A DNA stretch of 64,000 bases from Streptomonospora salina (GTDB taxonomy: Bacteria > Actinomycetota > Actinomycetes > Streptosporangiales > Streptosporangiaceae): assembly GCF_014204715.1 (NCBI RefSeq), contig NZ_JACHLY010000001.1:1054001-1118000 (forward strand). Direction: 5' to 3'. The notes below the pieces were generated by a model. That model was not told where the DNA came from. It did no database searches and saw nothing but the letters and a program-made list of their open reading frames with translations. How positions within the stretch are numbered: the stretch's first letter is position 1; each line of letters begins with the position of its first letter. Of the stretch, positions 1 through 64,000 are shown one piece after another. A program made the translations under genes and the position numbers.

Positions 1-585
1 GCCCCGGCTGCGGCCGCCGCGCGTCCGCAGCACCTGGTACACGTAGTCGCCGCCGGTCCACAGGGTCACCGCCAGGGCGGCGCCCATGGCGACATGGGCG
101 AGCAGGTGCAGCGGATCGGGCAAGGGGAAGAGGTAGATCGCGATCGCCACGACCTGCAGCACGGTCTTGAGCTTGCCGCCGCGGCTGGCGGGGATCACGC
201 CGTGGCGGATCACGGCGAAGCGCAGCACGGTGACGCCCAGTTCCCGCACCAGGACGGCGGCGGTGACCCACCACCACAGTTCGCCGAGCATGGACAGCAC
301 GATCAGCGCGGCGCCGGTCAGCGCCTTGTCGGCGATGGGGTCGGCGACCTTGCCGAAGTCGGTGACGAGATTGTGCCGCCGGGCGAGTTCGCCGTCGATG
401 CGGTCGGTGACGGCGGCGCCGACGAACAGCGCGAAGGCGGCGAACCGCCAGGCCGGGTGGTCCAGGAACATGAACAGCACGAACAGCGGGACCATCACCA
501 GCCGACTGGCGGTGAGGATGTTGGCGATGTTCCACAGCGGCACACCGCCCTGCGCGGGCGTGGGGGCGGAGTCGTCGGTGCTCAT
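1..585 (-). CDS. pgsA: CDP-diacylglycerol--glycerol-3-phosphate 3-phosphatidyltransferase (3' end outside window)
   Basis: Membrane enzyme that makes phosphatidylglycerol phosphate from CDP-diacylglycerol and glycerol-3-phosphate, the committed step to phosphatidylglycerol and cardiolipin. The protein starts [12 protein letters not shown] and continues with [19 protein letters not shown], typical of PgsA. The CDP-alcohol phosphotransferase signature is readable at about residues 64-85: [14 protein letters not shown] followed by [10 protein letters not shown]. Several hydrophobic helices follow. The ATG (583-585) overlaps the rimO stop as ATGA, so the two are probably translationally coupled. 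195 codons are visible with no stop, so only the last residues are missing. Confidence 0.9.
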
Positions 586-2027
586 CGCGTTTCCGCGGGG
601 TCGGCGGCCGCGGCGACCAGGTCGACGCCGGTGGCCTCGGTGACGGTTGCGGTGACGACGTCGCCGACGGCCAGGCCCGAGCCGTGTACGACGGTGCTGC
701 CGTCGACCTCGGGCGCCTGGTGGGCGGCGCGGCCCTCGTAGGCGCCGTCGCCCAGCTCGGACTCGATGAGGACCCGCACGGTGGAGCCGACGCGCTCCTC
801 GGCCCGTTGCGCCATCAGCTCCTCCGCGAGCCGGTTGAGCCCGTCGACCCGTTCGGCGACGGTGTCCTCGTCGAGTTTTCCGTCGTGTTGGGCGGCCTCG
901 GTGCCGTCTTCGTCGGAGTAGGCGAAGACGCCGACGGCGTCCAGCCGCGCCTCCTCCAGGAAGGCGGTGAGCTCGGCGACGTCGTCCTCGGTCTCGCCGG
1001 GGAACCCGACGATGAAGTTGGAGCGCACTCCGGCCTCGGGTGCGCGCTCGCGCACGGTGGCCAGCAGCTCCAGGAACCGCTCGCGCGAGCCGAAGCGGCG
1101 CATCCGCCGCAGCAGCGGACCGCTGGCGTGCTGGAAGGACAGATCGAAGTAGGGCACCACCGCGGGGGTGGAGGCCAGCACGTCGATGAGCTCGGGCCGC
1201 ATCTCGGCGGGCTGCAGGTAGCTGACGCGCACCAGCTCGATGCCGTCGACCGCGGCGAGGCGGGGCAGCAGCCCTTCCAGGGCGCGCAGGTCCCCGAGGT
1301 CCTTGCCGTAGGACGTGGAGTTCTCACTGACCAGGAACAGTTCGCGCACGCCCTGGCCCGCCAGCCATTGGGCTTCGGCGACGACGTCGTCGGGGCGGCG
1401 GGAGATGTAGGCGCCGCGGAATGCGGGGATGGCGCAGAAGGTGCAGCGGCGGTCGCACCCCGAGGCGATCTTGAGGTTGGCGACCGGTCCCCCGGTGAGC
1501 CGCCGGCGCGGGATGTGCGGGCCCGAAGCCGGGGCGATTCCGTCGGGCAGCGGCTCGACGGTGTCGAAGGGGGCGTGGCCGGGCACGTGGGCTTCCTGGC
1601 CCTCGGGCCGTTCGGCCGGCGAGATCGGGAGGAGGGTACGGCGGTCGCGGGGCTCGTGCGGAGTCAGGCCGCGGCCGGCGACGACGTCGTCGAGGCGGTC
1701 GGAGATCCCGTCGTAGTCGTCGAACCCGATGACCTCGGCTTCGGGCAGCGCCTCGGACAGCTCGGAGCCGTAGCGCTCGGCCATGCAGCCGGCGGCGACC
1801 ACCTTGGTGCCGTCTTCGGCCGAAGCGAGCAGCGTGTTGATGGAGTCCTGCTTGGCTGCGTCGATGAAACCGCAGGTGTTGACGACTACGACGTCGGCCT
1901 GCTCACCACCGGAGGAGTCGACGAGGTCCCACCCCCCGGATTCGAGGCGTCCGGCGAGCTCTTCTGAGTCGACCTCGTTCCTGGCACAGCCGAGGGTGAC
2001 GAGCGAGACTTTGCGGCGCGATGACAT
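582..2027 (-). CDS. rimO: Ribosomal protein S12 methylthiotransferase RimO
   Basis: Radical SAM enzyme that methylthiolates a conserved aspartate of ribosomal protein S12. The N-terminal MTTase domain shows its three cysteines ([29 protein letters not shown]). The radical SAM CxxxCxxC motif is CDRRCTFC near residue 190, and a TRAM-type domain ends the protein. The 481-residue length fits the family. I chose ATG at 2027 ([14 protein letters not shown]) rather than the in-frame TTG 9 nt upstream because a GGAAG stretch precedes the ATG. It lies downstream of ftsK and the RodZ-like gene, and its stop overlaps the pgsA start by 4 nt. Actinomycetes commonly show this order. Confidence 0.93.
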
Positions 2028-2273
2028 GGCTTCCAAGGTTAGGGGAGCGGTTCACGGGCGGCGGAACTCCCCGCCCCTCCCAGGGTAGGTCCTTTCGTCC
2101 GGGGGTTGGCCCGCCGCGCAGCCGCCGACCCCTCCGGTCGGGCCCGCCGCCCCCGGACACACGCGGGAGAACGGTCGCGCCGGGCGTCGCTCCCGCGTAT
2201 CGCGGGGCCGCCCACCGGATCCCCGCTCCCCGGCCCCTCGCGGATGTCTGCAGCGGATTCCAAGCACGGGACA

Positions 2274-3584
2274 CTAGGCCAGGTCGGTGGCGGAGAAGGT
2301 GTAGCGGTCCACGCGGGCGGCGGTGTCGGGCCTGCCGATGTGCTCGTCATTGACGGTGATGCGCACCGCGGAAGCCTTGCCCACGTGCAGCTCCAGCTCG
2401 TCGGGGTGGGTCCAGGCGCGCACGTCGCCCTCCTCCAGGACTCCGGAGAAGCGGTTGTGGCCGTCGCCGTCGATGATGCGCACCCACACGCGGTCGAGCG
2501 CGCTGACGGTGAGGTGGACCTGTTCGGCCTTGCGCTCGCTGGTGGTGACCCCGCTCAGGCCGGCGCCCAGGCCGGCCGTGGCGGGGGTGGGGGCGGGCTC
2601 GGCCCGCTCCTCGCGCTGGGCGGGGACCGGCACCGCGTCGCCCCTCTCGCCGTCGCCGTCGCCCTCGCCGGGGCGACGGTCGCCCGCGGCCTCCTCGCGC
2701 TCCCCGAGGAGACCGTCGCCCGCGGCGTCCTCCCGCTCCACGAAGCGGCCCGCGCCCGCGCTCTGGCCGTCGCGGTCCCCGGGCCAGGCGATCAGGGCGG
2801 TGACCACGGCCGCGCCGGCGATGGCGACGAACACCAGCAGTGGCCAGGAACGGCGCGCCGCGGCGATGGTGGCCGCCAGCAGGGAGGGCTTGCGCCCGCG
2901 CCGCGGTTCGGGAACGTCGCCGCCATCGGCGGTTCCGGCCGCAGCGGCGGCAGCGGTGGGCGCCCCTTCGTCGGAACGCTCCCGTTCGGATCCGCTGCGC
3001 CGGGCATGGCGGGCCGAGTGCGCGCCGCCCGCCGCCGCGCCGCCCGCCGCCTCGGACGGCGGCGCGTCGCCGCTGCCGCCCCGCCGCTCGCGGCCGGTCC
3101 CGTCGGCACCGGCCGGTGCAGGCGCCCGACCGGCCTGCTGCGCGGCTCCTGCGGCGGCGTGTGCGTCCGCTGGGCGCTGCGCCGGGGGTGCGGCACCGGA
3201 ATCCTCCGTTCGGGCACCGGGGATCCCCTCAGCGCCGCTTGCGGCCTCCGGGCGCGCCGTGGCGCCGGAGCCGCGCTCGCCGGAATCCCGCTCGTCCGGG
3301 TCCGCGCGCCCGGCGACCGGCCGTCCGGTGAAGGCCGGAACCGTCCGCTCCTGGGCGTGCTCGCGGTCGTAGTGCTCGACCAGTCCGCCCGAGTCGATCC
3401 CCAGTTCGCGGCAGACGGACCGGATGTGTCCGCGGGCGTAGAAGTCGCCGCCGCAGGCGCGGAAGTCGTCTCGTTCGATGCCGTCCAGAACCGTGCGGCG
3501 GATACAGGTCCGAGCGCTCAGGTCGGCGAGGGTGAAGCCGGCGTTCTCGCGAGCGGCGGCGATGGTCCGGCCGATCGTGCTCAT
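2274..3584 (-). CDS. RodZ-like membrane protein with N-terminal HTH and C-terminal DUF4115 domain
   Basis: Residues about 1-65 form a Cro/RodZ-type helix-turn-helix (MSTIGRTIAAARENAGFTL..., LGIDSGGLVEHY). A long Pro/Ala/Arg/Glu-rich disordered stretch follows, then one membrane helix near residues 245-266 (WPLLVFVAIAGAAVVTALIA). An acidic linker and a C-terminal beta domain (VWVRIIDGDGHNRFSGVLEEG) like the RodZ/DUF4115 domain complete it. In bacteria such proteins link MreB or the cell wall to the membrane; this role is inferred here. ATG at 3584 is preceded by GGGAAGGGG. 436 residues. It sits between ftsK and rimO. Confidence 0.8.
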   Translation of the reverse strand: MSTIGRTIAAARENAGFTLADLSARTCIRRTVLDGIERDDFRACGGDFYARGHIRSVCRELGIDSGGLVEHYDREHAQERTVPAFTGRPVAGRADPDERDSGERGSGATARPEAASGAEGIPGARTEDSGAAPPAQRPADAHAAAGAAQQAGRAPAPAGADGTGRERRGGSGDAPPSEAAGGAAAGGAHSARHARRSGSERERSDEGAPTAAAAAAGTADGGDVPEPRRGRKPSLLAATIAAARRSWPLLVFVAIAGAAVVTALIAWPGDRDGQSAGAGRFVEREDAAGDGLLGEREEAAGDRRPGEGDGDGERGDAVPVPAQREERAEPAPTPATAGLGAGLSGVTTSERKAEQVHLTVSALDRVWVRIIDGDGHNRFSGVLEEGDVRAWTHPDELELHVGKASAVRITVNDEHIGRPDTAARVDRYTFSATDLA

Positions 3585-3840
3585 GTCCGCCCCTTCCCAG
3601 GGTGGGGGTCCGGTCGCGGTGCCTCGCCCGCCGGGCGACGCGACCCTCGGCCCCGCTCCGGCGCGCGGTCGCGCCCGACTGCGCCGCACCGCAGAGTAGG
3701 TCTCTCACCACTCTGCGTACCCACTGCCGGAATGGCACGCTGACACACCCCATGAAGCGGTTAAAACTACGTCAACGGGTCAGAGACGCCGCAGAGCGGG
3801 CCCTCCCGGCGGAAGGAACATCCCCGCTGCCCCCGGCCCC

Positions 3841-3860
3841 GCCGGCGCGCAGGCGCCGGC
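3841..3860 (-). terminator. Hairpin directly after ftsK
   Basis: Perfect 8-bp inverted repeat GCCGGCGC / GCGCCGGC with a GCAG loop, immediately next to the ftsK stop codon. There is no T-tract, as is common for GC-rich actinomycete terminators. Confidence 0.5.
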
Positions 3861-6377
3861 TCACTCCTCGGGCGTGTCGCCGCGGACCTGCGCCAGGACG
3901 CCGGGCAGGCCGTCGGGCTGGACCAGAACGTCGCGCGCCTTGGAGCCCTCGCTGGGGCCGACCACGTCGCGGCTCTCCATCAGGTCCATCAGCCGCCCGG
4001 CCTTGGCGAAGCCCACCCGCAGCTTGCGCTGCAGCATCGAGGTCGACCCGAACTGGGTGGTCACCACGAGTTCGATGGCCTGCAGCAGCAGGTCGAGGTC
4101 CTCGCCGACCTCTTCGTCGATCTCCTTCTTCTTGGCCTCGGCGGTGCCCACGTCGTCGCGGTAGCTGGGCCCGGCCTGCTGCTTGCAGTGGTCGACGATC
4201 CCGCGGATCTCTTTCTCGGTGACCCACGCGTTCTGCAGCCGGATGGGCTTTCCGGCACCCATCGGCAGGAACAGCGCGTCGCCCTTGCCGACGAGCTTCT
4301 CGGCGCCGGGCTGGTCGAGGATGACGCGGCTGTCGGAGAGGCTGGAGGTGGCGAAGGCCAGCCGTGAGGGCACGTTGGCCTTGATCAGCCCGGTGACCAC
4401 GTCGACGCTGGGGCGCTGGGTGGCCAGGACCAGGTGGATGCCCGCGGCGCGGGCGAGCTGGGTGATGCGCACGATGGCGTCTTCGACGTCGCGCGGGGCG
4501 ACCATCATCAGGTCGGCCAGCTCGTCGACGATGACGACCATGTAGGGGTAGGGCTCGTAGACGCGCTCGCTGCCGGGCGGGGCCGTCAGCTCGCCGGCGC
4601 GCACCGCGGCGTTGAAGTCGTCGATGTGGCGGAACCCCGAGGCGGCCAGGTCGTCGTAGCGGCGGTCCATTTCGCCCACGACCCACTGCAGGGCGTCGGC
4701 GGCCTTCTTGGGGCTCGTGATGATCGGCGTGATCAGGTGGGGGATGCCCTCGTACATGGTCAGTTCGACCCGCTTGGGGTCGACCAGGATCAACCGGACC
4801 TCGTCGGGGGTGGCCCGCATCATGACCGAGGTGATCAGTCCGTTGATGCAGGTCGACTTGCCCGCTCCGGTGGCGCCGGCCACCAGCACGTGGGGCATCT
4901 TGGCGAGGTTGGCCACCACGTTGGCGCCCTCGATGTCCTTGCCCAGGCCCACGACCAGCGGGTGCTCGTCGGCGGTGGCCACCGACGAGCGCAGGATGTC
5001 GCCGAGGCTGACGATGTCCTTGTCGGCGTTGGGGATCTCCACACCGATGGCCGACTTGCCCGGGATGGGCGACTGGATGCGCACGTCGGCGCTCTTGACG
5101 GCCAGGGAGATGTTCTTGGTGAGCGCGGTGACCTTCTCGACCTTCACGGCCGGGCCCAGCTCGATCTCGTAGCGGGTGACCGTCGGCCCGCGGGCGAACC
5201 CGGTGATCTCGGCGTCGATGTTGAACTGGTCCATGACGCCGTTGAGCGCTTCGACCACGGTGTCGTTGGCCTGGGTCCGCGGTTTGGGCGGGGTTCCCGG
5301 ATCGAGCATCGGCGGCGGGGGCAGCTCGTAGTCGCCGTCGACGACGCGCGGCGGCAGGGACAGCTGCTCGGCGGCCTCGGGAGGAGGGGTGTGGTCGGGG
5401 ACGGACGCGTGGCCGTCCTTGGCCTCCACCACCGGGGTGTCGTAGGGGCGCTCGTTGGCGCCGGCCGCGCCGGCGCCGTTCTCCGCCGCGCGGGGGGCGT
5501 CCTCGCGCGGCTTGCGCTTGCGCTTGGGTTTTTCGGCCGTGCCCCCGGTGTCCTTGGGCGTGTCGAGGATGTCCGTCCCGGCGTCGGGGCCGCCCTCGCG
5601 CTCCATCAGACCGCCGAAGAGGGCGCTCAGGCGCTCCGGGATCCGGTGCACGGGGGTGGCGGTGACCACCAGCAGCCCGAACAGCAGGACCAGCCCCAGC
5701 AGCAGCCCGGTGATCCACGGGGTGATCAGCAGACTGAGGGGGCCGGAGGCGGCGAAGCCGATGATGCCGCCGGCGCGGCGCACCTCTTCGGCTCCGTCGG
5801 AGGGCCAGGGGATCCCGTGGCCGATGTGGATGAGCCCGAGCAGGCCCACCAGCAGCGCGGTGGAGCCGATGAACAACCGGCCGACGTCGGTCTCGCCGGA
5901 GCCGGGTGTGCGCATCAGCCGCCAGGCGAACGGCAGGAACAGCAGCGGCAGCACCGGGGAGAAAGCGCCGAAGGCGCCGACGACGACGGTGCGGGTGGCT
6001 TCGGGCAGCGGACCTTCGGTCTCCCACCACACCGCGGCGGCGATGAGCAGGCCCAGCGCCAGCAGCACCAGGCCCAGCCCGTCGCGGCGCAGGTCGGGGT
6101 CCAGTTCGCGGGCGCTGCGGCCGATGGCGCGGGCCAGCCCGCCGACCGTGTGGGCCATCAGCCGCCAGACCAGCAGCAGACCGCGCCCGGTCCACACGAA
6201 CAGCAGCGAGATGGGGCCGTCGGCGCCGGCCGGAGGGCGCTTGGCCGCGGCGGAGCGGGAGCGCTGGGCGGAGGCCCTCGACGAGGTCGTGCGCGCCGGC
6301 GCCTTCTTCTTCGTGCCGCCGCCCCGGGACGCTCCGCCGCCGGATCCTTGGGGGGTCTTGGGCGCACGGGTGGCCAT
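3861..6377 (-). CDS. ftsK: DNA translocase FtsK/SpoIIIE
   Basis: Hexameric ATP-driven DNA pump at the division septum that clears chromosome ends. Visible parts are a basic Ala/Lys/Arg-rich N-terminus and four to five membrane helices (about residues 50-240). A Pro/Arg/Lys-rich linker follows, then the RecA-like motor with Walker A AGATGAGKST near residue 500 and Walker B VVIVDELADLM near 615. The winged-helix gamma domain (TSMLQRKLRVGFAKAGRLMD) lies at the C-terminus. 838 residues is normal. ATG at 6377 has no Shine-Dalgarno but has TAAGCT 7 nt upstream, suggesting a leaderless message. An in-frame start at 6416 is possible but less likely. Confidence 0.95.
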   Translation of the reverse strand: MATRAPKTPQGSGGGASRGGGTKKKAPARTTSSRASAQRSRSAAAKRPPAGADGPISLLFVWTGRGLLLVWRLMAHTVGGLARAIGRSARELDPDLRRDGLGLVLLALGLLIAAAVWWETEGPLPEATRTVVVGAFGAFSPVLPLLFLPFAWRLMRTPGSGETDVGRLFIGSTALLVGLLGLIHIGHGIPWPSDGAEEVRRAGGIIGFAASGPLSLLITPWITGLLLGLVLLFGLLVVTATPVHRIPERLSALFGGLMEREGGPDAGTDILDTPKDTGGTAEKPKRKRKPREDAPRAAENGAGAAGANERPYDTPVVEAKDGHASVPDHTPPPEAAEQLSLPPRVVDGDYELPPPPMLDPGTPPKPRTQANDTVVEALNGVMDQFNIDAEITGFARGPTVTRYEIELGPAVKVEKVTALTKNISLAVKSADVRIQSPIPGKSAIGVEIPNADKDIVSLGDILRSSVATADEHPLVVGLGKDIEGANVVANLAKMPHVLVAGATGAGKSTCINGLITSVMMRATPDEVRLILVDPKRVELTMYEGIPHLITPIITSPKKAADALQWVVGEMDRRYDDLAASGFRHIDDFNAAVRAGELTAPPGSERVYEPYPYMVVIVDELADLMMVAPRDVEDAIVRITQLARAAGIHLVLATQRPSVDVVTGLIKANVPSRLAFATSSLSDSRVILDQPGAEKLVGKGDALFLPMGAGKPIRLQNAWVTEKEIRGIVDHCKQQAGPSYRDDVGTAEAKKKEIDEEVGEDLDLLLQAIELVVTTQFGSTSMLQRKLRVGFAKAGRLMDLMESRDVVGPSEGSKARDVLVQPDGLPGVLAQVRGDTPEE

Positions 6378-6384
6378 AGTGGGC

Positions 6385-6390
6385 AGCTTA
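6385..6390 (-). promoter_or_regulatory. Candidate leaderless -10 element of ftsK
   Basis: TAAGCT (TANNNT) read on the minus strand, with 7 nt between it and the ATG at 6377. No ribosome binding site is visible, so transcription may begin at the start codon. No clear -35 was recognised. Confidence 0.4.
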
Positions 6391-6520
6391 CAGCCGCGCG
6401 GCCCGCCGGTCGCCACCCCCCGGACCGGTGTGTCGCCGCCGCCGGGCCGCGACGCTCATGCGGGCGGCCGGCGGGCCGCGGCCGGCGGGCGGACCGCCGA
6501 CCCGGCCGAGGGCCGACGGG

Positions 6521-8206
6521 TCAGATCTCCACGATCACCGGGACGATCATCGGCCGGCGGCGGTAGGTCTCGTTGACCCAGCGCCCGACCCCGCGCCGCA
6601 CGAGCTGGCGCAGCTGGTGGGGGTCGGTGATGCCGTCGGAGGCCGCCTGCTCCAGCGAATCCTGGATCTTGGGGATGATCTCGTCGTAGGCCTCGACGTC
6701 GATACCGGCGCCCCGGGTATGGATCTCGGGCTCACCGACGATCTTTCCGGAGGTGGAGTCGACGGCCACGATGACCGATATGAACCCCTCCTCGCCGAGG
6801 ATGCGCCGGTCCTTGAGCGCGGATTCGGTGACGTCGCCGACCGAGGTGCCGTCGACGTAGACGTAGCCCGCCCGCACCTTGCCGGTGATGCTCGCCCGGC
6901 CCTTGTGCAGGTCGACGACCACGCCGTCCTCGGCCAGGCAGATGCGGTCCCGGTCGAGCCCGACGCTCTCGGCGATGCGGGCGTGGGCGCGCATGTGCCG
7001 CCACTCGCCGTGCACCGGCATGAAGTTGCGCGGCCGCACCATGTTGTGCACGTACAGCAGTTCGCCCGCGGGGGCGTGGCCGGAGACGTGCACCAGCGCG
7101 TTGCCCTTGTGCACCACTTTCGCGCCCCAGCGGGTCAGGCCGTTGATGACGCGGTTGACGGAGTTCTCGTTGCCCGGGATCAGCGAGGAGGCCAGCAGGA
7201 CGGTGTCGCCCTCGGTGATGCGGATCTGGTGGTCGCGGTTGGCCATCCGGGTCAGCGCCGACATCGGTTCGCCCTGGGAACCGGTGGAGACCAGCACGGC
7301 CTCGTTCGGGCGCAGGTCGTCGAGTTGTTTGACGTCGACGAGCAGGTCCTCGGGCACGGTCAGATAGCCCAGATCGCGCGCGATGTTCATGTTGCGCACC
7401 ATCGAGCGGCCGACGAAGGCGACCTTGCGGCCGTGCGCCTTGGCCGAGTCGAGCACCTGCTGGACGCGGTGCACGTGCGAGGCGAAGCAGGCGACGATGA
7501 TGCGCTGGTCGGCGTCGTCGAAGACCTTGTCGACGACCGGAGCGATGTCGCGCTCGCTGGTGACGAACCCGGGGACTTCGGCGTTGGTGGAGTCGGCCAG
7601 CAGCAGGTCGACGCCTTCGCTGCCCACGCGGGCGAATCCGGCCAGGTCGGTCAGCCGCCCGTCCAGCGGGAGCTGGTCCATCTTGAAGTCGCCGGTGTGC
7701 AGCATGGTGCCGGCCTCGGTGCGGATCGCCACGGCGAGCGCATCGGGGATGGAGTGGTTGACCGCGAGGAATTCCAGATCGAAAGGCCCGAAGGAGCGGC
7801 GTTCGTCCTCGCCCACCTGCACGGTTTCGGGCTTGATCCGGTGCTCGCCGAGCTTGGCCGACAGCAGCGCCAGCGTCAGGCGCGACCCCACCAGCGGGAT
7901 GTCGGGGCGCTCGCGCAGCAGGAACGGCACAGCACCGATGTGGTCCTCGTGGCCGTGGGTGAGCACGATGGCCTCGACGTCGTCGAGCCGGTCGCGGACG
8001 AAGTCGAAATCGGGCAGGATCAGGTCGACTCCGGGCTGCTCCTCCTCGGGGAAGAGCACGCCGCAGTCGACGATCAGCAGTTTCCCGCGGTACTCGAAGA
8101 CCGTCATGTTGCGGCCGATCTCGCCCAGGCCGCCCAGCGGAACGACGCGCAGGTCGTCGTCGTTCAGCGGCGGCGGATGGCCGAGTTCGGGATGTGGATG
8201 GCTCAT
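6521..8206 (-). CDS. rnj: Ribonuclease J
   Basis: Metallo-beta-lactamase/beta-CASP ribonuclease with endo- and 5'-exonuclease activity in RNA processing and decay. The zinc motif HGHEDHIGAV appears near residue 83. VPLGGLGEIGRNM near the N-terminus and the later HVSGHAPAGELLYVHN (beta-CASP) and PVHGEWRHM segments are family signatures. 561 residues is full length. Its ATG overlaps the dapA stop as ATGA and also has AAGGA upstream. dapA-rnj is a common actinobacterial pair. Confidence 0.95.
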   Translation of the reverse strand: MSHPHPELGHPPPLNDDDLRVVPLGGLGEIGRNMTVFEYRGKLLIVDCGVLFPEEEQPGVDLILPDFDFVRDRLDDVEAIVLTHGHEDHIGAVPFLLRERPDIPLVGSRLTLALLSAKLGEHRIKPETVQVGEDERRSFGPFDLEFLAVNHSIPDALAVAIRTEAGTMLHTGDFKMDQLPLDGRLTDLAGFARVGSEGVDLLLADSTNAEVPGFVTSERDIAPVVDKVFDDADQRIIVACFASHVHRVQQVLDSAKAHGRKVAFVGRSMVRNMNIARDLGYLTVPEDLLVDVKQLDDLRPNEAVLVSTGSQGEPMSALTRMANRDHQIRITEGDTVLLASSLIPGNENSVNRVINGLTRWGAKVVHKGNALVHVSGHAPAGELLYVHNMVRPRNFMPVHGEWRHMRAHARIAESVGLDRDRICLAEDGVVVDLHKGRASITGKVRAGYVYVDGTSVGDVTESALKDRRILGEEGFISVIVAVDSTSGKIVGEPEIHTRGAGIDVEAYDEIIPKIQDSLEQAASDGITDPHQLRQLVRRGVGRWVNETYRRRPMIVPVIVEI

Positions 8207-9180
8207 GCGGATCCTTCCGTCAGCCGTTCGACGCCGACCACGCTGCCCGGCACCTCCTGGTGGGGCGCCAGTCCGATCGGGCCCTTGACGCCGGCCGCGG
8301 CGAGGTCTTCGCGCAGCAGCGCCTGGAGCTCGGGCGAGGCGTCGGCCAGCGGAGTGCGCACCGGGCCGCCGGGGAGGCCGAACATGTTCAGCACGGCCTT
8401 GGTGGTGATGACGCCCTGGGTGCGGAAGATCCCGGTGTAGACCGGGGTCAGGCGCCGGTGGATGGCCAGAGCGTGAGCGACGTCGCCCTCCTGGTAGGCG
8501 TCGAGCATGTCGTGCAGGTCGGAGCCGACGATGTGGCCCACGACGCTGACGAATCCGGACGCGCCCACCGACAGCAGCGGCAGGTTGAGGATGTCGGAAC
8601 CGCAGTAGAAGGCCATGTCGGTGCGCTCCATCACCCAGGAGCTGGCGCCGAGGTCGTCCTTGGCGTCCTTGTTGGCCACGATGCGGGGGTTCTCGGCCAG
8701 CCGCACCAGGGTCTCGGACGCGATCGGGGTACCGGTGCGCTGGGGGATGTCGTACAGCATCGCCGGCAGCTCGGTGGCGTCGGCGATCGCGGTGAAATGC
8801 CGGAGCAGCCCCTCCTGCGGGGGCTTGTTGTAGTACGGGGTGACCAGGAGCAGACCGTGCGCGCCGGCCCGTTCGGCGCTTTGGGCCAGCCTGATGCTGT
8901 GCCGGGTGTCGTTGGTTCCGACGCCCGCCACGACCACGGCCCGGTCGCCGACGGCATCCAGCACGGCGCGCAGCAACCGGTCCTTCTCCTCGTCACTGGT
9001 GGTCGGCGACTCTCCAGTGGTACCGCTGATGATGAGGCCGTCATTGCGCTGCTCATCGACCAGGTAGGTAGCGAGGCGGGCGGCGCCGTCGTAGTCGACG
9101 TCGCCGTCCTCCTGCATGGGTGTGACCATCGCGGTCAACATCTGGCCGAAAGGCGCGCTCGGCGAAGTGCTGCCTGACAT
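8203..9180 (-). CDS. dapA: 4-hydroxy-tetrahydrodipicolinate synthase
   Basis: Aldolase-type enzyme that condenses pyruvate with aspartate semialdehyde, the first committed step to diaminopimelate and lysine. Conserved elements are GTTGESPT, the LLVTPYYNKPPQEG tyrosine region, LYDIPQRTG and the Schiff-base lysine in VANKDAKDD. The ATG at 9180 gives MSGSTSPSAPFGQMLTAMV and 325 residues, matching the family. It lacks a Shine-Dalgarno but has TACGTT 6 nt before it. An upstream in-frame ATG near 9220 has GGGGAAGG before it and would add 13 residues, so the start is not certain. dapB lies 3.6 kb away. Confidence 0.93.
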   Translation of the reverse strand: MSGSTSPSAPFGQMLTAMVTPMQEDGDVDYDGAARLATYLVDEQRNDGLIISGTTGESPTTSDEEKDRLLRAVLDAVGDRAVVVAGVGTNDTRHSIRLAQSAERAGAHGLLLVTPYYNKPPQEGLLRHFTAIADATELPAMLYDIPQRTGTPIASETLVRLAENPRIVANKDAKDDLGASSWVMERTDMAFYCGSDILNLPLLSVGASGFVSVVGHIVGSDLHDMLDAYQEGDVAHALAIHRRLTPVYTGIFRTQGVITTKAVLNMFGLPGGPVRTPLADASPELQALLREDLAAAGVKGPIGLAPHQEVPGSVVGVERLTEGSA

Positions 9181-9186
9181 AGGGAA

Positions 9187-9192
9187 AACGTA
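9187..9192 (-). promoter_or_regulatory. Candidate leaderless -10 element of dapA
   Basis: TACGTT (TANNNT) on the minus strand, 6 nt before the chosen ATG. This would put the transcription start at the A of the start codon. No convincing -35 was found. Confidence 0.35.
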
Positions 9193-9477
9193 TCGCGCCG
9201 CGGCGCCACCTGCGCCCATGCGACCTTCCCCGAAGCTGGATTTTCCGTCTCTTTCACCCATGACCCGACCTGTTGGGCGCCGGGTGCGGCGGGGACCGGA
9301 ACGCGGCGCTCTCCGGCTCATCAGGCCTGCCGCCCGTACTTCCGCCATAGGGATCCGGCCGGTATCCGCAGCGCAGTGGGCAGCGCCGCCCCGGATCAGC
9401 GGCGCCGGGCCGCGCCGGGTACACGGGTTCGCCGCTGTGCATCACCGCCGTGCGCCGACCGCCGGGCGGCCATAGGA

Positions 9478-9511
9478 AGCGGTGGCCCGGGACGCGTCCC
9501 GGGCCACCGCT
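9478..9511. terminator. Perfect 34-bp palindrome downstream of the holin-like gene
   Basis: Left arm AGCGGTGGCCCGGGACG (9478-9494) and right arm CGTCCCGGGCCACCGCT (9495-9511) are exact reverse complements with no spacer. It starts 25 nt beyond the stop of the minus-strand gene that ends at 9537, so termination is the simplest role. The preceding 9193-9477 shows no gene. Confidence 0.65.
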
Positions 9512-9536
9512 GTGGACGGTGCAGAGCCGCGGTCGG

Positions 9537-9914
9537 TCAGTCGTCGTCACCGGGCAGCACGAGGCTGAGCACCCAGCTGACCACGGCCACGACGATCGCG
9601 CCGAGCACGGCCGGGACGAACCCGTCGATGGTGAACGACAGGCCCAGCACTCCGGCGATCCATGCGGTCAGCAACAGCAGCAGTGCGTTGACGACCAGGG
9701 AGATCAGGCCCAGGGTCAGGATGTAGAAGGCGCATCCGACCGTTTTGACGATCGGCTTGATCACTCCGTTGACCACGCCGAAGATGATGGCGAGGACCAG
9801 GTAGACCACGGCCGTCTCGCCCATGGACGCGGTGTCGACGTTGAGCCCGTCGATCAGGTAGACCGCCGCGCCGAGGGCGACGGCGTTGATGAGGATTCTG
9901 ATGATGATGCTCAC
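9537..9914 (-). CDS. Phage-holin-family (PF04020-type) small membrane protein
   Basis: 125 residues, almost wholly hydrophobic, with four predicted helices: IRILINAVALGAAVYLI, VYLVLAIIFGVVNGVI, ILTLGLISLVVNALLLLL and VLGAIVVAVVSWVLSLVL. The segment GVVNGVIKPIVK before the third helix is typical of the widespread Phage_holin_4_2 family. The function of the chromosomal members is unknown, and phage origin is not implied by the neighbours. GTG at 9914 (VSIIIRIL) is chosen by length, since no good ribosome binding site exists; GTG at 9920 is an alternative. It ends near a strong palindrome. Confidence 0.75.
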   Translation of the reverse strand: MSIIIRILINAVALGAAVYLIDGLNVDTASMGETAVVYLVLAIIFGVVNGVIKPIVKTVGCAFYILTLGLISLVVNALLLLLTAWIAGVLGLSFTIDGFVPAVLGAIVVAVVSWVLSLVLPGDDD

Positions 9915-10113
9915 CCGCACGATGCTGCCATGCTCGCGGCGCACGGTGAACGCAGCCGCGTCGTAGTGCGGGCAGATCCCGGGTTTTCCCTGAGGCCGGA
10001 ACGGGGTCCCGGCTTTGCCGGGGGCCGCGACCGGCTGAAAGCATGCGTGGCGCGCCGCCTGCCTGGCCGGGGCGCGCCGACCGGTGGAACGCGAACGAAT
10101 CGAGGGCGTAGCG

Positions 10114-10656
10114 GTGTCGACGGAGCGCTTTGTCAGGTCCGCACGGGAGGCGGACGTCGACACCGTGGTCGACGTGCAGGTCGCCGCGTGGCAGGCGATG
10201 TACGGGCCGCTGCTGCCGGAACCGGTGCGCCGCGAGATCGGCAGCGACGAGGCCGCCGCACGCTTCCGCGAGCAGTGGCAGGCCGCTCTGACCTCCCCGC
10301 CGACTTCCCGGCACCGGCTGCTGGTCGCCACCGACAAGCGCGCCGTGGTGGGATTCGCCGCGATCGGCCCGGCCGCCGACGACGACTGCTGGCCGGGCAC
10401 CGACGCCGAGGTCTATGCGCTGCACGTGCACCCCGACCACACCCGCCAGGGCAACGGCAGCCGGCTGCTGAACGCCGCGGTGGACCACCTGATCGACGAC
10501 GGCTTCCACGCCGCGCTGCTGTGGGTGCTGGAGCGGGACAACCCGCTGCGCACCTTCGCCGAAGCGGCCGGATGGCGCGCCGACGGCACCACGCGGGACC
10601 TGAACCTGGGGGTGCCGCTTCCTATGGTGCGGATGCACGCCTCCATCAGCGCCTGA
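10114..10656 (+). CDS. GNAT family N-acetyltransferase
   Basis: About 180 residues. The N-terminal RSAREADVDTVVDVQVAAW is typical of GNAT folds. The acetyl-CoA loop is HPDHTRQGNGSRLLNAAV near residue 110, in which Q/R-x-x-G-x-G/N is recognisable, and LWVLERDNPLRTFAEAAGW matches the end of the fold. GTG at 10114 has GAGGG 7 nt upstream; an in-frame GTG at 10084 lacks one. The substrate is unknown. It is followed by menA on the same strand after a 113-nt gap, probably a separate transcript. Confidence 0.8.
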   Translation: MSTERFVRSAREADVDTVVDVQVAAWQAMYGPLLPEPVRREIGSDEAAARFREQWQAALTSPPTSRHRLLVATDKRAVVGFAAIGPAADDDCWPGTDAEVYALHVHPDHTRQGNGSRLLNAAVDHLIDDGFHAALLWVLERDNPLRTFAEAAGWRADGTTRDLNLGVPLPMVRMHASISA

Positions 10657-10769
10657 CCGGGCGTCGTCGGGCACGTCCTGCGTTTCCGCGGTCTCCGGCG
10701 GCGCTAACGTGGATCCCCGGCCTCGGGCGCACCGCTCGGGGCGGCCGGTGCGAGGAGGAAGAGCCGACG

Positions 10770-11651
10770 GTGGCCACGGTCAGCGAATGGGTTGCGGGTG
10801 CGCGTCCCCGCACGTTGCCGAATTCGATCGTCCCCGTGGCGGTGGGTACCGGCGCGGCGGTGGGTGCCGGCGGCGCCGTGTGGTGGAAGGCGCTGCTGGC
10901 GGCGGGCGTGGCTCTGGCGCTGCAGGTGGGCGTGAACTACGCCAACGATTACAGCGACGGGATCCGCGGCACCGACACCGAGGAGCGGGTGGGCCCCACC
11001 CGGCTGACGGCCGCGCGGCTGGCGGCGCCTCGGCGCGTGCTGTCGGCCGCGTGGGCGTGTTTCGCGGCGGCGGCGGTGCTGGGGCTGGTGCTTGCGGTGA
11101 CCACGGCATGGTGGCTGCTGCTGGTGGGCGCTGTGGCGATCGTGGCGGCGTGGTTCTACACCGGCGGCCGGCGCCCGTACGGGTACCGGGCGCTGGGCGA
11201 GCTGTCGGTGTTCGTCTTCTTCGGCCTGGTGGCGGTGGTGGGCACGGTGTTCGTGCAGCTGGAAACGGTTCCGTGGCAGGGGTGGGTGGCGGCGGTCCCG
11301 GTGGGGCTGCTGTCGTGCTCGGTGCTGGTGATCAACAACGTGCGCGATCTGGACACCGACGCGCAGACGGGCAAGTACACGCTGGCGGTGCGTCTGGGCG
11401 ATGCGGGAACGCGCCGGTTGTACGCGGGGTGCGTCGCGGGCGCCTTCGCGGGCGGCCTCGCGACGGCGGCCGCGACCTGGTGGGCGGCGCTGGTGCTGCT
11501 GGCCCTGCCGGCGGCGGTGCCGCCGGTGCGCCGGGTACTCGGCGGGCAGGAAGGGGCCGGCCTGGTGGCGGGCCTGGGTGAGACCGGCCGGCTGCAACTG
11601 GTGTTCGGAGCCCTGTTCACGGCGGGCCTGGCGTTGGGCGCACTCGGCTGA
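10770..11651 (+). CDS. menA: 1,4-dihydroxy-2-naphthoate octaprenyltransferase
   Basis: UbiA-family membrane prenyltransferase that attaches the polyprenyl chain to 1,4-dihydroxy-2-naphthoate in menaquinone synthesis. The first Asp-rich motif is NYANDYSDGIRGTD near residue 50 and the second is NNVRDLDTDAQTGK near 190. Eight to nine membrane helices are visible. GTG at 10770 (MATVSEWVAGARPRTLPNS) has GAGGAGGAAGAG upstream. 293 residues is normal. No other men gene is in the window. Confidence 0.93.
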   Translation: MATVSEWVAGARPRTLPNSIVPVAVGTGAAVGAGGAVWWKALLAAGVALALQVGVNYANDYSDGIRGTDTEERVGPTRLTAARLAAPRRVLSAAWACFAAAAVLGLVLAVTTAWWLLLVGAVAIVAAWFYTGGRRPYGYRALGELSVFVFFGLVAVVGTVFVQLETVPWQGWVAAVPVGLLSCSVLVINNVRDLDTDAQTGKYTLAVRLGDAGTRRLYAGCVAGAFAGGLATAAATWWAALVLLALPAAVPPVRRVLGGQEGAGLVAGLGETGRLQLVFGALFTAGLALGALG

Positions 11652-11668
11652 ACCGCGCAGCAGCTGCG

Positions 11669-11697
11669 CGCGGGGCGCCGCGGCCCGACGCCCCGCG
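11669..11697 (+). terminator. Hairpin downstream of menA
   Basis: Stem CGCGGGGCG / CGCCCCGCG (9 bp, perfect) with an 11-nt loop, starting 17 nt after the menA stop. A smaller GCGCAG-CAG-CTGCGC hairpin lies just before it at 11655-11669. Confidence 0.5.
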
Positions 11698-11797
11698 GCG
11701 ATCCGTCCGTTTACCGCGGGCCGCGAACGGAAATGCCTAGTACGCCCCGGCCTCCGCGGTCCCCGGCACCACCGCCGCCACGACCATTGACATGGAA

Positions 11798-11813
11798 TGT
11801 GACTTGAATCACA
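11798..11813. promoter_or_regulatory. CRP-type palindrome upstream of glpF
   Basis: TGTGA-CTTGAA-TCACA is an exact TGTGA-N6-TCACA palindrome, the classic CRP/FNR-family operator, about 125-140 bp before the glpF ATG. A TTGACA hexamer lies just upstream at 11787-11792, so the site would sit between -35 and -10 of a plus-strand promoter and could repress or be bound by another regulator family. The pattern is seen directly; the binding protein is inferred. Confidence 0.5.
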
Positions 11814-11937
11814 CTCTGTGCAGCGTTCCGCACCGACCCCGGAGTGCGGGCCCACCGCGGCCGCGGGAGGCGACCACACCGCCCGCAGCCGGTTCCGCGT
11901 CCCACCCGGCCGCGGCGGCGTCACGGCGGAGGTCATC

Positions 11938-12690
11938 ATGGTGTATCTGGCCGAGTTCGTCGGAACGGCGATCCTGACGCTGCTGGGGTGCGGCGTCGTC
12001 GCCGGTGTCACACTGCCGCGTTCCAAGGCCGCCGGCGGCGGCTGGATCGTGGTCACGTTCGGGTGGGGCCTCGCGGTGGCCATGGCCGTCTACACCGTCG
12101 GACAGTACAGCGGCGCCCACATCAACCCGGCCGTCACCCTGGGCATGGCCTCCATCGGCGAGCTGCCCTGGAGCCTGGTGCCCGGCTACTTCGCGGCGCA
12201 GATCGCCGGCGGCTGCTTCGGCTCGGTGGTGGTCTACCTCTCCTACCTTCCGCACTGGCGCGATACCGACGACGCCGGGGCCAAACTCGGCGTCTTCAGC
12301 ACGATTCCCGCGGTGCGCAGCATCCCGGCCAACTTCATCACCGAGGTCGTCGGCACCTTCATGCTGATCTTCGGGATCCTGGGCATCAACGCCAACATGA
12401 ACCCGCTGGGCGCATCCGGCGACGGCACCCTCGCCGACCTGTTCGGGACCGGGGTGGCTCCCCTGCTGGTCGGTTTCCTGGTGCTGGCGATCGGGCTGTC
12501 GCTGGGCGGACCGACCGGCTACGCCATCAACCCCGCCCGCGACCTGGGGCCGCGCATCGCGCACCAGCTGCTGCCCATCCCCGGCAAGGGCGGTTCGGAC
12601 TGGTCCTATGCATGGGTGCCCATCGTGGCGCCGCTCCTCGGCGGGGTGCTGGCCGCCCAGACCTTCGTGCTGCTGGGTTTCGCGGTGTAG
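11938..12690 (+). CDS. glpF: MIP family aquaglyceroporin (glycerol uptake facilitator)
   Basis: Six-helix membrane channel. Both pore NPA motifs are present: YSGAHINPAVTLG near residue 65 and GYAINPARDLGPRI near 200. The aspartate after the second NPA (NPARD) is typical of glycerol facilitators rather than pure water channels. ATG at 11938 has GGAGG 6 nt upstream and gives MVYLAEFVGTAILTLLGCG, 250 residues. No glycerol kinase gene is adjacent, so the substrate is inferred from family features. A CRP-like palindrome lies upstream. Confidence 0.87.
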   Translation: MVYLAEFVGTAILTLLGCGVVAGVTLPRSKAAGGGWIVVTFGWGLAVAMAVYTVGQYSGAHINPAVTLGMASIGELPWSLVPGYFAAQIAGGCFGSVVVYLSYLPHWRDTDDAGAKLGVFSTIPAVRSIPANFITEVVGTFMLIFGILGINANMNPLGASGDGTLADLFGTGVAPLLVGFLVLAIGLSLGGPTGYAINPARDLGPRIAHQLLPIPGKGGSDWSYAWVPIVAPLLGGVLAAQTFVLLGFAV

Positions 12691-12701
12691 ACCCCGCTGC
12701 C

Positions 12702-12726
12702 GCGGCCGGGCGGGGCGCCCGGCCGC
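12702..12726. terminator. Bidirectional terminator between glpF and dapB
   Basis: Perfect 11-bp stem GCGGCCGGGCG / CGCCCGGCCGC with a GGG loop, placed between the ends of two convergent genes (12690 and 12742). Confidence 0.65.
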
Positions 12727-12741
12727 CGGCTCCGCGGGTTC

Positions 12742-13485
12742 CTAGTCCAGGCCGAGCAACGGCTCCAACCCCACGGTCACCCGCTCGGGCAGGTCGGCGA
12801 CCCGGCGGACACCCAGCAGCACACCCGGCATGAACGACTCGCGGTTCATGGAGTCGTGCCGGATGCGCAGCGTCTCGCCGTGGGTGCCGAAGACGACCTC
12901 CTGGTGGGCGATCATCCCGGTCATGCGCAGCGCGTGCACCGGCACTCCCGCGACCTCGGCGCCGCGGGCGCCGGCGATCTCGGAGGCGGTGGCGTCGGGC
13001 ATCGGCTCGGCGCCGGCCCGCTCCCGCGCCTGGGCGACCATCTCGGCGGTGCGGTAGGCGGTCCCGCTGGGCGCGTCGGCCTTGTTGGGATGGTGCAGCT
13101 CGACGATCTCGGTGGACTCGAAGTAGGGCGCCGCCTTGGCGGCGAAGTTCATCATCAGCACGGCGGCGATGCCGAAGTTGGGCGCGATCAGCACGTTGGG
13201 GCCGGGGTTGGCGGCCAGTGCCTCGCGCACCTCGGCCAGGCGCGCGTCGTCGAAGCCGCTGGTGCCCACGACGGCGTGGATGCCGTTCTCGGCGAGCCAG
13301 CGGACGTTGGCCAGGACCTCGCCGGGGTGGGTGAAGTCGACGACGACGTCGGCGCCGCGGACATCGCCGCGTTCGGACGGGTCGTCGACCGCGGCGACCA
13401 GCTCGGTGTCGGCCGCCGCTTCGACCGCCTTGACGACTTCGGATCCCATGCGCCCGCGGGCGCCGAACACTCCTACCTTGATCAC
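12742..13485 (-). CDS. dapB: 4-hydroxy-tetrahydrodipicolinate reductase
   Basis: NAD(P)H-dependent reductase, second step of the diaminopimelate branch after DapA. The N-terminal Rossmann loop is MIKVGVFGARGRMGSEV. The signature ELHHPNKADAPSGTA near residue 130 carries the catalytic His-His and Lys. FGTHGETLRIRHDSMNRESF is the conserved C-terminal segment. 247 residues is normal. It is transcribed convergently with glpF and sits behind egtD without an obvious shared promoter. Confidence 0.95.
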   Translation of the reverse strand: MIKVGVFGARGRMGSEVVKAVEAAADTELVAAVDDPSERGDVRGADVVVDFTHPGEVLANVRWLAENGIHAVVGTSGFDDARLAEVREALAANPGPNVLIAPNFGIAAVLMMNFAAKAAPYFESTEIVELHHPNKADAPSGTAYRTAEMVAQARERAGAEPMPDATASEIAGARGAEVAGVPVHALRMTGMIAHQEVVFGTHGETLRIRHDSMNRESFMPGVLLGVRRVADLPERVTVGLEPLLGLD

Positions 13486-13593
13486 GGGGATACCGTACCG
13501 GAGCCCGCGCCGCCCCGGTCCGCCCGGCGCGCCCCGCCGCCCGGGCCGGGGCCCGGCGCAGCGAGCGGGGCGGGCCGGGGCGGCGCGGGCGCC

Positions 13594-14556
13594 CTACGGC
13601 CGCGCCAGCAGCAGGGCGTAGTCCCCGGCGCTGTCGGTCCACCACCGCTGCAGGGCGAACCCGGCGGCGCCGAGTTCGGCCTCGATGCGCTCGCGGCGGA
13701 ACTTCGCGGAGATCTCGGTGCGCATCTCCTCGCCCGCGGCGAAGCCGACGGTCAGATCGAGTGCGGCGACGCGGACGCTGTGCCGGGCGCGCGAGCGCAA
13801 CCGCATCTCGATCCACTCGGCGCCGGGGTCCCACACGGCGACGTGGTCGAAGCCGTCCGGGGCGAAGTCGGCGTCCAGCTCGCGGTCGAGCACGCGCAGG
13901 ACGTTGCGGTTGAACTCGGCGGTGACGCCGCCGGGGTCGTCGTAGGCGGCGACCAGGCGCGCGGGGTCCTTGACGAGGTCCACCCCCAGCAGCAGGGTGT
14001 CGCCTTCGGTGCATCCGCTGTGCAGGTCGCCGAGAAAGGACACCCGGGCTGCGGGCGGCTGGTTGCCCAGGGTGGACCCCAGGACGGCGACCAGCCGCCG
14101 GCCGCCGGAGGGCAACAGGTGCAGGTGGCGTTCGAAGTCGGCGACGGCGGCGTGCACCTCCAGGCCCGGGTAGGAACCGCCGATCGCGGCGGCGGCCGCG
14201 CCGAGGAATTCGCCGCTGACGTCGACGGGGACGAACCGGCGCAGAGTACCGGCGCCGTCGAGGGCGTCCAGCAGCAGCCGGGTCTTGTCTCCCGACCCCG
14301 CTCCCAGTTCCACCAGCGTGTCGGCGCCGGATGCGGCGGCGATCTCGCCGGCGCGCTCGTGCAGGATCCGGCTCTCGGCCCGGGTCGGGTAGTACTCGGC
14401 GAGCCGGGTGATCTCCTCGAAGAGTTCGCTTCCGCGCTCGTCGTAGAACCATTTGGGCGGCAGCGACTTGGGACTGGAGGTCAGCCCTTCGGCCGCGTCG
14501 CTCCGCAGCGCTTTCGCGAGGTCGTCGGCGGTCAGGTGGTGGTCGATGCGCAGCAT
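13594..14556 (-). CDS. egtD: L-histidine N(alpha)-methyltransferase (ergothioneine synthesis)
   Basis: SAM-dependent trimethylation of histidine to hercynine. The family opening PPKWFYDERGSELFEEITRL and YYPTRAESRIL are clear near residues 30-60. The SAM motif is LVELGAGSGDKTRLLL and the substrate-side motif is LGSTLGNQPP. 320 residues is typical. It is the last gene of egtABCD; a 13-nt gap separates it from egtC and GGAGGG precedes the ATG. Confidence 0.95.
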   Translation of the reverse strand: MLRIDHHLTADDLAKALRSDAAEGLTSSPKSLPPKWFYDERGSELFEEITRLAEYYPTRAESRILHERAGEIAAASGADTLVELGAGSGDKTRLLLDALDGAGTLRRFVPVDVSGEFLGAAAAAIGGSYPGLEVHAAVADFERHLHLLPSGGRRLVAVLGSTLGNQPPAARVSFLGDLHSGCTEGDTLLLGVDLVKDPARLVAAYDDPGGVTAEFNRNVLRVLDRELDADFAPDGFDHVAVWDPGAEWIEMRLRSRARHSVRVAALDLTVGFAAGEEMRTEISAKFRRERIEAELGAAGFALQRWWTDSAGDYALLLARP

Positions 14557-14569
14557 GGACCCTCCGTCC

Positions 14570-15313
14570 TCAGGTGGCTGCGGTGATCGGGCGGGTGTGC
14601 AGGCCGCCCCGGTCGGCGGTGACCAGGCAGCCGTCGGGGATCTCCTGCCAGGCGGGATCGTCGTCGAGGGGTTCGGAGGCCAGCCACACGCCGTCGGCGC
14701 CGTGGCGGGCGTAGAGGGTGTCGCCGTCGGCCGTCGCGGCCAGGCGGTCGCCGTCGGAGGCGAGCAGGTTGTAGCGCCCGGCCGAGCAGGCGCGGGCCTG
14801 GACGACCACCCGTGCCAGGGCCGGCCCCAGGCCGGCGCCGGCGCGCCAGTGGCGCAGCGCCGCAGCGAACAGCGGCGCGGAGTCCACGGGTGTGCGGGCG
14901 TCGAGGGCGCCCGGCGGTGCGGGGGTTCCGAGGCCGGCGGCGAGGGCTTCGTCGTCCTCGGCGGCGCCGTTGTGGGAGAACAGCCACGTGTCGCCGCGGA
15001 AGGGCTGGGCGCAGGATTCGTCGCTGCCGAATCCGGGGGTGGCGTCGCGTACCGCCGCCACCGCGCAGGCGGCGGTGACGGCGCGGGAGGCGTCGGCGAA
15101 GGACGCGTCGGCCCAGATCGGCATCGCGCGGCGGTAGCGCAGCGGCTCGGCGCGGTCCGGGGTGTACCAGCCGGCGCCGAACCCGTCGGCGTTGACGGTG
15201 CCGTGGTGCTGCTTGCGCGGCGCGTAGGACTGGGCGTGCAGCGCGTTCGGGTCGGTGTAGAGCAGCGTGTACAGGGTGCGGGGCGCGCCGAGATAGGCGA
15301 GGTGGCGGCACAT
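14570..15313 (-). CDS. egtC: Ergothioneine biosynthesis amidohydrolase EgtC
   Basis: Class II glutamine amidotransferase-type hydrolase that removes the glutamyl group from gamma-glutamyl-hercynyl-cysteine sulfoxide. The nucleophile Cys2 follows the initiator (MCRHLAYLGAP), as in the Ntn family. NADGFGAGWYT and WLFSHNGAAEDDEALAAGLG are conserved blocks. The ATG shares one base with the egtB stop (TGATG), indicating translational coupling. 247 residues. Confidence 0.93.
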   Translation of the reverse strand: MCRHLAYLGAPRTLYTLLYTDPNALHAQSYAPRKQHHGTVNADGFGAGWYTPDRAEPLRYRRAMPIWADASFADASRAVTAACAVAAVRDATPGFGSDESCAQPFRGDTWLFSHNGAAEDDEALAAGLGTPAPPGALDARTPVDSAPLFAAALRHWRAGAGLGPALARVVVQARACSAGRYNLLASDGDRLAATADGDTLYARHGADGVWLASEPLDDDPAWQEIPDGCLVTADRGGLHTRPITAAT

Positions 15314-16671
15314 CAGTCCTCCCGGTTTCCGGTGCCGCCTCCGGCGTCGCGGGCGCAGCGGAATCCGGTGAAGATCTGGCGCCGGACGGGGTGGTCCCAG
15401 TTGCGGAAGGTGGTGCGCACAGCGGTGGGGTGGGTGGCCCAGGAGCCGCCGCGCAGCACCTTGTAGTCGCCGCCGAAGAACACTTCGGAGTACTCGCGGT
15501 AGGGGAAGGCCGCGAATCCGGGGTAGCCCGTGAAGTCGGAGGAGGTCCACTCCCACACGTCGCCGAGCATCTGCAGCGCGCCGCAGGGGGCGGCCCCGGC
15601 CGGGTGGGTTCCGGCCGGGGCGGGCCGCAGCAGGCGCTGGCCGAGGTTGGCGTGGCGGGCCTCAGGCTCGTCGGGGCCCCAGGGGAAGCGGCGGCAGTCG
15701 CCGGTGGCGGGGTCGAAGCGTGCGGCCTTCTCCCACTCCGCTTCGGTGGGCAGGCGCTTGCCGGCCCAGCGGGAGTAGGCCTCGGCCTCGTAGAAGCTCA
15801 CGTGCTGCACCGGCTCGTCCAGGGGCAGCGGTTCCACGCGGCCCAGCCGGCGCCGCACCCGGGCGCCGCCGTCGCGGGCCCAGAAGGCGGGCGCGCTCGT
15901 GCCCGAACCGGTGCGCCAGTCCCAGCCGCGCTCGCTCCACCAGCGGGGGTCGTCGTAGCCGCCGTCGGCGACGAACTCCAGGTACTGGGCGTTGGTGACG
16001 GCGCGGGCGTCGATCCAGAACGGCGGCAGGTCGACGGTATGGGCGGGGCGTTCGTTGTCGTAGGCCCAGGGGTCGGCGGTGGTGCCCATGGTGAAGGGCC
16101 CGGCGTCGACGAGCACCTCGCCGGGGCCGGTGTAGGCGCCCGGCGCGGGCGGTGCGGGCGGGTCCTGCAGCGCCGGGGCTCCGCCGCGCAACTGGTGGGT
16201 GGCGAGCATGGTCTCGTCGTGCTGGTGCTCGTGCTGGATGACCATGTGGTAGACGAATCCGCCGCCCAGCAGCGGGTCGTCGGAGTGGAGGGCGGCGCGG
16301 TCCAGGCTGTCGAGCACGCGGTCGCGCACGCGGGCGTTGTAGTCCTCGGCTTCGCTGGGCGAGAGCAGGGGGAGGGCGACGCGTTCGGCGCGCGGGTTCT
16401 CGAACGCGTCGTAGAGGACGTCGATGTCGGGGCGCAGCGCCCGGCCGCCGGCGGCGGCGCGCAGCAGCCACTGCTCCTCGTAGTTGCCGACGTGGGCGAG
16501 GTCCCATACCAGCGGTGACATCAGAGGCGAGTGCTGGGTGACGAGCTCGGCCTCGTCGAGGGCCTCCAGGGTGAGGCCGACGCTGCGGGCGCGTCCGGTG
16601 TCGAGTTCGGCGGCGATGCGGCTGCGCAGATCCTCGGCTGCGGCACGCTCGGCGGTGGGGTCGGCGGTCAT
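15313..16671 (-). CDS. egtB: Hercynine oxygenase EgtB
   Basis: Non-haem iron sulfoxide synthase that joins hercynine to gamma-glutamylcysteine with O2. The N-terminal DinB-type bundle supplies the iron ligands: LAHVGNYEEQW near residue 64 and IQHEHQHDETM near 145. The C-terminal formylglycine-enzyme-like domain shows WIDARAVTNAQYLEF, GKRLPTEAEWEKAAR and VLRGGSWATHP. ATG at 16671 follows GAGGAG. 452 residues. The 139-nt spacer to egtA contains only repeated GCGGTG(C)GGA-like words, with no gene visible. Confidence 0.94.
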   Translation of the reverse strand: MTADPTAERAAAEDLRSRIAAELDTGRARSVGLTLEALDEAELVTQHSPLMSPLVWDLAHVGNYEEQWLLRAAAGGRALRPDIDVLYDAFENPRAERVALPLLSPSEAEDYNARVRDRVLDSLDRAALHSDDPLLGGGFVYHMVIQHEHQHDETMLATHQLRGGAPALQDPPAPPAPGAYTGPGEVLVDAGPFTMGTTADPWAYDNERPAHTVDLPPFWIDARAVTNAQYLEFVADGGYDDPRWWSERGWDWRTGSGTSAPAFWARDGGARVRRRLGRVEPLPLDEPVQHVSFYEAEAYSRWAGKRLPTEAEWEKAARFDPATGDCRRFPWGPDEPEARHANLGQRLLRPAPAGTHPAGAAPCGALQMLGDVWEWTSSDFTGYPGFAAFPYREYSEVFFGGDYKVLRGGSWATHPTAVRTTFRNWDHPVRRQIFTGFRCARDAGGGTGNRED

Positions 16672-16810
16672 GGCGGTCTCCTCCCTGCCGCGGGCGGCGC
16701 CCGGCGCGTCCGGTCCGGGCGCTGGGCGCAGGTCCCGCGGCGGCGGTCGAGATGCGGCGTGGGAATGCGGTGCGGAGAGCGGTGCGGAAACCGGTGTCAC
16801 GAAGGCGGTG

Positions 16811-18016
16811 TCAGGCGGCCATGTCCAGGCGCTGCGCGTCGGCGGGACAGCGCCCGCGCTCGATGAAGCGCTCGCGGTACTCGTCGACGACGCCGACCAG
16901 GTCGGCTGCGTCCATCCGCCCCAGCGCCTCGGACGCGGCGGCGAAGCAGGTGCGTGCGCATTCGGCGAGGGCGGGATCGGTCAGTGCGGCGCGCGCGGCC
17001 CGTTCCCACAGCCGGCGGCCGGGGTCGGCGCCCCCGCCGAGGCGGTCGACGGCTTCAGCGGCGGTCCGGGCGGCCCCCGGATCGTCCAGCAGCGCCGCGG
17101 CTACGGCGATGGGCACCGGCCACCAGCGGGCGGGCGGCGCGTCGATCATCCGCAGTTCCAGCCATCCCCGCGGCCGTACCGGCGGGAACAGGGTGCTGAG
17201 GTGGTGGACGAGGTCGTCGTGCGTGGGCGGGCGGGGCCGGTGCCGGGCCAGCCATTCGCCGAAGGCGATGCCGGGGTCGACGACCCAGGACCCGGTGTCG
17301 TCGCGGATCGACATGATCCGGGCGCGCATGGCGTAGCCGGTCCAGGCGGCGACGGGGTCGCCGGAGGCGACGGGGCTGGTGCGGGTGGGGTCGATGGCGT
17401 CCCAGATGGCCCAGCGGGTGGAGCGCCAGCCGGTCGCGCGGCCGCGGTGGATGGGCGAATTGGCGAAGGCCGCGACGAACAGCGGCCCGAGCCGGTTGGC
17501 CAGCCGCCAGCGGTGTGCGGCGTCGGCGGTGTCGGCGCCGATGTCCAGGCAGACCTGCAGCGATGCGGTGCTGCACATCATCAGCGGGCCGGTGGCGCAT
17601 CCGGCGGAGTGGAAGTAGTCCTCCATCGCGGTGTAGCGCGGGAGGGTGAGCTGGCGGACCGGGGGCCGCCGCGGATCCAGGCCGTTTCCGTCGAGGACCA
17701 GGCCGGCGGCGTGCAGCCGCGTGCGGATCAGAGCGAGGTCGCGCGCCAGGGCGGTGTGGGCGGCCCCGGGGCCGCGGAGGGGCGGCGAGCTGAGCTCAAG
17801 CTGCCCTCCGGGTTCGAAGGTGACGGTGCTGTTGCCGGGGAGTGTCCCGATCGCCTCGACCAGGGACGACAGCCGGGCCAGTGGTACGGGTTCGCGGGGG
17901 CGCAGCGGGTCGCGGACGAGCCATTCGGTTTCGGCTCCGACGCGTCCGGGCGGGCCGGTTTTGAAGCAGATGCCGTGGATGTAGTTCTGCACGTCGTTCG
18001 CGGTGATGTAGGACAT
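16811..18016 (-). CDS. egtA: Glutamate--cysteine ligase EgtA
   Basis: Makes gamma-glutamylcysteine, the sulfur donor used by EgtB. The GCS2-like features are GAETEWLVRD at about residue 28 and FEPGGQLELSSPP near 68. SIRDDTGSWVVDPGIAFGEW and RGWLELRMIDAPPARWWPVP follow further on. ATG at 18016 (MSYITANDVQNYIHGICF) has GGAGGATGCGCC before it. 401 residues. It is the first gene of the egtABCD run; 18017-18240 upstream holds no gene and probably the promoter. Confidence 0.92.
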   Translation of the reverse strand: MSYITANDVQNYIHGICFKTGPPGRVGAETEWLVRDPLRPREPVPLARLSSLVEAIGTLPGNSTVTFEPGGQLELSSPPLRGPGAAHTALARDLALIRTRLHAAGLVLDGNGLDPRRPPVRQLTLPRYTAMEDYFHSAGCATGPLMMCSTASLQVCLDIGADTADAAHRWRLANRLGPLFVAAFANSPIHRGRATGWRSTRWAIWDAIDPTRTSPVASGDPVAAWTGYAMRARIMSIRDDTGSWVVDPGIAFGEWLARHRPRPPTHDDLVHHLSTLFPPVRPRGWLELRMIDAPPARWWPVPIAVAAALLDDPGAARTAAEAVDRLGGGADPGRRLWERAARAALTDPALAECARTCFAAASEALGRMDAADLVGVVDEYRERFIERGRCPADAQRLDMAA

Positions 18017-18240
18017 GGCGCATCCTCCGTGTCTCGGACGTGGCACTATCCCTGCCCCCGGTGCGCCGGTTTTCAACATCGCCGGCTCCGCGACGTGTCC
18101 GGGCGGGGCCGGTGCGGCGCCGGCCCGGTACCGCACCGGCACGTCGGCCCGCCTCCCCCGCCCTCGGCGGATCCGCACCCGGCGGCCGCTGCGGCACGAC
18201 GGTCGGAGGCGGTCCACCGGCCGGGCGCGGCGGACTCCCG

Positions 18241-18732
18241 CTAGAGCGACGCCTGGTAGCGCTCGGAGGCCAGGGTGAGGCCGGAGCGCCACAGGAACGC
18301 CTGTTTGGGCGAGTCGTGGCCGCCGGCCTCGACGACGATGCGGGCCGCGCCCAGTGCCCTGAGCCGGGGGCGGGCCTCTTCCAGGAGCGCGGCGCCCGCG
18401 CCCCACCAGTCGGCGGGATCGGCGACCCAGAAGTCGTCGATACGGGCGAGTTCGCCGCCGGGGGCGTAGACGTCGGCGGCCGGGCCCAGCACCGCCAGCA
18501 GGCACCCGGCCGGCTCCGACCCGCGCGTGGCCACCAGGGCCAGTCCGCTCCGGCGGTCGGCGACGATCGCGCCGACACGGGCGCGGTGGCGTTCGCGGGC
18601 GTCGGGGGCAGGGTCCCGGAATCCGGGGGCGTGGCGCCGGTAATCGCGGCGCCACCGGTCGGCGAGGTCGACGATGGCTTCGATGTGGGAGGCGTCGGCC
18701 TGTTCCACGTCCGGACGCTGCTGGGTCTCCAT
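18241..18732 (-). CDS. GNAT family N-acetyltransferase
   Basis: 163 residues. The fold is recognisable from ASHIEAIVDLADRWRRDYR at the start, IDDFWVADPADWWGAGAALL (acetyl-CoA loop, degenerate at the usual Q/R-x-x-G-x-G/A) and KQAFLWRSGLTLASERYQ at the end. ATG at 18732 has GAGGGGG about 7 nt upstream. It lies upstream of egtA in the same direction but 224 nt away, so co-transcription is uncertain. The substrate is unknown. Confidence 0.7.
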   Translation of the reverse strand: METQQRPDVEQADASHIEAIVDLADRWRRDYRRHAPGFRDPAPDARERHRARVGAIVADRRSGLALVATRGSEPAGCLLAVLGPAADVYAPGGELARIDDFWVADPADWWGAGAALLEEARPRLRALGAARIVVEAGGHDSPKQAFLWRSGLTLASERYQASL

Positions 18733-19024
18733 CCGCACACCCCCTCGTTCCGACGGCGCCGGACCGCGCGGCCCGGCGCGCCGTGCTCGTCGCCGCCGCA
18801 TCCGCCGCCCGTCCGGACGCCGGTGCGTCCCGCACACGGGCGGAGAAGGATGATTTCCACGTGGTTCCTACCTTTCCCTCGGGAAGCGGGTTCTACGACA
18901 TCCCGCCGCATCTTCGTGCGAATCGCCCGACGACGGCGGTGCGCCGCCTGCGCCGGCGGCGGCGTGGCGTGGTACGACGGTGCGGGAGGCCCACGGGCCT
19001 CGACCGGCCGCGGAAGGGGGCCCC

Positions 19025-21004
19025 ATGACCGACGCCGACGCACTCACCGGCGACCCCGCGCAGCTGCGCGCCCTGCTGGACGGGCGCTGGCGGCGCGTGC
19101 GCGAGCTGGCGCGCGAACGGCTGCGCGGCGAGCGGTTCCGCCCCGTAGCGGGAATGGGCGTGGAGGAGCACCGCGAGCGCGTGCTGGACCAGATCACCGC
19201 GATCGCCGGCGGGAAGATGTCGGGCTACGGGTTCTCGGCCGAGTACGGCGGCTCCGACGACGTCGGCGGATCGGTGGTCGCCTTCGAGATGCTGGTGTGC
19301 GACCTGTCCCTGATGGTCAAGGTCGGTGTGCAGTGGGGGCTGTTCGGCGGGGCGATCCAGGCGCTGGGCACCGCCCGCCACCATGCCGCCTACCTCCCGC
19401 GGGTGATGTCGCTGGATCTTCCGGGCTGCTTCGCCATGACCGAAACCGGACACGGTTCCGACGTTCAGGGGCTGCGCACCACGGCCGAGTACGACCCGGC
19501 CACCGAGGAGTTCGTCGTCACCACGCCCGACGACGCCGCCCGCAAGGACTACATCGGCAACGCGGCCCGCGACGGGCGCATGGCCGTCGTCTTCGCCCAG
19601 TTGATCACCGAGGGCCGCAGCCACGGCGTGCACGCGCTCCTGGTGCCCATCCGCGACGCCGGCGGCGCTGTGACGCCCGGTGTGCGCATCGGCGACTGCG
19701 GCCCCAAGGCCGGACTCAACGGCGTGGACAACGGCCGGCTGTGGTTCGACGGCGTGCGCGTTCCCCGCGAAGCGCTGCTCAACCGCTACGGCGACGTCGC
19801 CGCCGACGGCACCTACTCCAGCCCCATCGACAGCGACAACCGCCGCTTCTTCACGATGCTCGGCACGCTGGTGCGCGGCCGCATCAGCGTCGCGGGGGGC
19901 GCGGGCAGCGCCACCAAGGCGGCGCTGGAGATCGCGGTCCGGTACGGCGACGTCCGCCGCCAGTTCGACCGGCCCGACACCGGCGAGGAGGTCGCGCTGC
20001 TGGACTACCGGGCCCATCAGCGGAGGCTGCTTCCGGCGCTGGCGCGCACCTACGCCCTGCACTTCGCCCAGGAGGAGCTGGTGGGCGCCCTGCACGAACG
20101 CCACGGCGGCGGGGCCGGCGACGACGAGCGCGGCCAGCGCGAACTGGAGGCGCGTGCCGCCGGGATCAAGGCGCTGTCGACCTGGCACGCCACCCGCACG
20201 ATCCAGACCTGCCGTGAGGCCTGCGGCGGCGCGGGCTACCTCCAGGAGAACCGGATCCCCCAGCTCAAGGCCGACACCGACGTCTTCACCACCTTCGAGG
20301 GCGACAACACGGTGCTGCTGCAGCTGGTCGCCAAGGGCCTGCTGACCGACTACCGCCAGGAGTTCGGCGAGCTGGACCCGCTGGGCGTGGCGCGTTTCGC
20401 CGCCGGGCGGTTCCTGGGTGCGGTGATCGAGCGCACCGCCGCCCGTTCGCTGATCGAGCGGCTGGTCAACGCCGCGCCCGGCCGCGGCGACGAATCCGAC
20501 CTGTACGACCGCGGGTGGCAGCTGCGGCTGCTGGAAGACCGGGAGAAGCACACCCTGGACGGGCTCGCGCGGCGGCTGCGCCGGGCCGGGCCGTCGTCGG
20601 ACCCGCAGGCCTGGGAGGTGTTCAACGAGGCCCAGGACCACGTGCTGTCGGCCGCCCGGGCGCACATGGAGCGCGTGGTGCTGGAGGCCTTCGTCGCCGC
20701 GATCGACCGGTGCCCCGACGCGTCCACCCGCGAACTGCTGAACGCGGTGTGCGACCTGTTCGTGCTCTCGGCGGTCGAGGAGGACCGCGCCTGGTTCCTG
20801 GAGCACGAGCGGCTGACCGCCGCCCGCGCCAAGGCCCTCACCCAGCAGGTCGACCGGCTGTGTGCGCGCCTGCGCCCGCACGCGCAGACGCTCGTGGAGG
20901 CGTTCGGGTTCCCCGACGAGTGGCTGGCGGCGCCCATCGCGCTGGGCGAGGAGGAGCGCCGCCAGCGCGAGCAGCGCGAGCGCACCGCGGCCGCGCAGGG
21001 CTGA
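19025..21004 (+). CDS. Acyl-CoA dehydrogenase/oxidase family flavoprotein
   Basis: 659 residues, longer than usual acyl-CoA dehydrogenases (about 380) and close to acyl-CoA oxidases. FAD/acyl-CoA motifs are FAMTETGHGSDVQGL near residue 138 and CREACGGAGYLQENRIPQL near 400, followed by FTTFEGDNTVLLQLVAKGLL. The latter is characteristic of the acyl-CoA oxidase branch, and a C-terminal all-helical domain follows. It likely oxidises fatty acyl-CoA at C2-C3, passing electrons to O2 or ETF. ATG at 19025 follows GGAAGGGGG. A single-gene transcript, divergent from the acetyltransferase at 18732. Confidence 0.87.
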   Translation: MTDADALTGDPAQLRALLDGRWRRVRELARERLRGERFRPVAGMGVEEHRERVLDQITAIAGGKMSGYGFSAEYGGSDDVGGSVVAFEMLVCDLSLMVKVGVQWGLFGGAIQALGTARHHAAYLPRVMSLDLPGCFAMTETGHGSDVQGLRTTAEYDPATEEFVVTTPDDAARKDYIGNAARDGRMAVVFAQLITEGRSHGVHALLVPIRDAGGAVTPGVRIGDCGPKAGLNGVDNGRLWFDGVRVPREALLNRYGDVAADGTYSSPIDSDNRRFFTMLGTLVRGRISVAGGAGSATKAALEIAVRYGDVRRQFDRPDTGEEVALLDYRAHQRRLLPALARTYALHFAQEELVGALHERHGGGAGDDERGQRELEARAAGIKALSTWHATRTIQTCREACGGAGYLQENRIPQLKADTDVFTTFEGDNTVLLQLVAKGLLTDYRQEFGELDPLGVARFAAGRFLGAVIERTAARSLIERLVNAAPGRGDESDLYDRGWQLRLLEDREKHTLDGLARRLRRAGPSSDPQAWEVFNEAQDHVLSAARAHMERVVLEAFVAAIDRCPDASTRELLNAVCDLFVLSAVEEDRAWFLEHERLTAARAKALTQQVDRLCARLRPHAQTLVEAFGFPDEWLAAPIALGEEERRQREQRERTAAAQG

Positions 21005-21103
21005 GAGGCACCCGGGCCGGAGCCGGCGCACCGGGGGCGGCGACCGGCCGACAGCAACCCGCGTACGCACGGACGAGGACATCCATACGTAATCGCCCGA
21101 CCA

Positions 21104-21118
21104 CGTGTCGTTGACACG
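21104..21118. promoter_or_regulatory. Inverted repeat overlapping a -35-like hexamer
   Basis: CGTGTC-GTT-GACACG, a 6-bp inverted repeat with a 3-nt spacer, containing TTGACA (21111-21116). A -10-like TGCGTT lies 17 nt further on (21134-21139). It would control the remnant gene at 21331 together with the LacI-type operator. The gap 21005-21330 otherwise holds no gene. Confidence 0.4.
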
Positions 21119-21148
21119 ATCATGGTACTCCCGTGCGTTTCCGAGCAC

Positions 21149-21164
21149 TGGAAAGCGCTTCCCA
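21149..21164. promoter_or_regulatory. LacI-family-type operator
   Basis: TGGAAAGCGCTTCCCA, a near-perfect 16-bp palindrome (one mismatched pair) centred on AGCGCT. Many actinomycete LacI repressors of carbohydrate-degradation genes (for example CebR-type) bind such GGAA-GCGC-TTCC sequences. It lies downstream of the promoter-like TTGACA and 167 bp before the pseudogene start, suggesting former sugar-responsive control. Confidence 0.55.
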
Positions 21165-21330
21165 TATCCGTGACGACGGAGATCCGGCCCGCCGGTCGTC
21201 AGCTGCGCCCGGCGCGGCCCCCTGGGGACACCCTGCCCGGGGTCACCTGAGGACGGTTCCATCCGAACCGGAACCGGCACGTCCCGCCCGAGCGATCGGG
21301 CCGTTCCTCTCCCGCTAGGAGACCCGAAGA

Positions 21331-21595
21331 ATGGAACAGCACCGGGAAACACCGCCCTACCCGCACGCGGGTGCTCACCTCCGCGGGCGCATTCGTCGCC
21401 CTCGGCGCGGGCGCCGCGCTGATCGCGGGCACCCTGGCCGCCGGCGACACCGGAACCGAGACCGCGGCGCCCGTGGCGGACACGGCGCAGGCGGCCGATG
21501 CGCCGGTGGGGTGGGCGACGGAGAACGGCGGTACGACCGGCGCCGACGACATCCCCGGCATCGTCACCGACGGCGCCGGGCCCGGAAACCTGTAA
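21331..21595 (+). pseudogene. Remnant of a secreted (pectate-lyase-like) gene with a start frameshift
   Basis: AGGAG (21317-21321) and ATG 21331 look like a real start, but that frame gives a meaningless Arg-rich peptide. Shifting by one base just after the ATG gives MNSTGKHRPTRTRVLTSAG and then a hydrophobic run (FVALGAGAALIAGTLAA), a clear signal peptide. VGWATENGGTTG follows and resembles the mature N-terminus of family-1 pectate lyases. The frame stops at 21595 after about 87 residues, where an intact enzyme would have over 400. A small peptide from GTG 21371 (74 residues) is an alternative. A terminator-like hairpin follows, so the end is defined. Confidence 0.5.
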
Positions 21596-21660
21596 CCGCG
21601 TCCCCGCGGAGCGCTCCCCCACGGCGCTCCCGCACTGAGCGCCCGCCCGCGTCACGCGGC

Positions 21661-21693
21661 ACCGCGCCCGCCGGAGCTTCCGGCGGGCGCGGT
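21661..21693. terminator. Bidirectional terminator hairpin
   Basis: Perfect 15-bp stem ACCGCGCCCGCCGGA / TCCGGCGGGCGCGGT with a GCT loop, between the remnant gene (plus, ends 21595) and the Lrp regulator (minus, ends 21749). Confidence 0.65.
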
Positions 21694-21748
21694 CGTGTCC
21701 GCAGCGGCGCCCGATCCGGCGGGGGCGTCGGGACCCGCCGGATGCCGG

Positions 21749-22330
21749 TCAGTCCTCGGGGCGCACCACCGGGCGGTGGACGACCTCGTCGATGACCGTG
21801 AGGGTCTGGGTGGCGGTGACGCCCGGAAGCGCCTGCAGCCGGGTAAGGATCAGATCGCGCAGCTGGTCGGTGTCGGCCACGCGCACGAGGAGCACGATAT
21901 CGGCCGATCCCACCACGTACCAGCAGTACTCGACCTCGGGGTAGGAGGAGAGTACTTCGCGGTTGGCCCGCCAGTCGGGCTGACTGCCGGAGATGAGTAC
22001 CAGCGCGGTGACGCCCAGGCCCATCCGGGCGTGGTCGGCCACCACGGAGTATCCGCGGATGACGCCGTCGTCGGTGAGCCGTTTGATGCGGTTGTAGGCG
22101 GTCGCGCGCGACACGTTGGCCATGCCCGCGATCTCGGTGATGCCGGTGCGGGCGTCGTCGGCGAGCGCGCCGATGATGATCTCGTCGGTGGCGTCGGGAA
22201 GCCGCCGGGAGCGGCGCCGGGTGCGCTCGCCGTCCGCGCCCGCCGACGAGGGCCGCAGGGACTTCGTGCGTCGGGATTCCGCGGCGTCCTGCGGGCGCCC
22301 GCTCTCCTGCGACTGCTGGCCGTCGGCCAT
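21749..22330 (-). CDS. Lrp/AsnC family transcriptional regulator
   Basis: Residues about 60-110 form the winged HTH (ITEIAGMANVSRATAYNRIK), preceded by a basic, probably disordered tail. The C-terminal RAM ligand-binding domain is VEYCWYVVGSADIVLLVRVA to LQALPGVTATQT. 193 residues from ATG 22330, with AGGAG 11 nt upstream. It is divergent from the 22536 gene and the 2-oxoacid dehydrogenase operon at 23142. BkdR-type Lrp proteins often sit next to and control branched-chain keto-acid dehydrogenase genes, so that operon is its likely target (inference). Confidence 0.85.
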   Translation of the reverse strand: MADGQQSQESGRPQDAAESRRTKSLRPSSAGADGERTRRRSRRLPDATDEIIIGALADDARTGITEIAGMANVSRATAYNRIKRLTDDGVIRGYSVVADHARMGLGVTALVLISGSQPDWRANREVLSSYPEVEYCWYVVGSADIVLLVRVADTDQLRDLILTRLQALPGVTATQTLTVIDEVVHRPVVRPED

Positions 22331-22535
22331 TCCCTCAACAACTCCTGGGGTTTCGCCTTGAGCGACGGCCGGGCGGGCGACCATCGGCTTCCCGTCGTTT
22401 CCGGTCAATTGTCGCCAACCTCGGGGCGGTTCGGCCACCCTGGCCGCGCGTTCGGTACTCGGCCGCAGAAGGCGGCGCACGTACCATGGTGACAGGACGC
22501 GCGGCGTGCGCGCGCGCTGACCGCTAGGAGGCGCC

Positions 22536-22895
22536 ATGCCCATCTCGCCCGAGGTCCGCGAGCGCGCACGGGGCTTCCTGCCGGCCGGTGCCCGCATCCG
22601 CTACATCTTCCCCGCGTCGTGGAACGAATCGAGTTTCTTCGTGGTGGTGGTGACCGACTCCGCGGTGACCGTGCTGGTGAACCGGCTGTGGAGCCGGAAC
22701 CGCCCGAAGGGCGTCTGGCGCGTGTTCCCGCGCCAGGTGCGCATCGGCCCGGTCGACACCCACCTCATTCCCACGTTCCACCTCGGCGGCAGCACGTTCG
22801 AGGTCGACGACGAGTACGTCTCGGTCGTCAACGCCTGCGACGCCGAACTGGACGGCGCGGCCGCGCTTCCGCAGGACCCGCTGCCCGACCTGTGA
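22536..22895 (+). CDS. Conserved small protein of unknown function
   Basis: 119 residues with a strong ribosome binding site (AGGAGG). The sequence IRYIFPASWNESSFFVVVVT, TVLVNRLWSRNRPKGVW and DEYVSVVNACDAELDG suggests a compact beta-rich fold. No catalytic motif, membrane segment or signal peptide is seen. I cannot assign a family; a PH-like domain is only a guess. It lies between the divergent Lrp gene and the E1 alpha gene. The 246-nt stretch after it (22896-23141) includes an AT-rich part around 22985-23090 that probably holds the promoter of the dehydrogenase operon. Confidence 0.7.
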   Translation: MPISPEVRERARGFLPAGARIRYIFPASWNESSFFVVVVTDSAVTVLVNRLWSRNRPKGVWRVFPRQVRIGPVDTHLIPTFHLGGSTFEVDDEYVSVVNACDAELDGAAALPQDPLPDL

Positions 22896-23141
22896 CCCGG
22901 CGCGGCCGCGGGGCACGCGGGCCGCGCGGACCGTCCCCGCAGGGGCTTCTCGGCACGTCTCGGCGGGGTCCGACTGCGCTCCGCTTGGTTAGACGTATGC
23001 GTACGTTGATGCCAAAATAGTCCGCTTCTGTATCCATTTTTCGCGCAAGTCTGGCGCAACTGTCGATGTTCGAAGCACAATCAAGATCGTCGATACCACC
23101 GGGGCGCCCCGCCCCGGCACCGCACCAGGGAGGCGCCGCAC

Positions 23142-24170
23142 ATGCTGACCCGCGAGGATCCCCCTCGGCTGGACGGCCCCGCGCTGCCGGCCGAGCTGTC
23201 GCGCCGCCTGTACCGGACGATGCTCACCGCACGGCTGCTGGACACCGAAGCCGTGGCCCTGCAGCGCCAGGGCGTCTTTCCCGCCTACGTCTCGCTGCGC
23301 GGCCAGGAGGCCGCCCAGGTGGGCAGCGCGGCCGCCATGGACCCCCGCCGCGACTTCGCGTTCCCCACCTACCGCGAGATGGCCGTCGCGCTGGCGCTGG
23401 GCGTGGACATGGCCGGCTACATGGCCAGCCACCGCGCGCTGTGGCACGGCGGCCTGTACGACCCCGCGGCTTCGCGCTTCGCGCCGGTCAACGCCGTCGT
23501 CGGCGGCCCCGTCCCGCACGCCGTGGGCTGGGCGCTGGGCGAGAAGCTGGCCGGGCGCACCGGCTGCGCGGTGTCCTACTTCGGCGACGGCGCCAGCTCC
23601 GAGGGCGACGTGCACGAGGCGATGAACCTCGCCGGCGTCATGAGCGCACCCGTGGTGTTCGTGTGCCAGAACAACCGGTGGGCCCTGTCGGTGCCCAACG
23701 AGCACCAGATCGCGGGCGGGTCGGTGGCCGCGCGCGCCGCCGGCTACGGCATGCCCGGCACCGCCGTCGACGGCGACGACGCCGCGGCGGTCTACACCGC
23801 CGTGCGCGAGGCGCTGGACCGCGCCCGCGCCGGCGGCGGGCCCAGCCTGGTCGAGGCGCTGACCTACCGGGCCGCACCGCACTCCACCTCCGACGACACC
23901 TCCCGCTACCGCGACCCCGGCGAAGAGCGCGCCGGAGAGCGGCGCGACCCGCTGCCCCGTGCGCGCGCCGCGCTGGAGGCGGCCGGGCAAGCCGACGCCG
24001 CGTTCTTCGAGCGGGCCGAGGCCGAGGGCCGCGCCGAGGCCGAGCGCATCCGCGACGCCGTCAGCACGACTCCCGAGCCGGACGGTTCGGACCTGTTCAC
24101 CCACGTCTACCGCGAACCCACCGAGGAGCTGGCCCGCCAGCGCCGCGTCTGGCAGGAGGAAGTCGCATGA
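23142..24170 (+). CDS. 2-oxoacid dehydrogenase E1 component, alpha subunit (branched-chain or acetoin type)
   Basis: Thiamine-diphosphate subunit that decarboxylates a 2-oxoacid (or acetoin). The ThDP motif GDG-x(n)-NN is FGDGASSEGDVHEAMNLAG near residue 147 to VFVCQNNRWALSVP. YRAAPHSTSDDTSRYR carries the conserved phospho-loop and histidine. 342 residues. SD GGGAGG. It overlaps the beta subunit as ATGA. The neighbouring Lrp gene favours a branched-chain substrate, while the downstream split lipoyl/hydrolase pair recalls acetoin dehydrogenase, so the substrate is unresolved. Confidence 0.88.
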   Translation: MLTREDPPRLDGPALPAELSRRLYRTMLTARLLDTEAVALQRQGVFPAYVSLRGQEAAQVGSAAAMDPRRDFAFPTYREMAVALALGVDMAGYMASHRALWHGGLYDPAASRFAPVNAVVGGPVPHAVGWALGEKLAGRTGCAVSYFGDGASSEGDVHEAMNLAGVMSAPVVFVCQNNRWALSVPNEHQIAGGSVAARAAGYGMPGTAVDGDDAAAVYTAVREALDRARAGGGPSLVEALTYRAAPHSTSDDTSRYRDPGEERAGERRDPLPRARAALEAAGQADAAFFERAEAEGRAEAERIRDAVSTTPEPDGSDLFTHVYREPTEELARQRRVWQEEVA

Positions 24171-25192
24171 GCCCGACCGCCGCCGTCGCGTCCGGAGCCG
24201 CCGAGGCGCCCGCCGCACCGGCCACCATGCGCGAGGCGCTGAACCTGGCGCTGGACGAAGCGCTGACCGAGGACCCGGCGACCCTGGTCTTCGGCGAGGA
24301 CGTGGGCCGGCTCGGCGGCGTCTTCCGCGTGACCGAGGGGCTCCAGCGGCGCCACGGCGAGCACCGCGTCTTCGACACCCCGCTGTCCGAGGCGGCGATC
24401 GCGGGGATGGCCGTCGGGCTGGCGATGAACGGCCGGCGCCCCGTACCCGAGCTGCAGTTCGACGGGTTCGCTTACCCGGCCATGGATCAGATCGTCAATC
24501 AGATCGCGCGGATGAACTACCGCTCGCGCGGTGCCGCCCCGATGCCGATCACGCTGCGGATTCCGAGCTTCGGGGGCATCCAGGCGCCCGAGCACCACGG
24601 CGAGAGCCTGGAGGCGGCCTTCGCCCACGTACCCGGGCTGAAGGTGGCCGCGCCCTCCGACGCACCCGACGCCTACCGCCTGCTGCTGCAGTCGGTGCGC
24701 AGTGACGACCCGGTGGTGTTCCTGGAACCCAAGGCACGCTACTGGGACCGCAGCCCGGCCCCCGCCGGCGCGGACTCCGGCGGGGACCCGGCGGTGGGCA
24801 CCGCCCGTGTGGTGCGCTCGGGCCGCCACGCCACGCTGGTCGCCTGGGGTGCGATGGTGCACCGCTGCCTGCAGGCGGCCGAAGCCGCCGCCGAGGACGG
24901 TGTGCAGCTGGAGGTTGTGGACCTGCGCTGGCTCAAGCCGATCGACGCGGCCGGTCTGGCGGAGTCGGTGCGCCGCACCCGGCGCGCGGTGGTGGTCCAC
25001 GAGGCCCCGCTGACGGCGGGTCTGGGCGGCGAGGTCAGCGCGCTGATCACCGAAGGGGCGTTCGCGCGGCTGGCCGCTCCGGTGCAGCGGGTCGCCGGGT
25101 TCGACGTGGTCTACCCCGCGGGCCCGCTGGAACCGCAGTACCTGCCCACGGTGGACCGCATCCTGTCGGCGGTGCAGCGGACTTTCGGCTGA
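24167..25192 (+). CDS. 2-oxoacid dehydrogenase E1 component, beta subunit
   Basis: 341 residues forming the alpha2beta2 E1 with the preceding gene. Family blocks visible are FGEDVGRLGGVFRVT, FDTPLSEAAIAGMAVGLAM, ELQFDGFAYPAMDQIVNQIA, LEVVDLRWLKPIDAAGL and VVVHEAPLTAGLGGEV. Compared with close relatives it has an extra Ala-rich N-terminal tail of about 20 residues. Start ATG 24167 overlaps the alpha stop; the lipoyl gene follows after 14 nt. Confidence 0.9.
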   Translation: MSPTAAVASGAAEAPAAPATMREALNLALDEALTEDPATLVFGEDVGRLGGVFRVTEGLQRRHGEHRVFDTPLSEAAIAGMAVGLAMNGRRPVPELQFDGFAYPAMDQIVNQIARMNYRSRGAAPMPITLRIPSFGGIQAPEHHGESLEAAFAHVPGLKVAAPSDAPDAYRLLLQSVRSDDPVVFLEPKARYWDRSPAPAGADSGGDPAVGTARVVRSGRHATLVAWGAMVHRCLQAAEAAAEDGVQLEVVDLRWLKPIDAAGLAESVRRTRRAVVVHEAPLTAGLGGEVSALITEGAFARLAAPVQRVAGFDVVYPAGPLEPQYLPTVDRILSAVQRTFG

Positions 25193-25206
25193 GGGGGATT
25201 CGAGCG

Positions 25207-25551
25207 ATGACGACGAGCGAGACGACGTTCCACCTTCCCGACCTGGGCGAAGGGCTGGTCGAGGCGACCGTGCTGGAGTGGCTGGTCGGGCCCGGCGAGC
25301 GGGTGGAGCGCAACGGGCCGCTGGTGGAGGTCGAGACCACCAAGTCGGCGGCGGAGATCCCTTCTCCGCACAGCGGCGTGGTCGCGCGCCTGCACGCCGA
25401 GGAGGGCGAAACGGTGGCCGTGGGGGCGCCGCTGGTCACCTTCGAGATCGAGGAGGAGGCGGCGGGGATCGTCGGCACGGTGCCCGGCGAAGAGGCGCCG
25501 GCGCGCCGGCGCGTCCGGCTCACACCGCCCGAGGACGAGCCGGGATCGTGA
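25207..25551 (+). CDS. Free-standing lipoyl-domain protein
   Basis: 114 residues. Residues 7-82 are one lipoyl/biotinyl domain: FHLPDLGEGLVEATVLEWLV, the lipoylation lysine in EVETTKSAAEIPSPHSG (Thr-Lys-Ser in place of the common Asp-Lys-Ala) and VAVGAPLVTFEIEE. A short charged tail follows and the gene stops. The peripheral subunit-binding and acyltransferase domains of a normal E2 (over 400 residues) are absent and no such ORF follows. It may therefore act as a swinging arm for E1 with a separate acceptor, or be the detached half of an AcoC-like protein. No E3 gene is in the window. Confidence 0.85.
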   Translation: MTTSETTFHLPDLGEGLVEATVLEWLVGPGERVERNGPLVEVETTKSAAEIPSPHSGVVARLHAEEGETVAVGAPLVTFEIEEEAAGIVGTVPGEEAPARRRVRLTPPEDEPGS

Positions 25552-25633
25552 TCCCGCCGCCGACCGAGACGCCCGCCCGGGACCGCGCGCACGCCGCGCC
25601 GGCCGCCCGGGGAGACCTGCGAAGGGACCGCCC

Positions 25634-26386
25634 ATGACCCGGCACACGCTGCAGCGCGAGGTTCCGCTGCGCTACACCCCTCCCCCGCCGGACGCCTCGG
25701 GCGTGCCGGTGCTGCTGGTGCACGGGTTCGGCTCGGACTACCGGCTGAACTGGGAGAGCACCGGTTGGACGCGCGCGCTGGAAGGCCTGCCGGTCTTCGG
25801 CTGCGATCTGCGCGGGCACGGTGGCAGCGGAAAGCCGCACGACCCGGCGGCCTACTCCCTCGACGCCTTCGTCGGCGACCTGGAGGCCCTGCTGGACGCG
25901 CTGGGCATGGCCCGCGCCGATGTCGTGGGCTACTCGCTGGGCGCGCGGCTGGCCTGGGAGCTGGCGGTGCGCCGGCCGCAGCGGGTGCGCCGCGCGGTGC
26001 TGGCCGGGTTCGGGCCCCGCGACGCGTTCGCCGGCGCCGACCTGGACGATCCGGAGTCCGACACGTCGCCGTTCGGGCAGGTCTATCGCGCCGCGGCCGC
26101 ACTGCCCGGAGGCGACGCGGCGGCGCTGGCGGCGTGTGCGCGCGGGCAGGCCGCCCGCCCGTTCTCCGCCGCGCCGGCGCCCGCGGGGATCCCGGCGCTG
26201 CTGCTGGCCGGCGAACGCGACGAGTTCGCCGACGGCGCCGAGGACCTCGCCCGCGCGGTGGGCGGGACGGCGCTGCGGGCGCCCGGGCGCGACCACCGCA
26301 CCGCCGTGGCGGCCCGGCGCCTCAAGAACGCCGCGGTGGACTTCCTCGGCGCCGAAGCGGGTGCGCCGTCCCGGACGCCGACGTGA
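25634..26386 (+). CDS. Alpha/beta hydrolase fold protein
   Basis: 250 residues. Oxyanion region LLVHGFGSDYRLNW near residue 30; nucleophile elbow VVGYSLGARLAW with serine near residue 98; acid in LLLAGERDEFAD; histidine in GRDHRTAVA. The catalytic triad looks intact. Start ATG 25634 has GAAGGGA 7 nt upstream. It follows the lipoyl gene by 82 nt in another frame. In acetoin dehydrogenase AcoC an N-terminal lipoyl domain is fused to such a hydrolase domain, so the two genes may together play the E2 role. A thioesterase or unrelated esterase is the alternative. Confidence 0.8.
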   Translation: MTRHTLQREVPLRYTPPPPDASGVPVLLVHGFGSDYRLNWESTGWTRALEGLPVFGCDLRGHGGSGKPHDPAAYSLDAFVGDLEALLDALGMARADVVGYSLGARLAWELAVRRPQRVRRAVLAGFGPRDAFAGADLDDPESDTSPFGQVYRAAAALPGGDAAALAACARGQAARPFSAAPAPAGIPALLLAGERDEFADGAEDLARAVGGTALRAPGRDHRTAVAARRLKNAAVDFLGAEAGAPSRTPT

Positions 26387-26707
26387 CCCGGCCCCGACGG
26401 GCCGGGATTCCCGGCCGGATCCGCCGTGGACGTGCCGGCGGCGGCACCGACGCGCCGTCACCCTCGGCGACCGGACAGATGCGGCGGCGTTGGGCAACAA
26501 TTGCCCGTGCGTACCAGCGGCCGTCCTGGTGACACGGGGAGGGGGCCACAGCAGACCGGCGAATCGGTAACGTCCGTTTCGCTTCGCTCTCGCCTTCATA
26601 ACAACCGTTCCCTGGTGATTGGTGACATTTCACGGAACGTATATCGTCCGGCAGCAGAACCCGGCGGCTCCCGCGTGGGCCGCTTCAGGGCTGAAGGGGA
26701 GTGAAGA
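26387..26707 (+). promoter_or_regulatory. Control region of the nucleoside importer operon
   Basis: A 321-nt stretch without a gene. It contains the inverted repeat GGGCAA-CAA-TTGCCC at 26492-26506. An unusually AT-rich stretch (26576-26656) follows, with TTGGTG and, 15 nt on, TATATC, a plausible promoter. AGGGGAG stands 6 nt before the GTG start of the lipoprotein gene. The inverted repeat is a candidate operator for a nucleoside-responsive repressor; no regulator gene is next to it. Confidence 0.45.
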
Positions 26708-27778
26708 GTGAACAAGCGAGCCGCCAAGCTCGCCTCCGCTACCGCGGCAGGCGTGCTGACCCTGGCCTTGACGGCCTGTGACAACCCCGAAGGCGGGGAC
26801 GCCCAGGGCGACGGCGGAGGCGGAGGCGACGACGGGATCCGCGTCGGCCTCGCTTACGACGTCGGCGGTCGGGGCGACAAGTCGTTCAACGACTCGGCCT
26901 ACCGGGGCCTGCAGCAGGTCGAGGAGGAGCTGGGCATCAGCTCCGACAACATCCAGGATTTCGAGCCCAGCGAGGGCGAGTCGGACGTCGACAAGGAAGA
27001 ACGCCTCAAGAACATGGCCGACCAGGGCTTCGATGTGATCATCGGGGTGGGCTTCGCCTACACCCAGCCGATGATCAACGTGGCCGGCGAGGACGCCTAC
27101 TCCGACGTCGACTTCGCCATCGTCGACTCCGAGATCACCGACCAGGACAACGTCACCAGCCTGGTCTTCGCCGAAGAGGAGGCCTCCTACCTGGTCGGCG
27201 CGGCAGCCGCGCTGAAGACCGAGGAGGACCACATCGGCTTCGTCGGCGGTGTCGAGACCCCGCTGATCCACAAGTTCGAGGCCGGATACGTGGCCGGGGC
27301 GCAAGAGATCAACCCCGATGTCGAGATCGAGACCGCCTACCTCACCCAGCCGCCGGACATGAGCGGCTTCTCCGACCCGGCGACGGGCCGCAGCACCGCC
27401 CAGGGCCAGCTGGACCAGGGCGCCGACGTCATCTACCACGCGGCGGGCGCCTCCGGTAACGGCGTGCTCGAAGCGGTGGCCGGCGCCGAGAAGATGTTCA
27501 TCGGCGTCGACAGCGACCAGTACAAGACGGCCCCCGAGGATCAGAAGCAGTACGTGATCACCTCGGCGGTCAAGCGCGTGGACACCGCGGTGTTCGAGTT
27601 CGTGGAGTCGGTGCAGAACGGCGAGGCGCAGTCGGGTATCCAGCGCTTCGACCTCGCCAGCGGCGGCGTCGGCTACTCCACGTCCAACGAGGACGCGATC
27701 TCCGACGTGCAGGACCGTCTCGACGAGCTCAAGCAGCAGATCGTCGACGGCGAGATCGAGGTCCCGAGCGAGCCCTGA
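26708..27778 (+). CDS. BMP family nucleoside-binding lipoprotein
   Basis: Substrate-binding lipoprotein of a nucleoside ABC importer. Signal peptide with lipobox LTAC (Cys at about residue 24), then a Gly/Asp-rich linker. The BMP domain shows IRVGLAYDVGGRGDKSFNDS, DVIIGVGFAYTQPMINVA, IGFVGGVETPLIHKFEAGY and KMFIGVDSDQYKTAPEDQK. 356 residues. GTG start chosen for its ribosome binding site. The next three genes encode the ATPase and permeases, separated by two strong hairpins that may let the binding protein be made in excess. Confidence 0.92.
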   Translation: MNKRAAKLASATAAGVLTLALTACDNPEGGDAQGDGGGGGDDGIRVGLAYDVGGRGDKSFNDSAYRGLQQVEEELGISSDNIQDFEPSEGESDVDKEERLKNMADQGFDVIIGVGFAYTQPMINVAGEDAYSDVDFAIVDSEITDQDNVTSLVFAEEEASYLVGAAAALKTEEDHIGFVGGVETPLIHKFEAGYVAGAQEINPDVEIETAYLTQPPDMSGFSDPATGRSTAQGQLDQGADVIYHAAGASGNGVLEAVAGAEKMFIGVDSDQYKTAPEDQKQYVITSAVKRVDTAVFEFVESVQNGEAQSGIQRFDLASGGVGYSTSNEDAISDVQDRLDELKQQIVDGEIEVPSEP

Positions 27779-27833
27779 GGCGCGAAGGCTAAGGTGGTCC
27801 CGCACAGCCGGGCCCGCCCGGCCGCAGACGCCC

Positions 27834-27873
27834 CGTCACCGGGGTCCGGAAAGGTTTCCGGGCCCCGGTGACG
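27834..27873 (+). terminator. Strong intercistronic hairpin (attenuator) after the BMP lipoprotein gene
   Basis: 19-bp stem with one G-U-type mismatch: CGTCACCGGGGTCCGGAAA (27834-27852) and TTTCCGGGCCCCGGTGACG (27855-27873) around a GG loop. It lies 55 nt after the lipoprotein stop. Partial termination or 3'-end mRNA protection would raise binding-protein levels over permease levels. Confidence 0.65.
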
Positions 27874-27896
27874 CGATCCACACCTCCCCCAGCTCC

Positions 27897-27939
27897 GCCG
27901 CCGGCGGCCGCGCGTTCGCGCGCAACGGCCGCCGGCGGC
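27897..27939 (+). promoter_or_regulatory. Second intercistronic hairpin just before nupA-type gene
   Basis: Perfect 14-bp stem GCCGCCGGCGGCCG (27897-27910) / CGGCCGCCGGCGGC (27926-27939). Its 15-nt loop can form a further CGCG-TTCG-CGCG mini-stem. It ends 25 nt before the ATPase ATG, just ahead of the AGGAG ribosome binding site, followed by CTGATTTT. It could be a terminator or a translation-control structure. Confidence 0.5.
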
Positions 27940-27964
27940 CTGATTTTCGCCAGCTAGGAGTCGG

Positions 27965-29539
27965 ATGAGCAGCGCACCGTCCGGCGGCGGGGAGGAACCT
28001 CCCGCCGTCGAGCTGCGTGGGATAACCAAGAGGTTCCCGGGGGTCGTGGCCAACCACGACATCGATATCGCCGTGGGCTCCGGAACGGTCCACGCCATCG
28101 TGGGTGAGAACGGCGCCGGCAAGTCCACGCTGATGAAGACCCTCTACGGCATGCACCGGCCGGACGAGGGCACCATCGCCGTCCAAGGCGCGGAGGTGCG
28201 GCTGGGCTCCCCGTCCGAGGCCATCAAGCACGGCATCGGCATGGTGCACCAGCACTTCATGCTCGCCGACAACCTCACCGTGCTGGAGAACGTGGTGCTG
28301 GGCGCCGAGCGCCGCAGCGGCATCGGCCAGGGCGCGCGGGCCCGCATCGGGGCTCTGTCCGAGCAGTACGGGCTGGGTGTGGAGCCCGACCGGCTGATGG
28401 AGGAACTGGGGGTCGGCCAGCGCCAGCGCGTCGAGATCCTCAAGGTGCTCTACCGCGGCGCCGGCATCGTCATCCTGGACGAGCCCACCGCGGTGCTGGT
28501 GCCCCAGGAGGTCGACGAGCTGTTCGACAACCTGCGCGAGCTCAAGCGGGAGGGCCTGACGGTCATCTTCATCTCGCACAAGCTCGACGAGGTGCTGTCG
28601 GTGGCCGACACCATCACCGTCATCCGCCGCGGGACCACGGTGGCCACCGTCGACCCGGGCGGCACGACCGCCCGCGAGCTGGCCACTCTGATGGTCGGCG
28701 GCGAGCTCCCCGTGCCCGAGCTGCGCGATTCCACGGTCACCGACCGACCGATGCTGGAGGTCGGCGGCCTGCGGGTGGGCGACCCCGGCGGCCGGCCGGT
28801 CGTCGACGACGTGTCGCTGAACATCCGCGAAGGCGAGATCGTGGGCATCGCGGGGGTCGAGGGCAACGGCCAGTCCGAACTGATCGAGGCCGTCATGGGC
28901 ATGCTGCCGGTGGAGGCCGGGAGCGTGCGGCTGGACGGCGGCGACATCACCGGTTGGGACACGCTGGCGATCCGCGAGGCGGGGGTCGGCTACATCCCCG
29001 AGGACCGGACCCGCCACGGGATGCTGCTGGAATCCCCCCTGTGGGAGAACCGCATCCTCGGCCATCAGGGCGAGCGCCCCAACTCCCGCGGCATCTGGGT
29101 CGACCGCGCCGGCGCGCGCGCCGACACCGAGCGGATCGTGGCCGACTACGACGTGCGCACCCCCGGCATCGACGTCATCGCCGAGGCGCTCAGCGGCGGC
29201 AACCAGCAGAAACTGATCGTGGGGCGCGAGATGAGCGGCGGCCCCAAGGTGCTGGTGGCGGCCCATCCCACCCGGGGCGTGGACGTGGGGGCCCAGGCGG
29301 CGATCTGGGAGCACCTGCGGCGGGCGCGCGGCGACGGGCTCGCCGTGCTGCTGGTCTCGGCGGATCTGGACGAGCTGATCGGCATGTCCGACACGCTGCA
29401 CGTCATTCTGCGCGGCCGACTGGTGGCGGAGGCCGACCCGATGACGGTGACGCCCGAAGAACTGGGTGCGGCGATGACCGGTGCCGGTCTGCGCGACGAC
29501 GCCGGCGGTACCGGCGGTGAAGGCGAGGGCGGCGAATGA
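27965..29539 (+). CDS. Nucleoside ABC transporter ATP-binding protein (two ABC domains)
   Basis: 524 residues with two tandem ABC domains, as in the NupA/RbsA group. First domain: Walker A VGENGAGKSTLMKTLYG near residue 38, ABC signature in ELGVGQRQRVEILK, Walker B IVILDEPTAVL. Second domain: degenerate P-loop VGIAGVEGNGQSELIEAVMG, signature EALSGGNQQKLIVGRE. The incomplete second P-loop is normal for this family. AGGAG precedes the ATG. It overlaps the next gene by ATGA. It powers uptake of the nucleoside delivered by the BMP lipoprotein. Confidence 0.92.
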   Translation: MSSAPSGGGEEPPAVELRGITKRFPGVVANHDIDIAVGSGTVHAIVGENGAGKSTLMKTLYGMHRPDEGTIAVQGAEVRLGSPSEAIKHGIGMVHQHFMLADNLTVLENVVLGAERRSGIGQGARARIGALSEQYGLGVEPDRLMEELGVGQRQRVEILKVLYRGAGIVILDEPTAVLVPQEVDELFDNLRELKREGLTVIFISHKLDEVLSVADTITVIRRGTTVATVDPGGTTARELATLMVGGELPVPELRDSTVTDRPMLEVGGLRVGDPGGRPVVDDVSLNIREGEIVGIAGVEGNGQSELIEAVMGMLPVEAGSVRLDGGDITGWDTLAIREAGVGYIPEDRTRHGMLLESPLWENRILGHQGERPNSRGIWVDRAGARADTERIVADYDVRTPGIDVIAEALSGGNQQKLIVGREMSGGPKVLVAAHPTRGVDVGAQAAIWEHLRRARGDGLAVLLVSADLDELIGMSDTLHVILRGRLVAEADPMTVTPEELGAAMTGAGLRDDAGGTGGEGEGGE

Positions 29540-30972
29540 GGATCCCCTACGGCCCGCCGGCGGTTGCCGGTGCGGCGGCCGTGGTCGGCGCGGGCGTCAC
29601 CGCGGCCGCCGATACGGGCCTGCTCGCGCCCGCTGCGGCGGCACTGGGCGTGGCGGCGGCCTTCGCCGTTGCGGTGCTGACGACCCGGCCCACCACCGAC
29701 GATGCCGACACGCGCATGCACCGGTTGCTGGTCGCCCCCATCGCGCTGGTACTGGCCGTGGTCCTCGGCCTGCTGGCGGGCGGGATCGTCGACTGGTGGC
29801 TGATCGAGCCGGCCGCCTACCCGCTGGGCGGGGCGATCGGCTCGGTGGCGGCGTTCCTGCTGTACCGGCGGCTGTCGACCACGCTGGCGCTGTCGTTCGG
29901 TGCCGTGGTGGCGGCCGGCGTGCTGGCGCTGGCGGTGACCGCGCTGGTGCTCCGGATCAGCGGCGTCGCGCCGTTCCACGCGTTCAGCCGGATGCTGGAG
30001 TTCGGGCTGCGGCCCGACAGCCTGGTCATCATGGTCAACTCCGGCACGACCTTCTACCTGTCGGCGGTGGCGGTGGCGATCGGCTTCAAGATGAAGCTGT
30101 TCAACATCGGCGTGGACGGCCAGTACCGGCTGGCGGCGCTGATGGCCGCGGCGGTGGGCGGCTACTGGGTGATGCCGCCGGTCGTGCACCAGATCGTGGT
30201 CATGGCGGTCGCGGTGGCCGTCGGCGGCGTCTGGGCGGGCATCGCCGGATACCTGAAGGTGGCCCGCGGCGTCTCCGAGGTGATCTCCACGATCATGCTG
30301 AACTCGGTGGCTACCGGCATCACCGCCTACATGCTCAACACCGACCGGCTGGCCGTGCAGATCAGCACCAACAACATCGGCACACCCGAGATCCCGGAGT
30401 CGGGGTGGATCCCCGGCATTCCCGCCGGGTTCATGGGCGCCGACCGCGACATCTTCGGGCTGGTGGTGCTGGCGGCCCTGGTGGGTGTCGGCTACTGGCT
30501 CATGCTCAACCGCACCCGGTTCGGCTTCGACCTGCGCGCCACCGGTCAGTCGCCCACCGCGGCACGGGCCAGCGGCATCGACATCAAGCGCATGGTGCTG
30601 CTGTCGATGGTCATCTCCGGGATGATCGCCGGGCTGGTGGGCATGCCCCAGCTGCTCGGCCAGTCCCACTACTACGCCCTGGACTTCCCCACCGGCATCG
30701 GGTTCACCGGCATCGCGATCGCGCTGCTGGGGCGCAACCACCCGGTGGGCATCGCGTTCGCCGCACTGTTCTGGGCGTTTCTGGACCAGTCCAGCCAGAT
30801 CCTGGACTTCGAGGGCATTCCCAAGGAGATCGCCGTGGTCACCCAGGCCACCATCGTGCTGACCGTGGTCGTGGTGTACGAGGTCGTGCACCGCTGGGGT
30901 CTGCGCTACCAGCAGCAGCAGGTCGGCCGGGAACTGGCCCGCGGCGAGCGTGAGGAGGCGGCGGCGTCATGA
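29536..30972 (+). CDS. Nucleoside ABC transporter permease (NupB/YufP type)
   Basis: 478 residues, about 10-12 membrane helices. The N-terminal ~110 residues add two to four extra helices before the conserved core. The core shows FKMKLFNIGVDGQYRLAAL, ISTIMLNSVATGITAYML, FGFDLRATGQSPTAARASGI and GFTGIAIALLGRNHPVGIAF, all typical of the branched-chain/nucleoside permease family. The stop overlaps the second permease start (ATGA). Confidence 0.9.
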   Translation: MRIPYGPPAVAGAAAVVGAGVTAAADTGLLAPAAAALGVAAAFAVAVLTTRPTTDDADTRMHRLLVAPIALVLAVVLGLLAGGIVDWWLIEPAAYPLGGAIGSVAAFLLYRRLSTTLALSFGAVVAAGVLALAVTALVLRISGVAPFHAFSRMLEFGLRPDSLVIMVNSGTTFYLSAVAVAIGFKMKLFNIGVDGQYRLAALMAAAVGGYWVMPPVVHQIVVMAVAVAVGGVWAGIAGYLKVARGVSEVISTIMLNSVATGITAYMLNTDRLAVQISTNNIGTPEIPESGWIPGIPAGFMGADRDIFGLVVLAALVGVGYWLMLNRTRFGFDLRATGQSPTAARASGIDIKRMVLLSMVISGMIAGLVGMPQLLGQSHYYALDFPTGIGFTGIAIALLGRNHPVGIAFAALFWAFLDQSSQILDFEGIPKEIAVVTQATIVLTVVVVYEVVHRWGLRYQQQQVGRELARGEREEAAAS

Positions 30973-32438
30973 GCCAGGATCTGACGGTCACCGAGGCCCC
31001 CGCGGCCGCCGGCGGCCGGCGCGGCGGCCGGTCGCGGTGGCGCTTCGTCAGCGTCGCCCTCGCGGCGTTCGTCGCGCTGGCGGGGGTGCGTGCCATCGCC
31101 GACCAGCCGATGCTGACCAGCCCCGGCACCATCCAAGCGACGCTGGCGTTCGCGGTGCCGATCGGGTTGGCCGGGCTGGGCGGGGTGTGGGCCGAACGCG
31201 CCGGGATCATCAACATCGGCCTCGAAGGCATGATGGTGCTGGGCACCTGGTTCGGCGCCTACTTCGCCTTCACCTTCGACGACCCGTGGGCGGGGCTGGT
31301 CGCCGGCGTGCTGGGCGGCATGGCCGGCGGGCTGATCCACGCGGTGGCCACGGTGACGTTCGGCGTGGACCACATCGTCTCGGGCGTGGCGATCAACATC
31401 CTCGCCGTGGGCGCGATGCGCTACCTGTCGCTGCTGTTCTTCGTCGACACCCCCGGCGGGGGCGCGGCCCAATCGCCGCAGCTTCCGGAGTTCCCGCAGG
31501 TGGGGCTGCCGTTCGTGGCCGATGCGCTGGCACCGGTGCGCGATTCGGGCGTCTTCCTGCTGGCCGACACCGCCTCGCTGGTCACCGGGCTGACGACGGG
31601 CATGTCGGTGGTGACGCTGCTGGCGATCCTGCTGGCGCCGCTGACGTTCGCGGTACTGTGGCACACCCCGTTCGGGCTGCGGCTGCGTTCGTGCGGGGAG
31701 AACCCTGACGCCGCCGAGTCGCTGGGTGTTCCGGTCTACGCCTACAAGTTCACCGCGGTGGTGTTCTCCGGCGGGTTCGCCGGCATGGGCGGGGTCTTCC
31801 TCGCGATGGTGGCCTCGTCGGTGTACCAGGAGGGCCAGACCGGCGGGCGCGGCTACATCGGCCTCGCCGCCATGATCTTCGGCAACTGGCGGCCGGGCGG
31901 GCTGGCGATGGGCGCCGGGCTGTTCGGGTTCACCGACGCGCTCCAGGTGCGCGGCGGCGGTGGCGCGGTGCACGCGCTGCTGCTGCTGATCGCGCTGGCG
32001 CTGCTGGCGGGCGCGGCCGCCGTGCTGGCGGCGGCGGCCTGGCGCACGCGCGGCACCGCCGGCTTCGCCCGCGTGGCCGGCGTCGGCGGCGTGTTCGCCG
32101 CGGGCACCGCGCTCGCCGCGGTCGGCGGCGCGGCGGCGGCCACCGGCGCCGCCTGGTGGTGGGCCGCCGCGGCACTGGGCGCGGCCGCGGGTGCGGCCGC
32201 GGCGGTGCGGGCGCTGCGCGCATGGCCCGCGGCGGCCGGCAAACCGCCGGTGTCGGCGGTGGCCGCGGCGGCCGCGGGCGTCCTGGTACTGGTGTGGTAC
32301 TTCGCCACCGACGCGCTGCCCGGCCAACTGGTCACCTACAGCCCGCACATCGCGACGCTGCTGGTGCTGGCGCTGGCGTCCCAGCGCCTGCGCCCGCCGG
32401 CGAACGTGGGCCGGCAGTGGCGCAAGGGGCGCGCGTGA
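30969..32438 (+). CDS. Nucleoside ABC transporter permease (NupC/YufQ type) with extended C-terminus
   Basis: 489 residues. Core signature: ERAGIINIGLEGMMVLGTW, FGVDHIVSGVAINILAVGAM, LRSCGENPDAAESLGVPVYA and GRGYIGLAAMIFGNWRPGGL. After the core (about residue 325) there is an Ala-rich, hydrophobic extension of some 150 residues predicted to form about four or five more helices, much longer than in Bacillus-type homologues. It forms the membrane channel with the previous gene. The stop is 165 nt before the cytidine deaminase gene. Confidence 0.88.
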   Translation: MSQDLTVTEAPAAAGGRRGGRSRWRFVSVALAAFVALAGVRAIADQPMLTSPGTIQATLAFAVPIGLAGLGGVWAERAGIINIGLEGMMVLGTWFGAYFAFTFDDPWAGLVAGVLGGMAGGLIHAVATVTFGVDHIVSGVAINILAVGAMRYLSLLFFVDTPGGGAAQSPQLPEFPQVGLPFVADALAPVRDSGVFLLADTASLVTGLTTGMSVVTLLAILLAPLTFAVLWHTPFGLRLRSCGENPDAAESLGVPVYAYKFTAVVFSGGFAGMGGVFLAMVASSVYQEGQTGGRGYIGLAAMIFGNWRPGGLAMGAGLFGFTDALQVRGGGGAVHALLLLIALALLAGAAAVLAAAAWRTRGTAGFARVAGVGGVFAAGTALAAVGGAAAATGAAWWWAAAALGAAAGAAAAVRALRAWPAAAGKPPVSAVAAAAAGVLVLVWYFATDALPGQLVTYSPHIATLLVLALASQRLRPPANVGRQWRKGRA

Positions 32439-32603
32439 GCCGCGGGCGCCCGGCCGCGCGCGGCCGGATCGGCGGCGCACGCCGCGTCGCCGGCGCCGGC
32501 TCGGCGCGGCGCTGCCGCGGGGTGCGGTAGGGGTACAGGAGCGGCTGCGCCTGCGGCCGGCGCGCAAGCGGCCCGGAACGGGCGGGCACGGAAGGTGGCG
32601 ACG

Positions 32604-33029
32604 ATGGCCGAGCACACGCCCGGCGGCGGTACCGGGGCGGCGCAGGTCGACTGGCCGCGACTGCGTACGGTGGCCGCGCGGGCGCAAGAGCGCGCCTACG
32701 CACCCTATTCGGGGTTCCCGGTGGGGGCGGCGGCGCTGGTCGACGACGGCCGGACGGTCTCGGGCTGCAACGTCGAGAACGCTTCCTACGGGCTGGGACT
32801 GTGCGCCGAGTGCGGCCTGGTTTCGGCCCTGCACGCCACCGGCGGCGGCCGGCTGCGCGCCTTCGCCTGCGTGGGCCCCTCCCCCGACCCGCTGATGCCG
32901 TGCGGCCGGTGCCGCCAGCTGCTCTACGAGCACGGCGGCGCGGGTCTGCTGGTGGACACCCCGCGCGGTGTGCTGGCGCTGGGCGAACTACTGCCCCAGG
33001 CGTTCGGCCCCGACGACCTGGACGGGTAG
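32604..33029 (+). CDS. cdd: Cytidine deaminase
   Basis: Zinc enzyme converting cytidine and deoxycytidine to uridine and deoxyuridine. The motif GCNVENASYGLGLCAECG near residue 55 carries the first zinc cysteine and catalytic Glu (CAE). MPCGRCRQLLYE near 98 provides the other two cysteines. 141 residues, typical of the homotetrameric type. ATG 32604 has GGAAGG 8 nt upstream. It sits between the importer genes and deoA, consistent with salvage of imported nucleosides. Confidence 0.93.
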   Translation: MAEHTPGGGTGAAQVDWPRLRTVAARAQERAYAPYSGFPVGAAALVDDGRTVSGCNVENASYGLGLCAECGLVSALHATGGGRLRAFACVGPSPDPLMPCGRCRQLLYEHGGAGLLVDTPRGVLALGELLPQAFGPDDLDG

Positions 33030-33116
33030 CCGGGCGGCCGCCCTCGCGCGGCCGCCGCCCGCCGGGCCGGGCACCGGCGACCCGCCCCGACCACCGACAC
33101 CCCACGGGAGGATCCG

Positions 33117-34388
33117 ATGGAGGCCATCGACGTCATCGCCGCCAAGCGCGACGGCGGCGAACTGACCCGCGAGCAGATCGACTGGGTCGTCGACGCCTAC
33201 ACCCGCGGCGCGGTGGCCGAAGAGCAGATGGCGGCGCTGTGCATGGCCGTGGTGTGGCGGGGCATGACCCGCGCCGAGACCGGCGCGTGGACCCGGGCGA
33301 TGCTGGACTCCGGCGAACGGCTCGATTTCTCCGGGCTCGGCCGGCCCACCACCGACAAGCACTCCACCGGCGGCGTCGGCGACAAGATCACGCTGGCGCT
33401 GACTCCGACGGTCGCCGCCTGCGGTGCGGCCGTGCCGCAGCTGTCGGGGCGCGGGCTCGGCCACACCGGCGGCACCCTGGACAAGCTGGAATCGATCCCG
33501 GGCTGGCACGCCGGCCTCACCCCCGAAGGGATGCGCCGCCGGCTCGGCGAGACGGGCGCCGTGGTGTGCGCGGCGGGGCCCGGCCTGGCGCCCGCCGACC
33601 GCAAGCTCTACGCGCTGCGCGACGTGACCGCGACCGTGGAGTCGATCCCGCTGATCGCCGCGTCGATCATGTCCAAGAAGCTCGCCGAAGGCACCGGTTC
33701 GCTGGTCCTGGACGTCAAGGTCGGATCGGGCGCGTTCATGAAGGACGTCGCCTCGGCGCGCGAACTCGCCGAGACGATGGTGGCCATCGGCACCGACCAC
33801 GGCGTGCGCACCCGGGCGCTGCTGACCGCGATGGACGCCCCGCTGGGCCGCCGCGTGGGCAACGCGCTGGAGGTCGCCGAAGCGGTGGAGGTGCTGGCCG
33901 GCGGCGGCCCCGGCGACGTCGTGGAGCTGACGGTCGAGCTGGCCCGGGAGATGCTGCAGGCGGCCGGCCTCCACGACGCCCGTGATCCCGCCGAGGCGCT
34001 GCGCGACGGCTCGGCGATGGACTCCTGGCGGCGGATGATCGCCGCACAGGGCGGCGATCCCGACGCCCCGACGCCGGTCGCCGCCGAACAGCGCGACGTC
34101 CTCGCTCCGGCGACGGGGACGCTGACGCGTCTGGACGCCTACGGGGTGGGCGTGGCCGCGTGGCGGCTGGGCGCGGGCCGGGCCCGCAAGGAGGACCCGG
34201 TCTCCGCCGGCGCCGGGGTCGAGCTGCACGCCGCCCCGGGCGAGGAGGTCCGTGCCGGACGGCCGCTGTTCACTCTGCACACCGACGGCCCCGACCGCTT
34301 CGGGCGCGCCGCCGAAGCTCTCGCCGACGCGTTCACGATCGACGGCCCGCCCGACCGCTTCCCCCTGATCCTCGACCGGGTGGGATGA
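33117..34388 (+). CDS. deoA: Thymidine (pyrimidine-nucleoside) phosphorylase
   Basis: Phosphorolyses thymidine or deoxyuridine to base plus 2-deoxyribose-1-phosphate. The family signature SGRGLGHTGGTLDKLESIPG lies near residue 112. The phosphate region DKHSTGGVGDK and VLDVKVGSGAFMKD are also intact. 423 residues is normal. GGGAGGATCCG precedes the ATG. It is the last plus-strand gene of the nucleoside island, convergent with the phosphomutase gene. Confidence 0.94.
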   Translation: MEAIDVIAAKRDGGELTREQIDWVVDAYTRGAVAEEQMAALCMAVVWRGMTRAETGAWTRAMLDSGERLDFSGLGRPTTDKHSTGGVGDKITLALTPTVAACGAAVPQLSGRGLGHTGGTLDKLESIPGWHAGLTPEGMRRRLGETGAVVCAAGPGLAPADRKLYALRDVTATVESIPLIAASIMSKKLAEGTGSLVLDVKVGSGAFMKDVASARELAETMVAIGTDHGVRTRALLTAMDAPLGRRVGNALEVAEAVEVLAGGGPGDVVELTVELAREMLQAAGLHDARDPAEALRDGSAMDSWRRMIAAQGGDPDAPTPVAAEQRDVLAPATGTLTRLDAYGVGVAAWRLGAGRARKEDPVSAGAGVELHAAPGEEVRAGRPLFTLHTDGPDRFGRAAEALADAFTIDGPPDRFPLILDRVG

Positions 34389-34432
34389 CCCGCCCGGCCG
34401 GCCGGAGCCGCGCGGTGGCCCGGACACCTCAC

Positions 34433-34496
34433 CGAGCGCGAGGTTTTAACCGGCACAGGTCCGTGGGTTCCCGGGGTGGGTGCAACACCGCGCTCG
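34433..34496. terminator. Long-loop hairpin with T-run between deoA and the phosphomutase gene
   Basis: CGAGCGCG (34433-34440) and CGCGCTCG (34489-34496) are exact reverse complements, and the right arm is followed by TTTT. The 48-nt loop contains a smaller GGTTTTAACC palindrome. It sits in the convergent gap 34389-34607, so it may end either transcript. Its right side reads GTGTTGCACCCACC on the minus strand, which recalls IS30-type ends, but no transposase is present. Confidence 0.4.
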
Positions 34497-34607
34497 TTTT
34501 CGGTGGACCCGACACAACGGGCACACCCGCCCCGTGTCCGGGCACGGACCGGCCCTCGGCCTCGGGCGGGCGCTCGCTGAACCGGGCCGGCGTCGCCTGA
34601 TGCGGCA

Positions 34608-36272
34608 CTAGGCCTCCTGCGGGAACAGGGCGCGTACCGCGCGGTCCAGGGCGTCGAGGCGGGTTTCGGCGTCGGCGCGGACGGCGGCGGGGTCCCCCTC
34701 CACCGGTAGGATGACCTCCACGTAGGCCTTCAGCTTGGGTTCGGTCCCCGACGGACGCAGGGTGAGGCGTCCTCGCACCGGTCCCCCGAGCCGGTAGCGC
34801 AGCGCATCGGTGGCGGGCAGACCGCCCAGGCCCGCGGAGAAGTCCTCGACCGCTTCCACCGCCAGCGGGCCGAACGCGCGGGGGGCCTCGGCGCGCAGGC
34901 CGCGCATGGTTCCGGCGAGCAGGCCGAGGTCGGCGACCCGCACCGACACCTGCCGGGTGGCGTGCAGCCCGTAGCGGCGCGCCTGGTCGTCGAGCAGGCC
35001 GAGCAGGGTGGTGCCGTCGCGTTTGGCTTCGGCCGCCAGAGCGGCCACCGCCAGCGCCGCGCTGATGCCGTCCTTGTCGGCCACCGGCAGGCCGGCGTCG
35101 CCGGCCAGGCAGTAGCCCAGGGCCTCCTCGTAGGCGAACACGCACCGTTCGCCGGGGCCGGCGGATCGGGCCAGCCACTTGAAGCCCGTCAGTGTCTCCG
35201 TGCAGCCCACCCCGTGCGCGGCGGCGATCTTGGGCAGCAGCCCGGCGGAGACGATGGTGGTCGCCACCATCCGGTCCCCGCCCGAGGTGCGGCGCAGCAC
35301 GTACTCCGCCAGCAGCCCGCCGACCTGGTCGCCGGTCAGCAGCCCGTGCCCGGGCACGGCCACCGCCAGCCGGTCGGCGTCGGGGTCGTTGGCCAGGACG
35401 AGGTCGGTGCCGTCGTCGCGTGCGGCGGTCAGGGCGAGGTCCATGGCGCCGGGCTCTTCGGGATTGGGGAACCGCACCGTGGGGAAGTCGGGGTCGGGGC
35501 GGCCCTGCTCGGCCACCACGCGCGGCCGGGGGAACCCCGCCCGATCGAAAGCGGTCAGCAGCGTCGGCCCGCCGACGCCGTGCAACGGGGTGTAGGTCGT
35601 GGTGACGTCCCGGTCGCGTCCCAGCGGCAGCCGGCACACACCGGCGAGGTAGCGTTCCACGGCCTCCTCGCCCAGGACCCGCCACTCCTGCGACAGCGGG
35701 AGGGTGTCGACCGGGCCCGCCGCGTCGATGGCCGCGGAGATGTCGGTGTCGGCCGGCGGGACGATCTGGCTTCCGGCGTCCTCGCCCGTGCCGCCGGTGT
35801 AGACCTTGTAGCCGTTGTCCTCGGGCGGGTTGTGGCTGGCGGTGACCATGATCCCGGCGTCGGCGCCGAGGTCGCGGACCGTGAAGGCCAGCACCGGGGT
35901 GGGCAGCGGGCGCGGCAGCAGCAGCGCGGTGCAGCCCGCGCCGGCCAGCACGGCGGCGGAGTCGCGGGCGAAGTCGGCGGAGCGGTGGCGGGCGTCGTAG
36001 CCGATCACCACGGTGGCGCCCGATCCGGCCCACTGCGCGACGCCGGCTGCCGCGCGCATGACCGTCACCCGGTTCATCCGGTTGGGTCCGGCGCCGAGTC
36101 TCCCGCGCAGCCCGGCGGTGCCGAACTCCAGGCGGGCGACGAAGCGGTCGGCCAGCTCCGTGTCGTCGCCGGCCTCCAGGAGCGCGGTCAGCTCCGCCCG
36201 CGTGGCCGGGTCGGGGTCCTGGGCCAGCCAGGCCCGCGCACGCGCGCGGTGGGACTCGTCGGCATCGCCCAT
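34608..36272 (-). CDS. Phosphohexomutase/phosphopentomutase family protein (phosphomannomutase-like)
   Basis: Alpha-D-phosphohexomutase superfamily. Catalytic phosphoserine loop MVTASHNPPEDNGYKVY near residue 140; metal loop ANDPDADRLAVAVP near 300; sugar loop in VFAYEEALGYC; phosphate-binding loop LTLRPSGTEPKLKAYVE near the end. 554 residues, matching the long PgcA/PGM2-like group that includes phosphopentomutases. Its place beside pnp, deoA and deoC suggests conversion of (deoxy)ribose-1-phosphate to the 5-phosphate, a role otherwise missing from the island (inference). ATG 36272 has AAAGGGG upstream. Confidence 0.88.
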   Translation of the reverse strand: MGDADESHRARARAWLAQDPDPATRAELTALLEAGDDTELADRFVARLEFGTAGLRGRLGAGPNRMNRVTVMRAAAGVAQWAGSGATVVIGYDARHRSADFARDSAAVLAGAGCTALLLPRPLPTPVLAFTVRDLGADAGIMVTASHNPPEDNGYKVYTGGTGEDAGSQIVPPADTDISAAIDAAGPVDTLPLSQEWRVLGEEAVERYLAGVCRLPLGRDRDVTTTYTPLHGVGGPTLLTAFDRAGFPRPRVVAEQGRPDPDFPTVRFPNPEEPGAMDLALTAARDDGTDLVLANDPDADRLAVAVPGHGLLTGDQVGGLLAEYVLRRTSGGDRMVATTIVSAGLLPKIAAAHGVGCTETLTGFKWLARSAGPGERCVFAYEEALGYCLAGDAGLPVADKDGISAALAVAALAAEAKRDGTTLLGLLDDQARRYGLHATRQVSVRVADLGLLAGTMRGLRAEAPRAFGPLAVEAVEDFSAGLGGLPATDALRYRLGGPVRGRLTLRPSGTEPKLKAYVEVILPVEGDPAAVRADAETRLDALDRAVRALFPQEA

Positions 36273-36322
36273 GGTCGGCGCCCCTTTCGTGTCGTGGCGT
36301 GCTACCGCCTGCTCGCGGCGCG

Positions 36323-37153
36323 CTACCGCCCTGCGTCCGGCCGGTCGCGCCGGGAATCCAGCCGCTGGACGACGGAGGACAGCACGGCGCCCACGTCGGT
36401 GGCGGAGTCGCGACCGGTCGCCAGCACCTCCTCGTGGTCCAGCGGCTGGCCGGACAGGCCGGCGGCGACATTGGTGACCAGGGACAGCGCCAGCACCGAC
36501 GCGCCCGCTTCGCGGGCGGCGATCGCCTCCAGGACGGTGGACATGCCGACCAGGTCGGCGCCCATCGCCCGCAGCATGCGGATCTCGGCGGGGGTTTCGA
36601 AGTGCGGCCCGCGCATGGCGGCGTAGACGCCTTCGGCCAGGGACGGGTCCGCCTCGCGGGCGGTCGCGCGCAGCCGGGCCGAGTAGGTTTCGGTGAGGTC
36701 GACGAAGTTCGCGCCGCGCAGCGGCGACTGCCCGGTGAGGTTGATGTGGTCGGCGACGAGCACCGGAGAGCCCACGGTCAGGGCGGGGTTGAGCGAGCCC
36801 GCGGCGTTGGTGAGCACGATCGTCGAGGCCCCGGCGGCGACGGCGGTGCGCACGCCGTGGGCCACGGCCTGCGGGCCGTGCCCCTCGTAGAGGTGGGTGC
36901 GTCCGAGGAACACCAGCAGGTCGCTGTCGCCGCTGCGCACGCTTCGGACGGCACCGCTGTGCCCCTCCACGGCCGGGGGCACGAACCCCGTCAGCTCGCT
37001 GGTGCGCAGCTCGGTTCCGCCGGTGCCGAGCTCGTCGGCGGCGGGCGCCCAGCCCGACCCCATGACGAGGGCGACGTCGTAGGAGTCGACGCCGGTGCGG
37101 GAACGCAGCTCCTCTGCCGCCTGCGCGGCTGCGGTGTGCTGATCGGTGGTCAC
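36323..37153 (-). CDS. Purine nucleoside phosphorylase
   Basis: Splits purine (deoxy)nucleosides with phosphate into base and (deoxy)ribose-1-phosphate. Trimeric PNP/MTAP-family blocks are VALVMGSGWAPAADEL, LVFLGRTHLYEGHG, IVLTNAAGSLNP, MRGPHFETPAEIRMLRAMG and GMSTVLEAIAAREAG. 276 residues. GTG start at 37153 with GGAGG 8 nt upstream. The phosphomutase gene follows 50 nt downstream, so the two are probably co-transcribed. Confidence 0.92.
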   Translation of the reverse strand: MTTDQHTAAAQAAEELRSRTGVDSYDVALVMGSGWAPAADELGTGGTELRTSELTGFVPPAVEGHSGAVRSVRSGDSDLLVFLGRTHLYEGHGPQAVAHGVRTAVAAGASTIVLTNAAGSLNPALTVGSPVLVADHINLTGQSPLRGANFVDLTETYSARLRATAREADPSLAEGVYAAMRGPHFETPAEIRMLRAMGADLVGMSTVLEAIAAREAGASVLALSLVTNVAAGLSGQPLDHEEVLATGRDSATDVGAVLSSVVQRLDSRRDRPDAGR

Positions 37154-37280
37154 GGGAGCTTACCTCCAGGGTCATGGCTGTCGCGGTCGGCCCGCGCAGC
37201 GATCTTGGCGCGCCGCGCCCCGGCCTGGCAACGTCGAACCGCCATCGGGCGGGGAAACCTCGCCGGGGCGGCGCCGCGGG

Positions 37281-37835
37281 TCAGGCCACCGGCTTGCGCA
37301 TGACGGTCCGCACCCCGCCGGCCGGGTCGCGCGGGCGGGTGGCGACGGGGGCGAAACCCGCGGCGGCGTAGGCCCGCTCCGCGGCACGGTTGCCCTCGTC
37401 GACGAAGACGAACACCTCGGCGGCACCGGGGTGGACGTCGCGCACCAGGGGGTCGATGCCGGCGCAGGCCCGCCGCCCGACGCCGCGCCCCTGCCACTCG
37501 GGCGCGAGGTAGAAGGCGCGCAGCAGCACGGCGCGTGCCGTGTCGGCGGCGACACCGGAGACCTCGGCCAGTGCGCCGCCCCGGTCGATGATGCCGAACC
37601 CGGCGGGTTCGCCGCCGACCAGTACCGCGAAGGGTGTGCGGCGGGGGTCGGCGTCGGCGCGCGGCAGCGTCTCGACGGCTTCGGTCACGAAACCGCGCTG
37701 GCCGGGCGCCACCCGGATGCGCAGGACGGCCGCGCGCAGCCGCTGCACTTCGGCGCCGGCCCCGTCCAGGCGCACGAGGTCGGCCCCCGCGCCCGCGGGG
37801 CGCGCCGGGCACGCGGCTCCGGTCGCCTCGGCCAC
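37281..37835 (-). CDS. GNAT family N-acetyltransferase
   Basis: 184 residues. The acetyl-CoA loop APEWQGRGVGRRACAGID near residue 125 has the canonical Q-x-x-G-x-G/A. FVFVDEGNRAAERAYAAAGF is the conserved alpha4-beta region, and residues 40-90 form the usual beta sheet. GTG at 37835 is chosen because AGGAGG lies 8 nt before it; a GTG at 37844 directly abuts the ribosome binding site. Located between pnp and the aldehyde dehydrogenase genes. The substrate is unknown. Confidence 0.75.
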   Translation of the reverse strand: MAEATGAACPARPAGAGADLVRLDGAGAEVQRLRAAVLRIRVAPGQRGFVTEAVETLPRADADPRRTPFAVLVGGEPAGFGIIDRGGALAEVSGVAADTARAVLLRAFYLAPEWQGRGVGRRACAGIDPLVRDVHPGAAEVFVFVDEGNRAAERAYAAAGFAPVATRPRDPAGGVRTVMRKPVA

Positions 37836-37869
37836 CCCGATCACCTCCTGTACTCGCCGCCGGTGCGGG

Positions 37870-38850
37870 TCAGACGCCGACGGGGTGCCAGACGGTCTTG
37901 GTCTCCAGGAACGGTGTCATCCGGGAGATCCCGGGGGCGGCGAGCCAGTCCTCGCGGCCGCCCGGGCGCAGGACGCGCTTGAGGGTCTCGGCGGCGCTGC
38001 GTTCGAGGTCGGCGGCGGCCTCAGGGCCGGCTCCGGTGAGGTCCAGACCGTTCACGTCGGCGTGGGAGGCCAGGTGCGGGGCGATCTCGCCGGTGCGTCC
38101 GGTGAGGATGTTGACCACACCCCCCGGCAAGTCGGAGGTGGCCAGCGCCTCCGCAAGCGTCAGGGCGGGCAGGGGTGCGCGCTCGCTCGCCACGACTACG
38201 GCGGTGTTGCCGGTGGCGATCACCGGGGCCACCGCCGACACCAGGCCCAGCAGCGGCGCCGCCGGGGGCGCGAGGACCGCCACGACCCCGGTGGGTTCGG
38301 GCCGGGACAGGTTGAAGTAGGGGCCCGAGACCGGGTTCGCGGCGCCGAGGACCTGGCCGATCTTGTCGGGCCAGCCGGCGTAGTACACCCACCGGTCCAC
38401 GGCCGCGGATACGAGCTCGCGGGCGCGTTCGGCGCCGATGCCGTCGGCTTCGGCGATCTCGGCGGCGAACTGGGCGCTGCGGCCCTCCATCATCTCGGCG
38501 ACGCGGTACAGGATCTGGCCGCGGTTGTAGGCGGTGCGTCCGGACCAGCCGGGAAAGGCCGAGCGGGCGGCCGTGACGGCGTCGCGGGCGTCCTTGCGGG
38601 AAGCGAGCGCGGCGTTGGCGAGGTGGGCGCCGTCGGATCCGGTCACGGGGTAGCACCTGCCTGACTCGGAGCGGGGGAAAGCCCCTCCCGTGTAGAGCTT
38701 GTAGGTCTTGCGCACCGGGATGCGGCCCGCGGCAGGGGCGTGCGCCGGGGCGCCGGAGTGTGCGGCGCCGGCCGGATCGGCGAGTTCGGCGGCTTCGGCG
38801 TGCACCTCGGGTCCGCCGGAGGAGGATCCGGGGGTGTCAGGCGTGGACAA
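37870..38850 (-). CDS. Truncated-type aldehyde dehydrogenase family protein, no catalytic cysteine
   Basis: 326 residues against about 480 for a full ALDH. It matches only the N-terminal, NAD-binding half: KTYKLYTGGAFPRSESGR, FPGWSGRTAYNRGQILYRVA, VVAVLAPPAAPLLGLVSAVA, VIATGNTAVVVASERAPLP and LPGGVVNILTG. The later Glu and catalytic Cys regions are missing, and PWNFP is replaced by PPAAP. A disordered Ala/Pro/Gly-rich leader of about 40 residues precedes it. TTG start at 38850 with GGAGG 6 nt before; it overlaps the full-length ALDH gene by 14 nt, so they are translationally coupled. It may be a non-catalytic partner subunit. Confidence 0.8.
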   Translation of the reverse strand: MSTPDTPGSSSGGPEVHAEAAELADPAGAAHSGAPAHAPAAGRIPVRKTYKLYTGGAFPRSESGRCYPVTGSDGAHLANAALASRKDARDAVTAARSAFPGWSGRTAYNRGQILYRVAEMMEGRSAQFAAEIAEADGIGAERARELVSAAVDRWVYYAGWPDKIGQVLGAANPVSGPYFNLSRPEPTGVVAVLAPPAAPLLGLVSAVAPVIATGNTAVVVASERAPLPALTLAEALATSDLPGGVVNILTGRTGEIAPHLASHADVNGLDLTGAGPEAAADLERSAAETLKRVLRPGGREDWLAAPGISRMTPFLETKTVWHPVGV

Positions 38851-40291
38851 GGTATGCCTCCAGTCCGTGGCGGCCGCCCTCCCGGCCGTAGCCGGATTCC
38901 TTGTACCCGCCGAAAGGGCTGGCCGGGTCGAACTTGTTGAACGTGTTGGACCAGACGACGCCCGCGCGCAGCCGTTCGGCGGTCCAGAGCATGCGCGAGC
39001 CCTTCTCGGTCCACACCCCCGCCGAGAGCCCGTAGGGCGTGTTGTTGGCCTTGGCCACGGCCTCGTCGGGAGTGCGGAAGGTCAGCACCGACAGCACCGG
39101 CCCGAAGATCTCCTCGCGGGCGACGCGGTGGGCCTGGGTGACTCCGGTGAACACGGTGGGCGCGAACCAGTAGCCCTTCTCGGGCAGCGGGCACTGCGGC
39201 GACCAGCTTTCGGCGCCTTCGGCGGCGCCGGCCCGGACCAGCTCGCGGATGCGCTCCAGCTGCTCGGCGGAGTTGATGGCGCCGATGTCGGTGTTCTTGT
39301 CCAGCGGGTCGCCCAGGCGCAGTTGCTCGATGCGGGCGCGCAGCCGCTCCAGCACCTCGTCGGCGACCGACTCCTGCACCAGCAGCCGCGACCCGGCGCA
39401 GCACACGTGCCCCTGGTTGAAGAAGATGCCGGAGACGATGCCCTCGACGGCCTGGTCGAGGGCCGCGTCGTCGTAGACGATGTTGGCGCCTTTGCCGCCC
39501 AGCTCCAGTGTGAGGCGCTTGTCGGTGCCGGCGACCGAGCGCGCGATCTCGCGGCCGACCGCGGTGGATCCGGTGAAGGCGACCTTGTCGGCGCCGGGGT
39601 GGGAGACCAGGCTCCGCCCCGTCGCGCCGGCGCCGGTGACGATGTTGACGGCGCCGGGCGGAAGGCCGGCCTCCTGGCAGATCTCGGCGAAGACCAGTGC
39701 CGACAGCGGCGTGGTCTCGGCGGGTTTGAGTACGACGGTGTTGCCGGCCGCCAGCGCCGGCGCGATCTTCCACGCCAGCATCAGCAGGGGGAAGTTCCAC
39801 GGGACGACCTGGGCGGCGACGCCGACGGGCCGCGGCGCGGGCCCCGCGCCGGCGTAGTCGAGCTTGTCCGCCCACCCGGCGTGGTAGAAGAAGTACGCGG
39901 CGACCAGCGGCAGGTCGACGTCGCGGGTCTCCTTGACGGGTTTGCCGTTGTCCAGGGTCTCCAGCACGGCGAGTTCGCGGGCGCGCTCCTGCAGGATGCG
40001 GGCGATGCGGAACAGGTACTTGCCGCGTTCGGCACCGGGCATCGCCCCCCACGCGCCGTCGAACGCGCGCCGGGCCGCGGCCATGGCGCGGTCCACGTCG
40101 GGATCGCCGGCGACCGCCACCTCGGCGAGGCGCTCCTCGTCGGCGGGGTTGAGGGTGCCCATGCGTTCGCCGGACGCGGGCGGCGTGAACGCGCCGTCGA
40201 TGAACAGCTCGTAGCTGGAGCGCAGCCGGACGGCGTCGCGGGATTCGGGCGCCGGTGCGTACTCGAAGATCCGGTCGGCCTGTTCTTCCAC
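38837..40291 (-). CDS. Aldehyde dehydrogenase family protein
   Basis: Full-length NAD(P)-dependent ALDH of 484 residues. Catalytic parts: VPWNFPLLMLAWKIAPALAA, KVAFTGSTAVGREIA, ELGGKGANIVYDD with the general-base Glu, and FFNQGHVCCAGSRLLVQE with the nucleophilic Cys near residue 290. GTG at 40291 has GAGAGG 8 nt upstream. It lies 11 nt downstream of deoC, whose product includes acetaldehyde, so acetaldehyde oxidation is the likely role (inference from context). Confidence 0.9.
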   Translation of the reverse strand: MEEQADRIFEYAPAPESRDAVRLRSSYELFIDGAFTPPASGERMGTLNPADEERLAEVAVAGDPDVDRAMAAARRAFDGAWGAMPGAERGKYLFRIARILQERARELAVLETLDNGKPVKETRDVDLPLVAAYFFYHAGWADKLDYAGAGPAPRPVGVAAQVVPWNFPLLMLAWKIAPALAAGNTVVLKPAETTPLSALVFAEICQEAGLPPGAVNIVTGAGATGRSLVSHPGADKVAFTGSTAVGREIARSVAGTDKRLTLELGGKGANIVYDDAALDQAVEGIVSGIFFNQGHVCCAGSRLLVQESVADEVLERLRARIEQLRLGDPLDKNTDIGAINSAEQLERIRELVRAGAAEGAESWSPQCPLPEKGYWFAPTVFTGVTQAHRVAREEIFGPVLSVLTFRTPDEAVAKANNTPYGLSAGVWTEKGSRMLWTAERLRAGVVWSNTFNKFDPASPFGGYKESGYGREGGRHGLEAYLVHA

Positions 40292-40302
40292 TGCTCGGCC
40301 TC

Positions 40303-41247
40303 TCAGTCCAGGGTGTAGTAGTCGGGGCCGGGGTAGGTGCCCGTGGACAACCGGGTGCGCTGCATCAGCAGGTCGTTGAGCAGGCTGGAGGCGCCGAGGC
40401 GGAAGAGGCCGGGGTCCAGCCAGGCGTCGCCGGCGACCTCGTTGACCAGGACCAGGTTCTTCAGCGCGTCCTTGGTGGTGCGGATGCCTCCGGCGGGTTT
40501 GACGCCCACGCGGCGGCCCGTGGCGGCGTAGTGGTCGCGCACCGCCTCCAGCATGACCAGGGTGACGGGCAGCGTCGCCGACGGCGCGACCTTGCCGGTG
40601 GAGGTCTTGATGAAGTCGGCGCCGGCCAGGATCGCCAGCCACGAGGCGCGCCGGACGTTGTCGTAGGTGGCGAGTTCGCCGGTTTCGAGGATGACCTTGA
40701 GGTGGGCGCCGCCGCAGGCCTCTCGGACCGCGGTGATCTCGTCGTAGACCTTGCGGTAGTCGCCGGCGAGGAACGCGCCGCGGTCGATGACCATGTCGAT
40801 CTCGGCGGCGCCGTCGGCGACGGCGAGCCGGGTGTCGGCGAGTTTGGCCTCCAGCGGCGCCCGGCCCGACGGGAACGCGGTGGCCACCGAGGCCACCTTG
40901 ACGGCGGAGCGGGCCAGCGCCTCGGCGGCGTCGGCGACGCGGTCGGAGTAGACGCACACGGCCGCGACCGACGGCACGGTGGGATCTGCGGGGTCGGGAC
41001 GCAGGGCCTTGGCCGCGAGGGCGCGCACCTTGCCGGGGGTGTCGGCGCCCTCCAGCGTGGTGAGGTCGATCATCCGGACGGCGAGGTCGACGGCTCGCGC
41101 CTTGGCGCCGGTCTTGACGGAGCGTGTGGACAGGTCGGCGGCGCGCTCCTTCGCGCCGACCTCGTCGACGCCGGGCAGTCCGTGCAGCAGCGCCCGCAGC
41201 GACGCGTTCGACGCCGCCGGATCGGGTGGAAGGACGGTCTCGGGCAC
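40303..41247 (-). CDS. deoC: Deoxyribose-phosphate aldolase
   Basis: Class I aldolase that cleaves 2-deoxyribose-5-phosphate into glyceraldehyde-3-phosphate and acetaldehyde. VCVYSDRVADAAEAL, EIDMVIDRGAFLAGDY, HLKVILETGEL, the Schiff-base lysine in GADFIKTSTGKVAPSAT, and GVKPAGGIRTTKDAL are all present. 314 residues, with a longer N-terminus than the E. coli enzyme. GTG at 41247 is chosen because TGAGG stands 4-5 nt before it; GTG at 41253 is an alternative. First gene of deoC-ALDH-ALDH. Confidence 0.93.
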   Translation of the reverse strand: MPETVLPPDPAASNASLRALLHGLPGVDEVGAKERAADLSTRSVKTGAKARAVDLAVRMIDLTTLEGADTPGKVRALAAKALRPDPADPTVPSVAAVCVYSDRVADAAEALARSAVKVASVATAFPSGRAPLEAKLADTRLAVADGAAEIDMVIDRGAFLAGDYRKVYDEITAVREACGGAHLKVILETGELATYDNVRRASWLAILAGADFIKTSTGKVAPSATLPVTLVMLEAVRDHYAATGRRVGVKPAGGIRTTKDALKNLVLVNEVAGDAWLDPGLFRLGASSLLNDLLMQRTRLSTGTYPGPDYYTLD

Positions 41248-41479
41248 GGCCACCTCACGCGTGTCGCGGGTCACGGACGTTGTGCCGGACGCTTGTGGCA
41301 CCGGCGGGTTCGCCCCCATAGTGCCACGCCGCCGCGGCGCGGCGGTGGCGGGCGAGCGGGGCTGTGGACGGCCGGTGCGCAGCTCCCCCGGCGCGGGTCG
41401 GGCATGATGGGGGTGCAGAGGTACCGCGACAGGGGCGACCGCGCGGCCGGCGCGGAGCCCGCGGGGGAAGGCGGCGAGT

Positions 41480-42172
41480 GTGGCCGAGTTTCGCATCAGC
41501 TCCGACGACAGCGGCGATCTGGACATGCGCCGGTTGGCGGCCGATCTCGTGGAGTCCCAGGGGTGGCCGCGCGACCAGGTCAGCATCTGGCAGAACCGCG
41601 GCGGCGGCGACGTGGTGGTGACCGTGGAGCCCGCGCTGCTGGAGCGGCGCGCGCCGGACCCGCTGGCGGCTTCGGTGCACACGCGCAGCGACGTGCACCG
41701 CGCCTGCGAGACGCTGCGCCGCAGCGACCCGTCGCTGCGCGGGGTGGATTTCGCGCAGCTGCGCGACGAGGCGGCGCGCTTCTTCTCCGCGGGCTGGACC
41801 CTGGGCGATCTGCTGCACGCGCTGGGCCACCGCCACGACGGAACGGCCTGGCCCCAGGGCGAGGGCTACGAGGGCGTCGAGTGGCTGCAGCACCGGCTGC
41901 GCAACTGGAAGTCGGAGTCGGGCGACATCCGCCCGTCGGTGTCGCAGGAAGGGGCCCAGATGCGTGTCGTCGGCCGGATCGGGTTGCCCGACGATCTGGG
42001 TGCGGGCGCCGGCGAAACCTCGGCGGCGCCGCAGCGTGCGGCCTCGCCGGCGACGGCGCGGGCCGCCGCCGACGACGCGCGGCGCCTGATGCGCGCCCAG
42101 TCGCACACCACCAGCGACGCACTGGAGCACCGCGACCGCACGGCCTCCCACATCACCCGCCGCCGGCACTGA
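41480..42172 (+). CDS. Uncharacterised protein
   Basis: 230 residues, soluble, acidic in the first half and Arg/Ala-rich at the end. The first ~50 residues look like a small alpha/beta unit (AEFRISSDDSGDLDMRRLA, DVVVTVEPALLERR). Residues 75-160 are helical with FSAGWTLGDLLHALGHRHDG and WLQHRLRNWKSESGDIRPSV, reminiscent of helical tails of replication-associated proteins; I do not trust that enough to name it. GTG start with GGGGGAAGG upstream. Divergent from deoC and convergent with the HAD gene. Confidence 0.65.
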   Translation: MAEFRISSDDSGDLDMRRLAADLVESQGWPRDQVSIWQNRGGGDVVVTVEPALLERRAPDPLAASVHTRSDVHRACETLRRSDPSLRGVDFAQLRDEAARFFSAGWTLGDLLHALGHRHDGTAWPQGEGYEGVEWLQHRLRNWKSESGDIRPSVSQEGAQMRVVGRIGLPDDLGAGAGETSAAPQRAASPATARAAADDARRLMRAQSHTTSDALEHRDRTASHITRRRH

Positions 42173-42241
42173 CGCGCGTGCGGCGGGCCCCGGTTCGCCC
42201 GGTGGCGGACCACGGCGGGCGGGGACCGCCGCGGCGCGGTT

Positions 42242-42934
42242 TCAGAAGAACTCGACGAGCCGCCCGAACGGGGCGACCTCGCGGAAGCGCTCGTGGGGCT
42301 CGGGCGGGTCCGCGTGTTCCAGCACCCAGGTTGCCGGGTGGGGCACCAGCACCGCGCCCATGCCCGCTTCCAGCGCGGGCAGCACGTCCGAGCGCACCGA
42401 GTTGCCGATCATCCAGGTGTGCTCGGGGTCGATCCCGTGCGCGCGCCCGAAGCCGCGGTAGGCGCCGGGGTCTTTCTCGGGGACGATCCCGGTACCCGCG
42501 AACAGCGGCGCCAGCCCCGAACCGTCGATCTTGTTCTGCTGGTCCTGGCGGTGGCCCTTGGTCAGCAGGTAGAGGGTGTGCCGCCGGCGCAGGGTGTGCA
42601 GGGTCTCCAGCACGCCCTCCAGCAGCAGGACCTCGCCTTCGACGATGCGGGCGCACAGCCGGTGCAGGAAGGCCCGGTCGTCGTCGCCGGGCGGGGCGCC
42701 GGGCCGCAGCCGGGCCAGGCAATCGCCGAGGCTGCGTTCGAAGACCCGGGCGCCGTATCCGTAGGCGGCGCTGTTCGCGCGTTCGATCTCGGTCAGCTCG
42801 GCGCGGATCCGGGCGCGGGACAGCTCGGGGTGGGCGACGTAGTCGATGAACTCCTCGATCGCCTGCTCGAAGAGGACGTTGCACTCCCAGAGCGTGTCGT
42901 CGGCGTCGAAGATCAGGTTCATCCCAGGCGGCAT
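42242..42934 (-). CDS. HAD superfamily hydrolase
   Basis: 230 residues. Motif I FDADDTLWE near residue 9 (nucleophile and acid Asp); motif II threonine in LYLLTKGHRQDQQNK; motif III/IV region VPEKDPGAYRGFGRAHGI and MIGNSVRSDVLPALEAGMGA. The cap domain between residues 18 and 105 is helical, as in subfamily I phosphatases. SD GGGAGGA 5 nt before the ATG. Substrate unknown. A short 69-nt gap separates it from the convergent gene. Confidence 0.85.
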   Translation of the reverse strand: MPPGMNLIFDADDTLWECNVLFEQAIEEFIDYVAHPELSRARIRAELTEIERANSAAYGYGARVFERSLGDCLARLRPGAPPGDDDRAFLHRLCARIVEGEVLLLEGVLETLHTLRRRHTLYLLTKGHRQDQQNKIDGSGLAPLFAGTGIVPEKDPGAYRGFGRAHGIDPEHTWMIGNSVRSDVLPALEAGMGAVLVPHPATWVLEHADPPEPHERFREVAPFGRLVEFF

Positions 42935-43124
42935 GGAGTCCTCCCGCAGCGCGGCGACCGTTTCGCCGTTTTCCGTCCCGAGAGCGTACCGGGGCGCGCG
43001 GATCGGCCGCCGCCGTCGGCAGGTCCCTGCCCCGCCTTCGTCGATCGTGCATGCGTGCGCCGCTGCGCGGGCATATCCCGACAGCGCACACGGCGACCCC
43101 TGCCCTCACCACCGGGAGGATCCC

Positions 43125-43598
43125 ATGGCGGAAGCGTCGCTTTCGCAGCTGCTGCCCCAGGACGCGATCGCCGCCGGTATCGAGGCCGCCGACTGGCGCG
43201 CGGCGATCCGGGCAGCCGGTGATCTCCTGGTCGCCACGGGGGCGGCCACCGCCGACTACATCGGCGAGATGCACACGGCGGTGGAGGCGTACGGGCCCTA
43301 CATCGTGATCGCTCCCGGGATCGCGCTGGCCCATTCCCGGCCCTCCCCCGCCGTGCTGCACACGGGCTTGTCCTGGGCCGGGATGAGGACCCCCGTGGAG
43401 TTCGGCCACAGCACGAACGATCCCGTCCGGCTGGTGATCGGGCTCGCCGCCGTCGACCACGACGGGCACTCCTCGGCGCTGTCGCGGCTGGCGCGGATGC
43501 TGTCCGATCCCGGCCGGCTGGCGCGGCTGACCGAGGCCACCGACCCCGCAGAGATCCACCGGACCATCAGCGAATACGAATCGAGCGAAGCGACATGA
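43125..43598 (+). CDS. PTS system EIIA component (ascorbate/fructose-mannitol type)
   Basis: 157 residues of the PTS_EIIA type 2 fold. The phosphorylated histidine is in VIAPGIALAHSRPSP near residue 68, within the typical A-H-x-R-P motif. VRLVIGLAAVDHDGHSSALS is the second conserved block. GGGAGGA precedes ATG 43125. The stop overlaps the EIIB start (ATGA). It passes phosphate from HPr to EIIB for the sugar carried by the EIIC at 44000. HPr and EI are not in the window. Confidence 0.9.
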   Translation: MAEASLSQLLPQDAIAAGIEAADWRAAIRAAGDLLVATGAATADYIGEMHTAVEAYGPYIVIAPGIALAHSRPSPAVLHTGLSWAGMRTPVEFGHSTNDPVRLVIGLAAVDHDGHSSALSRLARMLSDPGRLARLTEATDPAEIHRTISEYESSEAT

Positions 43599-43870
43599 AG
43601 ATCCTCGCGGTATGCGGTATGGGCATCGGCACGAGCATCATGCTCAAAAGCAACGCGGAGAAGGCCGCCGCGAGTCTGGGGCTGGACGCCGATGTGGAGG
43701 TCGCCGACATCGGCACCGCCCGCGGCGCCGCCGCCACCGCCGACGTGGTACTGACCTCCGGCGAGCTGGCCGCCGAGATCGGCGACGTGGGTATCCCGGT
43801 CGTCGTCGTGGACAGCTTCATCGACGGCGACGAGGTCCGCGAGAAGTTGAGCACCGCGCTCGGCAGCTGA
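43595..43870 (+). CDS. PTS system EIIB component (UlaB-like)
   Basis: 91 residues with a P-loop-like phosphocysteine motif at the N-terminus, MKILAVCGMGIGTSIMLK, in which Cys7 is the phosphorylated residue. Length and sequence fit the lactose/ascorbate EIIB fold. Translationally coupled to EIIA. Confidence 0.9.
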   Translation: MKILAVCGMGIGTSIMLKSNAEKAAASLGLDADVEVADIGTARGAAATADVVLTSGELAAEIGDVGIPVVVVDSFIDGDEVREKLSTALGS

Positions 43871-43999
43871 GGACCCTGCGGCGCCGGATCGGCGCCGCAT
43901 GCCGTCCGCCCCGGCACGGGGCCGCGCACGCGCACCGCGGCCGGAGCCCGAGGGTTCCGGCCTGCCCAACGGTCGAGACGAGTTCCCAGGAGCGGCTTT

Positions 44000-45568
44000 A
44001 TGGACTGGCTTGTGGCTGTCGCACAGTTCATCGTCAACGAAGTCCTGAGCGTGCCGGCCTACATGGTCGGCCTGATCACCGCGGTAGGGCTGATCGCGCT
44101 GCGCCGGTCGACGGGCCAGATCATCGGCGGCGGGCTCAAAGCGGTGCTGGGTTTCCTGCTGATCGGGGCCGGCGCCGACATCGTCGTCGCGGCCTTGGAC
44201 CCGCTGGGGCGGATGATCCAGGGAGCGGCCGGCGCCCAGGGCGTCGTGCCCACCAACGAGGCGATCGTGGCCATCGCCCAGGATCGCTTCGGCGCTCAGG
44301 TCGCCTGGATCATGATCGCCGGCTTCGTGCTGAGCCTGGTGCTGGCGCGCATCACGACCCTGCACTACGTGTTCCTGACCGGCCATCACATCCTGTTCAT
44401 GGCCACGCTGCTGACTATGGTGCTGGCCACGACGGCGCTGCCCACGTGGCTGGCGGTGGTGCTGGGCGCCGTGCTGCTGGCGGTGGTGATGGTGTCGCTG
44501 CCGGCGCTGGCCCAACCCTGGACCCGCCGGGTCGGCGGCGACGGCAAGATCGCCATCGGGCACTTCGGCACGCTGGGCTATGTGGCCTCGGGCGCCACCG
44601 GCCAGCTCGTGGGACGCACCAGCCGCAGCACCGAGGACTTGAAGCTGCCCGAAGGGCTGCGGTTCCTGCGCGACTCGATGGTGGCCACGGCGCTGTCGAT
44701 GGTGATCATCTACATCGCGGTCGCGCTGGTTTTCTGGGCGCGCCAGGGCACCGCCGCCGCGCTGGACATGTTCCCGCCCGCCGAGGGGCTGGACCCCACC
44801 GTCGGGCACTTCCTCATGCAGGCGCTGATGCAGGGGCTGCAGTTCGGTATCGGCGTCGCGGTGATCCTCTACGGTGTGCGCACCATCCTGGGCGAGCTGG
44901 TGCCCGCCTTCCAGGGCATCGCCGACCGTGTGGTTCCGGGCGCGGTCCCGGCCCTGGACGCCCCGATCGTCTTCCCCTACGCGCAGAACGCGGTGCTGGT
45001 GGGCTTCCTGTCCAGCTTCGTCGGCGGCTTGGCCACACTGGCGGTGATGGCGTCGGTGTTCAACCCCGCGTTCGGCTTGGCGCTGATCCTGCCGGGGCTG
45101 GTGCCGCACTTCTTCACCGGCGGCGCGGCGGGCGTCTTCGGCAACGCCACCGGCGGCCGGCGCGGCGCGGTGGCGGGCGCGTTCGTCAACGGAGTGGTGA
45201 TCACGCTGCTGCCGGCGTTCCTGCTGGGCGTGCTGGGCGACTTCGGCACCGCCAACACCACCTTCGGCGACGCGGACTTCGGCTGGTTCGGCATCGTGAT
45301 CGGCTACGCCTTCCGCGCGGGCGACGTCGGCGGCGTGGTGATCGCGCTGGTGGTGGCGGCGCTGCTGCTGACCGGTGCGATGGCGGTCCAGAAGCGCGCC
45401 GTCCAAGGGGGCTGGGACCCCGGTGCCCGCCACGAGAAGGCCCTGGCCGAACGCGCCGAGGGAGCCCGTGCCGAGCAGGAGGCGCAGAAGTCCGCGGAGG
45501 AGGGGGCCTCCCGTCAGGACGGCGGGTCGGCGGCCTCCGGCGAGGACGCCCACGGGCCCGAGCGGTAG
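44000..45568 (+). CDS. PTS system ascorbate-type EIIC permease (UlaA-like)
   Basis: 522 residues, about ten or eleven membrane helices. UlaA-family features are VGLIALRRSTGQIIGGGLKA, VVPTNEAIVAIAQDRFG, LTGHHILFMATLL, FPYAQNAVLVGFLSSFVGG, and GLVPHFFTGGAAGVFGNATGG. A charged tail of some 60 residues (Ala/Glu/Gly-rich) follows the last helix. The substrate is inferred as L-ascorbate or a related acid sugar; the ula catabolic enzymes are not nearby, so another sugar is possible. It is separated from EIIB by 129 nt. Confidence 0.88.
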   Translation: MDWLVAVAQFIVNEVLSVPAYMVGLITAVGLIALRRSTGQIIGGGLKAVLGFLLIGAGADIVVAALDPLGRMIQGAAGAQGVVPTNEAIVAIAQDRFGAQVAWIMIAGFVLSLVLARITTLHYVFLTGHHILFMATLLTMVLATTALPTWLAVVLGAVLLAVVMVSLPALAQPWTRRVGGDGKIAIGHFGTLGYVASGATGQLVGRTSRSTEDLKLPEGLRFLRDSMVATALSMVIIYIAVALVFWARQGTAAALDMFPPAEGLDPTVGHFLMQALMQGLQFGIGVAVILYGVRTILGELVPAFQGIADRVVPGAVPALDAPIVFPYAQNAVLVGFLSSFVGGLATLAVMASVFNPAFGLALILPGLVPHFFTGGAAGVFGNATGGRRGAVAGAFVNGVVITLLPAFLLGVLGDFGTANTTFGDADFGWFGIVIGYAFRAGDVGGVVIALVVAALLLTGAMAVQKRAVQGGWDPGARHEKALAERAEGARAEQEAQKSAEEGASRQDGGSAASGEDAHGPER

Positions 45569-45573
45569 GGACC

Positions 45574-45598
45574 GCGGGCCGCGCTGTCCGCGGCCCGC
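45574..45598 (+). terminator. Terminator hairpin of the PTS operon
   Basis: Perfect 10-bp stem GCGGGCCGCG / CGCGGCCCGC with a CTGTC loop, beginning 6 nt after the EIIC stop. Confidence 0.65.
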
Positions 45599-45793
45599 CC
45601 CGCGGTCCCCCGCTCTTCGCCGTCGGCCCACGCACACGGCATCCGGGAGGAGTCCGATGAGCGCCGGCGGGTGACGAGGGCCGCCGGCGGAACGCAGACC
45701 CGGCGGTGCGGGTCGCGGGCGGGGGACACGCTGCCGCGGCCGTCCGACGGTTCGCCGGCGCGGCCCCGCCCGGGCGGGGCCGCGCCGGTCGCC

Positions 45794-45985
45794 TCACGAC
45801 TCGACGATGCGCCATCCCCCGACGTCGGTGTAGGCCGAGTCGTAGTAGCAGTCCGAGCCGTCGCCCGGCTTGAAGTCGTGGTAGTGCAGGTTCCCGCCCC
45901 AATACCGCAGGATGCGGCCCGACTCCCGGGCGGCGTCTCCGCCGAACGCGTCCTCGCCCATCTCGACGTCCAGCACGAACTTCAC
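45794..45985 (-). CDS. Small conserved protein of unknown function
   Basis: 63 residues from GTG 45985, which has GAGGAGG 6 nt upstream. The sequence starts MKFVLDVEMGEDAFGG and continues with RILRYWGGNLHYHDFKPGDG and AYTDVGGWRIVES. Family-wide occurrence in actinomycetes is likely from memory, but no function is known to me. No signal peptide or membrane helix. It is convergent with the PTS operon and stands apart from the sugar importer genes. Confidence 0.6.
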   Translation of the reverse strand: MKFVLDVEMGEDAFGGDAARESGRILRYWGGNLHYHDFKPGDGSDCYYDSAYTDVGGWRIVES

Positions 45986-46140
45986 CGCGCACCTCCTCGG
46001 CACCGTTGCGGGCGTGCGGCGGCCGCAGCACCGCGGCCGCCGCTCTCACCTTCAACGATCTCCGTGATGTCCTTTCAGGGACTTTTCTCGCGTGAGACCC
46101 CGGTCGGTGCGCCGTCGCCGGCCGCACCCGCGAATCGGGG

Positions 46141-47157
46141 TCATCGTGCCGAGCGTGGAGCCAGAACGCGTTGGAGCAGGATGAACACCAGCAGGAGCGC
46201 TCCCGCGACGATCTTGGTCCACCAGGAGCTGAGGGTGCCCTCGAAGACCAGGATCGTCTGGATGGTGCCCAGGGTCAGCACGCCCACGACGCTGCCCAGG
46301 ACGTAGCCGAACCCGCCGGTGAGGAGCGTCCCGCCGATGACCACGGCGGCGATCGCGTCGAGCTCCATGCCCAGGCCGTGCAGGCTGTTCCCGGAGGCGA
46401 TGTAGAGGGTGTAGAGCACGCCTCCCAGCGCCGCGCAGAATCCGCTGACCGTGTAGACGCCCACCTTCACGCGGCCCACGGCCAGGCCCATGAGCATCGC
46501 CGAGGACTCGCTCCCGCCGACCGCGTACACGCTGCGGCCGAACCGGGTGCGGTGCAGCACGTAGGCCGCCACACCCGCGATCGCCAGCGCGACCGCTGCG
46601 CCGAGGCTCAGCGAGGTACCGCCCGGCAGCGGGATCCGCGTCTGGGACAGGGCGCCGAACAGCGGGTCGGTGATCGGGATCGACTCGGTGCTGATGAGGT
46701 AGCACAGCCCACGGGCGAAGAACATACCGCCGAGCGTGGCGATGAACGGCTGCACCCCGTAGAAGTGGATCATGCAGCCCTGGGCGAGACCGATGGCGGT
46801 TCCCGCCAGCAGCGCGACGGGGATCACCAGCAACGGCGGCCACCCCTCGCGCAGCAGCCAGGCGCAGATCATCGTCGACAGCGCCAGCACCGCCCCGGTG
46901 GACAGGTCGATGCCGCCGGACAGGATCACGAACGTCACCCCCACCGCCAGCACGATGAGGAAGGAGTTGTTCACCAGCAGGTTCAGCGCGACCTGCGGTT
47001 CCAGGAACCCGGTGTAGCGCGCGGAGCCGGCGGCGAACAGCAGCACGAGCACGAGCCCGGCCATGGTCACGGGGATGAACCGGCGCCGGCTCTCCACCGC
47101 CTCCCGCGTGCGGGACACGGCCGCGGACAGATCGGGCAGGGTGGACGGCGGGGTCAT
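46141..47157 (-). CDS. Sugar ABC transporter permease (YjfF-like)
   Basis: 338 residues, RbsC-type permease with about nine helices. Recognisable are VTFVILSGGIDLSTGAVLAL, GVQPFIATLGGMFFARGLCY, YAVGGSESSAMLMGLAVGR and DAIAAVVIGGTLLTGGFGYV. Its ATG overlaps the stop of the preceding permease (ATGA). Order binding protein-ATPase-permease-permease equals ytfQ-ytfR-ytfT-yjfF of E. coli, the galactofuranose importer. Confidence 0.88.
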   Translation of the reverse strand: MTPPSTLPDLSAAVSRTREAVESRRRFIPVTMAGLVLVLLFAAGSARYTGFLEPQVALNLLVNNSFLIVLAVGVTFVILSGGIDLSTGAVLALSTMICAWLLREGWPPLLVIPVALLAGTAIGLAQGCMIHFYGVQPFIATLGGMFFARGLCYLISTESIPITDPLFGALSQTRIPLPGGTSLSLGAAVALAIAGVAAYVLHRTRFGRSVYAVGGSESSAMLMGLAVGRVKVGVYTVSGFCAALGGVLYTLYIASGNSLHGLGMELDAIAAVVIGGTLLTGGFGYVLGSVVGVLTLGTIQTILVFEGTLSSWWTKIVAGALLLVFILLQRVLAPRSAR

Positions 47158-48266
47158 CGCGGCACCTCCTGGCGGCCCGGATCGTCGGTATCGGCGTCGG
47201 CGGGTGTCACGTCGTCCTCCTCGCTCGGCCGGGGGCCGGGATCGGCCGGCGCCCGCCGCGGCGGTCGGGCGCGCCGGATGGGCGCCGCGAGCTGTGCGCG
47301 GAACCGCGGCGACTGCAGCAGGCACACCAGGAACACCACGAGCGCCTTGAACACCAGGGAGCTCTCCGGCGGGACACCCATGGTGTAGACCGTCGTGGAC
47401 AGGGTCTGCACGATGACCGCGCCCAGCACGGTCCCGGCGATCGAGAACCGCCCGCCGCTGAGCATCGTCCCGCCGATGACGACGGCGAGGATGGCGTCCA
47501 GCTCGATCCACAGTCCGGCGTTGTTGCCGTCGGCGCTGCCGGTGTTGGCGCTGATGAGGATCCCGGCGAGTCCCGCGCACAGCCCGCAGAAGGCGTAGGC
47601 GGCCACGGACATGCCCCGCGCGCGGATCCCCGACAGGCGCCCGGCCTCGGCATTGCCGCCGATCGCCTCGATGAGCAGGCCGAGCGCGGTGCGGCGCACC
47701 ACCAGCCACATCCCCAGCACCGTCGCGGCCGCGACGACCACGGTGACCGGGATCGCAGCCACGTCGCCGCCGGCGATCAGCCGGTAGGGCTCGCTGCGGA
47801 CCGTGGTGATCTGGCCGCCGGTGATCAGCTGGGCGACGCCGCGGCCGGCGATCATGAGGATCAGCGTCGCCACGATCGGCTGGATCCGCAGCACCGCGAC
47901 CAGGAACCCGTTCCACAGGCCCAGCAGGGCCGAGGCCCCCAGGGCGGCGGCGACCGCCGCGGCCACCGTCCCCGGCGACCCCGGGTCGTCGGCCGCGGCG
48001 ATCATCTCGCAGGCCAGGGCCCCGGACACGGCCACGACGGCGCCCACCGACAGGTCGATGCCGCGCAGCGCGATCACCATGGTCATGCCCAGTGAGATGA
48101 GCAGCAGGGGCGTGCCGAAGTGCAGGATGTCGACGACGCTGCCGTAGAGCCGCCCGTCCTGGACGCTGATCTCGAAGAACCCCGGTGTGGCGGCCACGTT
48201 GGCGGCCAGCAGCCCCGCGAGCACCAGCAGCGGCCACATGAGCCGCCGCATCTGCGCCGACGTCAC
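47154..48266 (-). CDS. Sugar ABC transporter permease (YtfT-like)
   Basis: 370 residues, RbsC-type. Core: TPLLLISLGMTMVIALRGID, LSVGAVVAVSGALACEMI, RIQPIVATLILMIAGRGVAQ, EAIGGNAEAGRLSGIRARGM and LDAILAVVIGGTMLSGGRFS. A charged Pro/Arg/Asp tail of about 45 residues follows the last helix. GTG 48266 overlaps the ATPase stop (GTGA); ATG five codons later is an alternative. Confidence 0.88.
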   Translation of the reverse strand: MTSAQMRRLMWPLLVLAGLLAANVAATPGFFEISVQDGRLYGSVVDILHFGTPLLLISLGMTMVIALRGIDLSVGAVVAVSGALACEMIAAADDPGSPGTVAAAVAAALGASALLGLWNGFLVAVLRIQPIVATLILMIAGRGVAQLITGGQITTVRSEPYRLIAGGDVAAIPVTVVVAAATVLGMWLVVRRTALGLLIEAIGGNAEAGRLSGIRARGMSVAAYAFCGLCAGLAGILISANTGSADGNNAGLWIELDAILAVVIGGTMLSGGRFSIAGTVLGAVIVQTLSTTVYTMGVPPESSLVFKALVVFLVCLLQSPRFRAQLAAPIRRARPPRRAPADPGPRPSEEDDVTPADADTDDPGRQEVPR

Positions 48267-49789
48267 GGCGCACCCCCTTCCGCGATCTCGGCGAGCACCC
48301 GGTCGACGTCCAGGCCCTCTTCGTTGTCCAGCGCGTTGACCACGCGCCGGTCGCGCAGCACCACCACCCGGTGGCTCAGCCGCAGCACCTCCTCCAGCTC
48401 GGAGGAGATGAACAGCACCGCGGTACCCTCCTGCGCCTGGGCGGCCACCAGCCGCTGCACCTCGGCCTTGGCGCCGATGTCGATGCCGCGGGTGGGTTCG
48501 TCGAGGATGAGCAGCCGGGGCTGCATGATCAGCCACCGGCCCAGCAGCACCTTCTGCTGGTTGCCGCCGCTGAGCGATCCCGCGGGGGTGTCCGGTGCGG
48601 ACGGGCGGATGCGCAGCGCGGCGATGTAGCGTTCGACCAGGTCGGAGCGGGTCCGGGCGGGCAGCGGCCGCATCCAGCCGCGGGCGGCCTGCATAGCCAG
48701 CAGCAGGTTGTCGGCGACCGACAGGTCGGCGACCAGCCCTTCGGCTTTGCGGTCCTCGGAGCAGTAGGCCAGGCCCGCGGCGATCGGCGCGCGGGGCGTG
48801 CGCAGCGGCACCGTCCGCCCGTCGACCTCCACGCTTCCGGTGTCGGGGCGGTCGGCGCCGAACAGCAGCCGCGCGGCCTCGGTCCTGCCGGAGCCCAGCA
48901 GCCCCGCCAGGCCCACGATCCGGCCCGGGGCGATGTCCAGGTCGTAGGGGGCGATGCCCCCCGAACGGCCCAGCCCGCGGGCCTGCAGCAGCGGAGCCGC
49001 GTCCGGCTGAAGGGCGCCGCTGTGGGCGTGCTCCTCCACCCGCTCCAGCTCGCCGGCCTGTTCGCCGAGCATGTGCCCGATCAGATCGCGCTGGCTCAGC
49101 TCCGCCGTGGTGAACTCCCCGACCAGGCGCCCGTTGCGCAGCACGGTCATGCGCTGGCACAGCTCGTAGACCTGGTCGAGGAAGTGGGTGACGAACAGGA
49201 TCGCCACGCCGCGCGAGCGCAGCCGCTCGACCAGGTCGAACAGGATGCGCACCTCGTCGCGGTCCAGGCTGGAGGTGGGTTCGTCCAGCACGAGCACCCG
49301 GGCGTCGAGGTCGACGGCCCGCAGGATGGACACGAGCTGCTGGACGGCGATGGGGTAGTCGCCCAGGGCGCGCGTGACGTCGAGGTCGAGTTCCATCCCG
49401 CGGGCCAGCTCGGCCGCGCGGCGGTTCATGCGCCGCGGAGAGATCCCGAACCGTCCGCGCGGCTCACGGCCCAGCAGGATGTTCTCCGCCACCGACAGGT
49501 TCGGACACAGGTTCACCTCCTGGTAGACGGTGGCGATGCCGTGGCGTTCGGCGTCGAGGGGGCCGGCGATGTCGGCCGGCGCTCCCTGGACGCTGATGCT
49601 GCCGCCGTCCGGGCGGTGCACCCCGGTCAGGATCTTGATCAGGGTGGATTTGCCGGCCCCGTTCTCTCCCAGCAGCGCGTGGACTTCGCCGGGGTCGAGC
49701 CGCAGGCCGGCGCCGTCCAGGGCCCGGACGCCGGGGAATTCCTTCACGATCCCGCTCATGTGCACGGCGGGCTCGGCCGTGGTTGCCAC
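48263..49789 (-). CDS. Sugar ABC transporter ATP-binding protein (YtfR-like, two ABC domains)
   Basis: 508 residues, RbsA/YtfR type. First domain: Walker A LLGENGAGKSTLIKILTG near residue 40, switch Q in VYQEVNLCPNLSVAENI, Walker B RVLVLDEPTSSLDRDE. Second domain: degenerate P-loop GLLGSGRTEAARLLFG, signature GSLSGGNQQKVLLGRWL, Walker B RLLILDEPTRGIDIGAK. GTG start with GGAGGGG upstream. Energises sugar uptake with the two permeases. Confidence 0.92.
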   Translation of the reverse strand: MATTAEPAVHMSGIVKEFPGVRALDGAGLRLDPGEVHALLGENGAGKSTLIKILTGVHRPDGGSISVQGAPADIAGPLDAERHGIATVYQEVNLCPNLSVAENILLGREPRGRFGISPRRMNRRAAELARGMELDLDVTRALGDYPIAVQQLVSILRAVDLDARVLVLDEPTSSLDRDEVRILFDLVERLRSRGVAILFVTHFLDQVYELCQRMTVLRNGRLVGEFTTAELSQRDLIGHMLGEQAGELERVEEHAHSGALQPDAAPLLQARGLGRSGGIAPYDLDIAPGRIVGLAGLLGSGRTEAARLLFGADRPDTGSVEVDGRTVPLRTPRAPIAAGLAYCSEDRKAEGLVADLSVADNLLLAMQAARGWMRPLPARTRSDLVERYIAALRIRPSAPDTPAGSLSGGNQQKVLLGRWLIMQPRLLILDEPTRGIDIGAKAEVQRLVAAQAQEGTAVLFISSELEEVLRLSHRVVVLRDRRVVNALDNEEGLDVDRVLAEIAEGGAP

Positions 49790-49819
49790 GGCCCCTCCTT
49801 CGTGTCGGTGGCGGACGGA

Positions 49820-50803
49820 TCAGTACTTGCGGTTGGGGAGCGCTTCCTCGGCCTCGTCCTGGGTGTAGACGTCTTCCTCGACCTTGATGCGCTCCTCGAC
49901 GTCCTCACCGGCGTGGACCTTCTCGACGAGGTCCATCAGCTGGGGGCCGATCAGCGGGTTGCATTCCACGACCAGGTTGATCTTGCCGTCGGCCATCGCC
50001 TGGAAGGCGTCCTTGATCCCGTCGATGGAGATGACGGTGATGTCCTCGCCCGGTTCGAGGCCCGCGGATTCGATGGACTCGATGGCGCCCAGCGCCATGT
50101 CGTCGTTGTGGGCGTAGAGGACGTCGATCTCGTCGTGGGAGCTGAGGAAGGCCTGCATGACCTCCTGGCCGCCCGAGCGAGTGAAGTCGCCGTCCTGGGA
50201 CGCGACGATCTCGAACGTGTCGTGCTCGGAGATGATCTCGGTGAAGCCCTCCTTGCGGTCGACCGCCGGAGCGGATCCGGTGGTGCCCTGCAGCTCGACG
50301 ATGTCGACGCCGTCGTCGGAGTCGGCGTACTCCTCGACCAGCCACCGGCCGGCCTTGCGGCCCTCTTCGACGAAGTCGGAGCCGAGGAAGGTCTCGTAGA
50401 CGTCCTCCTGGTCCGTGTCGACCGCCCGGTCGGTCAGCACGACGGGGATGCCGGCGGACTTGGCTTCGGCGAGGACGGTGTCCCAGCCGGACTCCACGAC
50501 GGGCGAGAAGGCGATCACGTCGACGCCCTGCTGGATGAAGTTGCGGATCGCCTGGATCTGGTTCTCCTGCTGCTGCTGGGCGTCGGAGAACTTCAGCTCG
50601 ATGCCGGCATCCTGCGCGGCCTGCTTGATGGATTCGGTGTTGGCGGTGCGCCAGCCGCTTTCGGCGCCCACCTGGGAGAAGCCCATGACGATGGCGTCGT
50701 CGCCGCCGCCCTGGCCCTGGCTTTCGCCGCCGCCTCCGGAGCACGCGGTCGCCGCCGCGGCGAGTGCGACGGCGGCCGCAGCTGTCGAGAGTGTCTTGTT
50801 CAT
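49820..50803 (-). CDS. Sugar-binding lipoprotein of ABC transporter (YtfQ-like)
   Basis: 327 residues. Signal peptide with lipobox ATAC (Cys near residue 21), then a Gly-rich linker. The periplasmic-binding type 1 domain closely resembles E. coli YtfQ: VMGFSQVGAESGWRTANTES, QQQQENQIQAIRNFIQQGVD, ELQGTTGSAPAVDRKEGF, SQDGDFTRSGGQEVM and LYAHNDDMALGAIESIESAG. Ligand likely a hexose or galactofuranose (inference). AAGGAG stands before ATG 50803. The operon is preceded by two LacI-type operators. Confidence 0.92.
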   Translation of the reverse strand: MNKTLSTAAAAVALAAAATACSGGGGESQGQGGGDDAIVMGFSQVGAESGWRTANTESIKQAAQDAGIELKFSDAQQQQENQIQAIRNFIQQGVDVIAFSPVVESGWDTVLAEAKSAGIPVVLTDRAVDTDQEDVYETFLGSDFVEEGRKAGRWLVEEYADSDDGVDIVELQGTTGSAPAVDRKEGFTEIISEHDTFEIVASQDGDFTRSGGQEVMQAFLSSHDEIDVLYAHNDDMALGAIESIESAGLEPGEDITVISIDGIKDAFQAMADGKINLVVECNPLIGPQLMDLVEKVHAGEDVEERIKVEEDVYTQDEAEEALPNRKY

Positions 50804-50840
50804 GGGGACTCCTTTGCGCGGTCTCGGCCGCTCCGACCGA

Positions 50841-50856
50841 TTGTTAGCGCTAACAA
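50841..50856. promoter_or_regulatory. LacI-family operator 1 (perfect palindrome)
   Basis: TTGTTAGCGCTAACAA is an exact 16-bp palindrome ending 38 nt before the ATG of the sugar-binding lipoprotein gene. The core TTAGCGCTAA is the classic actinomycete LacI/GalR operator form. It would block the promoter or early transcript until an inducing sugar is present. Confidence 0.8.
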
Positions 50857-50961
50857 AACCTGGTGAATCCGCCAGGGGGCGGAATCCTGAAATTGCACGG
50901 GGACCGGTGATGGATATAGGGATCGACGCCGGCACAGCCTGCCGGTGACGCATGCCACAAC

Positions 50962-50975
50962 TGTTAGCGCTAACA
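50962..50975. promoter_or_regulatory. LacI-family operator 2 (perfect palindrome)
   Basis: TGTTAGCGCTAACA, an exact 14-bp palindrome whose core matches operator 1. Centre-to-centre spacing is 120 bp, which would allow DNA looping between two repressor dimers. The divergent gene start is at 51139, so this site might also touch that promoter. The rest of the gap 50804-51138 shows no gene. Confidence 0.8.
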
Positions 50976-51126
50976 TCCCGCGTGTCAAGGCACGTTTACC
51001 GCTCTGATACCTCGGCGCCCGCTTCGGGGCGCCCGCCTCGGGGCGCCGGCGGCGGATCGCCGCCCGCCGCCGACCGATCACGACGACCGGTCGGCGCCGC
51101 CCCTGCGCTGCACGGCCGCAGCGGCG

Positions 51127-51132
51127 TAGCGT
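51127..51132 (+). promoter_or_regulatory. Candidate leaderless -10 element
   Basis: TAGCGT (TANNNT) 6 nt before the ATG of the broken enoyl-CoA hydratase gene, which has no ribosome binding site. Confidence 0.35.
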
Positions 51133-51138
51133 CGGGTT

Positions 51139-51504
51139 ATGAGCGATGAACCCGTTCTCGTCGAACACGACGGCGCCGTGGCCACGATCACGATGAACCG
51201 CCCCCGGCGCCGCAACGCCCTGTCCCTGGACCAGATGCACCGGCTCATCGCGGCCTTCGAGGAGGTCGGCGGCTCCGACGCCACCGGCGTCGTCCTGGCC
51301 GGCAACGGCCCCGTCTTCAGCGCCGGACACGACTTCGCCGACGTGGCCGAAGCCGACCTCGCCGGCGCGCGGGAGCTGCTGGGCACCTGCGTGCGCCTGA
51401 TGGAGACCGTCCAGTCCGTTCCGCAGGTGGTTCTGGCCCGGGTGCACGGGCTCGCCACCGCCGCCGGATGCCAGCTGGTCGCCGACTGCGACCTGGCCGT
51501 CGCC
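51139..51504 (+). pseudogene. Enoyl-CoA hydratase/isomerase, 5' fragment
   Basis: The first 122 residues of a crotonase-family protein: ATITMNRPRRRNALSLDQM near residue 15, the oxyanion-hole segment FSAGHDFADVAEADL, and VHGLATAAGCQLVADCDLAV. After LAVA the homology stops and the frame runs on to a stop at 51550-51552, inside the insertion sequence. About 55-60 central residues, including the usual second-half active-site region, are absent. The 3' end of the gene survives at 52783-53037 in the same frame phase. It presumably hydrated an enoyl-CoA before disruption. Confidence 0.8.
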
Positions 51505-51539
51505 GGACACAGCGCCGGCGACCGGTCCCTGAACTCGTG

Positions 51540-51545
51540 GCTAGT
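51540..51545. repeat. Target site duplication, left copy
   Basis: GCTAGT directly before the element; the identical hexamer directly follows the element at 52665-52670. Confidence 0.75.
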
Positions 51546-52545
51546 TGTATGAGGGCCGGACGTTGGTTACAGCCGTACGGATACGTGAGGCCGGGGGCAG
51601 GCCGCCGGCAGCGCTGTGGGGCCGATGATAGTTGTAATGGATGTTCCAGGTCGCCAGGGCCGCGGCGCGCTCCTCCTCGCTGTCATAGGGCCGGGCGTAG
51701 AGGACCTCCTCAGCCATGATCCGCTGGTAGCGCTCGACCTTGCCGTTGTGCCGGGGCGTGAACGGCTTCGTCCGGCGATGCTTCGTACGGGCGGTGACGA
51801 CGCGGCTGAAGGCGGCCGATCGGTAACAGGCCCCGTTGTCGGTGACCACACGGTGGATGTGGGCGATGCCGTGAGCGGCGAAGAAGACCTTGGCGCGGGC
51901 CAGGAAGGCGGCCGCGGTGGCGCCCTTCTCGTCGCCCAGCGCCTCGGTGTAGGCCAGGCGGGAGAACCCGTCCACGGCGGAGTGGAGGTAGACGTAGCCG
52001 CCCGCCGCCCCGGTGTTCTTGGCCCGCTGCGCGGTGCGGGCCTGGCCGGAGTCGCGGCCGTGGACGCGCCATCCCCCGCCCTGGGGGATGCGGCCGACCT
52101 TCTTTACATCCAGGTGGACCATGTGGCCCGGCCAGCGCGCCACGATGCGGCCCGGGACGCGGTTGGTGCCGCCGGCGGGGTCGATGAAGCGGCGCCGTGC
52201 GAGTCCGAGGCGGGCCAGGTGGCGGGTGACGGTGCGCCGGTCGAGCACGATGCCCCCGGCGGCGAGTTCTGCGGTGATCCGGGCCGCGGACCACGTGTGC
52301 TCGCGCCGCCAGATCTCGATCGTGGCGACGGTCTCGCCTGCGGCGGCCCGGGGGCTGCGGTGCGGGGTGGAGGAGCGCTCGTGCAGGCCGGTCTCGCCGT
52401 GGCGGCGGTACCGGTTCACCCATTTGGAGGCACACGCCCGCGAGATGCCCATCTCGGCGGCGACGTGGGAGATCGGGCGCCTCTGGCAGCGCTCGATCAG
52501 GCGGCGACGGCCCTCGAAGGACAGCGGCGCATTACGGTGGGACAC
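51541..52545 (-). CDS. IS481-like transposase
   Basis: 334 residues. N-terminal HTH region (ERCQRRPISHVAAEMGISRA, ASKWVNRYRRHGETGL), then the DDE integrase core: first Asp in MVHLDVKKVGRI, second in VVTDNGACYRS, Glu in HNGKVERYQRIMAEE. The IS481/IS3-like core looks intact. GTG 52545 with AAAGGA about 10 nt upstream. The last residue and the TAG stop use bases of the target duplication, so the element itself carries no stop for its own transposase. Confidence 0.88.
   Translation of the reverse strand: MSHRNAPLSFEGRRRLIERCQRRPISHVAAEMGISRACASKWVNRYRRHGETGLHERSSTPHRSPRAAAGETVATIEIWRREHTWSAARITAELAAGGIVLDRRTVTRHLARLGLARRRFIDPAGGTNRVPGRIVARWPGHMVHLDVKKVGRIPQGGGWRVHGRDSGQARTAQRAKNTGAAGGYVYLHSAVDGFSRLAYTEALGDEKGATAAAFLARAKVFFAAHGIAHIHRVVTDNGACYRSAAFSRVVTARTKHRRTKPFTPRHNGKVERYQRIMAEEVLYARPYDSEEERAAALATWNIHYNYHRPHSAAGGLPPASRIRTAVTNVRPSYN
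51546..51570. repeat. Terminal inverted repeat, left end of the IS
   Basis: Starts TGTATGAGGGCC and ends GTTGGTTAC; pairs with the right end. Confidence 0.65.
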
Positions 52546-52639
52546 GAGAGCAGGTCCTTTCCGGTGGCTCGATGAGTGGTTGGCGCTTCTCATCATCGCC
52601 GCCGGGGGCCTGCTCTCCTCATGTCACCCCCGCCTCAGC

Positions 52640-52664
52640 GTCAACAACCTCCCACCCCGCAACA
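52640..52664. repeat. Terminal inverted repeat, right end of the IS
   Basis: Read inward on the minus strand it starts TGTTGCGGGGTG and ends GTTGTTGAC; 16 of 25 positions equal the left end. Confidence 0.65.
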
Positions 52665-52670
52665 GCTAGT
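52665..52670. repeat. Target site duplication, right copy
   Basis: GCTAGT, identical to 51540-51545. Confidence 0.75.
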
Positions 52671-52782
52671 CGCCGTAGTGCGCAGGGCCGCCGGGCCCCA
52701 GAAAGAAGCGGAGCGAACTCCGCCGATGCGCGGCTCCGAGAATGGGCTGACCCCGCCCTGAAGTACGGGGCCTACGCTCAAG
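52671..52782 (+). other. Possible right-end remnant of a TnpB-type (IS200/IS605) element
   Basis: Not part of the hydratase gene. It contains a perfect hairpin GCGGAG-CGAA-CTCCGC (52708-52723). A CCCCG-CCCTGAAGTA-CGGGG stem-loop (52751-52770) follows, and soon after it CTCAAG. Such a GC stem with a CTGAAG loop followed by TCAA recalls the 3' ends of TnpB elements. Joined to 51505-51539 across the IS it encodes GHSAGDRSLNSWLVAVVRR and a short tail, similar in style to TnpB C-termini. This is recognition by eye only. Confidence 0.3.
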
Positions 52783-53037
52783 AACTCGGCCAACCGGGCG
52801 GTTCCCGACGCGGAGCTGGAGTCGGCGTCGCTGGATCTGCTGAAGCGCGCCACACGCGGAGCGCCGCGCAGCAGCGCACTGGGAAAACAGACCCTCTACG
52901 CCCAGTTCGACCGGCCCGAGCACGACGCCTACGGCCACGCCGTGGAGGTCATGGCGGCCGGCAGCCAGACGCCGGAAGCCCGCGAAGGCATCGCCGCGTT
53001 CCTGGAAAAGCGCACACCGGAGTGGCCCACCCGGTGA
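52783..53037 (+). pseudogene. Enoyl-CoA hydratase/isomerase, 3' fragment
   Basis: 84 codons in phase with the 5' fragment: ANRAVPDAELESASLDLLKR, GAPRSSALGKQTLYAQFDRP, AVEVMAAGSQTPEAREGIAA and FLEKRTPEWP then stop. This is the typical C-terminus of crotonase-family proteins, including the terminal F-x-E-K-R motif. No start or ribosome binding site precedes it, so it is not expected to be made. Confidence 0.8.
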
Positions 53038-53053
53038 CCCGGCCGTCCCCGGC

Positions 53054-53070
53054 ACGGGGATTCCCCGTGG
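53054..53070. terminator. Hairpin between the hydratase remnant and the DUF418 gene
   Basis: Perfect 7-bp stem CACGGGG / CCCCGTG with an ATT loop in a convergent gap of 68 nt. Confidence 0.5.
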
Positions 53071-53105
53071 ATTCGGACCCCGCTGAACAGGTGCGGCGCG
53101 GCCGC

Positions 53106-54380
53106 TCAGCCGCCGGGGCGCCGCCCCGTGCCGTCCGCACCCGGCGGCCCGGCGGCGACGGTCAGCTCGGCGACCGCGTCGCCCGCCGCCCCCAGCGCCC
53201 GCTCCAGCGGCCCCCGTCCCAGGAACATGCGCCACAGGGTGGCCGCGACCAGCGCACCGGCCACGAACGCCTCCACCCGGAACGGCGCCGCGCCGGTCAA
53301 GGAGTACCCCAGCGCGGCGATGACCAGGATGTGGCCGGCGTAGACGGTCAGCGCCATGGATCCGGCCGCGGCCAGCGGATACAGCGGCGCGGCCGCGATG
53401 TCGGCCGCGGCCATGCAGGCCACCAGCACCAGCAGCGCGGTGCCCACGGCTCCGGCGATCTCGAAGCCGGTGCCGCTGTGCGGGGTGGCCACCGCCAGGT
53501 ACCAGAGGGTATCGGTGGGCACCTGGCCGTGCAGGTCGTTCAGCTCGGCGGCGACGTCGGCGCGCAACGACCCCAGAAGTGCCGGATCGACGGAGGAGAC
53601 ATCGACCTCCGAGCCCACCCGGGCCCCCACCAGCCGGTCGATGCCGCCCAGCGGGTACAGCAGCAGCCGGGACCCTCCGTAGCCCAGCAGCACGAGCCCG
53701 GCCCCGCCCGCCGCCAGGGCGGCACGGACGCGCGGCGCCGCGAGGTCGAGCCGCCCCACCGCCATACCGGCGACGACGAAGGCCATGAACGCGGCGGCGG
53801 GGTAGTAGCCGGTCAGCAGGAAGTCGCCGATGCCGCCGATGGAGCCCGCGCGGGGCGCGGGTTCGCCCATCAGATCGCGGATCGCGTACGAGGCCGCCGG
53901 GCCCGCCACGGCCACGGCGGCGGCGACGGCGCCCAGCGCGGGGGCGCGCAACCGCACCAGGGGCAGCGCGAGCAGGAAGAACCCGCCGTAGTAGGTGAGG
54001 ATGACGGCGACCGGCGCGCCCGTCAGGTCCAGCAGGACGCCGAGCAGCGCCAATACCAGGGCGCGGACCAGGATGCGGGCGCGCGCACGCTGCAGGTCCA
54101 TGCCGTCCGCCGGCCGGGTGCGACCGGTCATCAGCGCCAGCGAGACACCGGCCAGGAAGGCGAACAGCGCAGAGGAGCGGCCCCGGGCGAGCTGGTGCAG
54201 GGTCTCGGAGGCGGACTCGCCGAAGGCGTCACCGCCGAAGACGCCGATGGACCCGACACCGAGGTGGACGGCGAACATGCCGAACACCGCGAGCGCGCGG
54301 GCCACGTCGATGCCGACGATCCGCCCGCCCCGGGCGTCGGGCGAGCTGTGGACCCCGGGCCGGGGAATCTGCTGCGACAC
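53106..54380 (-). CDS. DUF418/HGSNAT-like multipass membrane protein
   Basis: 424 residues, about ten helices. The N-terminal RIVGIDVARALAVFGMFAVH and ARGRSSALFAFLAGVSLALM match the heparan-alpha-glucosaminide acetyltransferase (DUF1624) type. The C-terminal part (ALTVYAGHILVIAALGYSL) matches DUF418. Many actinomycete homologues exist and none has a proven role; acyl transfer across the membrane is a guess. GTG 54380 has no ribosome binding site but TAGTCT 7 nt before it. Confidence 0.8.
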   Translation of the reverse strand: MSQQIPRPGVHSSPDARGGRIVGIDVARALAVFGMFAVHLGVGSIGVFGGDAFGESASETLHQLARGRSSALFAFLAGVSLALMTGRTRPADGMDLQRARARILVRALVLALLGVLLDLTGAPVAVILTYYGGFFLLALPLVRLRAPALGAVAAAVAVAGPAASYAIRDLMGEPAPRAGSIGGIGDFLLTGYYPAAAFMAFVVAGMAVGRLDLAAPRVRAALAAGGAGLVLLGYGGSRLLLYPLGGIDRLVGARVGSEVDVSSVDPALLGSLRADVAAELNDLHGQVPTDTLWYLAVATPHSGTGFEIAGAVGTALLVLVACMAAADIAAAPLYPLAAAGSMALTVYAGHILVIAALGYSLTGAAPFRVEAFVAGALVAATLWRMFLGRGPLERALGAAGDAVAELTVAAGPPGADGTGRRPGG

Positions 54381-54387
54381 GGGGTCC

Positions 54388-54393
54388 AGACTA
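54388..54393 (-). promoter_or_regulatory. Candidate leaderless -10 element
   Basis: TAGTCT (TANNNT) on the minus strand, 7 nt before the GTG start of the DUF418 gene. Confidence 0.4.
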
Positions 54394-54483
54394 GGCGGGT
54401 TGCCGCGTGTTCGTTCCTTCGTGGGCGTGCGCCCCGGTCCCCGGCCCCGCGGATCCGAGGGCCGGGGCGCGCGCCGCCGCAGG

Positions 54484-56454
54484 TCAGGCGCCGTCGGAGC
54501 GCTCGTCGGCCAACCGGGTGAAGAAGTCCAGGGCCGCGGGATCGGCCAGGGAGTCGCGGCTGGCGACCCGCTCGGCCGGCTCGCCCGCCAGAATGCGCTT
54601 GACCGGAACTTCCAGGATCTTTCCGGAGAGGGTGCGCGGCACCTGCCCGACGGCGCGCACGGCGTCGGGGACGTGGCGGGGTGAGCAGTCCTCGCGGATG
54701 CGGCGGGCCAGGCGGCGGGTCAGGTCGTCGTCGAGGGCGGCGCCCTCGCGCACGACCACGAACAGCTCGATGCGGGAACCGCCGTCGCCGTGGGGCACGT
54801 CGACGACGAGGGCGTCGGTGACCTCCTCCAGCGCCAGCACCGCGCGGTAGATCTCGCTGGTGCCCATGCGGATGCCGCCGCGGTTGATGGTCGAGTCGGA
54901 GCGCCCGTAGATGACGGCGGTGCCGCGCTCGGTGATCTCGATCCAGTCGCCGTGGCGCCACACGCCGGGATAGGTGGAGAAGTAGCTGTCGCGCAGCCGC
55001 TCGCCGTCGGGGTCGTTCCAGAAGTAGATCGGCATGGACGGGGCCGGCCGGGTCACGACCAGTTCGCCGACCTCGCCGATCAGCTCGTTGCCGTCGGGGT
55101 CCCAGGCGGCCACGGCCATGCCCAGGGAGCGGGCCTGGATCTCGCCCTCGTAGACGGGCAGGGTGGGCACGCCGCCGACCAGGCAGCTGCAGACGTCGGT
55201 GCCGCCGCTGGTGGAGAACAGCCACAGGTCGCGGCCGAGTTCGCTGTAGCACCACTCGAAGCCCTCGGGACTGAGCGGTGAGCCGGTGGAGCCGACCGCG
55301 TGCAACCGGGACAGGTCGCGCCCGTCGGCGGGGTGGACGCCCTCCTTCATGCAGGAGGACAGGAATCCGGCGCTGGTGCCGAAGACCGTGACCCCGCCGC
55401 GTTCGGCGAGGTCCCACAGCGCCCCCAGATCGGGCTCGGCGGGGCTGCCGTCGTAGAGGACGATCGAGGCGTCGGTCAGCAGCACGCTGACCAAGAAGTT
55501 CCACATCATCCAGCCGGTGGTGGTGTACCAGAACACGCGGTCGCCGGCCTGGGCGTCCAGATGGAGGTTCAGGTTCTTGAGCTGTTCCAGCAGGATGCCG
55601 CCGTGCCCGTGGACGATGGGCTTGGGCAGGCCGGTGGTGCCCGAGGAGTACAGCACCCACAGCGGGTGGTCGAAAGGCAGCTCGGCGAAGGCGAGCTCGG
55701 CGCCGGCGCCGGCCGACTCCAGTTCTTCCCAGGACAGGGCGCCGTCGACGGGCGTGTCGCGCAGGTGGTTCAGCACGACGGTGTGCTCGACGGTGGGCAG
55801 TCGCTCGCGCAGTTCGGCGATGGTCCCGGCGCGGTCGAAGTCCTTGCCGCCGTAGCGGTAGCCGTCGACGGCCAGCAGCACCTTCGGTTCGATCTGGGCG
55901 AAGCGGTCGACGACGCTGCGCACGCCGAAGTCGGGCGAGCAGGAGGACCACACGGCGCCGATGGAGGCGCAGGCGTAGAAGGCGGCCGCGGTCTCGGCGG
56001 TGTTGGGGAGGTAGGCCGCGACGCGGTCGCCGGGTCCGACACCGAGGTGACGCAGGCCCCGGGCGATGGCCGCGGTGCGTTCACGCAGCTCACCCCAGGT
56101 CCACTCGCCCATCATGCGCAGCTCCGATGCGTGGCGGATGGCCACGGCGTCATCGTCGCGCCCGGCGAAGATGTGGCGGGCGTAGTTCAGCCGCGCGCCG
56201 GGGAACCAGGAGGCGCCGGGCATGGAGTCGTCGGCGAGCACCCGCTCGTAGGGGGTTTCGGCGGTGACGCCGTAGTACTCCCAGATCGCCGACCAGAAAC
56301 CGCCGAGGTCGGTGACCGACCACCGCCACAGTGCGTCGTAGTCGGCGGCCTCGACACCGCGGTGCTCACGCACCCACCGGGTGAAGGGGGTGATGTTGGC
56401 GCGCTCGCGCCGCTGCTCGTCCGGCTTCCACAGCATCGGGGGCGCTGTCGGCAT
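54484..56454 (-). CDS. Acetoacetate--CoA ligase
   Basis: 656 residues, ANL superfamily. It activates acetoacetate (or a similar short acid) to its CoA ester. AMP-binding core: LWVLYSSGTTGLPKPIVHGH near residue 270, W/YF and GGTDVCSCLVGG, and YGRSDSTINRGGIRMGTSEI with the hinge. The C-terminal lysine motif is VPRTLSGKILEVPVK. The N-terminal WKPDEQRRERANITPFTRW is the acetoacetyl/acetyl-CoA synthetase linker. SD GGAGGAAG. It follows bioD on the same strand after 69 nt; no functional link is evident. Confidence 0.9.
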   Translation of the reverse strand: MPTAPPMLWKPDEQRRERANITPFTRWVREHRGVEAADYDALWRWSVTDLGGFWSAIWEYYGVTAETPYERVLADDSMPGASWFPGARLNYARHIFAGRDDDAVAIRHASELRMMGEWTWGELRERTAAIARGLRHLGVGPGDRVAAYLPNTAETAAAFYACASIGAVWSSCSPDFGVRSVVDRFAQIEPKVLLAVDGYRYGGKDFDRAGTIAELRERLPTVEHTVVLNHLRDTPVDGALSWEELESAGAGAELAFAELPFDHPLWVLYSSGTTGLPKPIVHGHGGILLEQLKNLNLHLDAQAGDRVFWYTTTGWMMWNFLVSVLLTDASIVLYDGSPAEPDLGALWDLAERGGVTVFGTSAGFLSSCMKEGVHPADGRDLSRLHAVGSTGSPLSPEGFEWCYSELGRDLWLFSTSGGTDVCSCLVGGVPTLPVYEGEIQARSLGMAVAAWDPDGNELIGEVGELVVTRPAPSMPIYFWNDPDGERLRDSYFSTYPGVWRHGDWIEITERGTAVIYGRSDSTINRGGIRMGTSEIYRAVLALEEVTDALVVDVPHGDGGSRIELFVVVREGAALDDDLTRRLARRIREDCSPRHVPDAVRAVGQVPRTLSGKILEVPVKRILAGEPAERVASRDSLADPAALDFFTRLADERSDGA

Positions 56455-56523
56455 GTCCGGCTTCCTCCTTCGTGGTGCGCGCCGGAGCGCGGGCTCCGGC
56501 CCGGCTGGTGTGACGCCCCTCAT

Positions 56524-57243
56524 CTAACAACAGACGCCGCAGGTGACACGCGGGCGGGGCGGCGGCGGGTCCCCGCATTCGCCGCCCGCCGCGGGGGTGA
56601 GTGCCGACGCCGCCGCGGCGGCGAACGCGCGGGGGCACAGCGCGGCCGCGCCTTCGGGCAGCGCCCCCAGCAGCGGCAGCCCCGAGACGTCGGCGATGTC
56701 GGCGAGGTTGCAGCGGGCGGCCGGGTCGGGGCGGGCGGGCCATCTGCCGATGACGGTGCCCGTGCAGCGCAGACCGCGGGCGGCGATCGCTTCGGCGGCC
56801 AGGGCGGTGTCGTTGAGGGTTCCCAGGCCGGCGCGGGCGACCAGCAGCAGCGGGGCGTCCAGCTCGGCGGCGACGTCGGCGAGCGTGTCGCCGCCGGCGT
56901 GCAGGCGCACGAGCAGGCCGCCGGCGCCCTCGACGAGCACGAGGCCGTGGTCGCGAGCCAGGGCGCGGGCGGCGCGGGCGGTGCCGGCGGCGCCGACGCC
57001 CGGCCGGCCCGCCCGCGCCGCGGCCGTGGCGGGTGCGAGGGGGTCGGGGTAGCGCTCCAGTTCGCACACGGCCGTGCCGGGGACCAGGCGGGCGACGGTG
57101 TCGGCGTCGCCGTCCTCGCCGGGCACCACCCCGGTCTGGGCGGGTTTGAGCATTGCCGCCCGGCCGGGGTGCAGCGCGGCCAGCGCGGCGGTGACCACGG
57201 TCTTTCCGACGCCGGTTCCGGTACCGGCCACGACGAGGATCAC
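56524..57243 (-). CDS. bioD: Dethiobiotin synthetase
   Basis: ATP-dependent ureido ring closure of 7,8-diaminopelargonate. P-loop [17 protein letters not shown] near residue 6; substrate lysine in [18 protein letters not shown]; second loop [14 protein letters not shown]. 239 residues with an unusual Pro/Arg-rich tail ending CGVCC. GTG 57243 overlaps the bioA stop (GTGA). Confidence 0.92.
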
Positions 57244-58619
57244 GTCCGCCCCCCGGCCAGGCTCGCGCGGGCGGCGGCGAGCACGCCCGCGGTGATCCGG
57301 GCGGTGTCGTCGCTGCTGCAGACGTAGGGCGGCATGGTGTAGATCAGGTCGCCGAAGGGACGCAGCCAGACTCCGGCGTCGAGCGCCGCGGCGGTGGCGG
57401 CTGCGGTGTCGACGGGCCGGTCGAGCTCGACGACGCCGATCGCGCCGAGCACACGCACGCCGGCGACGCCCGGCAGCTCGCGGGCGGGAGCGAGGCCGTC
57501 GGCGAGTTCGCCGGAGATGCGGGCGACCCGCCCGCGCCAGTCGCCGTCGGCGAGCAGCCCGACGGAGGCGGCCGCCACCGCGCACGCCAGGGGGTTGGCC
57601 ATGAAGGTGGGGCCGTGGGCGAGGACGGGGACCTCGCCCCGGGCGATGCCCTGGGCGAGGCCGGCGGTGCACAGCGTGGCGGCCAGGGTCATGTACCCCC
57701 CGGTCAGCGCTTTGCCCAGGCACAGTACGTCGGGGACGACGCCGGCGTGGTCGGCGGCGAACAGTTCGCCGGTGCGGCCCAATCCGGTCGCGATCTCGTC
57801 GAAGACCAGCAGGACGCCGTGCCGTTCGGTGATGCGGCGCAGGTCGGCGAGGTAGGCGGGGTTGTGGAAGCGCATGCCGCCGGCGCCCTGCACGACGGGT
57901 TCGACGATGACGGCGGCGAGCTCGTCGGCGTGGTCGGCGATCAGCGCCTCCAGCCGGGCGGTGTAGCCGGGGTCGGGTGCGGTGCCGAAGCCGTCGGGCG
58001 GGCGTTCGGCGAAAACCTGGCGGGGCAGCACGTCGCCCCACAGGGTGTGCATGCCGCCGTCGGGGTCGCACACCGACATGGCGTGGAAGGTGTCGCCGTG
58101 GTACCCGCCGCGCCAGGTGAGCACGCGCCGCTTCTCCGGTCGGCCCGCCGACCGCTGGTACTGCAGGCACATCTTCAGTGCCACCTCCACCGACACCGAA
58201 CCGGAGTCGGCGAGGAAGACGTGGCGCAGCGGTTCAGGCGTGATCCCGACCAGCGCCGCGGCGAGGCGGGCGGCGGGCTCGTGGGTGAGCCCGCCGAACA
58301 TGACGTGGCTGAAGGCCGCGGTCTGGGTGCGCACCGCCTCGTCCAGGACGGGGTGGGCGTAGCCGTGGATCGCCGACCACCAGGACGACATGGCGTCGAC
58401 GGCGTCGTACTCGGCGCCGGTCCGGGAGTCGGCCAGGCGCAGCCGGGTGCCGGCGGCGTCCAGCACGACGCGGGGCGTCTCGGCCGGGTCGATCGCGGAG
58501 TAGGGGTGCCACAGGTGCGCGCGGTCGACGCGTCCGATCCAGTCGACTCCGGTGCCGGGTTCGGGCACCGGAGCCGGTTGCGGGGCCGGGGGTCCGGGGG
58601 GCGGGCTGCGGTCGGTCAT
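57240..58619 (-). CDS. bioA: Adenosylmethionine-8-amino-7-oxononanoate aminotransferase
   Basis: PLP aminotransferase class III, 459 residues. It makes 7,8-diaminopelargonate from KAPA using SAM as amino donor. [10 protein letters not shown] near residue 36, [68 protein letters not shown], and the PLP lysine in [15 protein letters not shown] are all conserved. ATG 58619 has no ribosome binding site or obvious -10. The 275-nt divergent gap to bioF presumably carries both promoters; I saw no BioQ- or BirA-type palindrome. Confidence 0.93.
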
Positions 58620-58894
58620 AGTCGGCGATGGTGCCGGGGACCCGCGGCGCGGCGGAAGGCGGATCGGTCCAGATTCCGGCGGCGGTTCTTTGTCGTTTTC
58701 CGCAGGTGACCACGGTGGCGCGTGCGTGTGACGGTGGCGTGGGCCCTCACACGGGCGGCCCGGCAGCCGGCCGGGCCGGTGCGGGCAGGAGGCGCGCCTG
58801 CCGCACAGGGCCGGAATCTGCGCAGCCCGGCCGCCGCGCCGACGGTGCCGCGGCAGCCGGGCGTGCGCGAGCGGGAATCCACAGCGAGGACGGC

Positions 58895-60097
58895 ATGGGC
58901 GAGCACGACCCTTTCGCGCGGCTCCGCGCGGCGGCCGGCGAACGCGCCGCCGCGGGCCTGACACGGCGGCTGCGCCCCCGCGGTCCGCGGTCAGCGCCGC
59001 AGGCGGTGGATCTGGCCGGCAACGACTACCTCGGCTTCGCGGGCCACCCTGCGGTGGCCGAGGCCGCGGCCGCGGCTGCACGGCGCTGGGGCGCGGGCGC
59101 GACCGGGTCGCGCCTGGTCACCGGCGACACGCTGCTGCACCGCGAGCTGGAGGAGGAGCTGGCCGACTTCTGCGGTACCGAGTCCGCCCTGGTGTTCTCC
59201 TCGGGCTACACCGCCAACCTGGGCGTGGTCGCCGCGCTCGCCGACGGCTCGGCGGCGCTGGTGTGCGACCGCCGCAACCACGCCTCCCTCATCGACGCGG
59301 CGCGCCTGGCCAAGGCAAGCGGCGCACAGGTGCTGCTGTTCGACCACGCCGACACCGCCATGGCCGGGGCCGCCCTGTCCGGGGCCGCGCGTGAGCACCG
59401 GATCCTGCTCAGCGACACGGTGTTCTCGGTGGACGGCGACCTGGCCGACACCGCCGCACTGGCCCGGGTCTGCGCCGAGCACGGCGCCGCGCTGCTGGTC
59501 GACGACGCCCACGGCCTCGGTGTGGTGGGCGAAGGCGGCACGGGTGCGTTGACTGCGGCCGGCCTGGGCGGGGCTCCGGGGACGGCCGCGACGGTGACGC
59601 TGTCGAAGGCGCTGGGCGCCCAGGGCGGGGCGGTGCTGGGTCCGCAGCCGCTGATCCGCCACCTCGTCGAGACCGCGCGCACGTTCATCTTCGACACCGG
59701 GTTGGCGCCGCCCGCCGCCGGGGCGGCGCTGGAGGCGCTGCGGCTGCTGCGCGCCGAACCCGACCGGCCCCGCCGACTGCGCGCCCTGGCGCGGCGGATC
59801 TCGGCGGAGCTGTCGGGAGCCGGGTTGGCGGCGACCGCCCCGGACGCGGCGGTGGTGTCGGTCCTGGCGGACTCGCGCCGGCAGGCGGTCGCCTGGGCCG
59901 AGGCCTGCCGCGCCGCGGGGGTGGCCGTGGGGTGCTTCCGGCCGCCGTCGGTGCCCGACGGCCGGTCGCGGCTGCGGCTGACGGTGCGCGCCGATCTCAC
60001 CGACGCGCAGGTGGACCGGGCGCTGCAGACCGTCGTCGATTCCCGGCCCCGCGGTCCGGGCGGACCGGACCTGCCGAGAGCGGACCGCTCCGGGTAG
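58895..60097 (+). CDS. bioF: 8-amino-7-oxononanoate synthase
   Basis: PLP enzyme condensing pimeloyl thioester with alanine, 400 residues. Family features: [73 protein letters not shown] and the PLP lysine in [15 protein letters not shown] 58895 follows GAGGA. Divergent from bioA-bioD. bioB is not in the window. Confidence 0.93.
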
Positions 60098-60470
60098 CCT
60101 TCGTGCTGTGGACAGCGGGCCGCCGCGCCGAGCGCCCAGTGCCGGGGGCCGGGCGGCCGCGGACACGCTGGGAACGGAAGGCAGAGCAAGCGGTGCGGAT
60201 CCCCGAATCGACGTCCTCCCCACGGCTGAAGCCGGGGGATTCCAACCGGCGCGTGCACCGACCGGATCGGTGCTGCCTCGCGGGTTCCCGCCGGTTCCCG
60301 CTTCACAAACCGGCCGACGCACGACGTCTCCGCAGGCGGACACGGCATGGACCGCCGCGTTTCGCCGCTACGCGACCGCACGCCCGACTCCGCGGAGAAG
60401 CCCCGAAGCTCGGCTGCCGCAACACGCTCCGCCGCACCGGAAACACGTACGGTACCACGGAAAGTGATCG
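60098..60470. other. Gene-free spacer with a TnpB-element-like hairpin
   Basis: 373 nt between bioF and the lipase. At 60217-60239 there is a stem TCCCC-(A)-CGGC / GCCG-GGGGA with a TGAA loop, preceded by CGTCC and followed by TTCC. This matches the GC hairpin commonly found at the ends of IS200/IS605 TnpB elements in actinomycetes. No tnpA or tnpB is present, so it would be a solo relic. The rest shows no convincing gene; a weak promoter for the lipase may lie near 60440-60465. Confidence 0.35.
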
Positions 60471-61631
60471 ATGCGACGCACGCGGCTGACCCCATGGCTG
60501 AACCCTGGGAACTGCGCCGCTAGAAAGCCGATCAGCAGGCGGACGTGGATCGCCGGCGCAGGGGCTGCGGCCGTCGTGCTGGTGTGCGTCGCCGCCCTGC
60601 TGGTTCCGGCCACACGCGAAACCCTGCAGGACACCTGGTGTGCGCTCACCGGCCGGGGCTGCTCGCGGCTGGAGGACCCCAGCCGCCGCGACGCCGCCGA
60701 AGGTTCGGGCTGGCGCCGGCAGATCTCCCCCGCCGAGGCGGCGGCCTGGGGCAACTACGTCGCCCTGGGCGACTCCTACTCCTCGGGCGAGGGCGCCGGC
60801 GACTACATCGAGGGGACCGGCGACGAGGACGGCTGCCGCCGCTCGTCCCACGCCTATCCGGAACGTGTGGCCGACACCTTCGACTTCACCGGCGCGCTGG
60901 GCTTCTACGCCTGCAGCCGCCAGCGCGGCGCGTCGATGCTGGAGTCGCTGGAGGAGGCCGACTCGCAGATCGGGCAGGTGCGCCCGCACACGTCCCTGGT
61001 GACCCTCGGCATCGGCGGCAACGACCTCGGGTTCACCAAGGTGCTGCGGGCGTGCATGGTGCGGGTCCCGCTGATGGAGGCGACGGCCTGCCGCGACCAG
61101 GAGGAGGACGTCGCCGCGCGCATGGCCGAGTTCGACTCGACCCTCGACGACATCCTCCGCGAGGTCCGCGACCGCGCCCCGGACGCGCGCATCCTGGTGG
61201 TGGGCTACCCGCGGATCTTCCCTGCCGACCCGTCGGGGATGTACTACACGCTGGCCCCCGGCGACCAGGAATGGCTCAACGAGACGCTGCGGGACTTCAA
61301 CACCCGCGTGCGTGAGAAGGTCGCCGACCTGGACGCCGAAATCGTCGAGGACGCCCAGACCGGCAGCGTCGAGTACGTGCGGATGGCGACGGCGATCGAG
61401 GGCCACGAGGTGGGCACCGACGAGCCGTGGCTCAACGGCGTGCTTCTGGGCGGGTTCGCCGAGGGGGTGGAGGTCGACCACGGGACGTTCCATCCCAACG
61501 CGCGCGGGCACGAGGCGTTCGCCCAGCGCGTCCTGCACCGGCTGAACGCGGGCCCCGACCGCAGGCTCTACGTCGCCGAGCAGACGCTGGACGAGGCCGG
61601 CGCCGAGATACTGGCCGACGAACTGGACTGA
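60471..61631 (+). CDS. SGNH/GDSL-family lipase or esterase, membrane-anchored or secreted
   Basis: 386 residues. Basic N-terminus, then one hydrophobic helix at residues about 25-46 (TWIAGAGAAAVVLVCVAALL), a signal anchor or signal peptide. The SGNH blocks are all present: block I YVALGDSYSSGEGAGDY near residue 95 with the nucleophile, block III TLGIGGNDLGF near 180, and block V HGTFHPNARGHEAFAQ near 340. It resembles actinomycete secreted lipases of the SCO7513 type. GGAAAG stands before ATG 60471. Substrate unknown. Confidence 0.88.
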   Translation: MRRTRLTPWLNPGNCAARKPISRRTWIAGAGAAAVVLVCVAALLVPATRETLQDTWCALTGRGCSRLEDPSRRDAAEGSGWRRQISPAEAAAWGNYVALGDSYSSGEGAGDYIEGTGDEDGCRRSSHAYPERVADTFDFTGALGFYACSRQRGASMLESLEEADSQIGQVRPHTSLVTLGIGGNDLGFTKVLRACMVRVPLMEATACRDQEEDVAARMAEFDSTLDDILREVRDRAPDARILVVGYPRIFPADPSGMYYTLAPGDQEWLNETLRDFNTRVREKVADLDAEIVEDAQTGSVEYVRMATAIEGHEVGTDEPWLNGVLLGGFAEGVEVDHGTFHPNARGHEAFAQRVLHRLNAGPDRRLYVAEQTLDEAGAEILADELD

Positions 61632-61642
61632 CCGCCGCCGGG

Positions 61643-61681
61643 GGCCGGCCCCGCTCCCGGCGCACGGGTACGGGGCCGGCC
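61643..61681. terminator. Bidirectional terminator between lipase and rocD
   Basis: Perfect 11-bp stem GGCCGGCCCCG (61643-61653) / CGGGGCCGGCC (61671-61681) with a 17-nt loop in a convergent gap of 77 nt. Confidence 0.6.
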
Positions 61682-61708
61682 GCCGGGCCGGATCGGGGCC
61701 CACGGGGG

Positions 61709-62983
61709 TCAGGACCGGGTCGCGCCCAGATCGGTCAGCACCGCCGCGACCTGGTCCAGGGCCCATTCCACGTCGTCGTCGGAGACCACCAGCGGCGGCG
61801 ACAGCCGGAGCGTGGAGCCGTGCGTGTCCTTGACCAGGACCCCGCGCCGGGCGAGCAGTTCGCACAACCGCCGTCCGCTCGCCAGCTGCGGGGACACGTC
61901 GATGCCGGCCCACAGGCCGATGGAGCGCGTGGCGACCGCGCCCCGGCCCTCCAACTCCTTCAGCCGGGTGCGCAGCAGCTCGCCCAGCCGCCGGGCGTCG
62001 TCCAGATAGGGGCCTTCACGCAGCATGCGCACCACGGTGCCGCCGATCGCGCACGCCATGGGGTTGCCGCCGAAGGTGCTGCCGTGCTGGCCCGGGTGGA
62101 CCACGCCCAGCACGTCCTCGTCGGCGACCATCGCCGACACGGGCATGATGCCGCCGCCCAGGGCCTTTCCGAACAGGTAGGCGTCGGGCACCACGCCGGA
62201 GTGTTCGCAGGCCCGCACCGTTCCGGTCCGACCCAGGCCCGACTGGACCTCGTCGGCGATCAGCAGCACGCGGTTGCGGTCGCACAGCTCGCGCAGGCGC
62301 GGCAGGTAGTCCGGCGGCGGGACGATCACTCCGGCCTCGCCCTGCACGGGTTCGACCAGCACGGCGGCGGTGGTGGAGTCGACGGCCGCCGCCGCCGCGT
62401 CGGCGTCGCCGTAGGGGACGGTGCGGAACCCGGGCGTGTAGGGCCCGTAGCCGCCGTAGGCGTCGGGGTCGTCGGAGAAGGAGACGATGGTGGTGGTGCG
62501 GCCGTGGAAGTTGCCGCCGGCCACGACGATGGTCGCCTCGCCGTCGGCGACGCCTTTCACGTCGTAGGCCCAGCGGCGGGCGACCTTGACAGCGGTCTCG
62601 ACCGCTTCGGCGCCGGAGTTCATGGGGAGCACGCTGTCCTTGCCGGCGAGGGCGGCCAGGTCCGCGACGAAGGGGGCGAAGCGGTCGTGGTAGAAGGCGC
62701 GGCTGGTCAGGGTGACGCGATCCAGCTGCTGCTGCGCGACCGCGGCGAGCTCGGGATTGCGGTGGCCGAAGTTGACGGCGGAGTATCCGGCCAGGCAGTC
62801 GAGGTAGCGTCGCCCCTCGACGTCGGTCACCCATGCGCCCTCGCCTTCGGCGACGACGACGGGCAGGGGGTTGTAGTTGCGGGCGGAGTGGGCCTCGGCC
62901 AGCCGAATGTGCTCGGCGGTCGATGCGGCGGCGCCGGCGGGGTCTCCGCCGGCCTGCGGTCCCTGAGCGCGGGTCTCGCTCAT
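61709..62983 (-). CDS. rocD: Ornithine--oxo-acid aminotransferase
   Basis: PLP class III aminotransferase, 424 residues, converting ornithine and 2-oxoglutarate to glutamate semialdehyde. AEAHSARNYNPLPVVVAEGE is the characteristic N-terminal block. LPMNSGAEAVETAVKVARRW, GNFHGRTTTIVSFSDDPDAY, EPVQGEAGVIVPPPDYL, IADEVQSGLGRTG and the PLP lysine in YLFGKALGGGIMPVSA follow. GGAGGA precedes ATG 62983. The closest family is RocD rather than ArgD; no arginine-catabolic neighbour confirms this. Confidence 0.9.
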   Translation of the reverse strand: MSETRAQGPQAGGDPAGAAASTAEHIRLAEAHSARNYNPLPVVVAEGEGAWVTDVEGRRYLDCLAGYSAVNFGHRNPELAAVAQQQLDRVTLTSRAFYHDRFAPFVADLAALAGKDSVLPMNSGAEAVETAVKVARRWAYDVKGVADGEATIVVAGGNFHGRTTTIVSFSDDPDAYGGYGPYTPGFRTVPYGDADAAAAAVDSTTAAVLVEPVQGEAGVIVPPPDYLPRLRELCDRNRVLLIADEVQSGLGRTGTVRACEHSGVVPDAYLFGKALGGGIMPVSAMVADEDVLGVVHPGQHGSTFGGNPMACAIGGTVVRMLREGPYLDDARRLGELLRTRLKELEGRGAVATRSIGLWAGIDVSPQLASGRRLCELLARRGVLVKDTHGSTLRLSPPLVVSDDDVEWALDQVAAVLTDLGATRS

Positions 62984-63201
62984 CCAGGTTCCTCCGATCA
63001 CCCTTGATCGATTAGCCGCTTCGTGGATACCCGTTCCCCTGCAGCGCGAAGCGCCCGATCCGGTGCCCGTGCGCCCCGAGAGGCGCGCGGGGCACCGGGC
63101 ACCGCCCCTAAACCGACCCCGGCCTGCTGTGGCGCGCCCCATACGGGCATCATCGGTCGCCATGGCATTTCTCGGGTAGACCGCCGCTGGGGGAGCCACC
63201 G

Positions 63202-64000
63202 ATGGAGACAGCCGAGCGCACAGAGCGCACAGTACGAGCCCGCCGCGCCGCGGCCGGTCCGAGCGGCCGCGCGCGGGCCGACGCCCGCCGCGACGGCGAC
63301 CGCCGCCTCACGCTCGCGGGCCTGCTGCACGCCGTATCCGGGGCCGTGCCCGAGCGCACGGCGCTGGTCGCGGGCGGCCGCCGCACGACCTACGCCGAAC
63401 TCGGCGCCCGCGCCGACCGCCTCGCCGCGCACCTGGCGGCGCGGGGGACGGCGCCGGGCGACCGCGTCGCCGTTCTCAGCCGCAACCGGGTGGAGTGGCT
63501 GGAAGCGTTCTTCGGCGTCCTGCGCGCCGGGGCGGTGCCGGTCAACCTGAACCAGCGCTACATCCGCGCCGAGCTGGAGCAGGTCCTGGACGACTCCGGC
63601 TGCACGGCGCTGATCGCCGAACGCTCGCACGCCGCCCGGCTGCTGGACGGCGGTCCGCGGCCGCCGCATCTGCGCCACGCCGTCCTCCTCGACGACGGCG
63701 CCCCGCCCGCCGCGTGGGAGAGCGGTTCCGGGGCCGCGCCGAGCTCCGCCGACTACACCCGGGCGCTCGCCGCGGGCGGCCCCGCGCCCGACCACACGCC
63801 CGACTCCGCCGACGACGCGCCGTACCTGCTCTACACCGGCGGAACGACCGGGCAGCCCAAAGGCGTGCTCTGGCGCCAAGCCGACCTGTTCCGCGCCGCG
63901 CTGGAGTGGCGCGGCCGCGGCCACCCGCGCGCCTCGGGGCCCGAGGAGGTCGCCCAGCGGGCGCGGGACCGCTCCGCGCGGCGGCTGCTCGTGCTGGGGC
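63202..64000 (+). CDS. Fatty-acid-CoA ligase family (AMP-binding) protein, cut by window end
   Basis: 266 codons visible with no stop. After a basic N-terminal tail of 35 residues come the ANL features TALVAGGRRTTYAELGARAD, RVAVLSRNRVEWLEAFFGVL, AVPVNLNQRYIRAEL, and the P-loop YLLYTGGTTGQPKGVLWRQ near residue 215. The GTTGxPKGV loop followed by W-R is common in actinobacterial acyl-CoA synthetases. ATG 63202 has GGGGAG about 8 nt upstream. Substrate not predictable from this part. Confidence 0.85.
   Translation, partial: METAERTERTVRARRAAAGPSGRARADARRDGDRRLTLAGLLHAVSGAVPERTALVAGGRRTTYAELGARADRLAAHLAARGTAPGDRVAVLSRNRVEWLEAFFGVLRAGAVPVNLNQRYIRAELEQVLDDSGCTALIAERSHAARLLDGGPRPPHLRHAVLLDDGAPPAAWESGSGAAPSSADYTRALAAGGPAPDHTPDSADDAPYLLYTGGTTGQPKGVLWRQADLFRAALEWRGRGHPRASGPEEVAQRARDRSARRLLVLG

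Follow-up and report, generated by a model that had tools for sequence, protein, structure and literature searches.

A lipoyl protein and an alpha/beta hydrolase in place of E2 in a conserved 2-oxoacid dehydrogenase-type gene set of two actinobacterial families

Described systems and the Streptomonospora locus

2-Oxoacid dehydrogenase complexes are defined by their E2 core, which also fixes their product as an acyl-CoA. Upstream of it, decarboxylation by E1 and reductive acylation of the lipoyl arm are established for the E1 family. In the acetoin dehydrogenase AcoABC, AcoC fuses a lipoyl domain to a hydrolase-type domain and is annotated as passing the acyl group on to CoA, and acyl transfer is among the reactions that alpha/beta hydrolase folds support. 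In the phenylglycine pathway of Streptomyces pristinaespiralis, the E1-like pair PglB/PglC has been assigned to phenylpyruvate, and its operon includes a separate thioesterase, PglD (PMC7089894, PMC10685826). The product proposed for this pair is phenylacetyl-CoA (PMC7089894), with PglD acting later, on benzoylformyl-CoA; no lipoyl protein is named among pglA-E, and the likeness to the locus considered here is one of description. ABHD11, an alpha/beta serine hydrolase, is a human mitochondrial editing enzyme that acts on a complete E2 and is not encoded with an E1; it cleaves the acyl-lipoyl thioester, hydrolyzing glutaryl-lipoyl on an E2, and no activity on glutaryl-CoA was seen (PMC12643935). 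A free-standing protein with a single lipoyl domain occurs in sulfur oxidation as LbpA, which is GcvH-like and goes with Hdr-like genes (PMC6067878).

The window (the whole 64,000-nucleotide stretch analyzed here, from Streptomonospora salina) carries an E1 set with a hydrolase and a lipoyl protein where E2 should be. No description of this gene arrangement was found in open-access literature text. The four genes, hereafter the quartet, are listed below with the two genes upstream.

23142..24170, + strand: E1alpha, ThDP 2-oxoacid decarboxylase subunit; 342 aa; PF00676
24167..25192, + strand: E1beta; 341 aa; PF02779 and PF02780
25207..25551, + strand: LIP, free-standing lipoyl protein; 114 aa; PF00364
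25634..26386, + strand: HYD, alpha/beta hydrolase; 250 aa; PF00561 (Abhydrolase_1)
21749..22300, - strand: Lrp/AsnC-family regulator, divergent; PF01037 and HTH; start codon uncertain
22536..22895, + strand: small gene between Lrp and E1alpha, without Pfam or NCBIfam match

Coordinates and Pfam matches agree with an earlier, sequence-only reading, which had described four genes with an ATGA overlap, a 114-residue lipoyl protein and a hydrolase with an intact triad. The overlap joins E1alpha and E1beta, which carry the domains of the E1 subunits of BCKDH/PDH complexes: E1_dh in E1alpha (PF00676, 245 bits), and Transket_pyr and Transketolase_C in E1beta. Against TIGR03181, E1alpha scores 372 bits, below the cutoff of 411. 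Biotin_lipoyl (PF00364), over residues 7-78, is the sole family above cutoff in LIP; its lipoyl lysine is K46, within VETTKSA, and neither a PSBD nor an acyltransferase core was found in the protein. In the predicted model of LIP, residues 3-82 form a beta fold of lipoyl type; K46 sits in a turn, and the tail is modeled with low confidence. HYD has the catalytic triad expected of a serine hydrolase such as ABHD11 (Ser101/Asp196/His221), and its predicted model (pLDDT 95.6) has a serine-hydrolase fold. The best match of this model in a structure search was the enol-lactonase 2XUA (Z 27.4); 7C4D, a marine esterase used to model ABHD11, reached Z 24.1, level with many others. Since these structural neighbors are all general hydrolase folds, no function follows from them.

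Neither an E2 core nor an E3 was found in the window. Their absence after the quartet had been pointed out before, and this is right locally; both are present elsewhere in the source genome (5.6 Mb, 99.98% complete). Three other E1-E2 operons with complete E2s lie at 2.61, 2.99 and 4.66 Mb of contig C1, and an E3 gene immediately precedes that of a SucB-type E2 at 0.67 Mb. The E3, as needed by a canonical BCKDH/PDH complex, is thus available in the genome; it is a protein with the motif GGTCLHVGCIPTK at about 667,750 of C1 (genome G000), found by motif and not by profile. A further protein, at 1.63 Mb, joins an E2 core to a transketolase domain in the two-in-one layout of 2-oxoglutarate dehydrogenase. 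Full E2s elsewhere had been regarded as a possible objection to an E2-less set; they are indeed present in this genome, and they do not refute it, being expected because they sit in operons of their own.

Conservation in two families and the origin of LIP

Our survey of the order covered 121 genomes, and the distribution figures given here rest on samples of this kind. Close homologs of LIP and of HYD occur in the identical 50 of these genomes, which form one Nocardiopsis-type clade, and in all 50 the two are adjacent on the same strand. Past this group, the next match drops from E = 3e-35 to 9e-25 for LIP and from E = 4e-62 to 7e-26 for HYD. The order E1alpha-E1beta-LIP-HYD is kept in all 49 related loci retrieved in addition to the window, none of which contains an E2 core; the 4-bp overlap of E1alpha and E1beta recurs in 40 of them, and the gap between E1beta and LIP is mostly 5-7 bp. 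The divergent Lrp gene stands upstream in every Nocardiopsis-type locus whose contig extends that far. LIP measures 106-121 aa in the 48 related loci where the start could be set, its K46 and tail are invariant or nearly so among relatives, and the HYD triad is invariant in 49 sequences. Over five pairs, dN/dS ranges from 0.09 to 0.57 across all four genes, with HYD highest, and from 0.09 to 0.37 in LIP, indicating purifying selection. Conservation and dN/dS together rule out LIP as a local truncation or pseudogene. Two doubts attached to the sequence-only reading, that the lipoyl gene might be a truncation absent from relatives and that the hydrolase might not be conserved beside it, are therefore removed.

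When an alignment of HYD was used to scan named genomes, from which the clade names used here are taken, matches came from Streptomonospora, Nocardiopsis, Marinactinospora, Murinocardiopsis and relatives; the whole quartet also turned up in two Leifsonia genomes, Diaminobutyricibacter and one Microbacteriaceae MAG. The proteins of these four genomes are identical to those of the window at 57-60% (E1alpha), 69-70% (E1beta), 66-76% (LIP) and 42-43% (HYD) of positions. A survey of the class (394 genomes) added one further quartet genome, G570, which we infer to belong to the same family from a family code shared with other Microbacteriaceae-like genomes. Across these 394 genomes, E1beta scores of more than 460 bits are confined to the Nocardiopsis-type clade and G570, the next best match scoring 383 bits; identity is otherwise at most 58% among the matches listed outside the Nocardiopsis-type clade. 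In the five Microbacteriaceae quartet genomes overall, LIP is 60-76% and HYD 39-43% identical and the neighboring genes are different; the LIP tail and the HYD triad are retained. The Lrp gene is divergent in G570 and downstream in Leifsonia. HYD is the most diverged of the four and yet still adjoins LIP, and this is the best evidence for a functional link between them. The flanks retrieved around other HYD-like hydrolases (38-47%), from alphaproteobacteria and Cryobacterium, contain neither an E1 nor a lipoyl gene. The quartet is a conserved, co-inherited unit in two distantly related actinobacterial families, with the E2 core lost.

Judged by its sequence, LIP is a shortened E2, consisting of a lipoyl domain and a linker stub. 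We call it so because its tail, GIVGTVP...RRVRL, matches the E2 linker just past the lipoyl domain: the pattern AGIVGTVP....RRVRLxPP is nearly invariant at this position, and it aligns with the linker motif LVGYG/LVGSG...RR of two E2s of the same genome, in which the protein continues past the linker into the core. Standalone lipoyl proteins elsewhere in the phylum were considered and set aside; in a survey of 296 genomes, the 29 best LIP matches outside the clade comprise 28 complete E2s, core included, and one locus cut short by a contig edge. LIP matches Biotin_lipoyl and E2 models, with no GcvH family listed. It resembles LbpA in being free-standing, and differs from it in being E2-derived and in going with E1.

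Relation to acetoin and branched-chain dehydrogenases

The earlier suggestion of a split AcoC-like complex has an evident basis. AcoABC likewise combines an E1 pair, a lipoyl domain and an alpha/beta hydrolase-type domain, and the AcoC model NF011457, the top NCBIfam match of HYD, has one of its halves matched by LIP and the other by HYD; all 49 members match it. The matches come from two separate genes, at 57 and 72 bits against a cutoff of 307, short of what marks an AcoC fusion, and the model aligns only with the N-terminal part of HYD (residues 21-123). True AcoC, scoring over that cutoff, occurs in 15 of the 296 genomes of the phylum survey, all of one family code, as a single fused protein with its own E1 pair. 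Identities between the quartet and AcoABC are about 33% for E1alpha, about 38% for E1beta and 37-40% for LIP. In the E1beta tree, the AcoB clade is separated from the rest at 100/100 and the quartet falls in the BKD-type part, within which the Nocardiopsis-type E1beta sequences form a single, long-stemmed clade (100/100). HYD and its near relatives are separated from the AcoC hydrolase domain at 100/99, in a tree with long distances and a midpoint root. Because E1beta and HYD both stand apart from AcoB and AcoC, we reject the split-AcoC reading, though the two systems may operate alike.

With the bkd/pdh complexes of actinomycetes the quartet shares the E1alpha and E1beta families and their order, a lipoyl domain with the E2 linker motif, and a divergent Lrp gene, as in Tsukamurella. 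It differs in having no acyltransferase core and a hydrolase instead, the E2 being cut to a lipoyl domain and linker stub, and in an E1 that forms a separate clade. Set-specific E1 residues are common to both families with the quartet, including a changed loop, PSFGGIQAPEHHGESLEA versus PYGGGIGAVEHHSESPEA in BKD. Plasmid-borne relatives of E1beta were rejected as quartet E1s: all are less than 60% identical, and the five read in context carry full-length E2s. The E1beta of the operon at 2.99 Mb groups with the ordinary BKD of the order. With an E3 and three E1-E2 sets besides the quartet, the genome probably already provides for branched-chain acids.

Candidate substrates and the proposed reaction

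The upstream Lrp gene had been taken to argue for branched-chain keto acids. Its association with the quartet indicates only an amino-acid-derived substrate, and nothing more specific; branched-chain keto acids are less likely because an ordinary, BKD-grouping E1-E2 operon is retained and the gene contexts observed favor aromatic acids. At locus L364, the quartet lies beside HpaH, HpaI, an FAA hydrolase/RraA protein (HpaG-like), a GntR regulator, HpaE and HpaD, and at L363 beside HpaD, an HpaE homolog and an HpaG-like protein. At L365, the neighboring convergent operon encodes a HisC/PRK03321-type aminotransferase and a TrpX-like ABC transporter (312 bits versus a cutoff of 390). Such neighbors occur in only three of the five Microbacteriaceae genomes; they face the quartet convergently and do not share an operon with it. 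Every Microbacteriaceae-type genome tested has HpaD, among them three where no quartet was seen. Of the 24 Nocardiopsis-type quartet genomes tested, only 3 have HpaD above cutoff, and the source genome lacks it, so that it fails as a general partner in that clade. PaaA, the phenylacetyl-CoA epoxidase, is present in 50/50 quartet genomes of the order versus 19/71 others (Fisher p 1.5e-18, a statistic that ignores phylogeny and reflects mostly one clade). A genome of the same genus without the quartet (G067, genus g3) also lacks PaaA. The quartet is not required for PaaA to be present. From the Microbacteriaceae neighbors and the co-occurrence with PaaA, we infer that aromatic 2-oxo acids would be the likeliest substrates: phenylpyruvate, 4-hydroxyphenylpyruvate and perhaps indolepyruvate. 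Counting against an aromatic substrate are the rarity of HpaD in the Nocardiopsis-type clade, the convergent orientation of the Microbacteriaceae aromatic genes and the confinement of the PaaA signal mostly to one clade.

We propose, with a probability of roughly 0.45, that the quartet encodes a lipoyl-dependent 2-oxoacid dehydrogenase in which the E2 core is replaced by a serine hydrolase that would release free arylacetate. On family knowledge, E1alpha/E1beta would decarboxylate a 2-oxo acid on ThDP and then reductively acylate the LIP arm; Ser101, Asp196 and His221 of HYD, with water, would cleave the acyl-dihydrolipoyl thioester to a free carboxylic acid; and the E3 encoded beside SucB could reoxidize the arm with NAD+. 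The net reaction would be 2-oxo acid + NAD+ + H2O -> acid + CO2 + NADH, without CoA, taking arylpyruvates to arylacetates under Lrp control. The product is probably a free (likely aromatic) acid and not a CoA ester. The sequence-only reading had suggested that the acyl group is released by hydrolysis or passed to another acceptor, a fair reading of a conserved hydrolase and LIP standing at the place of E2. The hydrolysis step is chemically precedented, since ABHD11 cleaves glutaryl-lipoyl. That E1, an E2-derived lipoyl carrier and a serine hydrolase convert arylpyruvate to arylacetate without CoA as one unit in both actinomycete families is a slightly more tentative proposal.

Against hydrolysis, it may be argued that a pathway through phenylacetyl-CoA would lose energy if the acyl group were first released as the acid and then re-ligated at the expense of ATP. 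HYD might instead be an acyltransferase, moving the acyl group from LIP via its serine to CoA and, for instance, supplying phenylacetyl-CoA directly to the Paa pathway. We consider this unlikely, while recognizing that LIP and HYD match the halves of NF011457 in all 49 members, that quartet genomes contain PaaA, whose direct substrate is the CoA ester, and that PglB/PglC is proposed to make phenylacetyl-CoA (PMC7089894). The weak NF011457 scores, the partial alignment of HYD and its failure to group with AcoC speak against acyl transfer. A 4-hydroxyphenylacetate (Hpa) context, moreover, requires the free acid.

Less probable still is a scheme in which the CAT core of a paralogous E2 accepts the acyl group from LIP in trans, and HYD is an editing thioesterase that removes dead-end adducts. 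The three further E1-E2 sets and the SucB-type E2 would offer such cores, and ABHD11 edits lipoyl adducts (PMC12643935, PMC7426941); however, LIP has neither a subunit-binding domain nor a core, and the loss of the core with HYD directly after LIP in both families suits an obligate partner better than housekeeping editing. The most doubtful alternative is that an acyl carrier protein or some other acceptor takes the acyl group, or that the substrate is an aliphatic keto acid, branched-chain or otherwise. The Lrp association and an E1 within BKD-type E1 would fit this, but no ACP or biosynthetic cluster is among the identified quartet neighbors and the set-specific E1 residues differ from those of BKD.

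If the hydrolytic reading is true, a stable lineage with a hydrolase and without the core would imply that the lipoyl swinging arm can be a free carrier ending in hydrolysis, and that bacteria can oxidize aromatic 2-oxo acids directly to aryl acetates. CoA-free discharge of an acyl-lipoyl arm would then be open to direct test with four small proteins. The generic terms in which the E1 subunits, the lipoyl protein and the alpha/beta hydrolase are annotated hide the architecture of the quartet.

Other genes flank the quartet. In Leifsonia, Lrp and an SSADH-like aldehyde dehydrogenase are encoded downstream. In the window, the gene downstream encodes a BMP/PnrA-type transporter protein (Pfam). 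The small gene at 22536..22895, at best a possible member of the set, is kept in a minority of related loci and is 65-90% identical where found.

Genes on either side of the quartet

The quartet (E1 alpha, E1 beta, the free-standing lipoyl protein LIP and the hydrolase HYD) has the following neighbors:

Window 22536-22895: gene for a 119-aa protein, flanked by the Lrp and E1 alpha genes
Window 26708-32438: BMP/PnrA-type ABC transporter operon, after the quartet

Almost every Nocardiopsis-type relative has the transporter operon after its quartet; because the operon is absent next to the Microbacteriaceae quartets, this adjacency probably reflects synteny, not function. The 119-aa protein matches no known family; its conservation is 65-90% across Streptomonospora and several further genera, and the majority of Nocardiopsis loci gave no match to it.

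Related components elsewhere in the genome

The window's genome also carries a second branched-chain 2-oxoacid dehydrogenase (BKD)-type operon:

First contig (C1), 4658000-4672000 (locus L113): this second E1-E2 operon, with an Lrp gene in divergent orientation

The Lrp of this operon is 45% identical to that of the window, and its E1 beta is placed outside the main BKD clade of the order. On the second contig (C2:124059-124793, locus L115), a 335-aa frame encodes an E2-core-like protein, which PF00198 matches with 53 bits (68 with its neighbor); no lipoyl-domain match was found nearby. This putative acyltransferase core, lacking a lipoyl domain, is the mirror image of the arrangement in the quartet, where LIP has a lipoyl domain but no core.

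Hydrolase and quartet in other records

Alphaproteobacteria, Cryobacterium, and an Actinomadura encode hydrolases that share 38-47% identity with HYD (loci L274-L294 and L297-L302); the flanking sequence fetched for these loci contains neither E1 nor lipoyl genes. Additionally, the record labeled Glycomyces fuscus TRM 49117 (L241) contains a Nocardiopsis-type quartet (HYD 57%); the record may therefore be misnamed, or the set may have been transferred.
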